IMG/VR virus record: IMGVR_UViG_3300032242_002633
Location: 1 to 38,558 of that record
DNA length: 38,558 nucleotides
Reading direction: 5' to 3' (one strand)
Origin: a virus
Below the pieces are notes generated by a model. It worked only from the letters and a program-made list of their open reading frames with translations. It had not been told where the DNA came from and ran no database searches. The position numbers and the translations under genes were made by a program. Positions 1 through 38,558 of the stretch are shown here, in pieces; within the stretch, counting starts at the first letter, position 1; every line of letters begins with the position of its first letter.

Positions 1-123
1 CCTCACGCGAATGTTCGCCTGAGTGGGTACGGCCTTGAACAACTTGCCCAGCGTCTTCCAGGGTTTGCCCTGGCTGCCGTCGTTGGCATCGTCACCGTGG
101 CTCGAACTCAGGTAGTACGTCGC
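1..123. repeat. Terminal direct repeat, left copy (circular overlap)
   Basis: Bases 1-123 are identical to 38436-38558. The repeat lies inside a coding frame that continues correctly across the join: 888 nt on the left plus 1425 nt on the right make 771 codons. It is therefore best read as the overlap of a circular assembly and not as a biological terminal repeat. The real unit is about 38,435 bp. Confidence 0.95.
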
Positions 124-888
124 GGCATACCGCCAGGCGTCCCCGTCGATCTTGCGAGATGCGTTGACCAGGCTGTAGTTGGTTGGGTACGTGATGACCG
201 GCGCCGTGCCGTTCCCGTGCTCGTCTTGCACCAGGTCGGCGGGCATCACTAACCGAGGCTGTTCGCCCAACGTGACGTGGCGACTGGTCCGCTTGAGCGT
301 GACCCAGAGACCAACGGATTGCCGCCGGAATGGCTTGTTTTCGATCGGAATGTACGCACCGAGCCAGCCAACGGATTTGCCACCGATCGGCCACTCATAC
401 ACGACCTCGAGCTCGTCGAGAATCGGCTTGGCTTGCGTGCCGTACAGCCTGACCGTCACCGTTCCCGCTGGTGGTGTTCGCCAGTGGAACTGCACCGCAC
501 CGTTGGCGGGGATATCAACGCCTAGCTCGCCGGTCTCGTTGCTGTTGGCGTAGATGGGCGGACAAACCCCGATCTCGTTACCGTTGGCATCGACGAACGC
601 GACCAGAAAGAAGTACGAACCCGCCGGGATGCTCCCTCCGGTGGTCGGCGGGTCGATCCACGGCAGCGGCTCTGTCCAGTCCTCACACTGAACACCAACG
701 ACTCGCAGCGGCTGCCCATCGAGCGTGGCCTTCTGGCCTGCGCTGGCTTGCGGCAGGTAATCGACGAACCCCAGATCCGCGAGCCGGTCGCATGGCTGAT
801 CGCCAGCGGCCAGGCCGGCGACGAACAGCACGCGAACCAGTTCGCCGTCCTGGGTGATCTCGGCGTTCCGCAAGGTAAACTTAGCCAT
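1..888 (-). CDS. Beta-helix tail spike/fibre protein, N-terminal part (continues at 38435)
   Basis: The 5' 296 codons of a gene cut by the window ends; joined to 38435-37011 it encodes 770 aa. The ATG at 888-886 overlaps the stop of the upstream DUF3310 gene by 8 bp. Residues 1-70 form a short head. Residues about 80-165 look like an Ig/FN3-type beta domain. From about residue 255 there is the entry signature of right-handed parallel beta-helix proteins (Tyr-Tyr-Leu-Ser, then Asp-Asp-Ala-Asn-Asp-Gly followed by Pro-Trp-Lys-Thr-Leu). Such proteins are usually tail spikes that bind or cleave host surface polysaccharide. It lies between the lysis genes and the packaging genes. No catalytic residues can be assigned by eye. 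Confidence 0.8.
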   Translation of the reverse strand, partial: MAKFTLRNAEITQDGELVRVLFVAGLAAGDQPCDRLADLGFVDYLPQASAGQKATLDGQPLRVVGVQCEDWTEPLPWIDPPTTGGSIPAGSYFFLVAFVDANGNEIGVCPPIYANSNETGELGVDIPANGAVQFHWRTPPAGTVTVRLYGTQAKPILDELEVVYEWPIGGKSVGWLGAYIPIENKPFRRQSVGLWVTLKRTSRHVTLGEQPRLVMPADLVQDEHGNGTAPVITYPTNYSLVNASRKIDGDAWRYAATYYLSSSHGDDANDGSQGKPWKTLGKLFKAVPTQANIRVR

Positions 889-1192
889 GGGTGCGATGCT
901 TGCTCACGTGGGCTCGTAGCCGTTGGATGTAGTCGGCAGCCTTGTCGAGGTCTTGCTCGGGCGTGCCCTTCTTGTCGTACCTGGTCAGATACTTCATCGC
1001 GTTGAACCGAAGGGCACCCTCGAACTGCTCGGGGGTCATCGCCGCCTCGATGAAGTTGATGGACTGCGATCCGTCTCGCAGCAGGTAGTGTGCGGGGGTG
1101 TTGTTCTCACTAGCATCGGCCGAGATCACCTCCTCTCTCGCCTCATCAGATCCTGATGTGGCGGACACGGTTCGCAAGAAAAGAGCACTCAT
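881..1192 (-). CDS. DUF3310 family protein
   Basis: 103 aa. Residues about 33-95 fit DUF3310, a small domain common in phages and sometimes fused to nucleotide kinases: His-Tyr near the start, then INFIEAAMTPEQFEGALRFN, then MKYLTRYDKKG and an amphipathic C-terminal helix (DLDKAADYIQRL). The exact biochemical role of the family is not established; links to nucleotide metabolism are suggested by fusions. The ATG at 1192 was chosen because it overlaps the upstream stop as ATGA; a longer frame to 1354 exists but lies inside the protease gene. Its 3' end overlaps the tail-spike start by 8 bp. An early-type gene in a late operon is a little out of place. Confidence 0.75.
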   Translation of the reverse strand: MSALFLRTVSATSGSDEAREEVISADASENNTPAHYLLRDGSQSINFIEAAMTPEQFEGALRFNAMKYLTRYDKKGTPEQDLDKAADYIQRLRAHVSKHRTHG

Positions 1193-2010
1193 GAACTCAC
1201 CGGGGGGTTGGAATCGTCTCGTTGGTTCTCGGCCGGCGTGCGGATCACATAAGCCTCGCGCAGGTTCTGGCCTTCCCAGTGCTCGCGGGTGTACCAGGCG
1301 TAACCGTTCTGGCCCCACTTGGTTGTCCACGAGTTCTGCCACTTGATCGCCCACTGACCGTTCTTGAGCCGCTTAGCGCCGAGCCCCGCACAGATCGCGT
1401 GATTGCCCTGCCCCTTGGAGACTGGCACCACACCCTCGGAATCGAGATCCCAACCGCCAAAGCTCGGCACGCGGATCGAGATGTCGACGCCGCCCATGCG
1501 GAGCTGCACGGCCGACATGATCTGATCCCACGAGTCGAGCGCGATCCCCACTTCGGCTTTGAAGTTGGTGGCCACGTCGTAGGCATCTTTGGAGAGCCTG
1601 GTCGGGTTGATCGTGCCATAGGCGACCTGGCTCTCGGGAGCGAGGCCGGTCTTCTGGATCAGCGTGAGCGCCTCACCGATCGACGAACCCCGATCCCAGC
1701 CGCCGCACAAGATGGCATACGGAAACCAACCGCTGAGCGGAACATGGGGTTGCCCATGAAGCCAGCGAGCGAGTTCCATTGCCGTTGCGGTGGCGTGTCC
1801 GTTACAGGCTCCCTTGCCGTTCTGGTCTTTGACCGTGACGGGGAACCCGGGCTGAGTCGTAAGGTCAAACTCTCGCCATTGAGATTCCGGGATCACGGGC
1901 ACAGCAAAGTCACCCGTTGGTAGGACCGAGCCCATCAACGGAGCGACGAGACCCAACGGCCGGAAGTAGCCGTTCGTGTCCTTGTGGAACGGCAGGGGGA
2001 ACCCTGGCAT
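1189..2010 (-). CDS. Papain-family (C1A-like) cysteine protease
   Basis: 273 aa. All four elements of a papain active site are visible in the right order and spacing: oxyanion Gln63, catalytic Cys69 (QNGKGAC, six residues after the Gln as in papain), His204 (GNHAICAGLG) and Asn226 in QNSW, followed by a Gly-rich tail (WGQNGYAWY). There is no clear signal peptide or long propeptide; residues 1-45 are a short N-terminal extension. The ATG at 2010 overlaps the upstream stop as TAATG, which argues for coupled translation. Neighbours are small membrane or exported proteins upstream and the tail spike downstream. It could serve as the envelope-degrading enzyme at lysis, as a tail-borne entry protease, or in virion maturation. 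Protease assignment is strong; the role is inferred. Confidence 0.85.
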   Translation of the reverse strand: MPGFPLPFHKDTNGYFRPLGLVAPLMGSVLPTGDFAVPVIPESQWREFDLTTQPGFPVTVKDQNGKGACNGHATATAMELARWLHGQPHVPLSGWFPYAILCGGWDRGSSIGEALTLIQKTGLAPESQVAYGTINPTRLSKDAYDVATNFKAEVGIALDSWDQIMSAVQLRMGGVDISIRVPSFGGWDLDSEGVVPVSKGQGNHAICAGLGAKRLKNGQWAIKWQNSWTTKWGQNGYAWYTREHWEGQNLREAYVIRTPAENQRDDSNPPVSS

Positions 2011-2510
2011 TATTTGGCCCCCTTGAACTGCGTGATCGTGTCGAGGATCGCCTGGGGGTCGTTCCCCTTCAGCGCCTTGAGCACCTTGCCGGTCGCATCC
2101 TGGAACACACACACCGGAGCGTTCTTGGCGTGCTCCTCGAAGTGCCGACGAGCGATCTCGGCGTCACTGGCCGATTGGAGTCGCCACGAGACCGACTTGC
2201 CGTCGATCCTGGCTCTGAGCGGGGCGTGAGAGGTAACGGCAGCGTCGGCCACGCTGGGCGCGTCGGGCACGATGTACGTGACCCAGAGCGTACCGTCGAT
2301 AGGGCTCGGCGTCGGAACTGGCGGAGCTGGAGGTGGAACCGGGTTCGGCCCTGGCCCTGGTCCTGGTCCCGAGCCGGCCGGGATGCTGATCACCTTGTAG
2401 GGCTCGCCGTCGATCACGACCACAAGATGACGTGGTTCGCCCCCTTCCAGGTCGATCACCTGGATATGAGGAGCGTCAACGGCGAGCGTGAGCAACAAGG
2501 CGATCAACAC
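2010..2510 (-). CDS. Exported/membrane-anchored protein with Pro-rich linker, thioredoxin-fold-like C terminus
   Basis: About 166 aa if it starts at the GTG at 2510; a TTG at 2549 gives 179 aa but overlaps the upstream gene by 29 bp and has no ribosome-binding site. The N terminus is strongly hydrophobic (LIALLLTLAV), then a short beta-rich stretch, a Gly-Pro then Pro-Ala-Pro-Thr linker, and a C-terminal domain of about 90 aa. Its last part (NAPVCVFQDATGKVLKALKG) resembles the end of thioredoxin-like domains but has no CxxC pair. It is translationally coupled to the protease (TAATG at 2010). It may be an envelope-anchored partner of the protease; function is not known. Confidence 0.6.
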   Translation of the reverse strand: MLIALLLTLAVDAPHIQVIDLEGGEPRHLVVVIDGEPYKVISIPAGSGPGPGPGPNPVPPPAPPVPTPSPIDGTLWVTYIVPDAPSVADAAVTSHAPLRARIDGKSVSWRLQSASDAEIARRHFEEHAKNAPVCVFQDATGKVLKALKGNDPQAILDTITQFKGAK

Positions 2511-2520
2511 GGGTACGGTC

Positions 2521-2844
2521 TCACTGAGCGGGAGGAGCGGGAGGGGCAACCGGAACAGTCAAGGCATTGAGTGCATCGATCTGGGCCTGGAGGCTGGCGA
2601 CGTCGGCATCGGCCTGGGCCTGCACGGCCTGGTTGGCGTCGATCTGGGCCTTGAGGGCAGCGATCTGAGCAGACTGGTCTGCAAGCTGGGCAGACTGGCT
2701 CTTTACCAACGAGGTCACGTTGGCGATGGAGGCAGACAAGTCGTTCAACTTCTGGGACACGGTCACGTCGGTATCCTTGGCGGCAAGTACCACCAGCAAA
2801 AGAACAAAAGCGAGAAACGCCAGAGCGGCGTACAGGGTGTTCAC
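2521..2844 (-). CDS. Small membrane-anchored coiled-coil protein (spanin-like candidate)
   Basis: 107 aa. One N-terminal transmembrane helix (LYAALAFLAFVLLLVVLAA, residues about 4-22) is followed by a long Ala/Gln-rich coiled coil (residues about 30-95) and a Pro-Ala-Pro-Pro tail. The start is GTG, overlapping the upstream stop as GTGA; no separate ribosome-binding site is visible. The architecture (N-in anchor plus periplasmic coiled coil) resembles inner-membrane spanin subunits of phages of Gram-negative hosts, and the location in a block of membrane proteins beside a protease agrees. Sequence alone does not prove it; a tail-tip or holin-regulator role is also possible. Confidence 0.6.
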   Translation of the reverse strand: MNTLYAALAFLAFVLLLVVLAAKDTDVTVSQKLNDLSASIANVTSLVKSQSAQLADQSAQIAALKAQIDANQAVQAQADADVASLQAQIDALNALTVPVAPPAPPAQ

Positions 2845-3200
2845 AGGAGGATCGGGATCACGATTTCAGCCGCCTTGAGCAACCATGCGGCGAGCTTCAA
2901 GGCGGTCGCTGGCGAGATTGGGCAGGGCATCGCCATCAGGCCCGGCGGCACTTCGCTTGTGTCTAGCAACGCCATCGCCTCTTCGTCCGTCAGCGGGCCA
3001 GGGCGATCCGCGAAAAAGTGTCCCTTGTCGGACCCTTCCAACGTCACATGGAGAGCCCAACCAACCAAATCGTAAGCCGAGTGAGCGAGCTGCAGACGAC
3101 CCGCTGGGCTGTTGGCTGCCCCGTCCTTGATCACGGACAGAGCGTCCAGCATGGCGGCGGCGGGGAAGTCGGATCGGAACGGTGTGTGTTCAGCGGACAT
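2841..3200 (-). CDS. Hypothetical protein with C-terminal hydrophobic helix
   Basis: 119 aa; ATG at 3200 with AGGTGA upstream. No family recognised. The first 90 residues are mixed alpha-helical and acidic; the last 25 (ALKLAAWLLKAAEIVIPILL) form a hydrophobic, possibly amphipathic helix with two lysines that could insert in a membrane. It sits between the HTH gene and the coiled-coil membrane protein and overlaps the latter as GTGA, so it belongs to the same late transcription unit. A tail-anchored lysis accessory is conceivable. Confidence 0.55.
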   Translation of the reverse strand: MSAEHTPFRSDFPAAAMLDALSVIKDGAANSPAGRLQLAHSAYDLVGWALHVTLEGSDKGHFFADRPGPLTDEEAMALLDTSEVPPGLMAMPCPISPATALKLAAWLLKAAEIVIPILL

Positions 3201-3204
3201 GGTA

Positions 3205-3426
3205 TCACCTGGGTCTGTGCCGGCAGACGCTCTGGATCGCCAGCGCGTCAGGATGATCGGATTGGAGGACAGCCTTCACGTGTCGAAACACCGTCCGGGG
3301 ACAACAACCACGAAGTCGAGCGACGTCGGTAGCCGGAAGGCACCGAATTAGATAGTCTCGCGCGACGTCGATCCGGTCGGCTGCCGGGGGTCTACCGATC
3401 CGGTTTTTCATGCTGTTGTTTTGCAT
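3205..3426 (-). CDS. Small helix-turn-helix DNA-binding protein
   Basis: 73 aa from the ATG at 3426, which has AGAGGGG just upstream; an upstream in-frame start at 3474 lacks support. After a basic N terminus (KNRIGRPP) comes one clear HTH (about residues 30-52: ATDVARLRGCCPRTVFRHVKAVL) with the Arg-Thr-Val-x-Arg-His recognition helix of resolvase- and AraC-like HTHs. It is the first gene of the long late transcription unit, which makes a late-gene activator or autoregulator plausible. A second small terminase-like role cannot be excluded. Confidence 0.65.
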   Translation of the reverse strand: MQNNSMKNRIGRPPAADRIDVARDYLIRCLPATDVARLRGCCPRTVFRHVKAVLQSDHPDALAIQSVCRHRPR

Positions 3427-3528
3427 CGCCCCTCTGTAATATAGGTGCCACACACTGACAAAAGTATTCCGCAAATCGTTATGGATTCAAAGCATATATT
3501 TTTTCCTTGTGTGACAAAAGGGGCAAGC
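3427..3528. promoter_or_regulatory. Divergent control region between late operon and plus-strand gene
   Basis: About 100 bp, AT-rich compared with the genome, between divergent genes starting at 3426 (minus) and 3529 (plus). It holds a TATATT -10-like element for leftward transcription (complement of 3438-3443) and two direct copies of TGACAAAAG (3456-3464 and 3512-3520), 56 bp apart. On the minus strand the nearer copy reads CTTTTGTCA and ends too close to the -10 for a normal -35, so an activator-dependent late promoter is possible. A second TATATT at 3495-3500 could serve the plus-strand gene. Confidence 0.35.
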
Positions 3529-3999
3529 ATGATCGACCTGAGCGAATCGGAATCCGCAGTTCTGGCCGAGATCATTGCCGGCCCCGGGTGGCTGCCGAAC
3601 CAGCCAGGACAGGCATGGACCCAGCGTCGGGTTCTTGAGCTGGTGTTCGGCTCGCAGGTGATCGCCGGCCTGATCACGTTGGGTTGGCTGGTGGACTGGC
3701 CAGAGCTCGAAGCGATCACACTCACGCCTTGGGCGGCGGACCAGCTCGGGGTGAAAATCGAGGAGCGACCCGGCGACGAGATCGAGGTCTGGGTGCCGAC
3801 CACTGACCCTGAGCCTCCGTTCCGGCTGCCGAAGTACCAGGGTCCGCTCCCCTGCCTCGATCAGTTGCCGGACCCGATGCCCGCCAAAGCGGAGCCAACC
3901 AGGGCCGAATACGAGGCCCCAAGGTTGGCGGGTGGTCTTGGTCGGGTATTGGGTGACGTTGCCCGTCGCCGTAAACCGGGCCGGTACCTTGCGGGCTGA
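3529..3999 (+). CDS. Hypothetical protein, possible winged-helix
   Basis: 156 aa from the ATG at 3529, which has AAAAGGGG five bases upstream; an in-frame start at 3445 gives 28 extra residues that look non-coding. The first 80 residues look like a winged-helix fold (ESAVLAEIIAGPGWLPNQ, QRRVLELVFG, LITLGWL). The C terminus is Pro- and Arg-rich (RRRKPGRYLAG). It is one of only two plus-strand genes, and lies between the late promoter region and attP, where lysogeny-expressed genes often sit. A late regulator or lysogenic-conversion protein is possible; no family is recognised. Confidence 0.6.
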   Translation: MIDLSESESAVLAEIIAGPGWLPNQPGQAWTQRRVLELVFGSQVIAGLITLGWLVDWPELEAITLTPWAADQLGVKIEERPGDEIEVWVPTTDPEPPFRLPKYQGPLPCLDQLPDPMPAKAEPTRAEYEAPRLAGGLGRVLGDVARRRKPGRYLAG

Positions 4000-4031
4000 C
4001 CCGTCAAGAACGGTGGTCAAAAACCCACAGG

Positions 4032-4039
4032 TTTCACGT
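4032..4039. promoter_or_regulatory. Possible integrase/excisionase arm site (inverted copy 1)
   Basis: TTTCACGT at 4032-4039 is the reverse complement of ACGTGAAA at 4116-4123, on the left of the tRNA-like core. Inverted arm sites flanking a crossover core are typical of tyrosine-integrase attP regions. The assignment rests on sequence symmetry and position only. Confidence 0.3.
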
Positions 4040-4115
4040 TCACAAATTGGACAGTTACGATAGGCGCACATTTCGACCGCAGGTTTTAACCTTACCTATT
4101 TTCCCGAAACTGTTT

Positions 4116-4123
4116 ACGTGAAA
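4116..4123. promoter_or_regulatory. Possible integrase/excisionase arm site (inverted copy 2)
   Basis: ACGTGAAA, the inverted partner of 4032-4039, ends nine bases before the tRNA-identity segment. It lies next to an AGGTT-TT-AACCT dyad (4081-4092) in the same AT-rich stretch. Confidence 0.3.
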
Positions 4124-4131
4124 TCTTTATT

Positions 4132-4177
<46 letters not shown>

Positions 4178-4197
4178 CTCAAAACCCTGTATTAAAG

Positions 4198-4226
4198 GCC
4201 CCTGAAAACAGGGGCTTTTTTGTTTT
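4198..4226 (+). terminator. Rho-independent terminator after the tRNA-like segment
   Basis: A 7-bp stem GCCCCTG/CAGGGGC with an AAAA loop (4198-4215) is followed by a T-rich tract. It lies 21 bp after the tRNA 3' end, so it may be part of the host-identical segment and terminate the restored tRNA. In the circular phage it would end transcripts of the plus-strand gene at 3529. Confidence 0.8.
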
Positions 4227-4289
4227 TCCGACGGTTAACCAAACTGGCCGATAAACGGCGTTAAAAGTCTGTAAAAGGCGCTACGCTTG

Positions 4290-5477
4290 TTACGATGCAC
4301 TCACACCGGATCCGTCCGGTTTAACTGGTTCGTCCGGCTTGGTTCGTTCGATCGCCTTGCGAATGTCGGAATCTTCGACATGGGCATAGGTGTCCATCGT
4401 CAAACTGATCGTCGAGTGCCGAGCCAGGGTTTGAGCCTCCTTGGGATTGGCGCCTGACTGAATCAAATGGGTGATGAACGAGTGTCGGAGTGCATGGCCG
4501 TCCAGCACTTGCCCGTCCTTGTCGATGTACGGGATCCCGGCGCGCTCGAGGTCTCGTTGGAGTAACGTCGCCAACTTGTCGAACTGCCAGAGCGGCTTGC
4601 CGGGTGGTTTGCCCACCAACCAGTGCGCCAGCTTGTCGGCCAGGTCTCGGCGGATCGGCTGCCGGGCCTCTTTCTTGTTCTTGGTGTAACCAGCCGCGAC
4701 CCGGATCGACGGGAACTGGTCGTTCAGGGAGAAATTCTCGGGGGTCAGGATCCGCAGCTCGCTCGCCCGGAACCCGGTCCCCATGGCCACCCGGTACAGC
4801 ATCGCCCGGTCAAGCCCGGAGAGCGGGATCTTGTTGTGCTTGCTCTTGGTCGGTCCATAGGTGTACTCGTCGGGTCCGGCCTCGGTCGTGGCCAAGAGCT
4901 TGTCGAGCTCGGGTTTGGTGATCGCTCGCCGGACCCGGCGGCGGTCGACCCGTTGGTTGAACGGCTTGATCGCGCCCAGGCCGGCGGGTTGCTCTGAAAG
5001 CCGCGACTCATCGCCCAGCCATTTGATCCAGCCCAAGATTGCCGTCCGGGCATGATTGGCGGTGCGGGCGCTCCGGGTTTCCCGGAGCTTGCCCAGCGCC
5101 AGTTGTAAACGGGTCGCCTGGTGCATCTGGGCCAGACTGGTGATGCCGGCCAGTTGTAACAGGCGTTTAATGGCTCCGATGGTCTGGTTGATGTGTTTCA
5201 GACCATCGTGTTTGCTGACGAGATGGGCGCGGTAGTCATCCAGGTGTTCCTTGAACGGCCGGGTTGCCGCCGTGCGTGCAATCCGGTCGGACGATCGGGT
5301 CACTCCCTCACGGACCAGCAGCTCCTCGGCCTCTCGCTTCTGAGCGATCTGGAGCGTCTGGGCCTTGTTGATCGTGCCCTTGGCTCGTTTGGTGCTGCCG
5401 TCGGCAGCTTTGAACCCGTACCAGTATTCCGGCGAGAGAGAGCCGTCTTTCTTTTTCCGCTTATACACGAACGCCAT
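4290..5477 (-). CDS. int: Tyrosine site-specific recombinase (integrase)
   Basis: 395 aa. Catalyses integration and excision at attP in the tRNA-Lys core beside it. The N-terminal part (1-60) is a basic, AP2-like arm-binding region, about 70-165 a SAM-like core-binding domain, and about 185-375 the catalytic domain. The active site is complete: Arg237 (GTGFRASEL), Lys266, His328 and Arg331 (HALRHSF), His354 (ARHSTI), nucleophile Tyr364 (MDTYAHV). The ATG at 5477 was chosen because GAGGAGG lies eight bases upstream; a start at 5498 lacks one. It overlaps the excisionase-like gene by 17 bp, giving a xis-int order at the end of the early transcription unit. Confidence 0.95.
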   Translation of the reverse strand: MAFVYKRKKKDGSLSPEYWYGFKAADGSTKRAKGTINKAQTLQIAQKREAEELLVREGVTRSSDRIARTAATRPFKEHLDDYRAHLVSKHDGLKHINQTIGAIKRLLQLAGITSLAQMHQATRLQLALGKLRETRSARTANHARTAILGWIKWLGDESRLSEQPAGLGAIKPFNQRVDRRRVRRAITKPELDKLLATTEAGPDEYTYGPTKSKHNKIPLSGLDRAMLYRVAMGTGFRASELRILTPENFSLNDQFPSIRVAAGYTKNKKEARQPIRRDLADKLAHWLVGKPPGKPLWQFDKLATLLQRDLERAGIPYIDKDGQVLDGHALRHSFITHLIQSGANPKEAQTLARHSTISLTMDTYAHVEDSDIRKAIERTKPDEPVKPDGSGVSAS

Positions 5478-5706
5478 TGTGAGTCGCCTCCTCGGCAATC
5501 CAACGGTTCACGGTACTCACTCGCCAGCGTGGATCTTGCCCTGGCGGAAGGTCTGATGGCGGGAACGGGTGGTCTGGTCTACTCCGCAGCATTTTGAATG
5601 CCGTGAGCTTGTAGCCCAGGGCGGTGGCCACCTCGATGGGCGTTAGTAACTGATCCAACCCAAGCGGTAGATCAGCACGACTAGGCGCAGACTTCGTTCG
5701 AGCCAT
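5461..5706 (-). CDS. Excisionase-like MerR/AlpA-type HTH protein
   Basis: 81 aa. Residues 20-72 match the small winged-helix of AlpA/excisionase proteins: LTPIEVATALGY opening, a short helix, then RWRVSTVNRWIAEEA, where a Trp-containing final helix is typical. It would bind attachment-site arms to favour excision or act as a regulator. ATG at 5706 has GAGG upstream. Its 3' end overlaps int by 17 bp and its 5' end overlaps the preceding gene by 26 bp, so the three are co-translated. Confidence 0.75.
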   Translation of the reverse strand: MARTKSAPSRADLPLGLDQLLTPIEVATALGYKLTAFKMLRSRPDHPFPPSDLPPGQDPRWRVSTVNRWIAEEATHNGVRV

Positions 5707-5965
5707 GGACGACCTCGTTTCGTTTGCCAGTGACCTTGAAAAAGAGCCGGTTTTTCTCGGTATGAGACGGGGCGCGGCGTTTCCCCGGTTTGGCTTTGCA
5801 CTCGGCCAGAAAAACTTCGTGCTGACGTTTCTTTTTGAGTAACTTCCACTGTTTGAGATAGACCGCGCAGGCCACGACTGGCGGATCGTCGGGATAGAGG
5901 TGGTTGGTGTTGAGGTCGCGATGCATCTCGGCTCGCGTATCCTTGTAATTGTCTTTCACGCTCAT
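5681..5965 (-). CDS. Hypothetical basic protein
   Basis: 94 aa from the ATG at 5965, which overlaps the upstream stop as ATGA; a longer frame to 6034 lies in the neighbouring gene. Very rich in Lys/Arg (QWKLLKKKRQHEVFLAECK, KPGKRRAPSHTEKNRLFFK), with no recognised domain. Its place between RusA and xis-int genes and its basic character suggest a nucleic-acid-binding accessory, but this is only inference. Confidence 0.5.
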   Translation of the reverse strand: MSVKDNYKDTRAEMHRDLNTNHLYPDDPPVVACAVYLKQWKLLKKKRQHEVFLAECKAKPGKRRAPSHTEKNRLFFKVTGKRNEVVHGSNEVCA

Positions 5966-6204
5966 GTTTGGCCTCGCTCTTTGGTTTGAAGCTGAAACTT
6001 CCGCAGTTTTGCGTAGGCGTTCGCCACGAACCAAAGTTCTTCTTTCAGGTCTTCAACGGAGTGGATCAATTCGCGTGAGAACGGGTATGGCCCTTCGGCG
6101 TGAATTTGGGGCGGCGAGCCATCTACCAAAGTGAGCACGCCACGCATGCGGGTTTCGATCAGGTTGAACAGCCCTTCGGCCTGGTTGATACGAGATTGGG
6201 TCAT
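5962..6204 (-). CDS. Hypothetical small helical protein
   Basis: 80 aa from the ATG at 6204, one base after the rusA stop; an alternative start at 6216 adds four residues and overlaps rusA by 11 bp. Mostly helical and acidic (HSVEDLKEELWFVANAYAKLRKF). No family recognised. Overlaps the next gene as ATGA. Confidence 0.5.
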   Translation of the reverse strand: MTQSRINQAEGLFNLIETRMRGVLTLVDGSPPQIHAEGPYPFSRELIHSVEDLKEELWFVANAYAKLRKFQLQTKERGQT

Positions 6205-6205
6205 G

Positions 6206-6649
6206 TCAGCACCCATCGTTGGTCACTTCATCTACAATCACGAGAATCCCGGGTGTATCGTCATAGACCTTGGATGCCACCACGTCCACGACCTGGGCGT
6301 CGTCCATCCAGACGACGTGAGTTAAGGCGTCGAAAACGGCGCGCTGAAGTTTGTCGAGGTCTGGCTTGCCGATCGGTACGAACGGAGCCGAGGCTTTCAC
6401 GGCGCCATGGTTGCGACCGGTGCCGTAGTGTGACTTGGGCCTGGGGAATCGAAACCGGATGACGATCGAGACCGGACCCTTAAACGGTGGTTTGCTCATC
6501 GCCTGACTGGCAGTGAGCGCCACCAGCTCACGCCAGGGCTTGAGCTTCTCGGAACTCTCCACCATCTGGATGCGGCCGGAATACTGGTTTCGCAGGGGTC
6601 GTTTGCTGCCCTGGCTGATCGGCAGACCCTGCACGGAAAAGGTGGTCAT
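6206..6649 (-). CDS. rusA: RusA-family Holliday junction resolvase
   Basis: 147 aa. Cleaves four-way junctions arising in recombination or replication before packaging. The family hallmark is clear in the second half: KPDLDKLQRAVFDAL, then VVWMDDAQVVDV and a following Lys (SKVYDD). The acidic residues in these two motifs coordinate the metal. Residues 1-60 give the expected N-terminal beta strands (TFSVQGLPISQGSKRP). The ATG at 6649 overlaps the upstream stop as ATGA and has GGAG eight bases before; a GTG at 6658 is less likely. Confidence 0.9.
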   Translation of the reverse strand: MTTFSVQGLPISQGSKRPLRNQYSGRIQMVESSEKLKPWRELVALTASQAMSKPPFKGPVSIVIRFRFPRPKSHYGTGRNHGAVKASAPFVPIGKPDLDKLQRAVFDALTHVVWMDDAQVVDVVASKVYDDTPGILVIVDEVTNDGC

Positions 6650-6879
6650 GGTTTCCACTCCAGACTGTCGAGCTCGGCAAACATATCGGCGAAGGTGGTT
6701 CCGCAGGCGTGAGCGATGCGATAGGCGTTTTCAAGAGCTACGGCGTGACTTCCATTCTCGATGTGATAAATGGTCGTTTGGCTACAGTCGGTAAGTTTTG
6801 CCAGTGCCCGTTGTGAAAGGCCCACCCGTTGGCGAGCCTGGATCACAGCACGGCCAATAAGCACACGAACAGGAATCAT
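6646..6879 (-). CDS. XRE-family HTH regulator
   Basis: 77 aa. A single Cro/CI-type HTH covers residues about 10-65: ARQRVGLSQRALAKLTDCSQ, TTIYHIENGSHAV, LENAYRIAHACGTTFADMF. No other domain. It is directly coupled to csrA upstream (ATGA) and rusA downstream (ATGA). It could be the Cro-like regulator of the early genes, though it is far from the main switch at 14.8 kb and may instead control a sub-operon with csrA. Confidence 0.85.
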   Translation of the reverse strand: MIPVRVLIGRAVIQARQRVGLSQRALAKLTDCSQTTIYHIENGSHAVALENAYRIAHACGTTFADMFAELDSLEWKP

Positions 6880-7067
6880 CGGCGCCCGTCTCCCTTCTTT
6901 TTTTCCTCACCCTGCTTGGATTCGTGGACCTCTTTGCGATCGACCGAGATATCCTTCGGTGCTGTGATCCCCAGCCGGACCTTGTTGCCTCGGATCTCGA
7001 CAACCGTGACCTCGACCAGGTCGCCGATCATGATCGACTCTTCGCGGTGTCTCGTCAGTACAAGCAT
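6876..7067 (-). CDS. csrA: Phage-encoded CsrA/RsmA post-transcriptional regulator
   Basis: 63 aa, the usual length of CsrA. It begins MLVLTRHREESIMIGD and continues VTVVEIRGNKVRLGITAPKD, VDRKEV, matching the family strand by strand. The RNA-binding residues known from E. coli CsrA, Leu4/Thr5/Arg6 and Arg44, are conserved; position 43 is Asp in place of the more common His. CsrA dimers bind GGA in mRNA leaders, often over the ribosome-binding site, to block or activate translation. AAGGA sits upstream of its own ATG, so self-repression is possible. It overlaps the XRE gene as ATGA. In a phage it may retarget host metabolism or motility at infection, or time phage translation. Confidence 0.93.
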   Translation of the reverse strand: MLVLTRHREESIMIGDLVEVTVVEIRGNKVRLGITAPKDISVDRKEVHESKQGEEKKKGDGRR

Positions 7068-7097
7068 CGTGCTGTCCTTCTTGTGGTGTCGTGTGTG

Positions 7098-7247
7098 TTA
7101 GTCGTTGGTTGATGGCGGAATCTGCCTTGCCGTTACAAAATGCAGTCTTGCCTGGCGTTTCTGGTATGGCGATAGGTTGCGGCTATCCTTGATCTTCCGT
7201 ATCGCTTCGCATTTTTCGCACAGACCGTTAGCTATCTGCTCGTGAAT
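7098..7247 (-). CDS. Probable small zinc-finger-like gene with non-standard AUU start
   Basis: The frame 7262-7098 is open and reads protein-like (HEQIANGLCEKCEAI, then RKIKDSRNLSPYQKRQARL), with a CxxC pair and a basic helix, but contains no ATG, GTG or TTG. The only good start by context is ATT at 7247-7245, which overlaps the upstream stop as TAATT, the same geometry as the TAATG junctions elsewhere in this genome. That gives 49 aa. Alternatives are a gene remnant that lost its start, or fusion to the upstream frame by a -1 shift. Confidence 0.4.
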   Translation of the reverse strand: MHEQIANGLCEKCEAIRKIKDSRNLSPYQKRQARLHFVTARQIPPSTND

Positions 7248-7594
7248 TAGGCATGGTCTGTTTTAGGTGCCGACTCAATTGGCTGCCACTGAAACCGTGC
7301 AAGCTCCCTCCGTGCGGCGGTGAGGTTGTCGGCAAGATCTCGCAAGGCTGCCGCCACTTCGAGCCGCCCCAGGCCACGCTCCGCTGCCACTGGATGCACC
7401 CGCTGGATGATCTCAATCGCCGTGTCCAGATGTGTGGCGTAATCCTTTGCTTCCTCGCGTGCGGCGGTGAGGTCGGCACGGAGTTGATCTACCTCTTTAG
7501 TCGCACAAAGCACACATCGCCAGCCTTCGCCGGTTTCAGCTGTGTCGGCTTTCTTCCAGCCGCATTTATGGCAGCCCATTTCGTCGTCGCTCAT
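7247..7594 (-). CDS. Zinc-ribbon coiled-coil protein with WQPI-type tail
   Basis: 115 aa from the ATG at 7594 (AAGGAG seven bases upstream); a longer frame to 7648 lacks support. An N-terminal zinc ribbon is formed by CHKC (residues about 8-11) and CVLC (about 28-31), followed by a long helical coiled coil. The end, WQPIESAPK, is the short motif found at the start of a widespread small phage/bacterial domain (WQPIETAPKDG). Here it occurs right before the stop, as if that domain were truncated. Function unknown. Confidence 0.6.
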   Translation of the reverse strand: MSDDEMGCHKCGWKKADTAETGEGWRCVLCATKEVDQLRADLTAAREEAKDYATHLDTAIEIIQRVHPVAAERGLGRLEVAAALRDLADNLTAARRELARFQWQPIESAPKTDHA

Positions 7595-7644
7595 CTCTCT
7601 CGCTCCTTGTGGGGCGTTCGTCCCGCCCCCGTGTGTCGGTGAAA

Positions 7645-8139
7645 TCACTCGTGTGCGTTGATGGTCAACACGCCGTTGCTCACCGTGTAGACGCCAGTCC
7701 CTGCCACGCCAGCAAAGTCGCCGGTTGCGTCTGTGATCGCGTAATTGCCAACGCTCCCATCTGGCAACGTGACCACACTGGCCGTGATCGTGCTGCCGTT
7801 GGCGGTGGCAATCGTGAGCGTCCCCGCTTGCCCCTGCGTGACCAGGGCCACGTCTACGGTGTAGCGGGTGCCGGCAATGGCCAGCGATCCGGTGCCGGCC
7901 TGTGTCGTGGTCACGCTGTTGAGGGTGGACGTTGGCGCGTCGAGCGTGATTACGCCCTTGATTAGCGTGCCCGTGTGGTGAGCTTGCGTCGGCTCATGCG
8001 GTGCCCGCTCTGCGTGTGGCCGAACGTGGGCGTGCCGTGGTGCGTGGTGCACCGGCCTGTGATGCAAGCCGCTTAAAGATTCACGGGTTTCGAGTGCGTT
8101 GACGGTGGGGGCGAAGTGTCGTTTTCGTGTGCGTTGCAT
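7645..8139 (-). CDS. Exported planctomycete-style protein, possible lysogenic-conversion factor
   Basis: 164 aa. The N terminus is basic and then reads ALETRESLSG, closely like the Leu-Glu-x-Arg-x-x-Leu-Ser segment near the N terminus of many exported planctomycete proteins. Residues about 25-57 are extremely His-rich, possibly metal-binding. The rest is Thr/Gly/Ala-rich beta structure with no Cys. Start ATG at 8139 with AGGA upstream. It sits in the early transcription unit among regulators, not with virion genes, so a protein exported by the infected cell or lysogen, such as a surface-exclusion factor, is more likely than a virion part. This is inference from location and motif. Confidence 0.6.
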   Translation of the reverse strand: MQRTRKRHFAPTVNALETRESLSGLHHRPVHHAPRHAHVRPHAERAPHEPTQAHHTGTLIKGVITLDAPTSTLNSVTTTQAGTGSLAIAGTRYTVDVALVTQGQAGTLTIATANGSTITASVVTLPDGSVGNYAITDATGDFAGVAGTGVYTVSNGVLTINAHE

Positions 8140-8147
8140 AACTGATC

Positions 8148-8564
8148 CTAGTCTTTGAGTGTTGAAGTAATCGTGTGCAATTGTGCCGCGACAAAGCGGC
8201 GAGTTGGTGGATCTAGTGATTTCAAGTCTTGCTCGATTTCCGCCAGAACTCTGGAGGCACGAGCGAGGTGGTTATGGGCAGCAATCCAAGCGATGTTCGC
8301 ATCGCATGGCGCTGGTTTTGGTGGGGTTGGTAACGGGGTGGCCCTTGGGCTAAATCGAGGTCGGCCACGTTTGCGGGTCGGTATTGGCATTGGTAGCGCC
8401 TCGTCCTTCTTCTTTTCGGACTGCCGAGCGTGCTCGGCTTCCACCTGGGCAATAACTGACTCAGCTTCTGCTGGCATTAGATTCTCGCGACCATCGGTGG
8501 TCATTTTGGCGAGCTTGGCTGTTTTAACCGCTTGGATGCGTGCCTCGATCTGAGATTCAGTCAT
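8148..8564 (-). CDS. Hypothetical protein with AT-hook-like motif
   Basis: 138 aa. Helical N terminus (QIEARIQAVKTAKLAK), then RKRGRPRFSP at about residue 65, a good AT-hook core (Arg-Gly-Arg-Pro), a Pro-rich linker, and a helical C terminus (LARASRVLAEIEQDLKSLD). The AT hook would bind the minor groove of AT-rich DNA. The start overlaps the end of the small upstream gene by 8 bp. Likely a DNA-binding accessory of replication or regulation. Confidence 0.6.
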   Translation of the reverse strand: MTESQIEARIQAVKTAKLAKMTTDGRENLMPAEAESVIAQVEAEHARQSEKKKDEALPMPIPTRKRGRPRFSPRATPLPTPPKPAPCDANIAWIAAHNHLARASRVLAEIEQDLKSLDPPTRRFVAAQLHTITSTLKD

Positions 8565-8676
8565 CTTCGGGCTCGCCTCCCAGCTCTTCGCGGATATTCC
8601 GTCCGCTCACTTTGAGCCCGGCGTCGTGTACGCGCTGGGCTGCTGCCAAAACCTGCTCTTCGGTGTAGTAGGCCAC
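8557..8676 (-). CDS. Small GTG-start protein, KfrA-N-like
   Basis: 39 aa, GTG start at 8676 with AGGAGAT four bases upstream, a strong site. The product (YYTEEQVLAAAQRVHDAGLK, then VSGRNIREELGG) resembles the first helices of KfrA_N-type DNA-binding domains. Its stop overlaps the next start by 8 bp, and the next gene is helical with an AT hook, so the pair may work together as a split DNA-binding protein. Confidence 0.55.
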   Translation of the reverse strand: MAYYTEEQVLAAAQRVHDAGLKVSGRNIREELGGEPEDD

Positions 8677-8689
8677 GTTTATCTCCTGT

Positions 8690-9100
8690 TCAGGTAAACA
8701 TTCGAGCTTGTGCGTTGCGTTCCGGCTGAGAAGCCAGCCGTTCCAGATCGGCCGTATGCCGGTCCAGCAGGAACTTGATGTGTGTCACCAGCTCGGCCTT
8801 GCGGAGTTCGACGAGCCCGGTAACGGCGGCACAGTGTTCGGGTGGACCTTCGAGCCGGAGCCCTTCCCCCTCGAGGTGGATCCTGACCCCGAGTGCGGCC
8901 AGGGCGTGGATCACCTGTCGGGCTTGGTCGTTCAGCGGTCCCTCGTCATCAACCAGAACCGGCTGAGCTGGCGTTACTGGTGCCGTTCCGACGTGCAACC
9001 CAGACGGCTCGTCGTCGGCCCATCCGGCTTTCACCGGCGTGACAACCTGGACAATTTGCGGCATCGGGGCCGACGTCCAGGGCTGTTCGACCCACGTCAT
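8690..9100 (-). CDS. Protein with TubC N-terminal docking-like domain
   Basis: 136 aa from the ATG at 9100 (GGGAGGG upstream). The C-terminal 60 residues read ALGVRIHLEGEGLRLEGPP, a helical turn, then LRKAELVTHIKFLLDRH, which fits the TubC-type docking fold (beta-beta hairpin between helices) seen in synthetase docking and, commonly, in mobile-element replication proteins next to primases. Residues 1-70 are Pro/Val-rich and probably disordered. Directly downstream of the primase-helicase, so it may dock to a replication protein. Confidence 0.55.
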   Translation of the reverse strand: MTWVEQPWTSAPMPQIVQVVTPVKAGWADDEPSGLHVGTAPVTPAQPVLVDDEGPLNDQARQVIHALAALGVRIHLEGEGLRLEGPPEHCAAVTGLVELRKAELVTHIKFLLDRHTADLERLASQPERNAQARMFT

Positions 9101-9168
9101 GGGTGAACCCTCCCTGAGCCGCGATGAGCCGCGTGATCCGCGACAAAATCTATCTGCGGTACCTTCAC
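9097..9168 (-). CDS. Possible 23-aa leader peptide
   Basis: GTG at 9168 with GGGAGA about eight bases upstream opens 23 codons that end in a TGA overlapping the next ATG (ATGA at 9100-9097). The coupling and ribosome-binding site make translation plausible, but the peptide runs across one of the repeat blocks, so the frame may be fortuitous. It may serve as a leader for the TubC-like gene. Confidence 0.3.
   Translation of the reverse strand: MKVPQIDFVADHAAHRGSGRVHP
9116..9144. repeat. Iteron-like repeat block A
   Basis: Three tandem units of the form GA(G/T)CCGCG plus one or two bases, at 9116-9125, 9126-9134 and 9135-9144. The last 19 bases differ from 9264-9282 at one position. It lies immediately downstream of the primase-helicase gene. 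Confidence 0.55.
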
Positions 9169-9222
9169 TCTCTTTTCTCCCTTTGTAAGTAACCTTGAAG
9201 TTCAACACGTGCATTAGAAGAA

Positions 9223-9240
9223 CCGCGGATCACGCGGATC
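9223..9240. repeat. Iteron-like repeat block B (inverted)
   Basis: Two units on the opposite strand, CGCGGATC-type, forming CCGCGGATCACGCGGATC. It is the reverse orientation of blocks A and C, so hairpins with either are possible. Confidence 0.55.
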
Positions 9241-9254
9241 AGAAACTCAGCATT

Positions 9255-9282
9255 GATCCGCGTGTGCCGCGTGATCCGCGAC
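9255..9282. repeat. Iteron-like repeat block C
   Basis: Three tandem units (9255-9263, 9264-9272, 9273-9282), reaching the primase-helicase stop codon. With blocks A and B this makes eight copies of GATCCGCGT-like sequence within 170 bp, flanking an AT-richer centre (9145-9222). That arrangement resembles a replication origin or a regulator-binding array. Confidence 0.55.
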
Positions 9283-11858
9283 TAGAACGAGTCGGCGTCT
9301 CCTTTCGACTTGATTCGAATTCCCCGATACATGCGGACGAGGTTGCCGTCGACTCGAGGTCGAGTCTGCTCGATCGTCGCCTCGGCAGCTCGCAGCGACC
9401 GGCCGAACCCCTGAATGTCGCCGGTGTGTTCTCGCCCCTGGGTCTCACACCAGCTTTTCCATTCCTGGTACAGGTCCTGGCATGGCACCCGGTGGTTCAC
9501 ACCCAGTTCGCACCGCTCGGAAATGAAGGCGCCGTAGGGGTTCGACAGGGTCTCGAAGTCTTCGAGGATCTCGCGGCCCGAGGCCGGCTGAAGGAATCGG
9601 CGGGCATCTTGCAGGTTCCGCCAGCCGGTGAGCGACCACTTGAGGATGCTCGGCAGCTCGGCCAGGATGCGTTCGCCGAGCGTGAGGTCTTCCTGGTCGA
9701 AGAACGACCTGGTCATCCGAAGGACGATCATGCGGCCGGGGAGCGCGCCGCTGTAGTCGCCCAAGCGGGGCAGCTCGTTCCCCAGAAGCACGAACCGCGT
9801 TCTCAAGGTCCCGTGCCAGGGTGTCAGGTGTTTCCGTTCCACCGACTGGGGATCTTCGCCGGAAATCGAAAGCAAACGCTCGACGATGGCCTGACTGTCG
9901 GCCCGACCGGAGAGCCGCGACTCGGGCACCACGGCGACCGTCTTGCCCAGCAGTTGTTGCAGGCCGAAGGGATTGGCCAGTGCCGAGAGTGTGGGAGCGG
10001 CCACGTTCTCTTCGCCCACCAGGGCCCTGAGCGTTCGGGTGATCGTGCCCTTGCCCGATCGTTTGGGTCCGATCAGGAGCAGGATCTTCTGTTGTGCGGT
10101 GTCTGCGGTCAGCAGGTACCCGAACCACTGCTGGAGGGCGATCTTGCTCTCCTCGTCGTCGGGCCAAACTGAGTCCAGAAAGCTAAGCCAGGCGCCGGGC
10201 CGGGGCGCGTTGGCATCGAACGAGTAGCCGAGGACGTTGGGGCTGAAGAACTTGGGCGTCGGCAGGCAGTGCGCCCCGTCGGCCTCGGGTCCGGCGGTCA
10301 TCAGTGTGGGTAGGTGAATCACACCGTTACGGCAGGCAATACACTGGCGCGGTGGCGGCCCGTCGATGTCGATCCAGGCCGGTTGTTCGGGCACGTTGCG
10401 GTGAGTCAGAACCAGGAGGCTGCCCAGGGCGAGCAGCACGTTACTGATCGTGCGAGACGTTACCGCCTTGGCGGCTTTGCCGTCGGCCGCAGCGTCAAAC
10501 TCGGCCTTGCAGAACGCGGTAATCTCGCATTGCAGTTCCTTGTCGGCGATCACGTTCCAGTGAGCGTCGGACCAGGTCCACCATTCCTCGTCCCAGTACC
10601 GGAGCGTCGGCCCCTGGTCGCACAGGTAATGTGCCCGAATGAACTCGCGGGCCAGGCGGTGCGGGTCGTCGAGCTTCTCGAGGGTGCCGCCTTCGGGGTC
10701 GAGCACGACCGGAGCCGTGGTGCGAAACGACGACTTGCCCAGGTGCGAGAGGTCGCGGGCCTTGCCGGCCGTCTTGCGGCGAGCCGACCCCAGCGCGGTA
10801 GCGATCTCGATATCGGAGAGCCCCAGCCCCTTGGCCACGGCGGTCACCCGATCGGCCACCTCGGCAGCGTCGAGCTTGCCAGCGTTCACAAACTCGTACA
10901 GATTGGCTGCGCTCGCGAAGAGCTGGTTATTGCGATTGCCTGCCCCGGTACCGGCCAGTTTCGCCAGCTCGCCGGCCAGGGCGTTGCGGGTGTACGTTTC
11001 TTCGGGGTCGATGGCTCGGGCCTTGAGCCCGGTCGATGGCGGCGTGTAAACGGTGAGCGATGGCTTGCCATTGGTGGCGGGTGTGGGTTCGGCCGTGCTG
11101 ACCAGGGCTTTGATCTGGTCGAGCGAAACGACGCCCTGGCGTTCGGGTACGGCCAGCAGCGCGGAACAACGGTGCGGTCGGTCGGGTGTGTGTTCTCCCT
11201 TGCGGCTGAGCGTGCCATACAGCTTCACCACCCGGCGAGCGTCGTAAACCTTGCGGTCGATGCTCACGGCGGCATCGTCCCAGCGCTCGGCCACGGTGGC
11301 GAGCACCCGTTTGACCAGGTCGGTGGATTCTGCGTCGTTGGGGAGGTCAATCGGGAACAGCAGGTGGTAGCCGTTGCCACTGTCGGCCAGGATCGGCCGA
11401 GCCCAGCCGTGGGTCTCGGTGAGCCAGCGGCGGGTGTTGATGACGGTGACCTTGGCGGCTTGCTTCTCGGCCTCGGTGGCCGAGCTGCCTGCGGGCCGGA
11501 TCGGATCGGCGTCGATCAGGAGCCAGCGACGTGATCGAACGTCGGCGTTGGTGGGTGCGCCCCGCACCGAGCTGATCGGGTTGAGGGTGCAGTACACGGC
11601 CTGGGCGACCGGTGACAGTTCGCGGGCCTTGGCAGCCAGAGACTGAAAACCCATCTCGTCGGCCAGAAACGTGAGGTTGACGTTGGAGGTTTCGCCGTTG
11701 GTAACCACACCTACGGCGGTGAACCCGATGGAGCCGCCCGATCCGCCGTGCAAGACTTGCATCGCTTCGGCAATTTCCGACTGGCTGGCGCACTTGGGAC
11801 CGGTGGGCATCTTGCCCGTTGGCCCGCTGGCTTCTCTCGATGTTGCGATCAATGGCAT
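9282..11858 (-). CDS. AEP primase-polymerase / SF3 helicase
   Basis: 858 aa, the main replication protein. The N-terminal archaeo-eukaryotic primase domain shows the metal pair in LLIDADP (Asp116, Asp118), SGNGYHLLF with His165, and a third acidic site with nearby Arg in SIDRKVYDARRVVKLYGT (Asp201, Arg209). The middle has a primase-C-like helical region (NRNNQLFASAANLYEF, about 308-323) and a D5_N-type region around 400-560 (RNGVIHLP). The SF3 helicase follows with Walker A GPKRSGKGT at 597-605 and the acidic and sensor motifs downstream (VVPESRL, VLLGNELPRL). It would prime and unwind at the origin, possibly the repeat cluster just beyond its 3' end. Start ATG at 11858. Confidence 0.92.
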   Translation of the reverse strand: MPLIATSREASGPTGKMPTGPKCASQSEIAEAMQVLHGGSGGSIGFTAVGVVTNGETSNVNLTFLADEMGFQSLAAKARELSPVAQAVYCTLNPISSVRGAPTNADVRSRRWLLIDADPIRPAGSSATEAEKQAAKVTVINTRRWLTETHGWARPILADSGNGYHLLFPIDLPNDAESTDLVKRVLATVAERWDDAAVSIDRKVYDARRVVKLYGTLSRKGEHTPDRPHRCSALLAVPERQGVVSLDQIKALVSTAEPTPATNGKPSLTVYTPPSTGLKARAIDPEETYTRNALAGELAKLAGTGAGNRNNQLFASAANLYEFVNAGKLDAAEVADRVTAVAKGLGLSDIEIATALGSARRKTAGKARDLSHLGKSSFRTTAPVVLDPEGGTLEKLDDPHRLAREFIRAHYLCDQGPTLRYWDEEWWTWSDAHWNVIADKELQCEITAFCKAEFDAAADGKAAKAVTSRTISNVLLALGSLLVLTHRNVPEQPAWIDIDGPPPRQCIACRNGVIHLPTLMTAGPEADGAHCLPTPKFFSPNVLGYSFDANAPRPGAWLSFLDSVWPDDEESKIALQQWFGYLLTADTAQQKILLLIGPKRSGKGTITRTLRALVGEENVAAPTLSALANPFGLQQLLGKTVAVVPESRLSGRADSQAIVERLLSISGEDPQSVERKHLTPWHGTLRTRFVLLGNELPRLGDYSGALPGRMIVLRMTRSFFDQEDLTLGERILAELPSILKWSLTGWRNLQDARRFLQPASGREILEDFETLSNPYGAFISERCELGVNHRVPCQDLYQEWKSWCETQGREHTGDIQGFGRSLRAAEATIEQTRPRVDGNLVRMYRGIRIKSKGDADSF

Positions 11859-11918
11859 GGATAAGCCTTCGAAATGGGGTGGCGAACAGCACGTTCACCA
11901 CCCCTCGTTCCGGTTGGG

Positions 11919-12530
11919 TCAGAATACGATGTCGGATTCGTCGTCAGCGGCCTGAGCCTTGTGTCCGCCCAGGGCGGAGTTCCCCTTTGATCCGCCGCCC
12001 ATCTCCTTGGACTCGTTGACCTTCTTGGCCACCCACTCGGGCACGGTGTCGGGGATTTCGGCGTCGGGGTTCAGCTCGTAAACCACGGCGTTGCTTTCCA
12101 CCTTGGGTGGGTTGTCGTCTTCGTCGAGCGGCATGAACACCTTGATGCCGTCTTTGACGCTGCCATCGGCCTTGGTGCCGTGCTCGACGACCAGCCGGAC
12201 GGGCTGCTCAAGGAGCTGGGTCACGTCGTAGCCGGCCTTGGCTTCGTCTTCGGTGAACTTGCGCCCGAGCATGCTCTCCACGTCCTTGCGGAGCGTGGCT
12301 TTGTCGTTGAAGGCCAGGTTGTAAAACTTGGAGATCGTCAACGGGTGGCCTTCGTCGTTGCGGCAAACGCCCTTCTTCTTGTGCAGCTCGAACTGAAGGA
12401 TGATCTGCCGTTTATCACCGAACTGGCTGGCCTGCGTGCCGATGTCGAAAACGCCGATGCACACTCCGAAGTAGTTGCCGGCGGGAACGGGCTTGCGTGC
12501 TGCGCCACTGGATTTCGCCTTGATGGCCAT
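11919..12530 (-). CDS. Phage single-stranded DNA-binding-like protein
   Basis: 203 aa from the ATG at 12530 (AAGG nine bases upstream); a start at 12566 is less supported. The N-terminal 140 residues look like an OB-fold protein of the DUF669/phage SSB-like type (PAGNYFGVCIGVFDIG, KRQIILQFELHKK). A Gly-rich linker leads to an acidic tip ending DDESDIVF, the kind of tail by which SSBs recruit partner proteins. It lies just upstream of the primase-helicase, as expected for a replication module. Confidence 0.75.
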   Translation of the reverse strand: MAIKAKSSGAARKPVPAGNYFGVCIGVFDIGTQASQFGDKRQIILQFELHKKKGVCRNDEGHPLTISKFYNLAFNDKATLRKDVESMLGRKFTEDEAKAGYDVTQLLEQPVRLVVEHGTKADGSVKDGIKVFMPLDEDDNPPKVESNAVVYELNPDAEIPDTVPEWVAKKVNESKEMGGGSKGNSALGGHKAQAADDESDIVF

Positions 12531-12614
12531 GAGTACTTGCCTTTTGTCTTGTCGAGACTTGGTCAAAAAGTGCTGAAGAATGTGGGGTTGACGGATTGCC
12601 TGAGTCGGCGTGAA

Positions 12615-13109
12615 TCAGCGGATCATGAGGTAACGGGTTTGGCAGATATCGAACTCATGGTCGGTGAGTTCGTCGCGCTTCCAGGCCTCATAAGCCGCGT
12701 TGCCATCGAGCGACGTGGTGACCTTGCGGTAAGCGACGGGGATGTTGTCGGGGTTGCCGCTCCACCTGATGGATGGACGGCTCGCCTTCTGGATCGCCAC
12801 GTTGAAGAGTTGCGTCTTCACCTTGGGCAGGCCCAGGGCGTCGAGGTGATGCATGAGGTACTGCTTCAGGCCGTCGCTGCCGTTAGCCAGGGCGCGGCGT
12901 TTGGCGGCGAGTCGTTTCTCTTCGGCCTCGAGGGCGGCTTCGTCGGCCTTGCGATCGGCCAGGATCTTGCAGATGCTCTCGACCTTGAGGTCCACCGAGT
13001 CTTGCAGGTCGTCCAGGGCCTGTTCGATCTCGGGCGTGATCTCGCCAGTCTCAGGGTCGATCGCCTCGAGCAGGGCCTGATATTCGGCGGCGATTTCGTA
13101 CAGTTTCAT
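12615..13109 (-). CDS. Siphovirus Gp157-family protein
   Basis: 164 aa. Matches the Gp157 family throughout: MKLYEIAAEYQALLE start, a long charged coiled coil (VDLKVESICKILADRKADE, then EEKRLAAKRRAL), LKQYLMHHLDALGLPKVKT, then a short beta section (FNVAIQKASRPSI) with IPVAYRK. In other phages this gene sits beside SSB, recombination or replication genes, as here, and is thought to act in DNA recombination or resistance to exclusion. Start overlaps the small membrane gene as ATGA. Confidence 0.85.
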   Translation of the reverse strand: MKLYEIAAEYQALLEAIDPETGEITPEIEQALDDLQDSVDLKVESICKILADRKADEAALEAEEKRLAAKRRALANGSDGLKQYLMHHLDALGLPKVKTQLFNVAIQKASRPSIRWSGNPDNIPVAYRKVTTSLDGNAAYEAWKRDELTDHEFDICQTRYLMIR

Positions 13110-13267
13110 ACGTGGTTCTCCCAGGGGTCAGATGGGTCGATGTTGTCGCGATACCGACGGTGTTCGCGAATCACGATCCAGATCGTGAGCAAGGCGAACG
13201 CGCCAAACACGGCGATGAAGGCGTTGGCGATCTGCTGTGACAGATCAAGTTCGATGACAGGCGGCAT
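13106..13267 (-). CDS. Small single-span membrane protein
   Basis: 53 aa from the ATG at 13267, overlapping the upstream stop as TGATG. One transmembrane helix (IANAFIAVFGAFALLTIWIVI) with a basic cytoplasmic flank (REHRRYRD) after it. No family recognised. Its presence in a replication operon might mean membrane tethering of replication or superinfection exclusion, but nothing in the sequence decides. Confidence 0.6.
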   Translation of the reverse strand: MPPVIELDLSQQIANAFIAVFGAFALLTIWIVIREHRRYRDNIDPSDPWENHV

Positions 13268-13605
13268 CAGCTCACCGCCTGATGGTTGCAGGAGTAGCAA
13301 GTGGCGTCGGTGACGGCGGGGAGCACGGAGCCGCAGTCCATGCACTCGCCGGCAATGCCCAGGTCGTCGGGGTTCTCCAGGGGAAAGAACGTATGGACGA
13401 CCCCCTTGGGAAACGTACTAAACAAGACACCCTGGTCGGGCACTCCGGGAATCAGGAACGATCGACTCTGGCGACCATTCCAGCCGGGCAGCTCCAAGGC
13501 GAGCTTTTCCAGGGCGCGCTGTTCGTCGTACCGTTTTGAATCCCATTTCAGGCGTTGCTGGCCGTTCAGTTGCCAGAGCCGCTTGACCAGTTGTGTGGCT
13601 GTCAT
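13267..13605 (-). CDS. Hypothetical protein with C-terminal zinc ribbon
   Basis: 112 aa. The first 80 residues are mixed alpha/beta (LVKRLWQLNGQQRLKWDSKR, then GVVHTFFPLENP). The end carries CMDC and CYSC about 16 residues apart, a clear zinc ribbon. ATG at 13605. It belongs to the early/replication group; nucleic-acid binding is likely, precise role unknown. Confidence 0.6.
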   Translation of the reverse strand: MTATQLVKRLWQLNGQQRLKWDSKRYDEQRALEKLALELPGWNGRQSRSFLIPGVPDQGVLFSTFPKGVVHTFFPLENPDDLGIAGECMDCGSVLPAVTDATCYSCNHQAVS

Positions 13606-13662
13606 GTGCTGGTTCCTTGGTTGAAGATGGTTGAGGGAATGAACACGGGAAGAGGCAGACGA

Positions 13663-14274
13663 TCAACGCCGCATGAGCGCAGACGAAATGCGTTTCCAGA
13701 GTGGGCGGCGAGCCAGACGCCGCTCGCTCTCCTGATTGCGAACCATGGCCTCGAGGGCCATGAGCCGGGTGTCGAAGCGGTCGAGAACTGCGCGATAATC
13801 GACGCGGTCCTGGAGCAACTCGGCGCCCTGGGCCTGAAGCTCGCCGCCCTGGTCGCTGACCGTTACCTTGAGCGCGGCCAGAGCTTCGCGGGTCTCTTCT
13901 TGCCTGTTCAGCCACAGGCGGGTGTTGACCTCGGCGTTATTGACCTTGGTTTCCATGCTGGAGACCTTGTCACCGAGCGAGCGAAACCCTTCGGCCGCTT
14001 CCTTGGACTTTTCGAGGACCTCTTCACTTGCTGCAACGGCCGCGTCAATGTTGGCGATGCGGTCGTTTACGTTGGCAAGTCGCTCATCGACATACGGCCG
14101 CAGAGCGACGTTATCGTTCTGTTGCTCCAACTCTCTGAGCTTCGCTGAAATCTCGCGGAGCGTGCTTCCCAGGAAGTGCAGCACGTCGTTAATGTCGTCG
14201 TCGGTGGGCAAGGGCCGTTTGGCCGTGCCGTCTTCCAGGATCTTCGTGAGCTTGGGCTTGTAACTGACTGTCAT
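13663..14274 (-). CDS. Coiled-coil protein
   Basis: 203 aa; ATG at 14274 with AAAGGAA upstream. Residues about 25-185 are nearly continuous heptad-type helix with several phase breaks (LREISAKLRELEQQNDNV, IANIDAAVAASEEVLEKSKE, VSSMETKVNNAEVNTRLWL). The C terminus is strongly basic (RRLARRPLWKRISSALMRR). Nothing enzymatic is visible. It may be a scaffold or a nucleoid-like DNA-binding protein. Confidence 0.6.
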   Translation of the reverse strand: MTVSYKPKLTKILEDGTAKRPLPTDDDINDVLHFLGSTLREISAKLRELEQQNDNVALRPYVDERLANVNDRIANIDAAVAASEEVLEKSKEAAEGFRSLGDKVSSMETKVNNAEVNTRLWLNRQEETREALAALKVTVSDQGGELQAQGAELLQDRVDYRAVLDRFDTRLMALEAMVRNQESERRLARRPLWKRISSALMRR

Positions 14275-14380
14275 GGTCGCGTTCCTTTCGGATCTGTCGG
14301 CGCGTAGCGTGGACGTGCCGCATCAAGATGCGTTGATAAACAGGGTCGACGGGTTGTCATCGTGTGGCCCGACCTAGCAT

Positions 14381-14563
14381 TCAGGCGGGCTGTTTGCGAG
14401 CGGTTCGCGGCTTGGGCTTAGGCAACGCCTTGTCGATGGTCTGGACCAGAAACAGGTTTAGGCTCATCCCCATGCGAGCGGCCTCAACCCGAGCGGCTTC
14501 CCTGGTCTGCTTGGGCAGACGCAGGGTATAGCCAACGGTGCCCTTGTGAGGCTGACACTTCAT
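14381..14563 (-). CDS. Ribbon-helix-helix protein (Arc/HicB-like)
   Basis: 60 aa. GYTLRLPKQTREAARVEAAR followed by GMSLNLFLVQTIDKAL is the strand-helix-helix pattern of Arc/MetJ-type dimers, as in HicB C-terminal domains. A basic tail follows. It is the second gene after the leftward promoter and overlaps the first as ATGA. It could be an early repressor or a pCop-like regulator of the same promoter. Confidence 0.75.
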   Translation of the reverse strand: MKCQPHKGTVGYTLRLPKQTREAARVEAARMGMSLNLFLVQTIDKALPKPKPRTARKQPA

Positions 14564-14736
14564 TCGGACCTCATGAGTTGAAGGTGGGCCTTGATACGAT
14601 GACCTTTGGGGTAATGGTTGATGATCGCGATCAGTTCCCGACGAATCGCCCGCACCGCCTCGGTTCCCCGAGTCGTCGCGTTCAATCGCATCAGTTCATG
14701 AAACCGCTGCCGATCCTCATCCGTTACCTTGATCAT
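14560..14736 (-). CDS. Small helical protein, first gene of the early operon
   Basis: 58 aa, ATG at 14736 with GGAGG about eight bases upstream; the stop overlaps the next start as ATGA. Helical, with MIKVTDEDRQRFHELMRLNA and AVRAIRRELIAIINHYP. No domain recognised. It is the first gene behind the strong leftward promoter (TTGACC/TATAGT), so it would be the earliest product after derepression. An antirepressor or Cro-like role is possible but not shown. Confidence 0.65.
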   Translation of the reverse strand: MIKVTDEDRQRFHELMRLNATTRGTEAVRAIRRELIAIINHYPKGHRIKAHLQLMRSE

Positions 14737-14781
14737 CTCGCCGGCCTCCGTCGGTTGGTTGTGGTGATGTCAACGCAACCA

Positions 14782-14809
14782 ACTATATCAAATTCAATTT
14801 GATGGTCAA
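14782..14809 (-). promoter_or_regulatory. Leftward early promoter PL
   Basis: On the minus strand TTGACC (14809-14804), a 16-bp spacer and TATAGT (14787-14782), close to the sigma-70 consensus. The spacer is filled by the palindromic operator O1, so bound repressor would exclude RNA polymerase. It faces the early genes starting at 14736. Confidence 0.75.
14787..14803. promoter_or_regulatory. Operator O1 (perfect 17-bp palindrome)
   Basis: ATCAAATT-C-AATTTGAT, a perfect dyad with an odd central base, as in lambdoid operators. It lies exactly in the PL spacer and overlaps the -10. The adjacent rightward gene encodes an HTH protein of the CI/Cro type, the natural ligand. Confidence 0.75.
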
Positions 14810-14824
14810 CAATTTTATTTTGAT
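14808..14824. promoter_or_regulatory. Operator O2 (degenerate copy)
   Basis: AACAATTTTATTTTGAT matches O1 at 13 of 17 positions, with one half-site almost intact. Centre-to-centre distance from O1 is 21 bp, two helical turns, so adjacent dimers would lie on the same face of DNA. Confidence 0.6.
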
Positions 14825-14869
14825 ACCATGACAAAACAATTTAAGTTCTTGCCAGATAGCACTTTAAGC

Positions 14870-14886
14870 ATCAAAAATAATTTGAT
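14870..14886. promoter_or_regulatory. Operator O3 at the repressor start
   Basis: ATCAAAAATAATTTGAT keeps the right half of O1 exactly and most of the left half. Its centre is 62 bp from O2, about six helical turns. It overlaps the likely start codon of the repressor gene (14885), so it would allow negative autoregulation. Confidence 0.6.
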
Positions 14887-15415
14887 GGCATGGCACGAAC
14901 GTTTGAAAAAAGCTGTGGACGCTTCCCCTTTTTCGCAGGCAGAGATCGCCCGTCGAATGAACGTCACACCGCAAACTATTCACAACTGGACAAAAGGAAA
15001 AGCATCACCGGCTGTTGATGTGTTTTTGGATTTATGCGAATTGATCGAAGCAGCCCCCGGTCCGATCATCGACGAGTCAATTCCCGAACCTGGAGAAAAC
15101 CTGATTTCAGACACTTTGCAGGATCAGATTGAAAAACTTGGGGAATCCGAGGCTCTTCGTCGCATTTTACTTACGCCGGGAGCCGTTGGTGCGTCCGGAG
15201 AAACCAAGATTCTCCGCACCCGCGACGAAACACACCTGGAGCAATTACCTCCGCCGCCACGCAATCACAAACGGCCCAAGACTCCAGGGGATAAACCCAC
15301 GCCTCGGCCGGGAACGCCAACTGGCGACAGTACACCAGAGGATGGTCATCTCCTCGATGCTTCCGTCAGGGGCCTGAATCAGCCAAGAACGACGGGCAAG
15401 AAGCGGAATCGTTAA
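14885..15415 (+). CDS. Phage repressor, Cro/CI-type HTH
   Basis: 176 aa from the ATG at 14885, or 195 aa from 14828. The HTH covers the first 60 residues of the shorter form: LKKAVDASPFSQAEIARRMN, TPQTIHNWTKGKASPAVDVF, LCELIEAAPG. There is no S24 peptidase-like domain; the C-terminal half is Pro/Thr/Lys-rich and probably disordered (PPPPRNHKRPKTPGDKPTPR). So SOS-type self-cleavage is not expected and induction must work another way. Neither start has a ribosome-binding site. The shorter form puts all three operators outside the gene and begins where HTH proteins usually begin, and suggests a leaderless mRNA. It is divergent from the early operon. Confidence 0.8.
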   Translation: MAWHERLKKAVDASPFSQAEIARRMNVTPQTIHNWTKGKASPAVDVFLDLCELIEAAPGPIIDESIPEPGENLISDTLQDQIEKLGESEALRRILLTPGAVGASGETKILRTRDETHLEQLPPPPRNHKRPKTPGDKPTPRPGTPTGDSTPEDGHLLDASVRGLNQPRTTGKKRNR

Positions 15416-15675
15416 GCCCACAATACGAACATAATTCTTAGGCTTGCGGACCTTGATCTGCTGTGCCTGCCGAGCTTGGACCGTCATGGCCTGAGTCGCT
15501 TTCTAGCTGCTTGAGCTGCCTACCTCAACAGTGGTCTAGATACTATACGAGCGATCACCACCCCGCCGGCAATAGGTGGACGGTGAATTTTTGAGCGGAG
15601 CTTAAATTCGTGTGGTTTTTGGGGAGTACCAACGGGTGCTGGCGAGCGGACGGGGCCGGGCGACCACAGCGCATG
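15416..15675. other. Non-coding stretch between repressor and toxin-antitoxin terminator
   Basis: No convincing gene on either strand. A minus frame (15487-15245) overlaps the repressor 3' end and has no good start site. The rest holds no clear promoter, RNA or repeat. It may be remains of the junction where the toxin-antitoxin cassette entered. Confidence 0.4.
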
Positions 15676-15704
15676 AAAACGCCCGGCGCAATCAACGCCG
15701 GGCG
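15676..15704 (-). terminator. Rho-independent terminator after the antitoxin gene
   Basis: On the minus strand a 9-bp stem CGCCCGGCG/CGCCGGGCG with a 7-base loop is followed by TTTT. It lies 17 bp after the antitoxin stop. About 21 of 22 bases on its distal side match the terminator at 16793-16821. Confidence 0.75.
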
Positions 15705-15720
15705 GGTTGGTGTTGGCGGT

Positions 15721-16200
15721 TCAGTCGGCGGAGGGATCAAGCTGCCGGACCTCAATGCCGAGGGCCTTGGCGATCTTTTCCAGGGTGAGGTGGGTGGCGG
15801 AGTGTTCGCCGTTTTCCAGGCGGCTGATGTGGCTCTGGGTGAGGCCGGTTTTCTTGGCCAGGTCGGACTGCTTCAAGCCGGCCGCCTTGCGGTGCTTCTG
15901 AATCTCGCCGCCCACATACTTGACCAGCTTGGCCAGGCCGCCGGGCATCGGTTGATCGTCGTCTAGCGGCATGGCCTGGGTGCGCACAGGCACCTGGGCC
16001 AAGATCTCTTCCATGGCCCGGACGATCTCGGCGGTTTCTTCAGCGCCGCTGGCTTCTTGTAGGGCCTGAAACAGTTCAAACAGGTCTTCGCGGTCGGCAC
16101 GCGGAAGCGAGCGGATGCGATCTAGGATGATCGAGAGGGCCAAGACGATTGGCTTGGCTTCTGCCGGCAAATCGGTGACGAATCGCAATTCTTTCAGCAT
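15721..16200 (-). CDS. HigA-like XRE antitoxin
   Basis: 159 aa. The C-terminal third is a Cro/CI HTH (IQKHRKAAGLKQSDLAKKTG, then TQSHISRLENGEHSAT, LEKIAKALGIEVRQL). The N-terminal 90 residues are acidic and helical (PRADREDLFELFQALQEA) and probably neutralise the toxin. It follows the toxin gene by 35 bp in the toxin-first order characteristic of higBA. As usual for such proteins it would also repress the shared promoter. It is longer than most HigA proteins (about 90-130 aa). Confidence 0.75.
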   Translation of the reverse strand: MLKELRFVTDLPAEAKPIVLALSIILDRIRSLPRADREDLFELFQALQEASGAEETAEIVRAMEEILAQVPVRTQAMPLDDDQPMPGGLAKLVKYVGGEIQKHRKAAGLKQSDLAKKTGLTQSHISRLENGEHSATHLTLEKIAKALGIEVRQLDPSAD

Positions 16201-16235
16201 CTGCTAGACCCATCATGGGAACGAGGAGTGGCGGA

Positions 16236-16688
16236 CTAGGTGAGGAACTTTCGCTTCCGGTTCCTCATCAGAATCTTGTCATGGACGGGCGTGGCGCCGT
16301 CGGCTTCTTTTTTGAGAGCGCCCAGGATGACGATGGCCCGCCCTGGGTGATGAACGAAGTAGTAAATGCGGACATTGAGACGGTTCAAGATCCCGCCTTT
16401 GTCCCGGATTTCATGAAAATCCTCGATGGCCCGCACGTCGACCGTCTGGCTGTGTGTGGGATCATCTTGTCGGGCCAACTCTTTGACCTGAAGCGCCAGG
16501 TGGGCGTACTGGTCATCGTTGAGAAACTCCTTGGCCTCACCGTAGACCCGTTCCAGCAGAATCACGTTCCATTGGTAACCAGGAGGTGGTCCTCCGCCTT
16601 GCCGAACTCCAATCCTTGGGGATGTTTCCCTGGGTTGTCGTGCCACGAAGTGCTCCAGATTGGCCAGGGAGGTTTCATGCCGCGACAT
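16236..16688 (-). CDS. HigB/Gp49-like RelE-superfamily toxin
   Basis: 150 aa from the ATG at 16688; a longer frame to 16955 runs through the upstream terminator and is rejected. The last 60 residues fit the HigB/Gp49 pattern: a strand with basic residues (GGILNRLNVRIYYFVHHPG), a hydrophobic strand (AIVILGALKKEADGATP), and a basic C-terminal helix (IHDK-like, MRNRKRKFL). Such toxins cut mRNA on the ribosome. Residues 1-60 are an unusual Pro/Gly-rich extension. It has its own promoter and precedes its antitoxin. Stabilisation of the prophage or anti-phage defence is the likely benefit. Confidence 0.72.
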   Translation of the reverse strand: MSRHETSLANLEHFVARQPRETSPRIGVRQGGGPPPGYQWNVILLERVYGEAKEFLNDDQYAHLALQVKELARQDDPTHSQTVDVRAIEDFHEIRDKGGILNRLNVRIYYFVHHPGRAIVILGALKKEADGATPVHDKILMRNRKRKFLT

Positions 16689-16692
16689 TGAA

Positions 16693-16720
16693 TATATACA
16701 ACGCCAAACAAGAAAAGCAA
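16693..16720 (-). promoter_or_regulatory. Promoter of the toxin-antitoxin cassette
   Basis: On the minus strand TTGCTT (16720-16715), a 16-bp spacer and TATATA (16698-16693). The start codon at 16688 is only five bases from the -10, so transcription would begin at or very near the ATG. No ribosome-binding site is seen, consistent with a leaderless mRNA. Confidence 0.55.
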
Positions 16721-16792
16721 GGGCAACAAACGCAAGAAAACCAAAGCCAAGCGATACGTGATCCCAAAAATATACAAATCCCTGGGGCGCAT

Positions 16793-16821
16793 AAAAACGC
16801 CCGGCGCAACGAGCACCGGGC
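16793..16821 (-). terminator. Rho-independent terminator of the late/virion operon
   Basis: On the minus strand a 9-bp stem GCCCGGTGC/GCGCCGGGC (one G-U pair) with a 5-base loop is followed by TTTTT. It ends transcription about 140 bp after the last virion gene (stop at 16959) and so isolates the toxin-antitoxin cassette. Nearly the same sequence is found at 15676-15704. Confidence 0.78.
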
Positions 16822-16958
16822 ACTTCAAGGTGTGCCGCCCACTCGGAACATAAGCGGCACGATATCGAGTCTATCGATCCCCCTGGGGTGTGCCAAGGGG
16901 AGAAAGTGCCGGGCATCTCACCCCGGCCTGGGTGTGGCTGTGTCCGTCGCCCCACGTG

Positions 16959-18155
16959 CTACGGGGTAGTGTCGTCAGGTCCCGCCCCACGTGGAGAACG
17001 TATGAAGTGGTCTGGCATTGTGTCTATCACGTTTTGATAGAGTTCGGCTTCCGCTGCCGGCACATTACCCACCTGTTGAATCGTGATGGTTCTGGTAGCT
17101 GGCGTTTTGTTTGTCTGTCGAGTTTCGGTATTTGGTGAGTCATGGTCCGAAGACCCAGGAGGTAGTGGTCGCCCATTAGGTTGTGCTGGTGTCGCAGGCT
17201 GAGCCGCCACGGGCGCCGGGGTCTTGGGCTTGGGTGGTGCCGGTGGCTTTGGTGGTGAGGCTGGCGATGCTGGTGGCGGCGTACCGCCCGTTGGTGGCAC
17301 CGGTGGCTTATTGGCCCGCCTGAGCAGTCGCTCGGCCTCGGCTTGCCGCATTACCAACGTCCGGCGGAGCAGCTCCAGGAGCGTGGCCCGGTCGCTTGGC
17401 GCCGGGATGATGCCCACTCGCTTGGCCAGATCGATCAACTCCGGTGTCGATAAGAACGCGAGCCTGGCCACCGTCTGGGCAATTTGCCGCTGGTCGAGTT
17501 GCGCTCGAGTAGCCGCCCGGAAGACTTCCTCGAACTGCTGGTGGGTGGTGTGCGTTGGTGTGCCTGAGAGAATCGGCGGGGTAGGCACTGGCCCCTCGGG
17601 AGCCAGGTCGGCGGCGGTGAACGTGCGGCCCACCTGCCGAGCTCCGGCCGGTACGGGCATTCCCACTACATCGCCCTGCTCGTACCACGGTATGTGCCGC
17701 TTCTGACCGGCCCACCATTTCCGGGCCTTCTTGACCACGCGGACGATCCCTGAAGGCGTGAGCCCGCAGACGTCGCGCACGGTGCCCGTGGCCCTGCCGC
17801 TGGCATGGCCTGCCACCACGACGACCCAGTCCTTGTCCCAGCTCACGACGGCTCGGTCGGGTTCACCGTCGTACGACATCTTGGTTGAGAATCGAGACGC
17901 GGAGAAGTGCGGGATCAGCACTGGCCCATCGGCACCGTCACGGCGTGGGTCTTTGCGCTTGGGGAGCCGGTGCCCGTCGACGCCCAGGCCCTTGAATAGC
18001 TCGCTCCTGCGCTCTTCGAACATCAGCCGAGCGAGTTCCTTCCAGTACCGTTGGCGTTCGGCCGGTGGATCGCCGCTGAACCCTCGTTCTTCCGGTGCGC
18101 AGTCTGGCCCACTGAGAGCGAACCAGGCGTTGTTGGGGTCGCGGGTTTGAGGCAT
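16959..18155 (-). CDS. Hypothetical virion-operon protein with Pro-rich C terminus
   Basis: 398 aa from the ATG at 18155 (TAATG overlap with the upstream gene). Residues 20-150 hold a structured domain (QRYWKELARLMFEERRSEL, FSTKMSYDGEPDRAVVSWD, DWVVVVAGHASGRATGT). Residues about 200-300 are helical, and about 300-370 is a Pro-Ala-Lys linker. No family is recognised with certainty; the first domain faintly recalls virion-morphogenesis proteins. It is the last gene of the virion operon, after the distal tail genes, and may be a tail-tip or maturation factor. Confidence 0.55.
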   Translation of the reverse strand: MPQTRDPNNAWFALSGPDCAPEERGFSGDPPAERQRYWKELARLMFEERRSELFKGLGVDGHRLPKRKDPRRDGADGPVLIPHFSASRFSTKMSYDGEPDRAVVSWDKDWVVVVAGHASGRATGTVRDVCGLTPSGIVRVVKKARKWWAGQKRHIPWYEQGDVVGMPVPAGARQVGRTFTAADLAPEGPVPTPPILSGTPTHTTHQQFEEVFRAATRAQLDQRQIAQTVARLAFLSTPELIDLAKRVGIIPAPSDRATLLELLRRTLVMRQAEAERLLRRANKPPVPPTGGTPPPASPASPPKPPAPPKPKTPAPVAAQPATPAQPNGRPLPPGSSDHDSPNTETRQTNKTPATRTITIQQVGNVPAAEAELYQNVIDTMPDHFIRSPRGAGPDDTTP

Positions 18156-18514
18156 TACCAACGTCCCTCCGGGCAGGTTTCCTGTTCCCAGGCCGCTTTG
18201 AGCCGCATCGCACAGCCGCAGACCCCGCATCGTGAGCCGTCCACCTGATAACGTGGGCATTGCTCACAGATCGCCAGCCGCCGCTCTGCGAGAGCCTGGG
18301 GGGCCTTGGGCAGCCCGGCCCGCATGTGGCGAGCCAGGGCACGAGCGAAGGTGAGGGCTTGCTTCCAGAGTGGGGGCAGTTGTAAAGGATCACTTGATAA
18401 CTGTCGTGCGTGGTCCTTGGCAGCCGCCAGCCATTTGCCGGGGTCGCGGTCGGCGAGCTCGACCAGGGCGGCAGGGAGGACAGCGCGTTCGCGGGGGGTG
18501 AGGGCCTTACTCAT
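18155..18514 (-). CDS. Zinc-binding protein of the tail region
   Basis: 119 aa. Helical N terminus (LTPRERAVLPAALVELADRD), then a Cys cluster at the end: CEQCPRY, CGVCGC, and CPEGRW, a rubredoxin-like or treble-clef-like arrangement known from a small phage protein family near tail genes. It would bind one or two zinc ions. Overlaps its upstream gene by 8 bp and the downstream one as TAATG. Role unknown. Confidence 0.6.
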   Translation of the reverse strand: MSKALTPRERAVLPAALVELADRDPGKWLAAAKDHARQLSSDPLQLPPLWKQALTFARALARHMRAGLPKAPQALAERRLAICEQCPRYQVDGSRCGVCGCAMRLKAAWEQETCPEGRW

Positions 18515-19808
18515 GGATGGTCACGGTCGTGGCGGGAAACAAAACAGCCGGGATACTTGAGCAAAATGTATTTGGCCACCCGCAGTTGCTTACAAAATCC
18601 GAAAATCCTACATCTGGTATATTAAAAGTGGCTGAAAATGGACTGCATGTAACTGACGATGCTTTTACAGAGACTGTGGCTCCCCAGAAAGGTCCAGTTG
18701 ATCCGTAGGGGCCGCATTGGGCAAAACAACCAATTGCTTGATAAGTTATATTTAAGTAAAAACCTTTTGTTTTACCGTTTAAGTTATAATAATCCGACCA
18801 ACAAGATAGCGTTGGATATGAATACCACGGATACCCTCCATCTGCAACGTAATACGCCATCTGTTGAGTAATAAGGCCAGTACATGGGTATCCAGAAGAA
18901 AAAATATTTGGTTGCCATATTGTGCTTTGGCACGGCGACCATTGTCCGGTCCCTTTGTTGATTGTCAGAGGTGAACAGCCGCCAAGGAAAGTCCAAGGGC
19001 CGTAAGAATATCCAAGCCCAATATATTTTGTAGGGATGTAAGCAATAGTACTAGGGAATCCGACTACGGTTAATACCGCTGGAATATTTGATGCTCCGCA
19101 ACTTGCACAACAAACTCGTTGCGAAGTAAGCCCAGTACTTCCCCCGCTCAACGTCACGGCATCATTGGGCGTGGAGCATGGCGAACCTGCCACCGTGGAC
19201 ATCCGCATCACGACCGACGCCGCGCAGTTGCTCGACGTTAACGTGAAGGCTGTTCCGGTGATGGTGCCGGTCGCGTCCGTCACCAGAAACCTGTACCCGT
19301 CAAACGCCCCGCCGTACGTTGCACCGGTGATCGTGCTCTTGCCCGTGGTCGCGTCGGTCGTGCCCGTGGCGTACGTGAAGTAGCCGCCAGCGCTCGCCTT
19401 CTGGAGCGTCCACGATTTACCGCCCAACACCGTCGTGCCGTTGCAGCCGACGGTCGAAAGCGTGATCGAGCCGCACGGTGTGCCGCCGTAGGTTTCGGTC
19501 TTCGGCGTGAGCGTGTAGGCGTACGTCCGTCCGCAGTGGGCACCCAGGAGCACGCTAGTGTATTGATCGTATTCGGTGGCGTCGTAGCTGACCGTGACGT
19601 ACAGCGTCTGGCCGCTCGTGCCCGCGAGGCTGATCGTCACGCTGCCGCTGCTGTTGGTCGTGCCGGTGCCCTTGGTTGTGCCGCTGCCGTCTTTCACGGT
19701 CACGGTAGCACCAACGGCAGGCCCGCAGCAAGCGGTGATTACAAACGTGACATCGCAGCCCGCAGGCGTGCAGCATGGGCAACCGGGCGTGTTCTTTTTG
19801 TTCGGCAT
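18507..19808 (-). CDS. Cys-rich distal tail / receptor-binding candidate
   Basis: 433 aa. Two Thr/Gly-rich Ig-like domains of carboxypeptidase-regulatory type form the first half (GATVTVKDGSGTTKGTGTTN; GKSTITGATYGGAFDGYRF), rich in Cys including CPCC near the start. The second half (from about residue 225) differs: Tyr/Trp/Pro-rich with many Cys (SPCQSTIWQPNIFSSGYPC). The DNA shifts at about 19140 from about 60 percent GC to clearly AT-rich sequence, the strongest composition break in the genome. That suggests an acquired, exchangeable tip domain. Located downstream of the tape measure, where receptor-binding proteins sit. Confidence 0.6.
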   Translation of the reverse strand: MPNKKNTPGCPCCTPAGCDVTFVITACCGPAVGATVTVKDGSGTTKGTGTTNSSGSVTISLAGTSGQTLYVTVSYDATEYDQYTSVLLGAHCGRTYAYTLTPKTETYGGTPCGSITLSTVGCNGTTVLGGKSWTLQKASAGGYFTYATGTTDATTGKSTITGATYGGAFDGYRFLVTDATGTITGTAFTLTSSNCAASVVMRMSTVAGSPCSTPNDAVTLSGGSTGLTSQRVCCASCGASNIPAVLTVVGFPSTIAYIPTKYIGLGYSYGPWTFLGGCSPLTINKGTGQWSPCQSTIWQPNIFSSGYPCTGLITQQMAYYVADGGYPWYSYPTLSCWSDYYNLNGKTKGFYLNITYQAIGCFAQCGPYGSTGPFWGATVSVKASSVTCSPFSATFNIPDVGFSDFVSNCGWPNTFCSSIPAVLFPATTVTIHE

Positions 19809-19818
19809 GGTTTAACGC

Positions 19819-20151
19819 TCAGCAGGGTTCAACGAGGCATTCCCAACGACCGCTTACCAGTCCCGCCGTGATCAGGGTATTCCCCGCCACCGCTGCCGAG
19901 CTTGACGGGTTCCAGACCTTGAGTACCAACGTGCCGTTGGCGAATGCGTTGGTGTAAGGGTTCCAGGAGTTCACGGTGCAATTGGCTGAGCCGCTGGCAG
20001 GGATGCCACCGCTGGGCGTCTTCACCTTGCGAAGTTCCTGCTTCGAGTTCTTCAGTAACTCTTGCATTTCACGCATTGCCGCGAGCATCTCGTTGACGTC
20101 CTCAACGCTCAGCCCGTCGCCTTCGCCCTTGTCGGCTGGAATCTTTTTCAC
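19819..20151 (-). CDS. Small tail-region protein
   Basis: About 110 aa if it starts at GTG 20151; a TTG at 20196 would overlap the upstream gene by 23 bp. A helical acidic segment (VEDVNEMLAAMREMQELLKN) precedes a beta-rich end (GTLVLKVWNPSSSAAVAGN). No family. Probably a virion component or chaperone between the tail proteins on either side. The start is uncertain. Confidence 0.5.
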   Translation of the reverse strand: MKKIPADKGEGDGLSVEDVNEMLAAMREMQELLKNSKQELRKVKTPSGGIPASGSANCTVNSWNPYTNAFANGTLVLKVWNPSSSAAVAGNTLITAGLVSGRWECLVEPC

Positions 20152-20173
20152 GTTGGTAGTCTCTGGGTGTGCC

Positions 20174-20938
20174 TTAGAATCCAAATACGCTGGCAAAATC
20201 CACTGGTGGGTAACGATAGGTTCCGTTGTACGTCACAGCGTCAAGCGTGCCTGAATCGGTAAATTCATAATTCCAGGGCACAAACCGCACCTGGAACGGG
20301 AAATTCACTTCCCACGATGCTACGCCGTTGAAGCTGGTCGATTTGCTGGCCCCCACGCCTTCAAACTTCACGCACCCAGCCGCGAACCCACGCCAGACGT
20401 TGGCGTTAACGACCGTGCCGATTCCCGCGTACTGCGAAGGATCAAACGATGCCAATTTGTGGAACGTCCAGTTGTACGTCATGCCACCGGCCTGGAACTG
20501 CGTATCACTGCCAACGCGACCACCTGAGCCCGACAACATTCCCGCAGGCGTTGGCATACCAACGGCCTGGGCTTGTGTGTTCAAGGTCATAAAACTATCG
20601 GTGCCATCTACGGGATAGGGTGGCGTGCGGTAACTAATCTTGGCCATGATGCCGGAAAAGTTATTCGCCGTCTTATCCCAGCCAACGTACTCGACGTTGC
20701 AGTCGTACGCGATGCAGCTCGGATATTCGGCGAAACGTAACGGGACGACGCGATTGAGTATGCCGCCGATAGATTCGACGGTGCCGCCAACGGTGCGTAA
20801 GAACGGTGTAAGGTAGGCGAAAGGTGCATACCAATTGTCGCTCGCCTCCATGCCCTTGTCGTTGTATCTCACACTCGGCTTGCGGCCCTGGCCCACGAGC
20901 CGCTTGGCCTGCGTTGGTAGGTCGGTGATGTAGCCCAT
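20174..20938 (-). CDS. Distal-tail-like structural protein
   Basis: 254 aa; ATG at 20938 with GGAGG nine bases upstream. Largely beta, with aromatic-rich strands (YNWTFHKLASFDPSQYAG, FPFQVRFVPWNYEF). It directly follows the tape measure gene, the usual place of distal tail (Dit) or baseplate hub proteins, and shows no enzyme motif. No family could be named with certainty. Confidence 0.55.
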   Translation of the reverse strand: MGYITDLPTQAKRLVGQGRKPSVRYNDKGMEASDNWYAPFAYLTPFLRTVGGTVESIGGILNRVVPLRFAEYPSCIAYDCNVEYVGWDKTANNFSGIMAKISYRTPPYPVDGTDSFMTLNTQAQAVGMPTPAGMLSGSGGRVGSDTQFQAGGMTYNWTFHKLASFDPSQYAGIGTVVNANVWRGFAAGCVKFEGVGASKSTSFNGVASWEVNFPFQVRFVPWNYEFTDSGTLDAVTYNGTYRYPPVDFASVFGF

Positions 20939-20941
20939 AGA

Positions 20942-23257
20942 TCAACGCCTCCCTAAAACCATTTTGATTCCGTTACGCTCTAATCTCTCGGCCGCTGCCA
21001 TCTGCTCGCGCATCAAGTCCTTCATGCCCTGGATCGAATCCGGCATGGTGCGAGCCAGGTCTTCCATGGCATCCTTGACGCCCTTCTCGCTGTCGCGTAC
21101 CAACGAGTCGGCCATCTTGCCGGCGTCGGTCTTGCTGAAGCCTTGCATGACCATCGAATCAGTGAGCTGTTGCTTCTCGAAGGCCTGCGCCTTGTCCAGG
21201 CTCAGGCCCATGCCGCCCTGTTCACGCGAACGAGTGAGCGCGAGAATGTCATTGCCAACGCCGTTGGTAGTGAACCCGGTCTGCGAGAGTAGACGTTGTT
21301 CGCGTTCGAGTTCCTTCTTGGGCCGGGTCTTGAGCTCGACCTCTTTCTCGATCTCGGCGTTGCTAAACCCCTGAGCTTTCATCTCTTCGCGGAGAAGGTC
21401 GATCCGTTCGCGTTGCTTGTTTGCCAATTCATCGAGCACGGACATTGCCCGCGTGGCATCGCCGTTAACCTCGGCCATTACGGCTTGCATCGTGCCTTCG
21501 GTAAACGATCCGTCGGCTTTCTGGCGAGAGGCTGCGACTTTCTTGGCTTCTTGTTCCTGCTTCGCAAGCCAGTCTTTTTCAACGGCTTGGCCTTGGGCGT
21601 TCCGCTCTTGGTTGGCCCTTTCTTCTGGTGTCTGTTGGGCTTTTTTTAATGCTTCGTCAAGCTGAACGCCGCTCATACCTTGAGCGCGTAGTTGAGCCCT
21701 GAGCAGGTCTTGCCGCTCCTTTAACGTTTTGTTTTGTTGGACGATCGCTAGGTTGATTGCCTCTTGGTCAAACCCTTGGGACCGCAACAGGTCGGTAGCC
21801 AAGTTGGCCTGGTTAGCGTCGTCGGCCCGCGTAAACACGGAGCCAATCGCTTTTAACGCTTCGCTCTCGGCCTTAGTTCGTTGGGCTTTTTCTACCTCGT
21901 CGGCAATCTGATCCGCTGAATACCCCTGGGCTTTCAGTTGCTCTTCAAGGAGCGTTTGCCGTTCGGCAAGCAAAGTGTTCTGTTTGCGAAGCAAGAAATT
22001 GATGGTTGCAGCCGGGATGTTGTTGGCTTCAAGGAGTTTCCTGGCTTCGTTTTCCTGGTTCTTGTCGCCCGGCCTCGTCATCGTCTTTTCTGTGAGAGTC
22101 GAGCCGCGTTCTTCATTAAACTTGATCTGTGCGGCCAGCCCTTCGGCTTCCCGCTTTTCTTTTAGGGTGCGTGGGTCGTTCGCTCGCTTGATCTCGTCGG
22201 CCAGCTTGGGATTGGTTCTTTCAAGGTCGCCAACCACCTGGGCAGTTTTGGCGCTTCGTTCGCCCATGCTGCCTTGCTGCATTTGTTTAACGTCTTGCGC
22301 CGCCGTGGTGAAGGCTTTCGTCATCGCCTTTTCTACAAGATCGTTGTATTCCTTGCTTGCTCCGGGATCAGACGGGTTAGCCTTAGTATGCTCGATTGCC
22401 TGCTGAAAACGGTCCTGATCGCTTAAACCGTTATAATCTTTTTCAGTTGAAAATTGCGATTTTAGAAACGCATCGCCACCCTTTGCACGTCGTGCGCTAC
22501 TGATCTGTTCGGCTAGGTAATTACCACCGGCCGCTTCGATCGTCTTCTTGACCGTGTCGCTGACCTTCTTGTCGTCTGCTGCCAGGGGCGTGGCTTGCTT
22601 GCCGATCTCCTTGCCGCCCTCCACAGTGGCGGTCAGCTCGGCCAGAGCTTTGGTCTTTTCGGCGGTGAGCTCGGTAGCTTCGCCGAGCTTCTTCATGTAC
22701 TCGGTCTGGGTGGGGATATGATTCCGGTTCGCCAGTTCCGAGAGCTTGGTCCCGAGGTACTCGGTCGCCGCAGAAACGGCAGCCGTGGCCAGCGAATAAG
22801 CCGCCGCCGCAGCCGTGACAATCACGAACCCCGAGGCCATGCCCGCAATTGCCGACGCTGCTCCGCCCATCACGGTGCTTGCCGTGCTGGTGGCTGCCGC
22901 AGCTCCGGCCGTGGCCGTTGCTCCTGCTGTGGTGGCTGCCGTGTTGGTCGTGGTTGCAGCCGTGGCCGCAGCGGTGGCGGCGGTGCTGCCGGCGGTGGCC
23001 GTGGTCGACGTGCTACTGGCTGCCGCAGCGGCTTGCTTTGCCGCCGTGTTTGTGGTCGTCGCCTGGGTGTTGGTCTGCGTGGTCTGGGTATTGGCAGCCG
23101 TAGCCTGAGTGTTTGCCGCTGTGGCTGTCGTGGCGACGGTGGTGGCCGTGCCAACGGTGCTGACCGACGCCTTAAGTTTATCAACCGAGACGGTTGCCGC
23201 GTCGACCTTGTCTTTTCCCTGGGTATCTAGGGTTATCCGAAGCGTTTCGTCAGCCAT
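20942..23257 (-). CDS. Tape measure protein
   Basis: 771 aa. Determines tail length and is ejected with the DNA. The first 35 residues are structured, then about 100 residues of Ala/Thr repeats (TQATTTNTAAKQ, TAATAAATAATTTNTAA) lead into a hydrophobic segment near 140-165 (GMASGFVIVTAAAAAYSLAT). The rest is helical. At least three repeats of LLxxQLxAQGxSxxQI type occur (around residues 435, 525 and 640), suggesting length evolution by duplication. At about 0.15 nm per residue the tail would be near 115 nm. It follows the tail tube and chaperone-like genes. Confidence 0.9.
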   Translation of the reverse strand: MADETLRITLDTQGKDKVDAATVSVDKLKASVSTVGTATTVATTATAANTQATAANTQTTQTNTQATTTNTAAKQAAAAASSTSTTATAGSTAATAAATAATTTNTAATTAGATATAGAAAATSTASTVMGGAASAIAGMASGFVIVTAAAAAYSLATAAVSAATEYLGTKLSELANRNHIPTQTEYMKKLGEATELTAEKTKALAELTATVEGGKEIGKQATPLAADDKKVSDTVKKTIEAAGGNYLAEQISSARRAKGGDAFLKSQFSTEKDYNGLSDQDRFQQAIEHTKANPSDPGASKEYNDLVEKAMTKAFTTAAQDVKQMQQGSMGERSAKTAQVVGDLERTNPKLADEIKRANDPRTLKEKREAEGLAAQIKFNEERGSTLTEKTMTRPGDKNQENEARKLLEANNIPAATINFLLRKQNTLLAERQTLLEEQLKAQGYSADQIADEVEKAQRTKAESEALKAIGSVFTRADDANQANLATDLLRSQGFDQEAINLAIVQQNKTLKERQDLLRAQLRAQGMSGVQLDEALKKAQQTPEERANQERNAQGQAVEKDWLAKQEQEAKKVAASRQKADGSFTEGTMQAVMAEVNGDATRAMSVLDELANKQRERIDLLREEMKAQGFSNAEIEKEVELKTRPKKELEREQRLLSQTGFTTNGVGNDILALTRSREQGGMGLSLDKAQAFEKQQLTDSMVMQGFSKTDAGKMADSLVRDSEKGVKDAMEDLARTMPDSIQGMKDLMREQMAAAERLERNGIKMVLGRR

Positions 23258-23260
23258 TGG

Positions 23261-23938
23261 TCACACACCGCCCTCGTTAAAGAATCGTTCGCGGGCCTTC
23301 TGTAAAGGCGATCCGATCTCGCCATCCAACGCCAGCTCCGGCCCCATGTCCCAGGGGTCGATCGGCTTGCCACCGTTGCGGAGCAGATTCAGAGCCGGGA
23401 GCGCGAGCTGGCCGATCACTTCCAACGTCCAGCCGGTTTGCTCGACCAGCTCGGCAATCGCCCGGCCCCAGGGCACACCATCGCCAGCGTCCGGCGGGAA
23501 CCCCAGGAACGTGTCGATCCGCTGGACAATCTCACGAACAGGGTCAACGCCCCAGGCCACCCGGTAAAGCCGTTGCCATTGCTTGGGCGTGAGCGTGCGG
23601 GCCAGTGCGACCAGGTCGTCGTTGGTAAGTTCGTGAGACCGCAGAACCGCGCGTAAAAACACCAGCGTGGTCACGCTGGCGAGTTGATGGTGTTCGGTGG
23701 TGCGCCAGGGTGGTGGACCGGCCTCGGCCAGATCCAACGCATCGCGCAGGGCTTGCCGGTGCTCGGGCGTGTCCACATCCTTGTCGGGCAGGGACTCGGC
23801 CGGGTTGGACCAGTTGGCAAACGCCAGGGCCTCGAGGTCGGCGAGGTCGACCGGGCGCAACGGAGAGGCGAGATACGCTTGCTCCGGTGTGCCCAGCATG
23901 AGACCAACTGGTCGGGCAAACAAGATACGAAGGCTCAT
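23261..23938 (-). CDS. Putative tail assembly chaperone
   Basis: 225 aa from the ATG at 23938; the frame to 23983 is in the neighbour. Helical, with LVALARTLTPKQWQRLYRVA and, near the end, EQTGWTLEVIGQLALPALNL, which resembles the helical region of GT-type chaperones. It lies between the tail tube and tape measure genes, the standard chaperone position. No slippery sequence with an extended frame was found, so it would be a single product. Assigned by position more than sequence. Confidence 0.55.
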   Translation of the reverse strand: MSLRILFARPVGLMLGTPEQAYLASPLRPVDLADLEALAFANWSNPAESLPDKDVDTPEHRQALRDALDLAEAGPPPWRTTEHHQLASVTTLVFLRAVLRSHELTNDDLVALARTLTPKQWQRLYRVAWGVDPVREIVQRIDTFLGFPPDAGDGVPWGRAIAELVEQTGWTLEVIGQLALPALNLLRNGGKPIDPWDMGPELALDGEIGSPLQKARERFFNEGGV

Positions 23939-23943
23939 GACGA

Positions 23944-24306
23944 TCAGACCTCGGTCACGGCCCCGCTGTACTTGGCGGTGCAAGCGATTGTGAACGCGCC
24001 ACGCGGGCCACCCTTGTGGGTGCTCTTGGTGATGGTGGCGGTACCGCTGGTGGTCTTGGCGCCACTCACGGCAAACGAGGCAGTTCCAGCCTGGCCGATG
24101 GCAAAGTTGGGAACTGTAGCGGAATCAACCACGGCGGTGAACTGGAGAGTCGCGTCACTGATGTCGGTGACGAACTCGTAGTTGCCGCCGCTGGTCGTGT
24201 TGGTCATGTCGACCTCGCCCAGGTTGCGGTCGACCGACGCGTCGGTCGCTTTGACGGTGATGCCGTTGAAGGTCAGGACGAGATTCTTGGCTGGTACGTA
24301 AGCCAT
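23944..24306 (-). CDS. Major tail (tube) protein
   Basis: 120 aa. Begins MAYVPAKNLVLTFNGITVKA and continues with VDMTNTTSGGNYEFVTDIS and DATLQFTAVVDS, the pattern of small tail tube proteins that stack as hexameric rings (a beta-sandwich whose first strands follow LTFNGI). Five bases separate it from the chaperone-like gene. It is shorter than most siphovirus tube proteins but matches the compact kind seen in Gram-negative hosts. Confidence 0.7.
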   Translation of the reverse strand: MAYVPAKNLVLTFNGITVKATDASVDRNLGEVDMTNTTSGGNYEFVTDISDATLQFTAVVDSATVPNFAIGQAGTASFAVSGAKTTSGTATITKSTHKGGPRGAFTIACTAKYSGAVTEV

Positions 24307-24366
24307 GCGAGCAGACTCCTGTCAGGATCGGGGTACGTTGGTAGGTCGGAAGGTGAGAACGAGCGA

Positions 24367-24888
24367 TCAGCCCAGGAGCGTGATCACGTAAGGGACGTTA
24401 TTGCTGCCAGCGTCAACCAGCAGGCTTTTGAGTACGCTGCTCACGGTCCAACCGGTGCCCAACGTGTACAACAGCAGGGTCTCGCCTGGTCCCACGGTGT
24501 ACTTGGGAGTCGTACCGGTCAGGCCCGCGTTGAACGGGGTCGTGCCCGCACCGAAAACGGTGAGGTTGTAACCGCTGGTGCTGGCCTCGTTGGTAATGGC
24601 GAAGATCTTTACGCCAGTCGACGTGAAGTCGGTCGAGCTGTACGAGCAAGTGCCGGTGGTGTCGAGCGCGGTGAGGTCGTACGTCTTGGTTATCGCACTT
24701 AACGTGCGACTGTCGACGTAATACTTGCTGACGTTCCCGGCTCCTGTACCGCTGGCGTAGCTGACCGCCGTGGAGTTGGCGGGGCAGCGGATCGAGCCAG
24801 GGAAACTGGCGATCCCGAGCGAGTCGAGCACGTTGCCGACGTTGGCAACCAGCGCGGGCGAAACTGTGGCGTTTACTGTGGCTGGCAT
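24367..24888 (-). CDS. Beta-rich virion protein
   Basis: 173 aa, ATG at 24888 with GGAGG upstream. Thr/Ser/Gly-rich and all-beta in appearance, with 2 Cys (CPANS, CSYSS). No family recognised. Sits between the tail-terminator-like and tail tube genes; a second tube-associated or tail decoration protein is possible. Confidence 0.55.
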   Translation of the reverse strand: MPATVNATVSPALVANVGNVLDSLGIASFPGSIRCPANSTAVSYASGTGAGNVSKYYVDSRTLSAITKTYDLTALDTTGTCSYSSTDFTSTGVKIFAITNEASTSGYNLTVFGAGTTPFNAGLTGTTPKYTVGPGETLLLYTLGTGWTVSSVLKSLLVDAGSNNVPYVITLLG

Positions 24889-24894
24889 GTCTGA

Positions 24895-25368
24895 TTAAAC
24901 CTCCGACCAGATGGTGAAAGTGAGTGAACCCGGCTGCGACCAGTCGGGGAAAAGGGTGGTAAAACGATCCATCACGCCCAGGGCTTGCCACTGTTGCTCG
25001 TAGCTGGCCCGGGCTTGATCGGTGAGGTTCGATCCCATGATCGCGGCCTCGATGGCTGAGGCGAGCGCGGCAGCGTCGGCCCAGTAGTTTGTCTGCGTGG
25101 CGGCGTCCACCTCGATCGTGAGCGTGAGCTCGCGGATCAGCCGACCCGCTTTACCAACGAGCCCGACAGGCTGACCGCGCGTGAGCTTGGGCGTGAGCCG
25201 GATTGTCACGCGGTTGGCCGCTGGCTCGGCCTGCCATGAGGCCGACGTTGGAATCTGCCAGTCGGGCCGGAGCCGCTTGAGAGCGTCGTCTTGCTGGAGC
25301 TGGGCCAGGGCGAAGTCCCACACCGGTACGGCAGGCCCGGCGGGAATCGCGAGGATGTTCGATGGCAT
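24895..25368 (-). CDS. Tail terminator/completion-like protein
   Basis: 157 aa. Alpha/beta: a helical start (FALAQLQQDDALKRL), strands in RVTIRLTPKL and ELTLTIEVDA, then helices and a final strand (GSLTFTIWSEV). Length, mixed fold and place between the head-tail connector genes and the tail tube gene fit the tail terminator (gpU-like) class. The similarity is architectural only. Confidence 0.5.
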   Translation of the reverse strand: MPSNILAIPAGPAVPVWDFALAQLQQDDALKRLRPDWQIPTSASWQAEPAANRVTIRLTPKLTRGQPVGLVGKAGRLIRELTLTIEVDAATQTNYWADAAALASAIEAAIMGSNLTDQARASYEQQWQALGVMDRFTTLFPDWSQPGSLTFTIWSEV

Positions 25369-25371
25369 GCG

Positions 25372-25905
25372 TTAGACGCCTCTTTGAGTGGCAACGGACT
25401 GGAGGAAATCGCGGAGATCGTCTTTCGCCCCTGCCAACGTGCTGGGCCGTACCCGGCTGAGAACGTCGCGGATGATCTTGCCACCCTTGAGACCGAGCTT
25501 TGGCCTGGGGTTGCGGCGGATCCCGTTGCGATGATGGCCCAGGATGCCGTTGCCGTTCTTGTCGGTGAATCCTGGCCAGGAAATTTGAGCGAACCAAGAA
25601 TCAGTACCTGGGTCGTGAAATCTACCCGATTGAGCCAAACGAATGATGCGGCTCTGGCGATACTTGGGGTTCAGCGGTTTACCAGCCCCGCGTCTGCGAC
25701 TCATCCAGGGCGTAACCTCACGCACGGTGGTTTCCATGGGCTTCTCGTCGCAATCCAAGCCCGCCATCGCGAACCGAGCGTTGTCGTCGACCAGCCGTTT
25801 CGCCCAGCGTTCTACCAACGGTGTGTAATCGAGGTTGGCAATGTCGCCCAATCGGTCGGTGATCGCTTCGAGCCCCGAAGTATCAACGGTGCCGACGGTG
25901 ATCAT
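25372..25905 (-). CDS. HK97 gp10/virion-morphogenesis-like protein
   Basis: 177 aa from the ATG at 25905; the frame to 25971 is not supported. GLEAITDRLGDIANLDYTPL, VERWAKRLVDDNARFAMAGL, then a basic middle (MSRRRGAGKPLNPKYRQS) and a C-terminal helix. It resembles proteins that bridge head and tail (gp10/gpG-like), including the PLxxxRxR-type basic loop. It lies one gene from the connector-like protein. Confidence 0.5.
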   Translation of the reverse strand: MITVGTVDTSGLEAITDRLGDIANLDYTPLVERWAKRLVDDNARFAMAGLDCDEKPMETTVREVTPWMSRRRGAGKPLNPKYRQSRIIRLAQSGRFHDPGTDSWFAQISWPGFTDKNGNGILGHHRNGIRRNPRPKLGLKGGKIIRDVLSRVRPSTLAGAKDDLRDFLQSVATQRGV

Positions 25906-25915
25906 GGTGGGCTCC

Positions 25916-26779
25916 TTAAAAGACCAACGTGGCAGGCGTACCGCCGGTTGTGATCCTGGCCGTGAATCCAATCAGCCCACGGATCGCGTCGTTGCGGTAC
26001 TTGGCTGCCAGGCTCTGATAACTGGTCTGCTCGTTGGCATTGCCGATCTGGCTGGCACACAGTTCGGCGACCGCCCAACGCGCACAGAGCCGACGAGCCA
26101 TGCCGTCGGTAAGGTCGAGAGCGTTGGCGTCCAGCAGGGCCTTGATCTGGAGGAGCTGGGTATCGACGTCCGCCTGGGGATAGATCGATGTGCCCCAGTC
26201 TGGTCCAGTGTCCACTCCGGTTGTGATTGCAGGCGTGACAATCGCCACCGTTGGGTAGTGTCGCTCGTATTGCGACTCTAAGATTCGTTGTGCTCGGCTC
26301 AGGATCTGACGATCAAGCCACTGGCGAGCGGAACCGAGATACTCGGCCATGTTGGCGAGCTGGCCGGGATCGTTGACGATCAAGCGGTCCAGGAACAGGG
26401 CTACCCGCTTCATGTCGTCGTACGTGGCGTATGTTGGCGGAGCGGTTGCCGTGCCCGGCGCGGCCTTGATGCTTACCAACGCTTCATAGACCGGGATGCG
26501 TTGGGTGGTCGTGAGCCACACGACGAGCCGATAGGGCTGGGCCGCCAACGTGAGCAAGTCGGCAGCGTCGAACGTGATCGTGAGCGTGCCTTGGCTCGCC
26601 TGGGTCCACGTCACGTTGGAATTGGGTAACGAGGCCGGGGCCTGGTCATCACCTTCCCACACCTGGAGACTGAGCGACTCGGTACCGATCCACGAGGTGA
26701 CCGGCGATCCCGTGGAGTCGCGCAAGGTGACGGCGATCTGTGCTTTCTGGCCTCGGTATAGCTCCCAGATATCGGCCAT
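25916..26779 (-). CDS. Head-tail connector-like protein with N-terminal beta domain
   Basis: 287 aa. Residues 1-115 are an Ig-like beta domain (MADIWELYRGQKAQIAVTLR, YRLVVWLTTTQRIP) of the kind in BppU-like fibres. Residues 120-270 are helical and resemble gp6-type adaptors (ATYDDMKRVALFLDRL, QWLDRQILSRAQRILESQ, DGMARRLCARWAVAELC). A fusion of an adaptor to a decoration domain is suggested. Overlaps the upstream gene as TAATG. Confidence 0.55.
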   Translation of the reverse strand: MADIWELYRGQKAQIAVTLRDSTGSPVTSWIGTESLSLQVWEGDDQAPASLPNSNVTWTQASQGTLTITFDAADLLTLAAQPYRLVVWLTTTQRIPVYEALVSIKAAPGTATAPPTYATYDDMKRVALFLDRLIVNDPGQLANMAEYLGSARQWLDRQILSRAQRILESQYERHYPTVAIVTPAITTGVDTGPDWGTSIYPQADVDTQLLQIKALLDANALDLTDGMARRLCARWAVAELCASQIGNANEQTSYQSLAAKYRNDAIRGLIGFTARITTGGTPATLVF

Positions 26780-28149
26780 TAGAGCGGGTCTCCTTGTGCG
26801 TAGCGTGGATCAGAGGTTGTGAGCTTGCCGGAGGCCTGCGCGGGGTTGGCTGTGACGAGCACGGCCGATGCCCAGGTCGGTCTTGGGCCGGTCACTGCCG
26901 AGGTGGATTGATAGCCGAGCGTTGGGCCAGATCCGTAATTGATCACCGTTACCGTGGCTGTTGTGGCCATGCTGGCCAACGTCAGAGCCAAACTTGCTGT
27001 CGTTGGTGGCGGAGGTGTGTACAAGCCAGAGCCGGTGACCGTTGCTCCCGCCAACGAAAGAGAGAGACTGCCAGACGATGGCGTTGGCGGTGTATAAGTT
27101 GCCGTGGCTGAAACTCTCAGGCTCGCCAACGTGACCGTTAACCCGCCGCTTGTAGGCGTTGGCACCGCTGCCGTTGCTGTGGCAGTTGTCGTGAGGCTTG
27201 CCAACGTGATCGTGAGTCCGCCGCTCGTAGGCGTGGGTGCCGCCGCTGTGGCTGTGGCAGTGTTCGTGACACTGGCAAGTGCAACCGAAAGCGTGCCGGT
27301 ACTTGGAATGGGTGCCGTGCTGGTGGCCGTACCCACAAGCGACACATTATCAAGGGTTACGGCAAGCGTGGCGGTCGTGTTTGGCGCGACAATTGCGGGC
27401 GGTGGCTGGATCGCCCCAATCGAAAGTCCGCTTAGGCTTGTGCTTGCTGTTGATCGAGGTTGAATCGCTCCGATCGAAAGATACCCGGCCGAGGAAGGGT
27501 ACCAGATCGCCGAGATTCGGTAGCCGTTGTAGCCAGTGTATGGCGAGAGATTCCAAACTACGTTGATCGTGGAGCCGGTCGAACCTGAAGGGAATAAACC
27601 GTAAGCCAGGGCAACGCCCGTGCTTTTTGTGGCAGCAAAAGGCGAGGAAACAACCGTATAGCCCGAGGTGCTGGTCGAAAACGACGTCGCACCAATCAAC
27701 GCGCCGTCGTAATCGGTATCCCAAAATCCATCAAAGTTTACACACAAGCATTTGTCGGATGCTGTCGGCACCGACATATTGTAAAAGTCAGTAAATGAGC
27801 CATAAATTGACGCCTTGACTCCGACATTGACGCCATAGAAAGCCCCTACGCCCGTAAACCCGACAATAGAGATCGAAGGATAGCCCGAGGCCGTTACGCT
27901 GGTGGTGGTGGCCGTAAACGTATGACCCGCGCCGACAATAGGTTTGACGCACGAATAGAGATACGCACCGTTCGACGCATTGCCTACAAGGGCATAGGTA
28001 TTGCCAAAACTATCGGTGATTGTAACAGCAGCCGAAGCGGATACTCCCAGAAGTATAAAAGTGGCACCAGTCGTATTTACGGCACCGCTGGTCACGCTGG
28101 TGCTGTTAGTGCTGCTGGCCGCAACCCTAAATACTGAGGCAATGGCCAC
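26779..28149 (-). CDS. Repetitive beta-strand virion protein
   Basis: 456 aa, GTG start at 28149 with GAGGTG five bases upstream. Residues 1-225 form a Ser/Thr/Gly/Tyr-rich domain. Residues about 240-400 consist of five or more 25-residue tandem units (like TLASLTTTATATAAVPTPTS), i.e. 75-bp repeats at about 26,950-27,370, each ending in a Pro-Thr-Pro turn. Such arrays may form a stalk or fibre on the capsid or tail. The last 50 residues are unrelated. Repeat number probably varies among relatives. Confidence 0.6.
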   Translation of the reverse strand: MAIASVFRVAASSTNSTSVTSGAVNTTGATFILLGVSASAAVTITDSFGNTYALVGNASNGAYLYSCVKPIVGAGHTFTATTTSVTASGYPSISIVGFTGVGAFYGVNVGVKASIYGSFTDFYNMSVPTASDKCLCVNFDGFWDTDYDGALIGATSFSTSTSGYTVVSSPFAATKSTGVALAYGLFPSGSTGSTINVVWNLSPYTGYNGYRISAIWYPSSAGYLSIGAIQPRSTASTSLSGLSIGAIQPPPAIVAPNTTATLAVTLDNVSLVGTATSTAPIPSTGTLSVALASVTNTATATAAAPTPTSGGLTITLASLTTTATATAAVPTPTSGGLTVTLASLRVSATATYTPPTPSSGSLSLSLAGATVTGSGLYTPPPPTTASLALTLASMATTATVTVINYGSGPTLGYQSTSAVTGPRPTWASAVLVTANPAQASGKLTTSDPRYAQGDPL

Positions 28150-28151
28150 GT

Positions 28152-29552
28152 TTACACCTCAAGCTGGCCGGGGAACCCGTTTTGCCGAGCGTAGGACGTC
28201 GAAACCAGCGTGTAGTCGTGTAATGACGTGCTCACGAACGGCGATGCGTAGGGGCTCAGGTTCGTCGTCGTGTCTGTCTGTGCGCTTCGCTGGTACGATT
28301 CCCACAAGCCGTTGGATGGGCTTACGAAGAAGGCGTTGTTGATAAGGTCGCACGGCCAGAGGTTGGTTGTTCCGTTGATGCTGATGGCGTTCGTGCAATT
28401 CGTGATATAGTTGTTGGCACCAAAAATATGATTCAACGATGTGCTGTTTGTGTAAATCGCGTTTGTGCAAGAGCTGAACACGTTATTGATGGCGTTCACC
28501 GCCGACGCCGAGGTCGACACGCAATAAAGAGCGTAAGTGGCCGATTCCAGGATTGAAAAGGCTATCGTCAGCGTTGCGCCGCTTTGGACGTACACGCCAT
28601 ACGAACCGCCCCTCAGCGTGCAGCCAATGAACGAATGATTGCCGCCATTCGCGTTAATATTGATATTGGTTTGAGCGTAAAAATAACATCCGACCGCATG
28701 CACGAACCCGTTGATCGCGATGGTTTGGCTGGACACTGACACTGCTGAAAAGCGGCAACGGATCAGGCGAACCTGTATACCCGAGCTACCCGCGGTTGCG
28801 CAAAGGCCGTTACCCGTGGTCGCGGTGCTGGAGAAGTCGAGGTTCTCGTAGATCGCCCAATTGCTCAGGGCAAAACAGGTAATACTTGCGGTCGCGTTAG
28901 TGAACTGCGGCCGGGTTGCGCCTGCTGGTGCGCCCACGAGTGTGCCGGCAACGTTGGCGCAGTTGTCGAGATCGGACGTGAAACCGGCGGCTGAACCTGG
29001 GGTGCCGGTAAGCGTGCTGTAATACCCACGCCACCAGATTGGCTTGGCGGCCGTGCCGGCCGGGAACGTGATCGCGGAAGTAGAGGTGTACGTTCCCGCT
29101 TTGACGTTAACGCGAAGCCCGTTGTACGTGGACCAAGCCCCGGAACTGGTCGGTGCGTTCATGGCGCTGCCCGAGCCGGTGATCGCTAAACTGGCCCATG
29201 CCCCGCCGATGCGGCAATAGACGGTCCCCGTCAATCCTGTGGCAAGGCCGAGTCCCGTGGTGCTGTACCCGGTTCCGCTGTTGTACAGAACGGTGATCGT
29301 CGAGCCGCCGCCGGTGATCGAGTTGATCAGGCCTGTGAACCGGGTTGCCGTGTCTGTGCTGTTATAGAAGCTAACCCAGGTCGATCCCGCTGTTGCTCCG
29401 CTGAATGGCGTGCCGGTTGCGGCCGTGAATGTGATTGTGCCGGCTGTGACCGTGCAAGCGCTGGGCAGAATATCGATGGGCGTGGTGGTGTTATCGGTGC
29501 CCGCGTTGAGGTCCGAACCGGTCGGTTGTATGTACAGGTCGAGAACGGGCAT
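28152..29552 (-). CDS. Second parallel beta-helix protein
   Basis: 466 aa from the ATG at 29552 (AAAGGGA upstream). Starts MPVLDLYIQPTGSDLNAGTD, the classic beta-helix entry, then about 100 residues of beta insertion, and from about residue 160 regular rungs with Asn/Ser/Cys-rich turns (FVHAVGCYFYAQTNI, GTTNLWPCDLINNAFF). C-terminal DYTLVSTSYARQNG is the ending often seen in secreted planctomycete beta-helix proteins. It lies in the head/decoration gene block; a capsid- or connector-attached fibre or enzyme is possible. Confidence 0.7.
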   Translation of the reverse strand: MPVLDLYIQPTGSDLNAGTDNTTTPIDILPSACTVTAGTITFTAATGTPFSGATAGSTWVSFYNSTDTATRFTGLINSITGGGSTITVLYNSGTGYSTTGLGLATGLTGTVYCRIGGAWASLAITGSGSAMNAPTSSGAWSTYNGLRVNVKAGTYTSTSAITFPAGTAAKPIWWRGYYSTLTGTPGSAAGFTSDLDNCANVAGTLVGAPAGATRPQFTNATASITCFALSNWAIYENLDFSSTATTGNGLCATAGSSGIQVRLIRCRFSAVSVSSQTIAINGFVHAVGCYFYAQTNININANGGNHSFIGCTLRGGSYGVYVQSGATLTIAFSILESATYALYCVSTSASAVNAINNVFSSCTNAIYTNSTSLNHIFGANNYITNCTNAISINGTTNLWPCDLINNAFFVSPSNGLWESYQRSAQTDTTTNLSPYASPFVSTSLHDYTLVSTSYARQNGFPGQLEV

Positions 29553-29562
29553 GAATTCCCTT

Positions 29563-29886
29563 TCAGCGCACGAGTCCATTCACCTGAATCGCCAGTGCCT
29601 GCTGCACGGCGGTGGTGGTATCGAGCGCTGTGTGGGCCTTCTGGCATTCGGTGAGGAACGCGATCAGTTGGCCGACGGTGATCGGTGGGCGGCCGTCCTG
29701 TGTTGAGCCGTCGTCAATGACCAGTGCTTGGTCGGCGGCCTGAAGGATTGCTAATAACCCCTGCGCCTGGACGGTAGCGATCACGTTGAACACGTCCACG
29801 CTCAAGCGTGTCACATCGTCGGCCAGGGGTCGGATCGTCTGGTTGCAGAAGCGGACAATCTGCGGGTTGGAAAACGGCGTGGGCAT
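29563..29886 (-). CDS. Small virion-operon protein
   Basis: 107 aa from the ATG at 29886. Opens MPTPFSNPQIVRFCNQTIRP, then helical (VTRLSVDVFNVIATVQAQGL), ending with ITVGQLIAFLTECQKA. Proteins starting this way are common beside capsid and fibre genes of phages, but function is not known. Confidence 0.55.
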   Translation of the reverse strand: MPTPFSNPQIVRFCNQTIRPLADDVTRLSVDVFNVIATVQAQGLLAILQAADQALVIDDGSTQDGRPPITVGQLIAFLTECQKAHTALDTTTAVQQALAIQVNGLVR

Positions 29887-29887
29887 C

Positions 29888-30193
29888 TTACTTAGCCTCT
29901 TCGGTTCGTGTGGTGGCTTGCGCATATCCGGCTGAGACGGCATAACGCAGGGCTTCGTTTACATGGTTGGATGTGGTGCCGAACTGTGCGGCGATAGATT
30001 CGTAGGTGCGATTGGTGCCCGCGATCGCGATCGTGAGGTCTTCCACCGTGGTGCCGTTGTCCTCGGTCTTGATCGCTTTACCGTCGTAGACAAGGAGCGG
30101 GAACCCGTCGAGCCGAACGGCCCCTGGCTTCTCGATACATTCGGCAGAGCCAACGATCTGGATCGGCCCGGTTGGTAAAGATGCGTCCGGCAT
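29888..30193 (-). CDS. Small protein with HTH/DUF433-like segment
   Basis: 101 aa from the ATG at 30193 (TAATG overlap); the frame to 30664 is spurious. N-terminal strands with RLDGFPLLVYDGKAI, then a helical C terminus TYESIAAQFGTTSNHVNEAL like a DUF433-type winged HTH. An HTH protein in the middle of the virion genes is unusual; it may instead be structural. Confidence 0.5.
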   Translation of the reverse strand: MPDASLPTGPIQIVGSAECIEKPGAVRLDGFPLLVYDGKAIKTEDNGTTVEDLTIAIAGTNRTYESIAAQFGTTSNHVNEALRYAVSAGYAQATTRTEEAK

Positions 30194-30579
30194 TATGCGT
30201 TCCCTTCGGTCAAAGTGAATGCTGTGACGGTCACGGTGCCGCCAAGGCTGATCGTGGCGGTGAACGATAGCTCGCCACTGCTGACGGCTGCCGTGCCTTC
30301 CAGGTAAATTGTGGTGCCTGCGGAATCGGTGATCCTGAAATAACCCGGCGTTCCACTTGCCGCCGCGCTGGTGTCTTGCCACGTGCCCGCCAATGTCGCC
30401 ACGCCGCTGGAGACCGTCCAGGCCGGGGAGGGCAGGTTGATTGTAGAGAGCAGTGTGCCGGTAGCCGAGTTGGCGATGCCGGGAGCGCTGCCGGTGTAAA
30501 TCTTGAGGCGGGCCGATGTGCCGATGTTGCTGGTGAGGTTGCTCAATCTGTTTGTGCGTTGCGTGGTCGAGAGCTGCAT
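30193..30579 (-). CDS. Phage virion protein, conserved small beta family
   Basis: 128 aa. MQLSTTQRTNRLSNLTSNIG, then TSARLKIYTGSAPG, WQDTSAAASGTPGYFRITDS and GTTIYLEGT match a common small protein of siphovirus head or tail gene clusters in which an N-terminal helix precedes a beta sandwich. Function as a decoration or connector protein is likely but unproven. Confidence 0.65.
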   Translation of the reverse strand: MQLSTTQRTNRLSNLTSNIGTSARLKIYTGSAPGIANSATGTLLSTINLPSPAWTVSSGVATLAGTWQDTSAAASGTPGYFRITDSAGTTIYLEGTAAVSSGELSFTATISLGGTVTVTAFTLTEGNA

Positions 30580-30636
30580 GGATCGCCTCCTCGAGGTAAA
30601 TGTCCGACCTGGTCACGCGGACCAGGCCGGATCGAA

Positions 30637-31188
30637 TCAGGTTTGCGTGCCGACCACGGTCCACGTTGGCACCAGATTGGTTCCGGTGTTGATGTAGAGC
30701 TTGCCGTTGACGTTATCGAGCAGCATCGCACCCACGGCCGCATTGCGAGCCGTCGCAGTCACACCGGCAGTCGTCTGCGAAATTGCCAACGTTGGCGAGG
30801 TGCCCGTCAGCGTGCTCGATACTGCCACGGTCAGGAAGCCGCTCGGCAGAGCGAGAGCCGCCATGTTCCCGCCGTTGAAGGTGATGGTGAGCGTACCGAT
30901 GCCGCTGGAGAGCGTGCCGGCCGCTACGGTCACACCCGACGCGCCAATCGTTGGCAGTGCGTTGAGTGCCGTCTGGATGTTCGATATCAAGGTCGCGTTG
31001 GTAGCGGACCAAGAGATCGCAGCGGAGATGTTGGGACCAGCCGCGAGCTTGAACGTGCCGCCGAGGCTGGAGCCGCCGATGGTGAGCGTCCAAACTTCGT
31101 TGGTACCAGAGCTGGGAGCACCCGCGCTGTAGTACGGATCTTGCTGCCCACCGCCCGCGATCGTATTCGCCTGAATGATTTCCGGCAT
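30637..31188 (-). CDS. Capsid decoration-like beta protein
   Basis: 183 aa from the ATG at 31188 (GAGGG upstream). Thr/Ala/Gly-rich beta structure. The central piece (EVWTLTIGGSSLGGTFKLAA, then a helix, NIQTALNALPTIGASGVTVA) copies the repeat used in many planctomycete surface proteins. It follows the major capsid gene directly, the standard decoration (gpD-like) place, though gpD homology is not evident. Confidence 0.6.
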   Translation of the reverse strand: MPEIIQANTIAGGGQQDPYYSAGAPSSGTNEVWTLTIGGSSLGGTFKLAAGPNISAAISWSATNATLISNIQTALNALPTIGASGVTVAAGTLSSGIGTLTITFNGGNMAALALPSGFLTVAVSSTLTGTSPTLAISQTTAGVTATARNAAVGAMLLDNVNGKLYINTGTNLVPTWTVVGTQT

Positions 31189-31265
31189 GTTGTGCCCTCT
31201 GTGACTACAAAGTGTGGGAAGTGAGAGGGGCCGACGAACCAGCCCCTCCGTGAGGCGGGGAAAGA

Positions 31266-32513
31266 TCAGGTACCGGCCAGACCAGTGACCTGGCACACGG
31301 TGGACTCACGGGTCACGACGTACGCGGCCCTGAAACTGGCCCGAATTCGCTGAACACCGTTCAGGAACTCGCTGGCGTGCGAGTTGGTCGTGTCGAACGT
31401 GATGCCGCGCCGGTAGTGCAGCTCGTGGTACATCGTGTCGGTCACGATCGCGTTGGTGGCTGTGAGGTACGTGCTAGTGACAATCGGCAGCCCCCACACG
31501 CGAGGCGAGACCGCGTCACCAGGATTACCCAGCAGGTACCAGCCAGCCGAGCGGATCGACCGCAGGTTGGTCCAGTCGGTCGGGTTCATGAGAATAACGT
31601 TGGGATTGGCGAACGCCGTGTTGGCCACTTTGTTGATGCCCTGGAGCAAGGCATCGAAGTCGGAGAGCGAGCCCTTCGCCTGGGTCTGCTTGTTGGTCAG
31701 GTTGGTCATACCCCGGAAGTTGGGGGCACTGGCATCGCCAATCAGGAGCTGGCGATCCAGCCGCTGACGGAGACCCAACGTCAACCGGCTCTGGATGTAG
31801 TCACGCGCACCGGGCACGTCTTCGAGCTGCTCGTCGGTCGCAGGCAGCGTGACCGCCACCTTGTTGACCGGCGTGGTCTGCTCGGTGAGTGCAAACGCGG
31901 ACTCGGGATAAGTCCCGTTTTCCGACGTTTCGGCCGCGTTGTTGGTGTACGTGGTTTCCAGCATCCACTTGATCGAGTTGTTGGTCGTCTCGAACATGGG
32001 GATGAGGTCGGCGATCACCGGCTGCTGCTGCGCCGAGGTGATGTAACCGGGCAGACGCTGGACGAACGGTGCCCAGCCCGCGCTGGTGGCGAACAGGGTC
32101 TTGATGTCCATATCAAGATAAACGTCGAGAGCCGCCTTGCGGTTAGCCTTGCGTTCACCCTGCCATGCCTTGTAACTGTCGTTTTCAATGAACAGGTCGC
32201 CAACGCTCTTGATGGCGTTGCGGCTGCCGTAGGACTGCATGTCCTCGACTCCGGCACCGTCCCAGCCGCCGAAATGCGGCCGAGAAGGAGCGTTCAAGCT
32301 CTTGAGAGCCTCGCTGTTCTCGTGCTTGAGCTTGTCGGCTGACTTCAGGGCTTCCGCCTTGGGGCAGATGTCATTGAGAGCATCGTTGAGGCTCTTGACC
32401 TCTTCGAGCTTCTCGCGAGGCAGGTCTTCGAGCGGACCACTGGCGAAGATGGCGGCGATCGCCTCTCGCTTGGTCTTGATCTGGCCTTCCAGATCCTTCA
32501 GGGAATCAGCCAT
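31266..32513 (-). CDS. Major capsid protein, HK97 fold
   Basis: 415 aa. Residues 1-105 form the charged helical delta/scaffold domain normally removed by the prohead protease (LKDLEGQIKTKREAIAAIFA). The shell domain follows with family landmarks: ETTNNSIKWMLETTYTNNAA in the E-loop region, GLRQRLDRQLLIGDA, and the A domain NPNVILMNPTDWTNLRSIRS, PRVWGLPIVTS. ATG at 32513, overlapping the protease stop by 8 bp. Length and order (portal, protease, capsid) are those of HK97-type phages. Confidence 0.93.
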   Translation of the reverse strand: MADSLKDLEGQIKTKREAIAAIFASGPLEDLPREKLEEVKSLNDALNDICPKAEALKSADKLKHENSEALKSLNAPSRPHFGGWDGAGVEDMQSYGSRNAIKSVGDLFIENDSYKAWQGERKANRKAALDVYLDMDIKTLFATSAGWAPFVQRLPGYITSAQQQPVIADLIPMFETTNNSIKWMLETTYTNNAAETSENGTYPESAFALTEQTTPVNKVAVTLPATDEQLEDVPGARDYIQSRLTLGLRQRLDRQLLIGDASAPNFRGMTNLTNKQTQAKGSLSDFDALLQGINKVANTAFANPNVILMNPTDWTNLRSIRSAGWYLLGNPGDAVSPRVWGLPIVTSTYLTATNAIVTDTMYHELHYRRGITFDTTNSHASEFLNGVQRIRASFRAAYVVTRESTVCQVTGLAGT

Positions 32514-33327
32514 GGATTACACCCGCAATGCGGGCCTCCGTTTGCAGGAACTTTGCATACAAAACCTTGGCTTCGATCGGGTCGACATCCTTCGAGAGCA
32601 GCAGATCAAGGGCGTCGCGCATCGCCTTGATTTCTTGCCGCTTCGAGGGGCCGAGCTTCACGAAACCGCTTGCCGCCCGTTCCAGGTCGGAAACCGCCCG
32701 CAGGGCACGATCAAGGAACTTCTGGGAGGTACCCTCCTTTGGTTCCTTGGCTTCGTCTTCTTCTGATTGATTGAGGTCGTTGTCGCCGTCGTCGTCGGGA
32801 TCAATCAGGCTTTTGAGGCTTACCACGCTTGTCCTCGGCTCGGCTGGCGTTGGTGTGATCGAGCAGTCCAGGCCCAGGGGCCAGGAGAGAACCTTGTGTG
32901 ATCCGTTGGGTTGTCGCTCACGTCGTACGCGGTGCGATGCCGTGCCGGTGCTCCATCCCATCTTGCCCTTGGCGATGGCCTCGTCGTGTAGCTTGCGTTC
33001 GTACTCATCGCGGAGCGCGAGCTGGCCTTCCACCCACACACCAACGTCGTCGACCTTGAACTCACCTTCACCAAGCACCCGGCCCATGAGCGGGTTGGCC
33101 TTGCCACTGATCTTGGCCAGGTCGTGGTGGTACAGGATCTCGGTACCGGTCTTGAGTCCACGGCCGAAGTCGGTCGCTGCCGTGAAATAGTCCTTGAGGC
33201 TGGACTTGTCAGGCTCGTTGGCGGTACCGAAGCGTACGGCATAGCCGCCGATCCGGCCGTTGGTGCCAACGCTCTTGATCTCGCCGCCCGGGTAGATGAG
33301 TAGGCTGTCGTCAGGCTGCCGAGTCAT
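32506..33327 (-). CDS. HK97-family prohead protease (S78)
   Basis: 273 aa from the ATG at 33327 (GAGGAG seven bases upstream). The catalytic features are visible: His in LYHHDLAKISGK about residue 70, Ser in GWSTGTASH near residue 125, then LDCSITPTPAEP. The first 150 residues are the protease; the remainder, acidic then helical (DLNQSEEDEAKEPKEG), may act as internal scaffold. It processes the capsid delta domain and overlaps the portal gene by 17 bp. Confidence 0.9.
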   Translation of the reverse strand: MTRQPDDSLLIYPGGEIKSVGTNGRIGGYAVRFGTANEPDKSSLKDYFTAATDFGRGLKTGTEILYHHDLAKISGKANPLMGRVLGEGEFKVDDVGVWVEGQLALRDEYERKLHDEAIAKGKMGWSTGTASHRVRRERQPNGSHKVLSWPLGLDCSITPTPAEPRTSVVSLKSLIDPDDDGDNDLNQSEEDEAKEPKEGTSQKFLDRALRAVSDLERAASGFVKLGPSKRQEIKAMRDALDLLLSKDVDPIEAKVLYAKFLQTEARIAGVIHG

Positions 33328-34744
33328 TGGTGGTCTCCTCTTCATCGACCTGGGGGTTCTTCTCGTTGGTTTCAGCGTTGGCATCACCGTCAGGATCTTG
33401 CCCCGGCCCTTGCCCTGGCGTCATGGACTGGCGAGCCACTTCAGTCAGCCGTCGCGTTTGCTCTTCGGCCTCTTCCAACGGGCTCAAGTCACCACCCGGA
33501 ACCGGTGGCAAGCCGACCTCGTTCCTGGCCTCGTTGAGCGTGGCGATTGGCCCACGGCCTGAGTCGGTGCGGAGCTGCACGGCGCGCGTCACCTTGTCGT
33601 TGGCTTGTTCGGCCAGGGCGTCGATCTTGCGTCGGTCCCAACGAAACTCCAGGCCATCGGTTGCCGGAAAATGCGGGAGCAGGTGCTGGGTCAAGGTTTC
33701 GGCCATCAAGTCTTGCATCGGCACCAGCCCGTTGAGCCATGCCATCTTTTGGGCCTGCTCAAGGTTGCTGTAGGTGCGTGCCGAGTCGCCGGCCGGTAAG
33801 CCCGTTACCAACGATGGGACGCCCAACATGGCGGACACGATCGCCTCGGGCCGGTCGAGGATCCGATCCAAGGCCATCTCCTCGGGCCCCATACCGAGAT
33901 CGACCAGGTCGAACGGGATCGTCGCCACATCGACCGAGCCGGCCCCTTCGCCAACGTAATTCATCCTGAACTTCCGCCGGGCTGCGTTGGCCTCGGCCTC
34001 TTCCAACGTGGCCCCCGATCCGGCATCGCTGGCGACCGTGCCGATCTCCTTGGGCACAAGTAGCTTCCCGGCGTGACTGTTGCGAAGCACCGCCGCCGTG
34101 TAGCTTTCGGCAGCGTTCAGGCCGGCGATCGACCGGATCGCTCGCTTGAGTCGCGAGAGGCCCATCACAGGGCGTACAGGGTCGATGCCGTCGCGGAAGT
34201 GAATGATCTGTTCCGGCGGGTACGGGATCACACTGCCATCGAAGCCGCGATACAGGTAATGGTCGATCGGCACACTGCGCGAGCCGTAGACCTGCATGTG
34301 AGCGTTGGGAATCCAGTAAATCTCGAACGGCGAACCACCCGCGATCAACCAGAAGGCGTTGCCGTCGACCTTGAGAGCGTCGCACGTCGCCCCCCAGGTC
34401 TGTCGCCACGTCCACCATGGGTTGGGCTGACCGTTGACCACGTCGAGCGCGGGGTGCTTTTCGACCGCTTCAAACTCGCCCGTCTCGTCGTTGCACGTGC
34501 CGAGTTGGAGCCGAGCCGTTGGAAAGTTGTCGCGGATCCAGGCGAGGCAGACGGCCACCGTCGCGTTGTCGCTCAGGTTGCCGGCCAACCTGGCGTAGTC
34601 CATTTTGGACTGAGGCGGTAGAGGGGCTGGAGCACTGGGGTCGAACCAGCCGCCCCAGCCGGCGATACCGGTGGGCGCAGCCTTGGCCGCTGTCGTCCCG
34701 CTCGGTTGCCAAAGTGCGGTCCAGGCGTTGGCGAATCGTCCCAT
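33311..34744 (-). CDS. Portal protein, HK97 type
   Basis: 477 aa; ATG at 34744. The core signatures of phage portals are present: HPALDVVNGQPNPWWTWRQT, VDGNAFWLIA, PYPPEQIIHFRDG, GLSRLKRAIRSI, and the late helices (DRILDRPEAIVSAMLGVPS). The C terminus is acidic and Gln/Pro-rich. It makes the dodecameric vertex through which DNA is packaged and released. It lies between terminase and protease as usual. Confidence 0.92.
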   Translation of the reverse strand: MGRFANAWTALWQPSGTTAAKAAPTGIAGWGGWFDPSAPAPLPPQSKMDYARLAGNLSDNATVAVCLAWIRDNFPTARLQLGTCNDETGEFEAVEKHPALDVVNGQPNPWWTWRQTWGATCDALKVDGNAFWLIAGGSPFEIYWIPNAHMQVYGSRSVPIDHYLYRGFDGSVIPYPPEQIIHFRDGIDPVRPVMGLSRLKRAIRSIAGLNAAESYTAAVLRNSHAGKLLVPKEIGTVASDAGSGATLEEAEANAARRKFRMNYVGEGAGSVDVATIPFDLVDLGMGPEEMALDRILDRPEAIVSAMLGVPSLVTGLPAGDSARTYSNLEQAQKMAWLNGLVPMQDLMAETLTQHLLPHFPATDGLEFRWDRRKIDALAEQANDKVTRAVQLRTDSGRGPIATLNEARNEVGLPPVPGGDLSPLEEAEEQTRRLTEVARQSMTPGQGPGQDPDGDANAETNEKNPQVDEEETTNDSAA

Positions 34745-34755
34745 TGTGTTGCGTC

Positions 34756-36123
34756 TCAGAGAAAGAGGCGAGAAGCTGTGCGTTGCAAGCCGTTAAAGGC
34801 ACCACTGGCCGCGTCGACCTGGTCGTCGTGCGAACCGCGAGGAAAGGATTCGAGCTCTTCGATAAATGCCGCGTTCCAGGGGGCTCGCACGATCTTGACG
34901 TTGCCACCCTCGGCTTGACTGGCGAGCGGATCGGCTCGCACGTCCTTCGATCCTGTGCTGGGCACCGCACGCACAGCGAACCCGCTCAGGAGCTTCACGA
35001 ACGCGAGTGCCTGGTCCTTGCCCGCCGAACCTGGTTCCTGCTCGCCCAGTACCGTCACACCAACGCCATCGAGCTCGGCGGTCTGGCGAATGATGCGATC
35101 ACGGTCACCGGAGGCCCATCGGCCGCGTCGGATGTCCTCGATGTAATACGAGCCATCCTTGGCTGCGATCTTGGCCCCGACGGTCCAGTCGCCAGCCCCT
35201 TCCGTTGCGGCCCTGTCCCAGTAACGCACCCGGCGAGCGTCGGCCGGTGCAGCGTCGACGATTTCAAACCAGGCTCGCTTGAAGAACCCGCCGTCACGGG
35301 GCGTTGGTCGTTGTTGATACAGCGAACTCCACCAAAACGGCCCCTGAACGGACTTGATGCGGTTGAGAGCTTTCTCGTCGTACCGTTCCGGCCAAAGAGC
35401 TTGCCCAGGAGCTCGGCCCAGTGGGTCGTCTTTTTCGGCCAAAGCGGGGAGATTGAGCACGTCCCATACTTCGTCGCTGTCGGCCTGGGCGTTGGCAAGT
35501 ACCCGGCCGGCGAGATCGTCAGCGTGCCAACGTGTTTGGATCAGGATGATTGAGCCGTTAGGTTCAAGTCGTGAGTAAGCCGTCGAGGTGTACCATTCCC
35601 AGGTTTTCTCCCGGAACGTTGGCGAGCTCGCCTGCTCGGCATTCTTCACCGGGTCATCGACAATCAGCAGGTCGGCACCTTTTCCGGTGAGCGCGCCGCC
35701 CACGCCTGCTGTTTGCATCCCGCCGCCATGCTTGGCGATCTCCCAACGATCCGCCGCTGTCGATCCTTCGCTGAGTCGCACGCCGAACGCTGGATCTCCA
35801 AACACGCTCAGCAGGTCGCGAACCTTTCGCCCCCACTGGCTCGCAAAGTCGGCCTCGTAGGACGCGAGCATCACCCGCCGCCATGGCCATGTCCCCAGGT
35901 ACCACGCCAGGAAATACTTGCTCGTGAACTCAGACTTCCCGTGTCTCGGTGGCATGCTCACCATGAGCCGCTTCGTTCGACCCGCTGCCACTTCGCAAAG
36001 TTTCTGATTCAGTAACGCCAGGTGATCCGGGCACACCCAACGGCCCCGGCTCGCCAGCCTCGCGAATCCCGCCGGAGTTCGTCCCGTCAGTCTGAGCGAG
36101 GCGTCTGTCGAGTTCACAGGCAA
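34756..36123 (-). CDS. terL: Terminase large subunit
   Basis: About 455 aa. The packaging motor: ATPase with Walker A PPRHGKSE (residues about 58-65) and Walker B DLLIVDDP (151-158), coupling motif near 195 (IILIQTRWHADDL). The nuclease domain has acidic residues in RYWDRAATEG and HDDQVDAASGAF. The start is uncertain: the first in-frame candidates are TTG 36123 or GTG 36117, and neither has a ribosome-binding site. The conserved WVCPDHLALLNQ segment shows that at least residues 29 onward are translated, so an out-of-frame overlap of at least about 110 bp with the terS gene is real. Confidence 0.93.
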   Translation of the reverse strand: MPVNSTDASLRLTGRTPAGFARLASRGRWVCPDHLALLNQKLCEVAAGRTKRLMVSMPPRHGKSEFTSKYFLAWYLGTWPWRRVMLASYEADFASQWGRKVRDLLSVFGDPAFGVRLSEGSTAADRWEIAKHGGGMQTAGVGGALTGKGADLLIVDDPVKNAEQASSPTFREKTWEWYTSTAYSRLEPNGSIILIQTRWHADDLAGRVLANAQADSDEVWDVLNLPALAEKDDPLGRAPGQALWPERYDEKALNRIKSVQGPFWWSSLYQQRPTPRDGGFFKRAWFEIVDAAPADARRVRYWDRAATEGAGDWTVGAKIAAKDGSYYIEDIRRGRWASGDRDRIIRQTAELDGVGVTVLGEQEPGSAGKDQALAFVKLLSGFAVRAVPSTGSKDVRADPLASQAEGGNVKIVRAPWNAAFIEELESFPRGSHDDQVDAASGAFNGLQRTASRLFL

Positions 36124-36415
36124 GGGCCAGCAGCTCGGGGTCGTTCAAGGTCGAGATTGTGCGTTCGCGAGCAAACAGCGGATCGCCGTCCTGGCCGGTG
36201 TGTTCGTGCTTCTCGGTGGGTTTGCCGAGAACCCGGTCGATCAGGTAGATGTTTGCGGCCCTGTCGGGCGGTCGATGGTAGATGCGGCCTTTTTCAGGGT
36301 CTTCCACCCAGAACCCGTCAGCCAGCCAGTCGAGGTTGGCCTTGTATCGTTGGAGATCCGCTGCCATCGCAGCAACCAGCGAATCTTGCAGCTCCTGGAT
36401 TCGCGAGCGTGCCAT
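35930..36415 (-). CDS. Probable terminase small subunit
   Basis: 161 aa; ATG directly after the preceding stop (TAAATG). Helical N terminus (MARSRIQELQDSLVAAMAAD), then RAANIYLIDRVLGKPTEKHE, the final segment of many TerS proteins (helix, GKP, EHTG). The C-terminal 50 residues are Gly/Ser/Glu-rich, low-complexity, and encoded in the region overlapping terL. TerS recognises phage DNA and starts packaging. No independent HTH is obvious, so assignment rests on the motif and the gene order. Confidence 0.7.
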   Translation of the reverse strand: MARSRIQELQDSLVAAMAADLQRYKANLDWLADGFWVEDPEKGRIYHRPPDRAANIYLIDRVLGKPTEKHEHTGQDGDPLFARERTISTLNDPELLALACELDRRLAQTDGTNSGGIREAGEPGPLGVPGSPGVTESETLRSGSGSNEAAHGEHATETREV

Positions 36416-36700
36416 TTAGTACCACTTGTTCTTGTCCGCGTCGTAGATCCGCAAGGGAGCCTTGGGGTTTGCGTTCCGCTCTTTGTCGATCGGGTCCGAC
36501 TCGCGGATCTGCACCCACATCGTGACGCACTTGTGGCACACCGGATAACGCCAGCGGTCGGAGTTGTCCGGGTGCATCCAGCCCATCTTGGCCAAGTTCA
36601 CGGGCGCGCCACACAGGCCGCACGTGTACCGTGGCGGCATCAGGCCGCAGGTACCGGCGGGAGCGAGCTCGCCGTCGGAGCCTGTCCAGTCCGTAGACAT
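36416..36700 (-). CDS. Small zinc-ribbon protein, packaging region
   Basis: 94 aa. CGLCGAPVNLAKMGWMHPDN and CHKCVTMW form a zinc ribbon resembling the scaffold of HNH proteins, which commonly precede terminase genes. However, the His-Asn-His catalytic set is not clear, so nuclease activity is doubtful. It may help packaging. Overlaps the holin-like gene by 61 bp. Confidence 0.6.
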   Translation of the reverse strand: MSTDWTGSDGELAPAGTCGLMPPRYTCGLCGAPVNLAKMGWMHPDNSDRWRYPVCHKCVTMWVQIRESDPIDKERNANPKAPLRIYDADKNKWY

Positions 36701-37008
36701 GCTGGCTGGCCGTTACCGCCTGGGTCCAAGGGGCAGTAACCAATCGAGGCCATGCGCTTGTTGTTCGCCTCGGCGGTTTCCAGCTCGCGAATCTTTTCGG
36801 CCAGCCCTTCGTGTTCCACCTTGCTGGCCTGGAGCGCGAGCCACCGCAAACCGATTTCGTGAGCCGCGCGCACCAGGAGCAGAGCCAGGGCGAGCACTGA
36901 ACCCCAGATGCCAACGGTGCCCGGTGCCGCCTGAGCAAACAAGCCGCCCAGACTCGCGCAGGCAATCCCGATCCCGGTGATAGCGTTGGCGTGGGTGTCA
37001 GGGTGCAT
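36640..37008 (-). CDS. Two-span membrane protein, holin-like
   Basis: 122 aa from the ATG at 37008; a GTG at 37014 adds two residues and overlaps the tail-spike stop as GTGA. Two hydrophobic spans (AITGIGIACASLGGLFAQAA; WGSVLALALLLVRAAHEIG) are followed by a charged coiled coil (KVEHEGLAEKIRELETAEAN) and a Pro-rich end. Two close spans plus a charged tail agree with class II holins. Placement next to the tail spike and packaging genes, away from the other membrane proteins, leaves alternatives. Confidence 0.5.
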   Translation of the reverse strand: MHPDTHANAITGIGIACASLGGLFAQAAPGTVGIWGSVLALALLLVRAAHEIGLRWLALQASKVEHEGLAEKIRELETAEANNKRMASIGYCPLDPGGNGQPACLRTGQAPTASSLPPVPAA

Positions 37009-37010
37009 GG

Positions 37011-38558
37011 TCACTTGGCTCCCAGGGCGGTGAGGAGTGTTTGAGCCGCTTCAATCGTAGAACGCAAGTAGGCGATGAGAGGCTCGAAGGCAATCGGGGG
37101 CAAGGGCTGTGGCGTGGGCGGTAGTGGCTCAGGTGTGGGCGGTACCGGCGTTGGTATAGGGGCAGGAGTTGGATCTGGCTGGCCGGGTGCAAGTTCGACG
37201 CTATGGGCATCTAACCCCGCGTATGCTTGCCAAGTCGCAAACGAGCCCGTTGTCAGTGCAGACCAAACGTATGCGTCCTTGGCCACCGTCGCTGTGTATA
37301 TGTTGCGATCCCAAGTGATTTTGGTGGCGTGGCCAACACTCACCGGCTTGAGACTCACGTTCCTGAGCGGGTTGCCTCGGTAGTCCTTCGCCTGGTTGTT
37401 CACTCGGTTGTCAGTGACGGCCAGATAGCGAACGGGAAGCTGATTCCCGATACTGAGATCGCCCCCGTTGTCGGATCGCTCGTTCCGCACCGCGATGGCG
37501 TCGGGTACGTAGGCACCTTCGCTGTTGTGATGGAACGAATGTAACCCGTCGTAGTTCACGCACACCTGACGTTTTTCGTTGAACCCGCCAATCGCTCCCG
37601 TGTGGTTGCCGTCGTGGATCGCCACCGGTCCCCAACTCGGAGCCGGGCTCACGATGTGGTTGTACGTGCCCTGGTTCTCGAAGATCGCCCCGCAGAGCAT
37701 GTGGGTGTCATGCGCCGAGTAGCCTGAGACGTTGCCGTCGAACACCGAGTCGACGCACACACCGCCGCCGCGCTGCTGCACGCCAGAGAGCCCGTTGTTG
37801 CGGTACCGGCCCTCGTTGATCAGCGTCTGCCGGGTCATCTGGGCCAGATACACGCCGTGACAGAAAACGTCGTTGTCTTTGGGCGTTGGCGTCTCGCCGT
37901 CATACCGCCACCCGCACTGGTCGAATACGCAGTGTGAGATCAGGAAGTCGCCACAATGGGCGATGAATAACCCTTGGACGTGTGCCGGGTTACTTGGGCT
38001 CGTGTGGACGTTCTGGACCGTCACCTGGTACAGAGCGTTCTTGATCGGTGCCAATTTCTGAGCCGATCCGTACGAGCCGATTAACTGCACGTTATCGAAC
38101 AGACAGTTAGCCAGAACCACGTGATCTTGTGGCCCGCCTGCTGGCCAGACTGGACCCTTGCAAGAGTCGCCTATCGGACCCTGGAACTTGAGATCCAGGA
38201 AATACTGAAAAGGTGCGTCAGCAGCTCGGCCCGTACGGCTATCGGCCTGCCGGAACCAGTTGCGGAGCCCGTTGGGATCGGGAGCGTTGCTCGTGTCGCC
38301 CATCAAAACGGGTTGAGACTTTGGGTCGACCCCGTAGTCCTTGTTCCAATACGAGTCGTAAACGGTCGGCTTGCCCAGGCTGCCGTAGTACGCTGTCGTC
38401 CAACTCTCGAACGGGAAGACGTCGCCACGAAGGAACCTCACGCGAATGTTCGCCTGAGTGGGTACGGCCTTGAACAACTTGCCCAGCGTCTTCCAGGGTT
38501 TGCCCTGGCTGCCGTCGTTGGCATCGTCACCGTGGCTCGAACTCAGGTAGTACGTCGC
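37011..38558 (-). CDS. Beta-helix tail spike/fibre protein, C-terminal part (starts at 888 across the junction)
   Basis: The 3' 516 codons of the same gene, with the 123-bp overlap repeated here. The frame is open to the right edge, so the internal Met at 38477 is not the true start. The body has repeated short beta-helix rungs with His/Asn/Cys-rich turns (for example FLISHCVFDQCGW and MLCGAIFENQGTYNHI), typical of a pectate-lyase-like solenoid. The C terminus changes to a Pro-Thr-Pro linker of about 35 residues and a short helical end (LIAYLRSTIEAAQTLL). The Pro-rich linker resembles those in the proteins at 2010-2510 and 16959-18155. The holin-like gene starts 2 nt after its stop. Confidence 0.8.
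   Translation of the reverse strand, partial: ATYYLSSSHGDDANDGSQGKPWKTLGKLFKAVPTQANIRVRFLRGDVFPFESWTTAYYGSLGKPTVYDSYWNKDYGVDPKSQPVLMGDTSNAPDPNGLRNWFRQADSRTGRAADAPFQYFLDLKFQGPIGDSCKGPVWPAGGPQDHVVLANCLFDNVQLIGSYGSAQKLAPIKNALYQVTVQNVHTSPSNPAHVQGLFIAHCGDFLISHCVFDQCGWRYDGETPTPKDNDVFCHGVYLAQMTRQTLINEGRYRNNGLSGVQQRGGGVCVDSVFDGNVSGYSAHDTHMLCGAIFENQGTYNHIVSPAPSWGPVAIHDGNHTGAIGGFNEKRQVCVNYDGLHSFHHNSEGAYVPDAIAVRNERSDNGGDLSIGNQLPVRYLAVTDNRVNNQAKDYRGNPLRNVSLKPVSVGHATKITWDRNIYTATVAKDAYVWSALTTGSFATWQAYAGLDAHSVELAPGQPDPTPAPIPTPVPPTPEPLPPTPQPLPPIAFEPLIAYLRSTIEAAQTLLTALGAK
38436..38558. repeat. Terminal direct repeat, right copy (circular overlap)
   Basis: Exact copy of bases 1-123. Together the two copies show that the molecule is circular or circularly permuted, as for an excised prophage circle or a headful-packaged virion genome. 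The tail-spike reading frame stays open to the last base and resumes in phase on the left. Confidence 0.95.

Follow-up and report, generated by a model that had tools for sequence, protein, structure and literature searches.

Does a phage that encodes a papain-type protease next to an exported protein and small membrane proteins use that protease to lyse its host? The question is raised by the window studied here, the whole 38,558-nucleotide stretch of IMG/VR virus record IMGVR_UViG_3300032242_002633. A first-pass annotation of this DNA proposed that the protease is an envelope-lysis enzyme acting in place of an endolysin, and argued that this would suit the unusually protein-rich envelopes of planctomycetes.

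Organization of the locus

The contig carries an exact 123-bp repeat at its two ends, leaving a unique length of 38,435 bp. The repeat indicates that the contig is circular and hence that the phage genome is complete. The genes around the protease lie on the minus strand in the order 3200–2841, 2844–2521, 2510–2010, 2010–1189, 1192–881, 888 across the origin to 37011, and 37014–36640, followed on the circular map by the genes for terminase, then portal, S78 prohead protease and capsid. The features that matter for the argument are as follows.

2841..3200, minus strand: 119-aa protein with a conserved C-terminal hydrophobic helix (TM at residue 101); holin/pinholin candidate
2521..2844, minus strand: 107-aa protein with an N-terminal TM and a periplasmic coiled coil (TM prediction); spanin-like (i-spanin/Rz-like) or holin candidate
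2010..2510, minus strand: exported partner, 166 aa, GTG start; hydrophobic N-terminal export signal, small β domain, Pro-rich linker and C-domain
1189..2010, minus strand: papain-family (Peptidase_C1) protease, 273 aa from its ATG (Pfam PF00112); proposed lysis effector
881..1192, minus strand: DUF3310 protein (Pfam PF11753), directly 3′ of the protease gene
888 wrapping to 37011 (1–888 plus 37011–38435), minus strand: 770-aa β-helix-like protein, spanning the arbitrary contig ends
36640..37014, minus strand: 124-aa membrane protein between the cassette and the terminase (TM prediction); further holin candidate
34756..36123, minus strand: terminase large subunit (Pfam Terminase_6N and 6C), downstream of the cassette on the circular map
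32506..33387, minus strand: prohead protease (Peptidase_S78), the maturation protease (Pfam PF04586, E = 1.6e-5, above the cut-off; PHROG head maturation protease)

The first four genes (3200–1189) form a cassette in which the first pair overlaps by 4 nt and the last pair overlaps as TAATG, so that the stop codon of the exported partner (2010–2510) overlaps the protease start, an arrangement of translational coupling. The coupling of the protease to an exported Pro-linker protein reported in the first-pass annotation is therefore borne out, as is the presence upstream of a coiled-coil membrane protein (2521–2844, N-terminal TM) and a tail-anchor candidate (2841–3200, C-terminal TM). The longer frame 1189–2112 is simply an upstream extension of 1189–2010. 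The 770-aa β-helix-like protein has a Pro-rich C-terminal region and a 40% identical homologue in the viral locus L002, and is probably a tailspike.

The protease and its exported partner

The protease matches Pfam PF00112 with E = 1.4e-10 and 42 bits (curated cut-off 20.7), without a competing family, and no wall-binding domain is recognisable in it. Its Gln-Cys-His-Asn site is intact, as first reported: Gln63, Cys69, His204 and Asn226 are present and are retained across homologues in 81/81, 81/81, 81/81 and 80/81 sequences, respectively. Relative to the L002 homologue, the protease shows a dN of 0.167 and a dS of 2.35. Structure prediction across 1189–2510 returned a papain fold for the protease (AF2 pLDDT 87, pTM 0.86) and a thioredoxin fold for the C-domain of the partner (AF2 pLDDT >90; Foldseek matches to thioredoxins). 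To our knowledge, papain/cathepsin C1 proteases such as xylellain have no phage or lysis role. Xylellain (PDB 3ois) is the top PDB match of the protease model, with which it has the fold and catalytic residues in common at about 20% identity, and the top PDB matches listed are C1 proteases. Judged by sequence and modelled fold, the enzyme is of the classical C1 type (cathepsin/papain/xylellain), not CHAP or NlpC/P60, and its predicted activity is proteolysis.

Despite the thioredoxin fold of the partner, a conserved CXXC is absent from an alignment of 32 sequences. The window protein also lacks the lipobox Cys expected of an o-spanin, which is an outer-membrane lipoprotein; its G296 homologue carries an LAGC lipobox. 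The exported gene lies 5′ of the protease gene in all but two truncated loci, and the two genes overlap by 1 or 4 nt in 67/80 cases. A profile of the partner built from 32 members picked it out at all protease-bearing loci of another locus set, which overlaps the first in part. In one variant pair (L321:7085–8523), the exported protein has the same N-domain joined to a different C-domain and the protease is a distant papain relative, which suggests matched swaps of partner and enzyme.

Small membrane proteins at the cassette

The 2521–2844 protein has the layout of an i-spanin by prediction, with an N-terminal TM followed by a periplasmic coiled coil, and homologues occupy the same place in L002 and L004. 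Its weak match to a PHROG Rz-like spanin (E = 1.6e-4) is probably inflated by coiled-coil bias. A profile of the 119-aa protein matched five viral records, of which 5/5 carry the protease, and the 36640–37014 protein has a 38% identical homologue in L003.

Small TM genes (≤150 aa) cluster around the protease. Across 55 loci, 88/95 of them lie within −3/+1.5 kb of it, compared with a mean of 30 and a maximum of 55 in a random-anchor control (2,000 draws), a contrast that overstates independence because the viral loci are related. A blind query with a two-TM, 69-aa holin-like protein matched 78 loci, and in 53/55 of those with enough downstream sequence the protease follows 1.4–3.4 kb downstream. 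In one lineage, the membrane-gene cluster 5′ of the protease includes an exported staphylococcal-nuclease-like gene (L041:4676–5191, L043:2904–3374 and L050:951–1544).

The cassette behaves as a module

The protease profile was searched against IMG/VR (best 80 of 90 loci). More than 80 viral loci, some with identities as low as about 40%, repeat the exported–protease pair, and this recurrence argues that the pairing is not due to chance. The cassette lies just upstream of the terminase in the window and in two further genomes, G001 and G002. The terminases and portals of these three phages have no detectable similarity to one another (those of G001 and G002 were named from position and sequence), and their cassettes are related, with identities of 72–80% for the protease, 45–86% for the exported protein and 42–58% for the coiled-coil protein. 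A second lineage, the larger one, has the pair between the portal gene and the MuF/S78/capsid genes, with several small membrane proteins encoded ahead of it. Tail-fibre genes are found near the cassette in several lineages.

Two neighbouring genes in the window were weighed as possible parts of the cassette and set aside: in L004 the DUF3310 gene is away from the protease, and L002 has the β-helix gene at another location with the cassette still together. The DUF3310 protein (881–1192) is probably outside the lysis function. One MuF-like head protein (L091:2135–3949) contains an apparent intein (Hint-like) insertion at a conserved HPGC motif.

Some planctomycete genomes carry the cassette

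A protease profile search of genome contigs found no relative, and planctomycete genomes were therefore reached through CsrA and whole-genome searches. These yielded a protease relative in 15/398 genomes of the class. The Planctomycetes-typical PSD1 domain is present in 18/18 examined genomes (3–87 copies) and in 0/14 controls. The CsrA encoded by the phage itself (6876–7067) has its best genome matches mostly in Planctomycetota.

Several of the chromosomal copies lie in prophages. In G110, the portal is 14 kb upstream and the exported–protease pair ends the tail module, after which comes a host-type gene. The cassette is upstream of the terminase in G079 and G310, and in G054 the order is protease, two membrane genes, terminase (these three terminases were recognised by sequence and order). 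G380 carries a protease-bearing element twice on its chromosome (L181 and L182), the copies being about 99% identical over >8 kb, and G114 has two relatives of the window phage on separate contigs. The copies in G103 and G336 are outside obvious prophages. In G376 (L170:6948–8558), a signal peptide, the exported-protein domain and the papain domain are fused in one 536-aa ORF.

Searches for a peptidoglycan hydrolase

The first-pass annotation recognised no peptidoglycan hydrolase in this genome, and profile searches agree. None was found in the window by Pfam (best 25 of 39 families), NCBIfam or PHROGs (30 proteins), and neither the tape measure nor the tail proteins gave a match to a lysin concealed within them. 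Nor was one present among the Pfam families listed for seven other complete protease-bearing genomes, where the search covered genes without a window homologue (best 25 of 29 and best 25 of 31 families) and returned packaging, capsid, tail and replication families. These seven have exact terminal repeats of 33–127 bases, the shortest in G010, whose completeness is the least certain. Because the Pfam results comprise the best 25 families, a very divergent lysin may still be present, and Phage_lysozyme, Peptidase_M15_4 and SLT were searched directly; they gave no six-frame match in 32 protease-bearing records, the window included. Amidase_2 had no match in 37 records, 31 of which carry the protease.

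The weight of these absences depends on how readily lysins are detected in planctomycete phages. Ten planctomycete prophages that lack the protease also yielded no hydrolase in 147 selected ORFs (Pfam, best 25 of 31 families), and one of the ten does hold a lysozyme that the ORF selection missed. The missing lysins are accordingly weak evidence, and lysozyme was adopted as a better control in place of this uninformative one. Lysozyme is detectable in planctomycete prophages, in 16/398 genomes of the same class, and in several of these the lysozyme gene is about 21–23 kb away from a portal gene and has neighbours that are Rz-like or encode small membrane proteins. A gene-for-gene swap of lysozyme and protease in similar prophages was not demonstrated, as the lysozyme prophages share few head genes with G110.

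A proposed holin–protease model for lysis

The best-supported reading of genes 3200–1189 is a holin–protease lysis cassette, which we consider probable. A role in lysis is indicated by the position of the genes, their behaviour as a module, the holin-like neighbours, the exported partner and the absence of another recognisable lysin. Strong comparative support comes from the clustering of holin-like genes with the protease, from the movement of the unit between unrelated packaging modules and from its position upstream of the terminase. We infer a lysis function, a division of labour and release through a holin. In this model, a temperate phage of planctomycetes would lyse its host with these genes, the small membrane proteins supplying the holin and spanin-like functions. 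The exported protein, with its thioredoxin fold, would wait in the periplasm as the partner of the enzyme, acting as an anchor, an activator or a substrate guide. The holin would let the cytosolic papain-type protease out, and the released enzyme would cut the peptide component of the envelope, bursting the cell. Comparative genomics thus backs the lysis-type cassette proposed in the first-pass annotation; its further claim that the protease stands in place of an endolysin is unproven, since the enzyme could cleave peptidoglycan peptides.

What the protease would cut divides the model. Under purely proteolytic lysis, it would destroy a protein layer that bears the load of the envelope, the partner would act as its periplasmic receptor or activator, and no peptidoglycan hydrolase would be used. 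We regard this as possible but rather unlikely. Planctomycetes have peptidoglycan sacculi and lysozyme disrupts their cells (PMC4432640), which means that proteolysis by itself may be insufficient and leaves the original argument from a protein-rich envelope insecure. The same observation lends some weight to an endolysin reading, in which a papain-fold enzyme has been retargeted to peptidoglycan and cuts peptide bonds in the stem or cross-link as its CHAP and NlpC/P60 relatives do; this is a sub-case that overlaps the holin–protease model. Papain-fold enzymes include peptidoglycan hydrolases (PMC10318531), mycobacteriophage Lysin A contains a papain-family N5 domain (PMC3314691), and in BFVD matching papain-type domains occur in phage proteins named 'peptidoglycan binding-like' or 'N-acetylmuramidase' (judged by protein name). 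The classical C1 sequence and fold, and the lack of any visible wall-binding domain, point the other way, and we hold retargeting to be a tentative option.

A virion-associated tail protease that cuts a surface protein at entry, together with the nearby β-helix or tail-fibre proteins, would account for the 770-aa β-helix gene close by in the window and for LamG-type tail fibres near the cassette in other lineages. We consider this role unlikely. The obligate partner carries an export signal, which does not suit a component of the virion. In addition, the cassette is intact in L002 with the β-helix gene elsewhere, and it shifts relative to head and tail genes while the membrane genes remain with it.

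An accessory envelope protease serving superinfection exclusion, host take-over or lysogenic conversion also seems improbable to us. The G103 and G336 copies outside obvious prophages and the fused secreted form in G376 indicate that the pair can work outside phages, but the cassette is found in many unrelated phages, in the late region by the terminase and with holin-like genes, where no other lysin is recognisable. Prohead maturation, suggested by a phage-encoded protease close to packaging genes and named in the first-pass annotation as a role that would refute its proposal, is very unlikely, because a separate S78 gene (32506–33387) lies between portal and capsid in the window, S78 is present in relatives too, and in the window lineage the cassette is upstream of the terminase, not between portal and capsid.

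Relation to known lysis systems

The putative holin–protease cassette resembles the lambdoid-type lysis cassette (holin, endolysin, Rz/Rz1) in lying upstream of the terminase, in its small TM proteins, its N-TM coiled-coil protein, its exported Pro-rich protein and its one soluble enzyme, and in moving as a module. It differs in having a papain-type protease of family C1 as its enzyme and a thioredoxin-fold exported partner that lacks a lipobox in the window, and in that its holins are putative. The PeiW and PeiP enzymes of methanogen viruses belong to a different family from the C1 protease. They have pseudomurein endoisopeptidase activity (PMC4592898) and are likewise cysteine-type peptidases used as viral lysis enzymes for an unusual wall; their wall polymer is pseudomurein (an isopeptide bond is cut), and they have no such partner protein.

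In the papers covered, a literature search found no description of this cassette. The expectation that a protease in phage lysis would be new nevertheless stands only in part, because Lysin A of mycobacteriophages (PMC3314691), a lysis enzyme, already includes a cysteine peptidase domain of the papain family. There, N5 is one domain beside an amidase or muramidase and wall-binding domains; here the enzyme is stand-alone with a separate exported partner. As lysis by dsDNA phages is generally held to depend on a peptidoglycan hydrolase, a widespread cassette built on a stand-alone papain-type protease with a dedicated secreted partner would be a departure. If the cassette does act in lysis, it bears on the old question of what keeps the planctomycete envelope together, offers candidate lysins for bacteria whose cells are difficult to open, and provides an annotation marker for lysis modules missed by current libraries.

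Other features of the window

A tRNA-like 3′ half at 4135–4190 with the anticodon loop CTT (tRNA-Lys) lies beside a tyrosine integrase gene (4290–5498, minus strand) and is probably the attP of a temperate phage that integrates at a tRNA. At 15721–16955, an HTH protein adjoins a RelE/HigB-like ORF with a TM, a possible toxin–antitoxin pair. The protein encoded at 7645–8139 has an N-terminal motif of planctomycete type (FxPxxxxLExR) and is 82% identical in L002, where most other genes differ.
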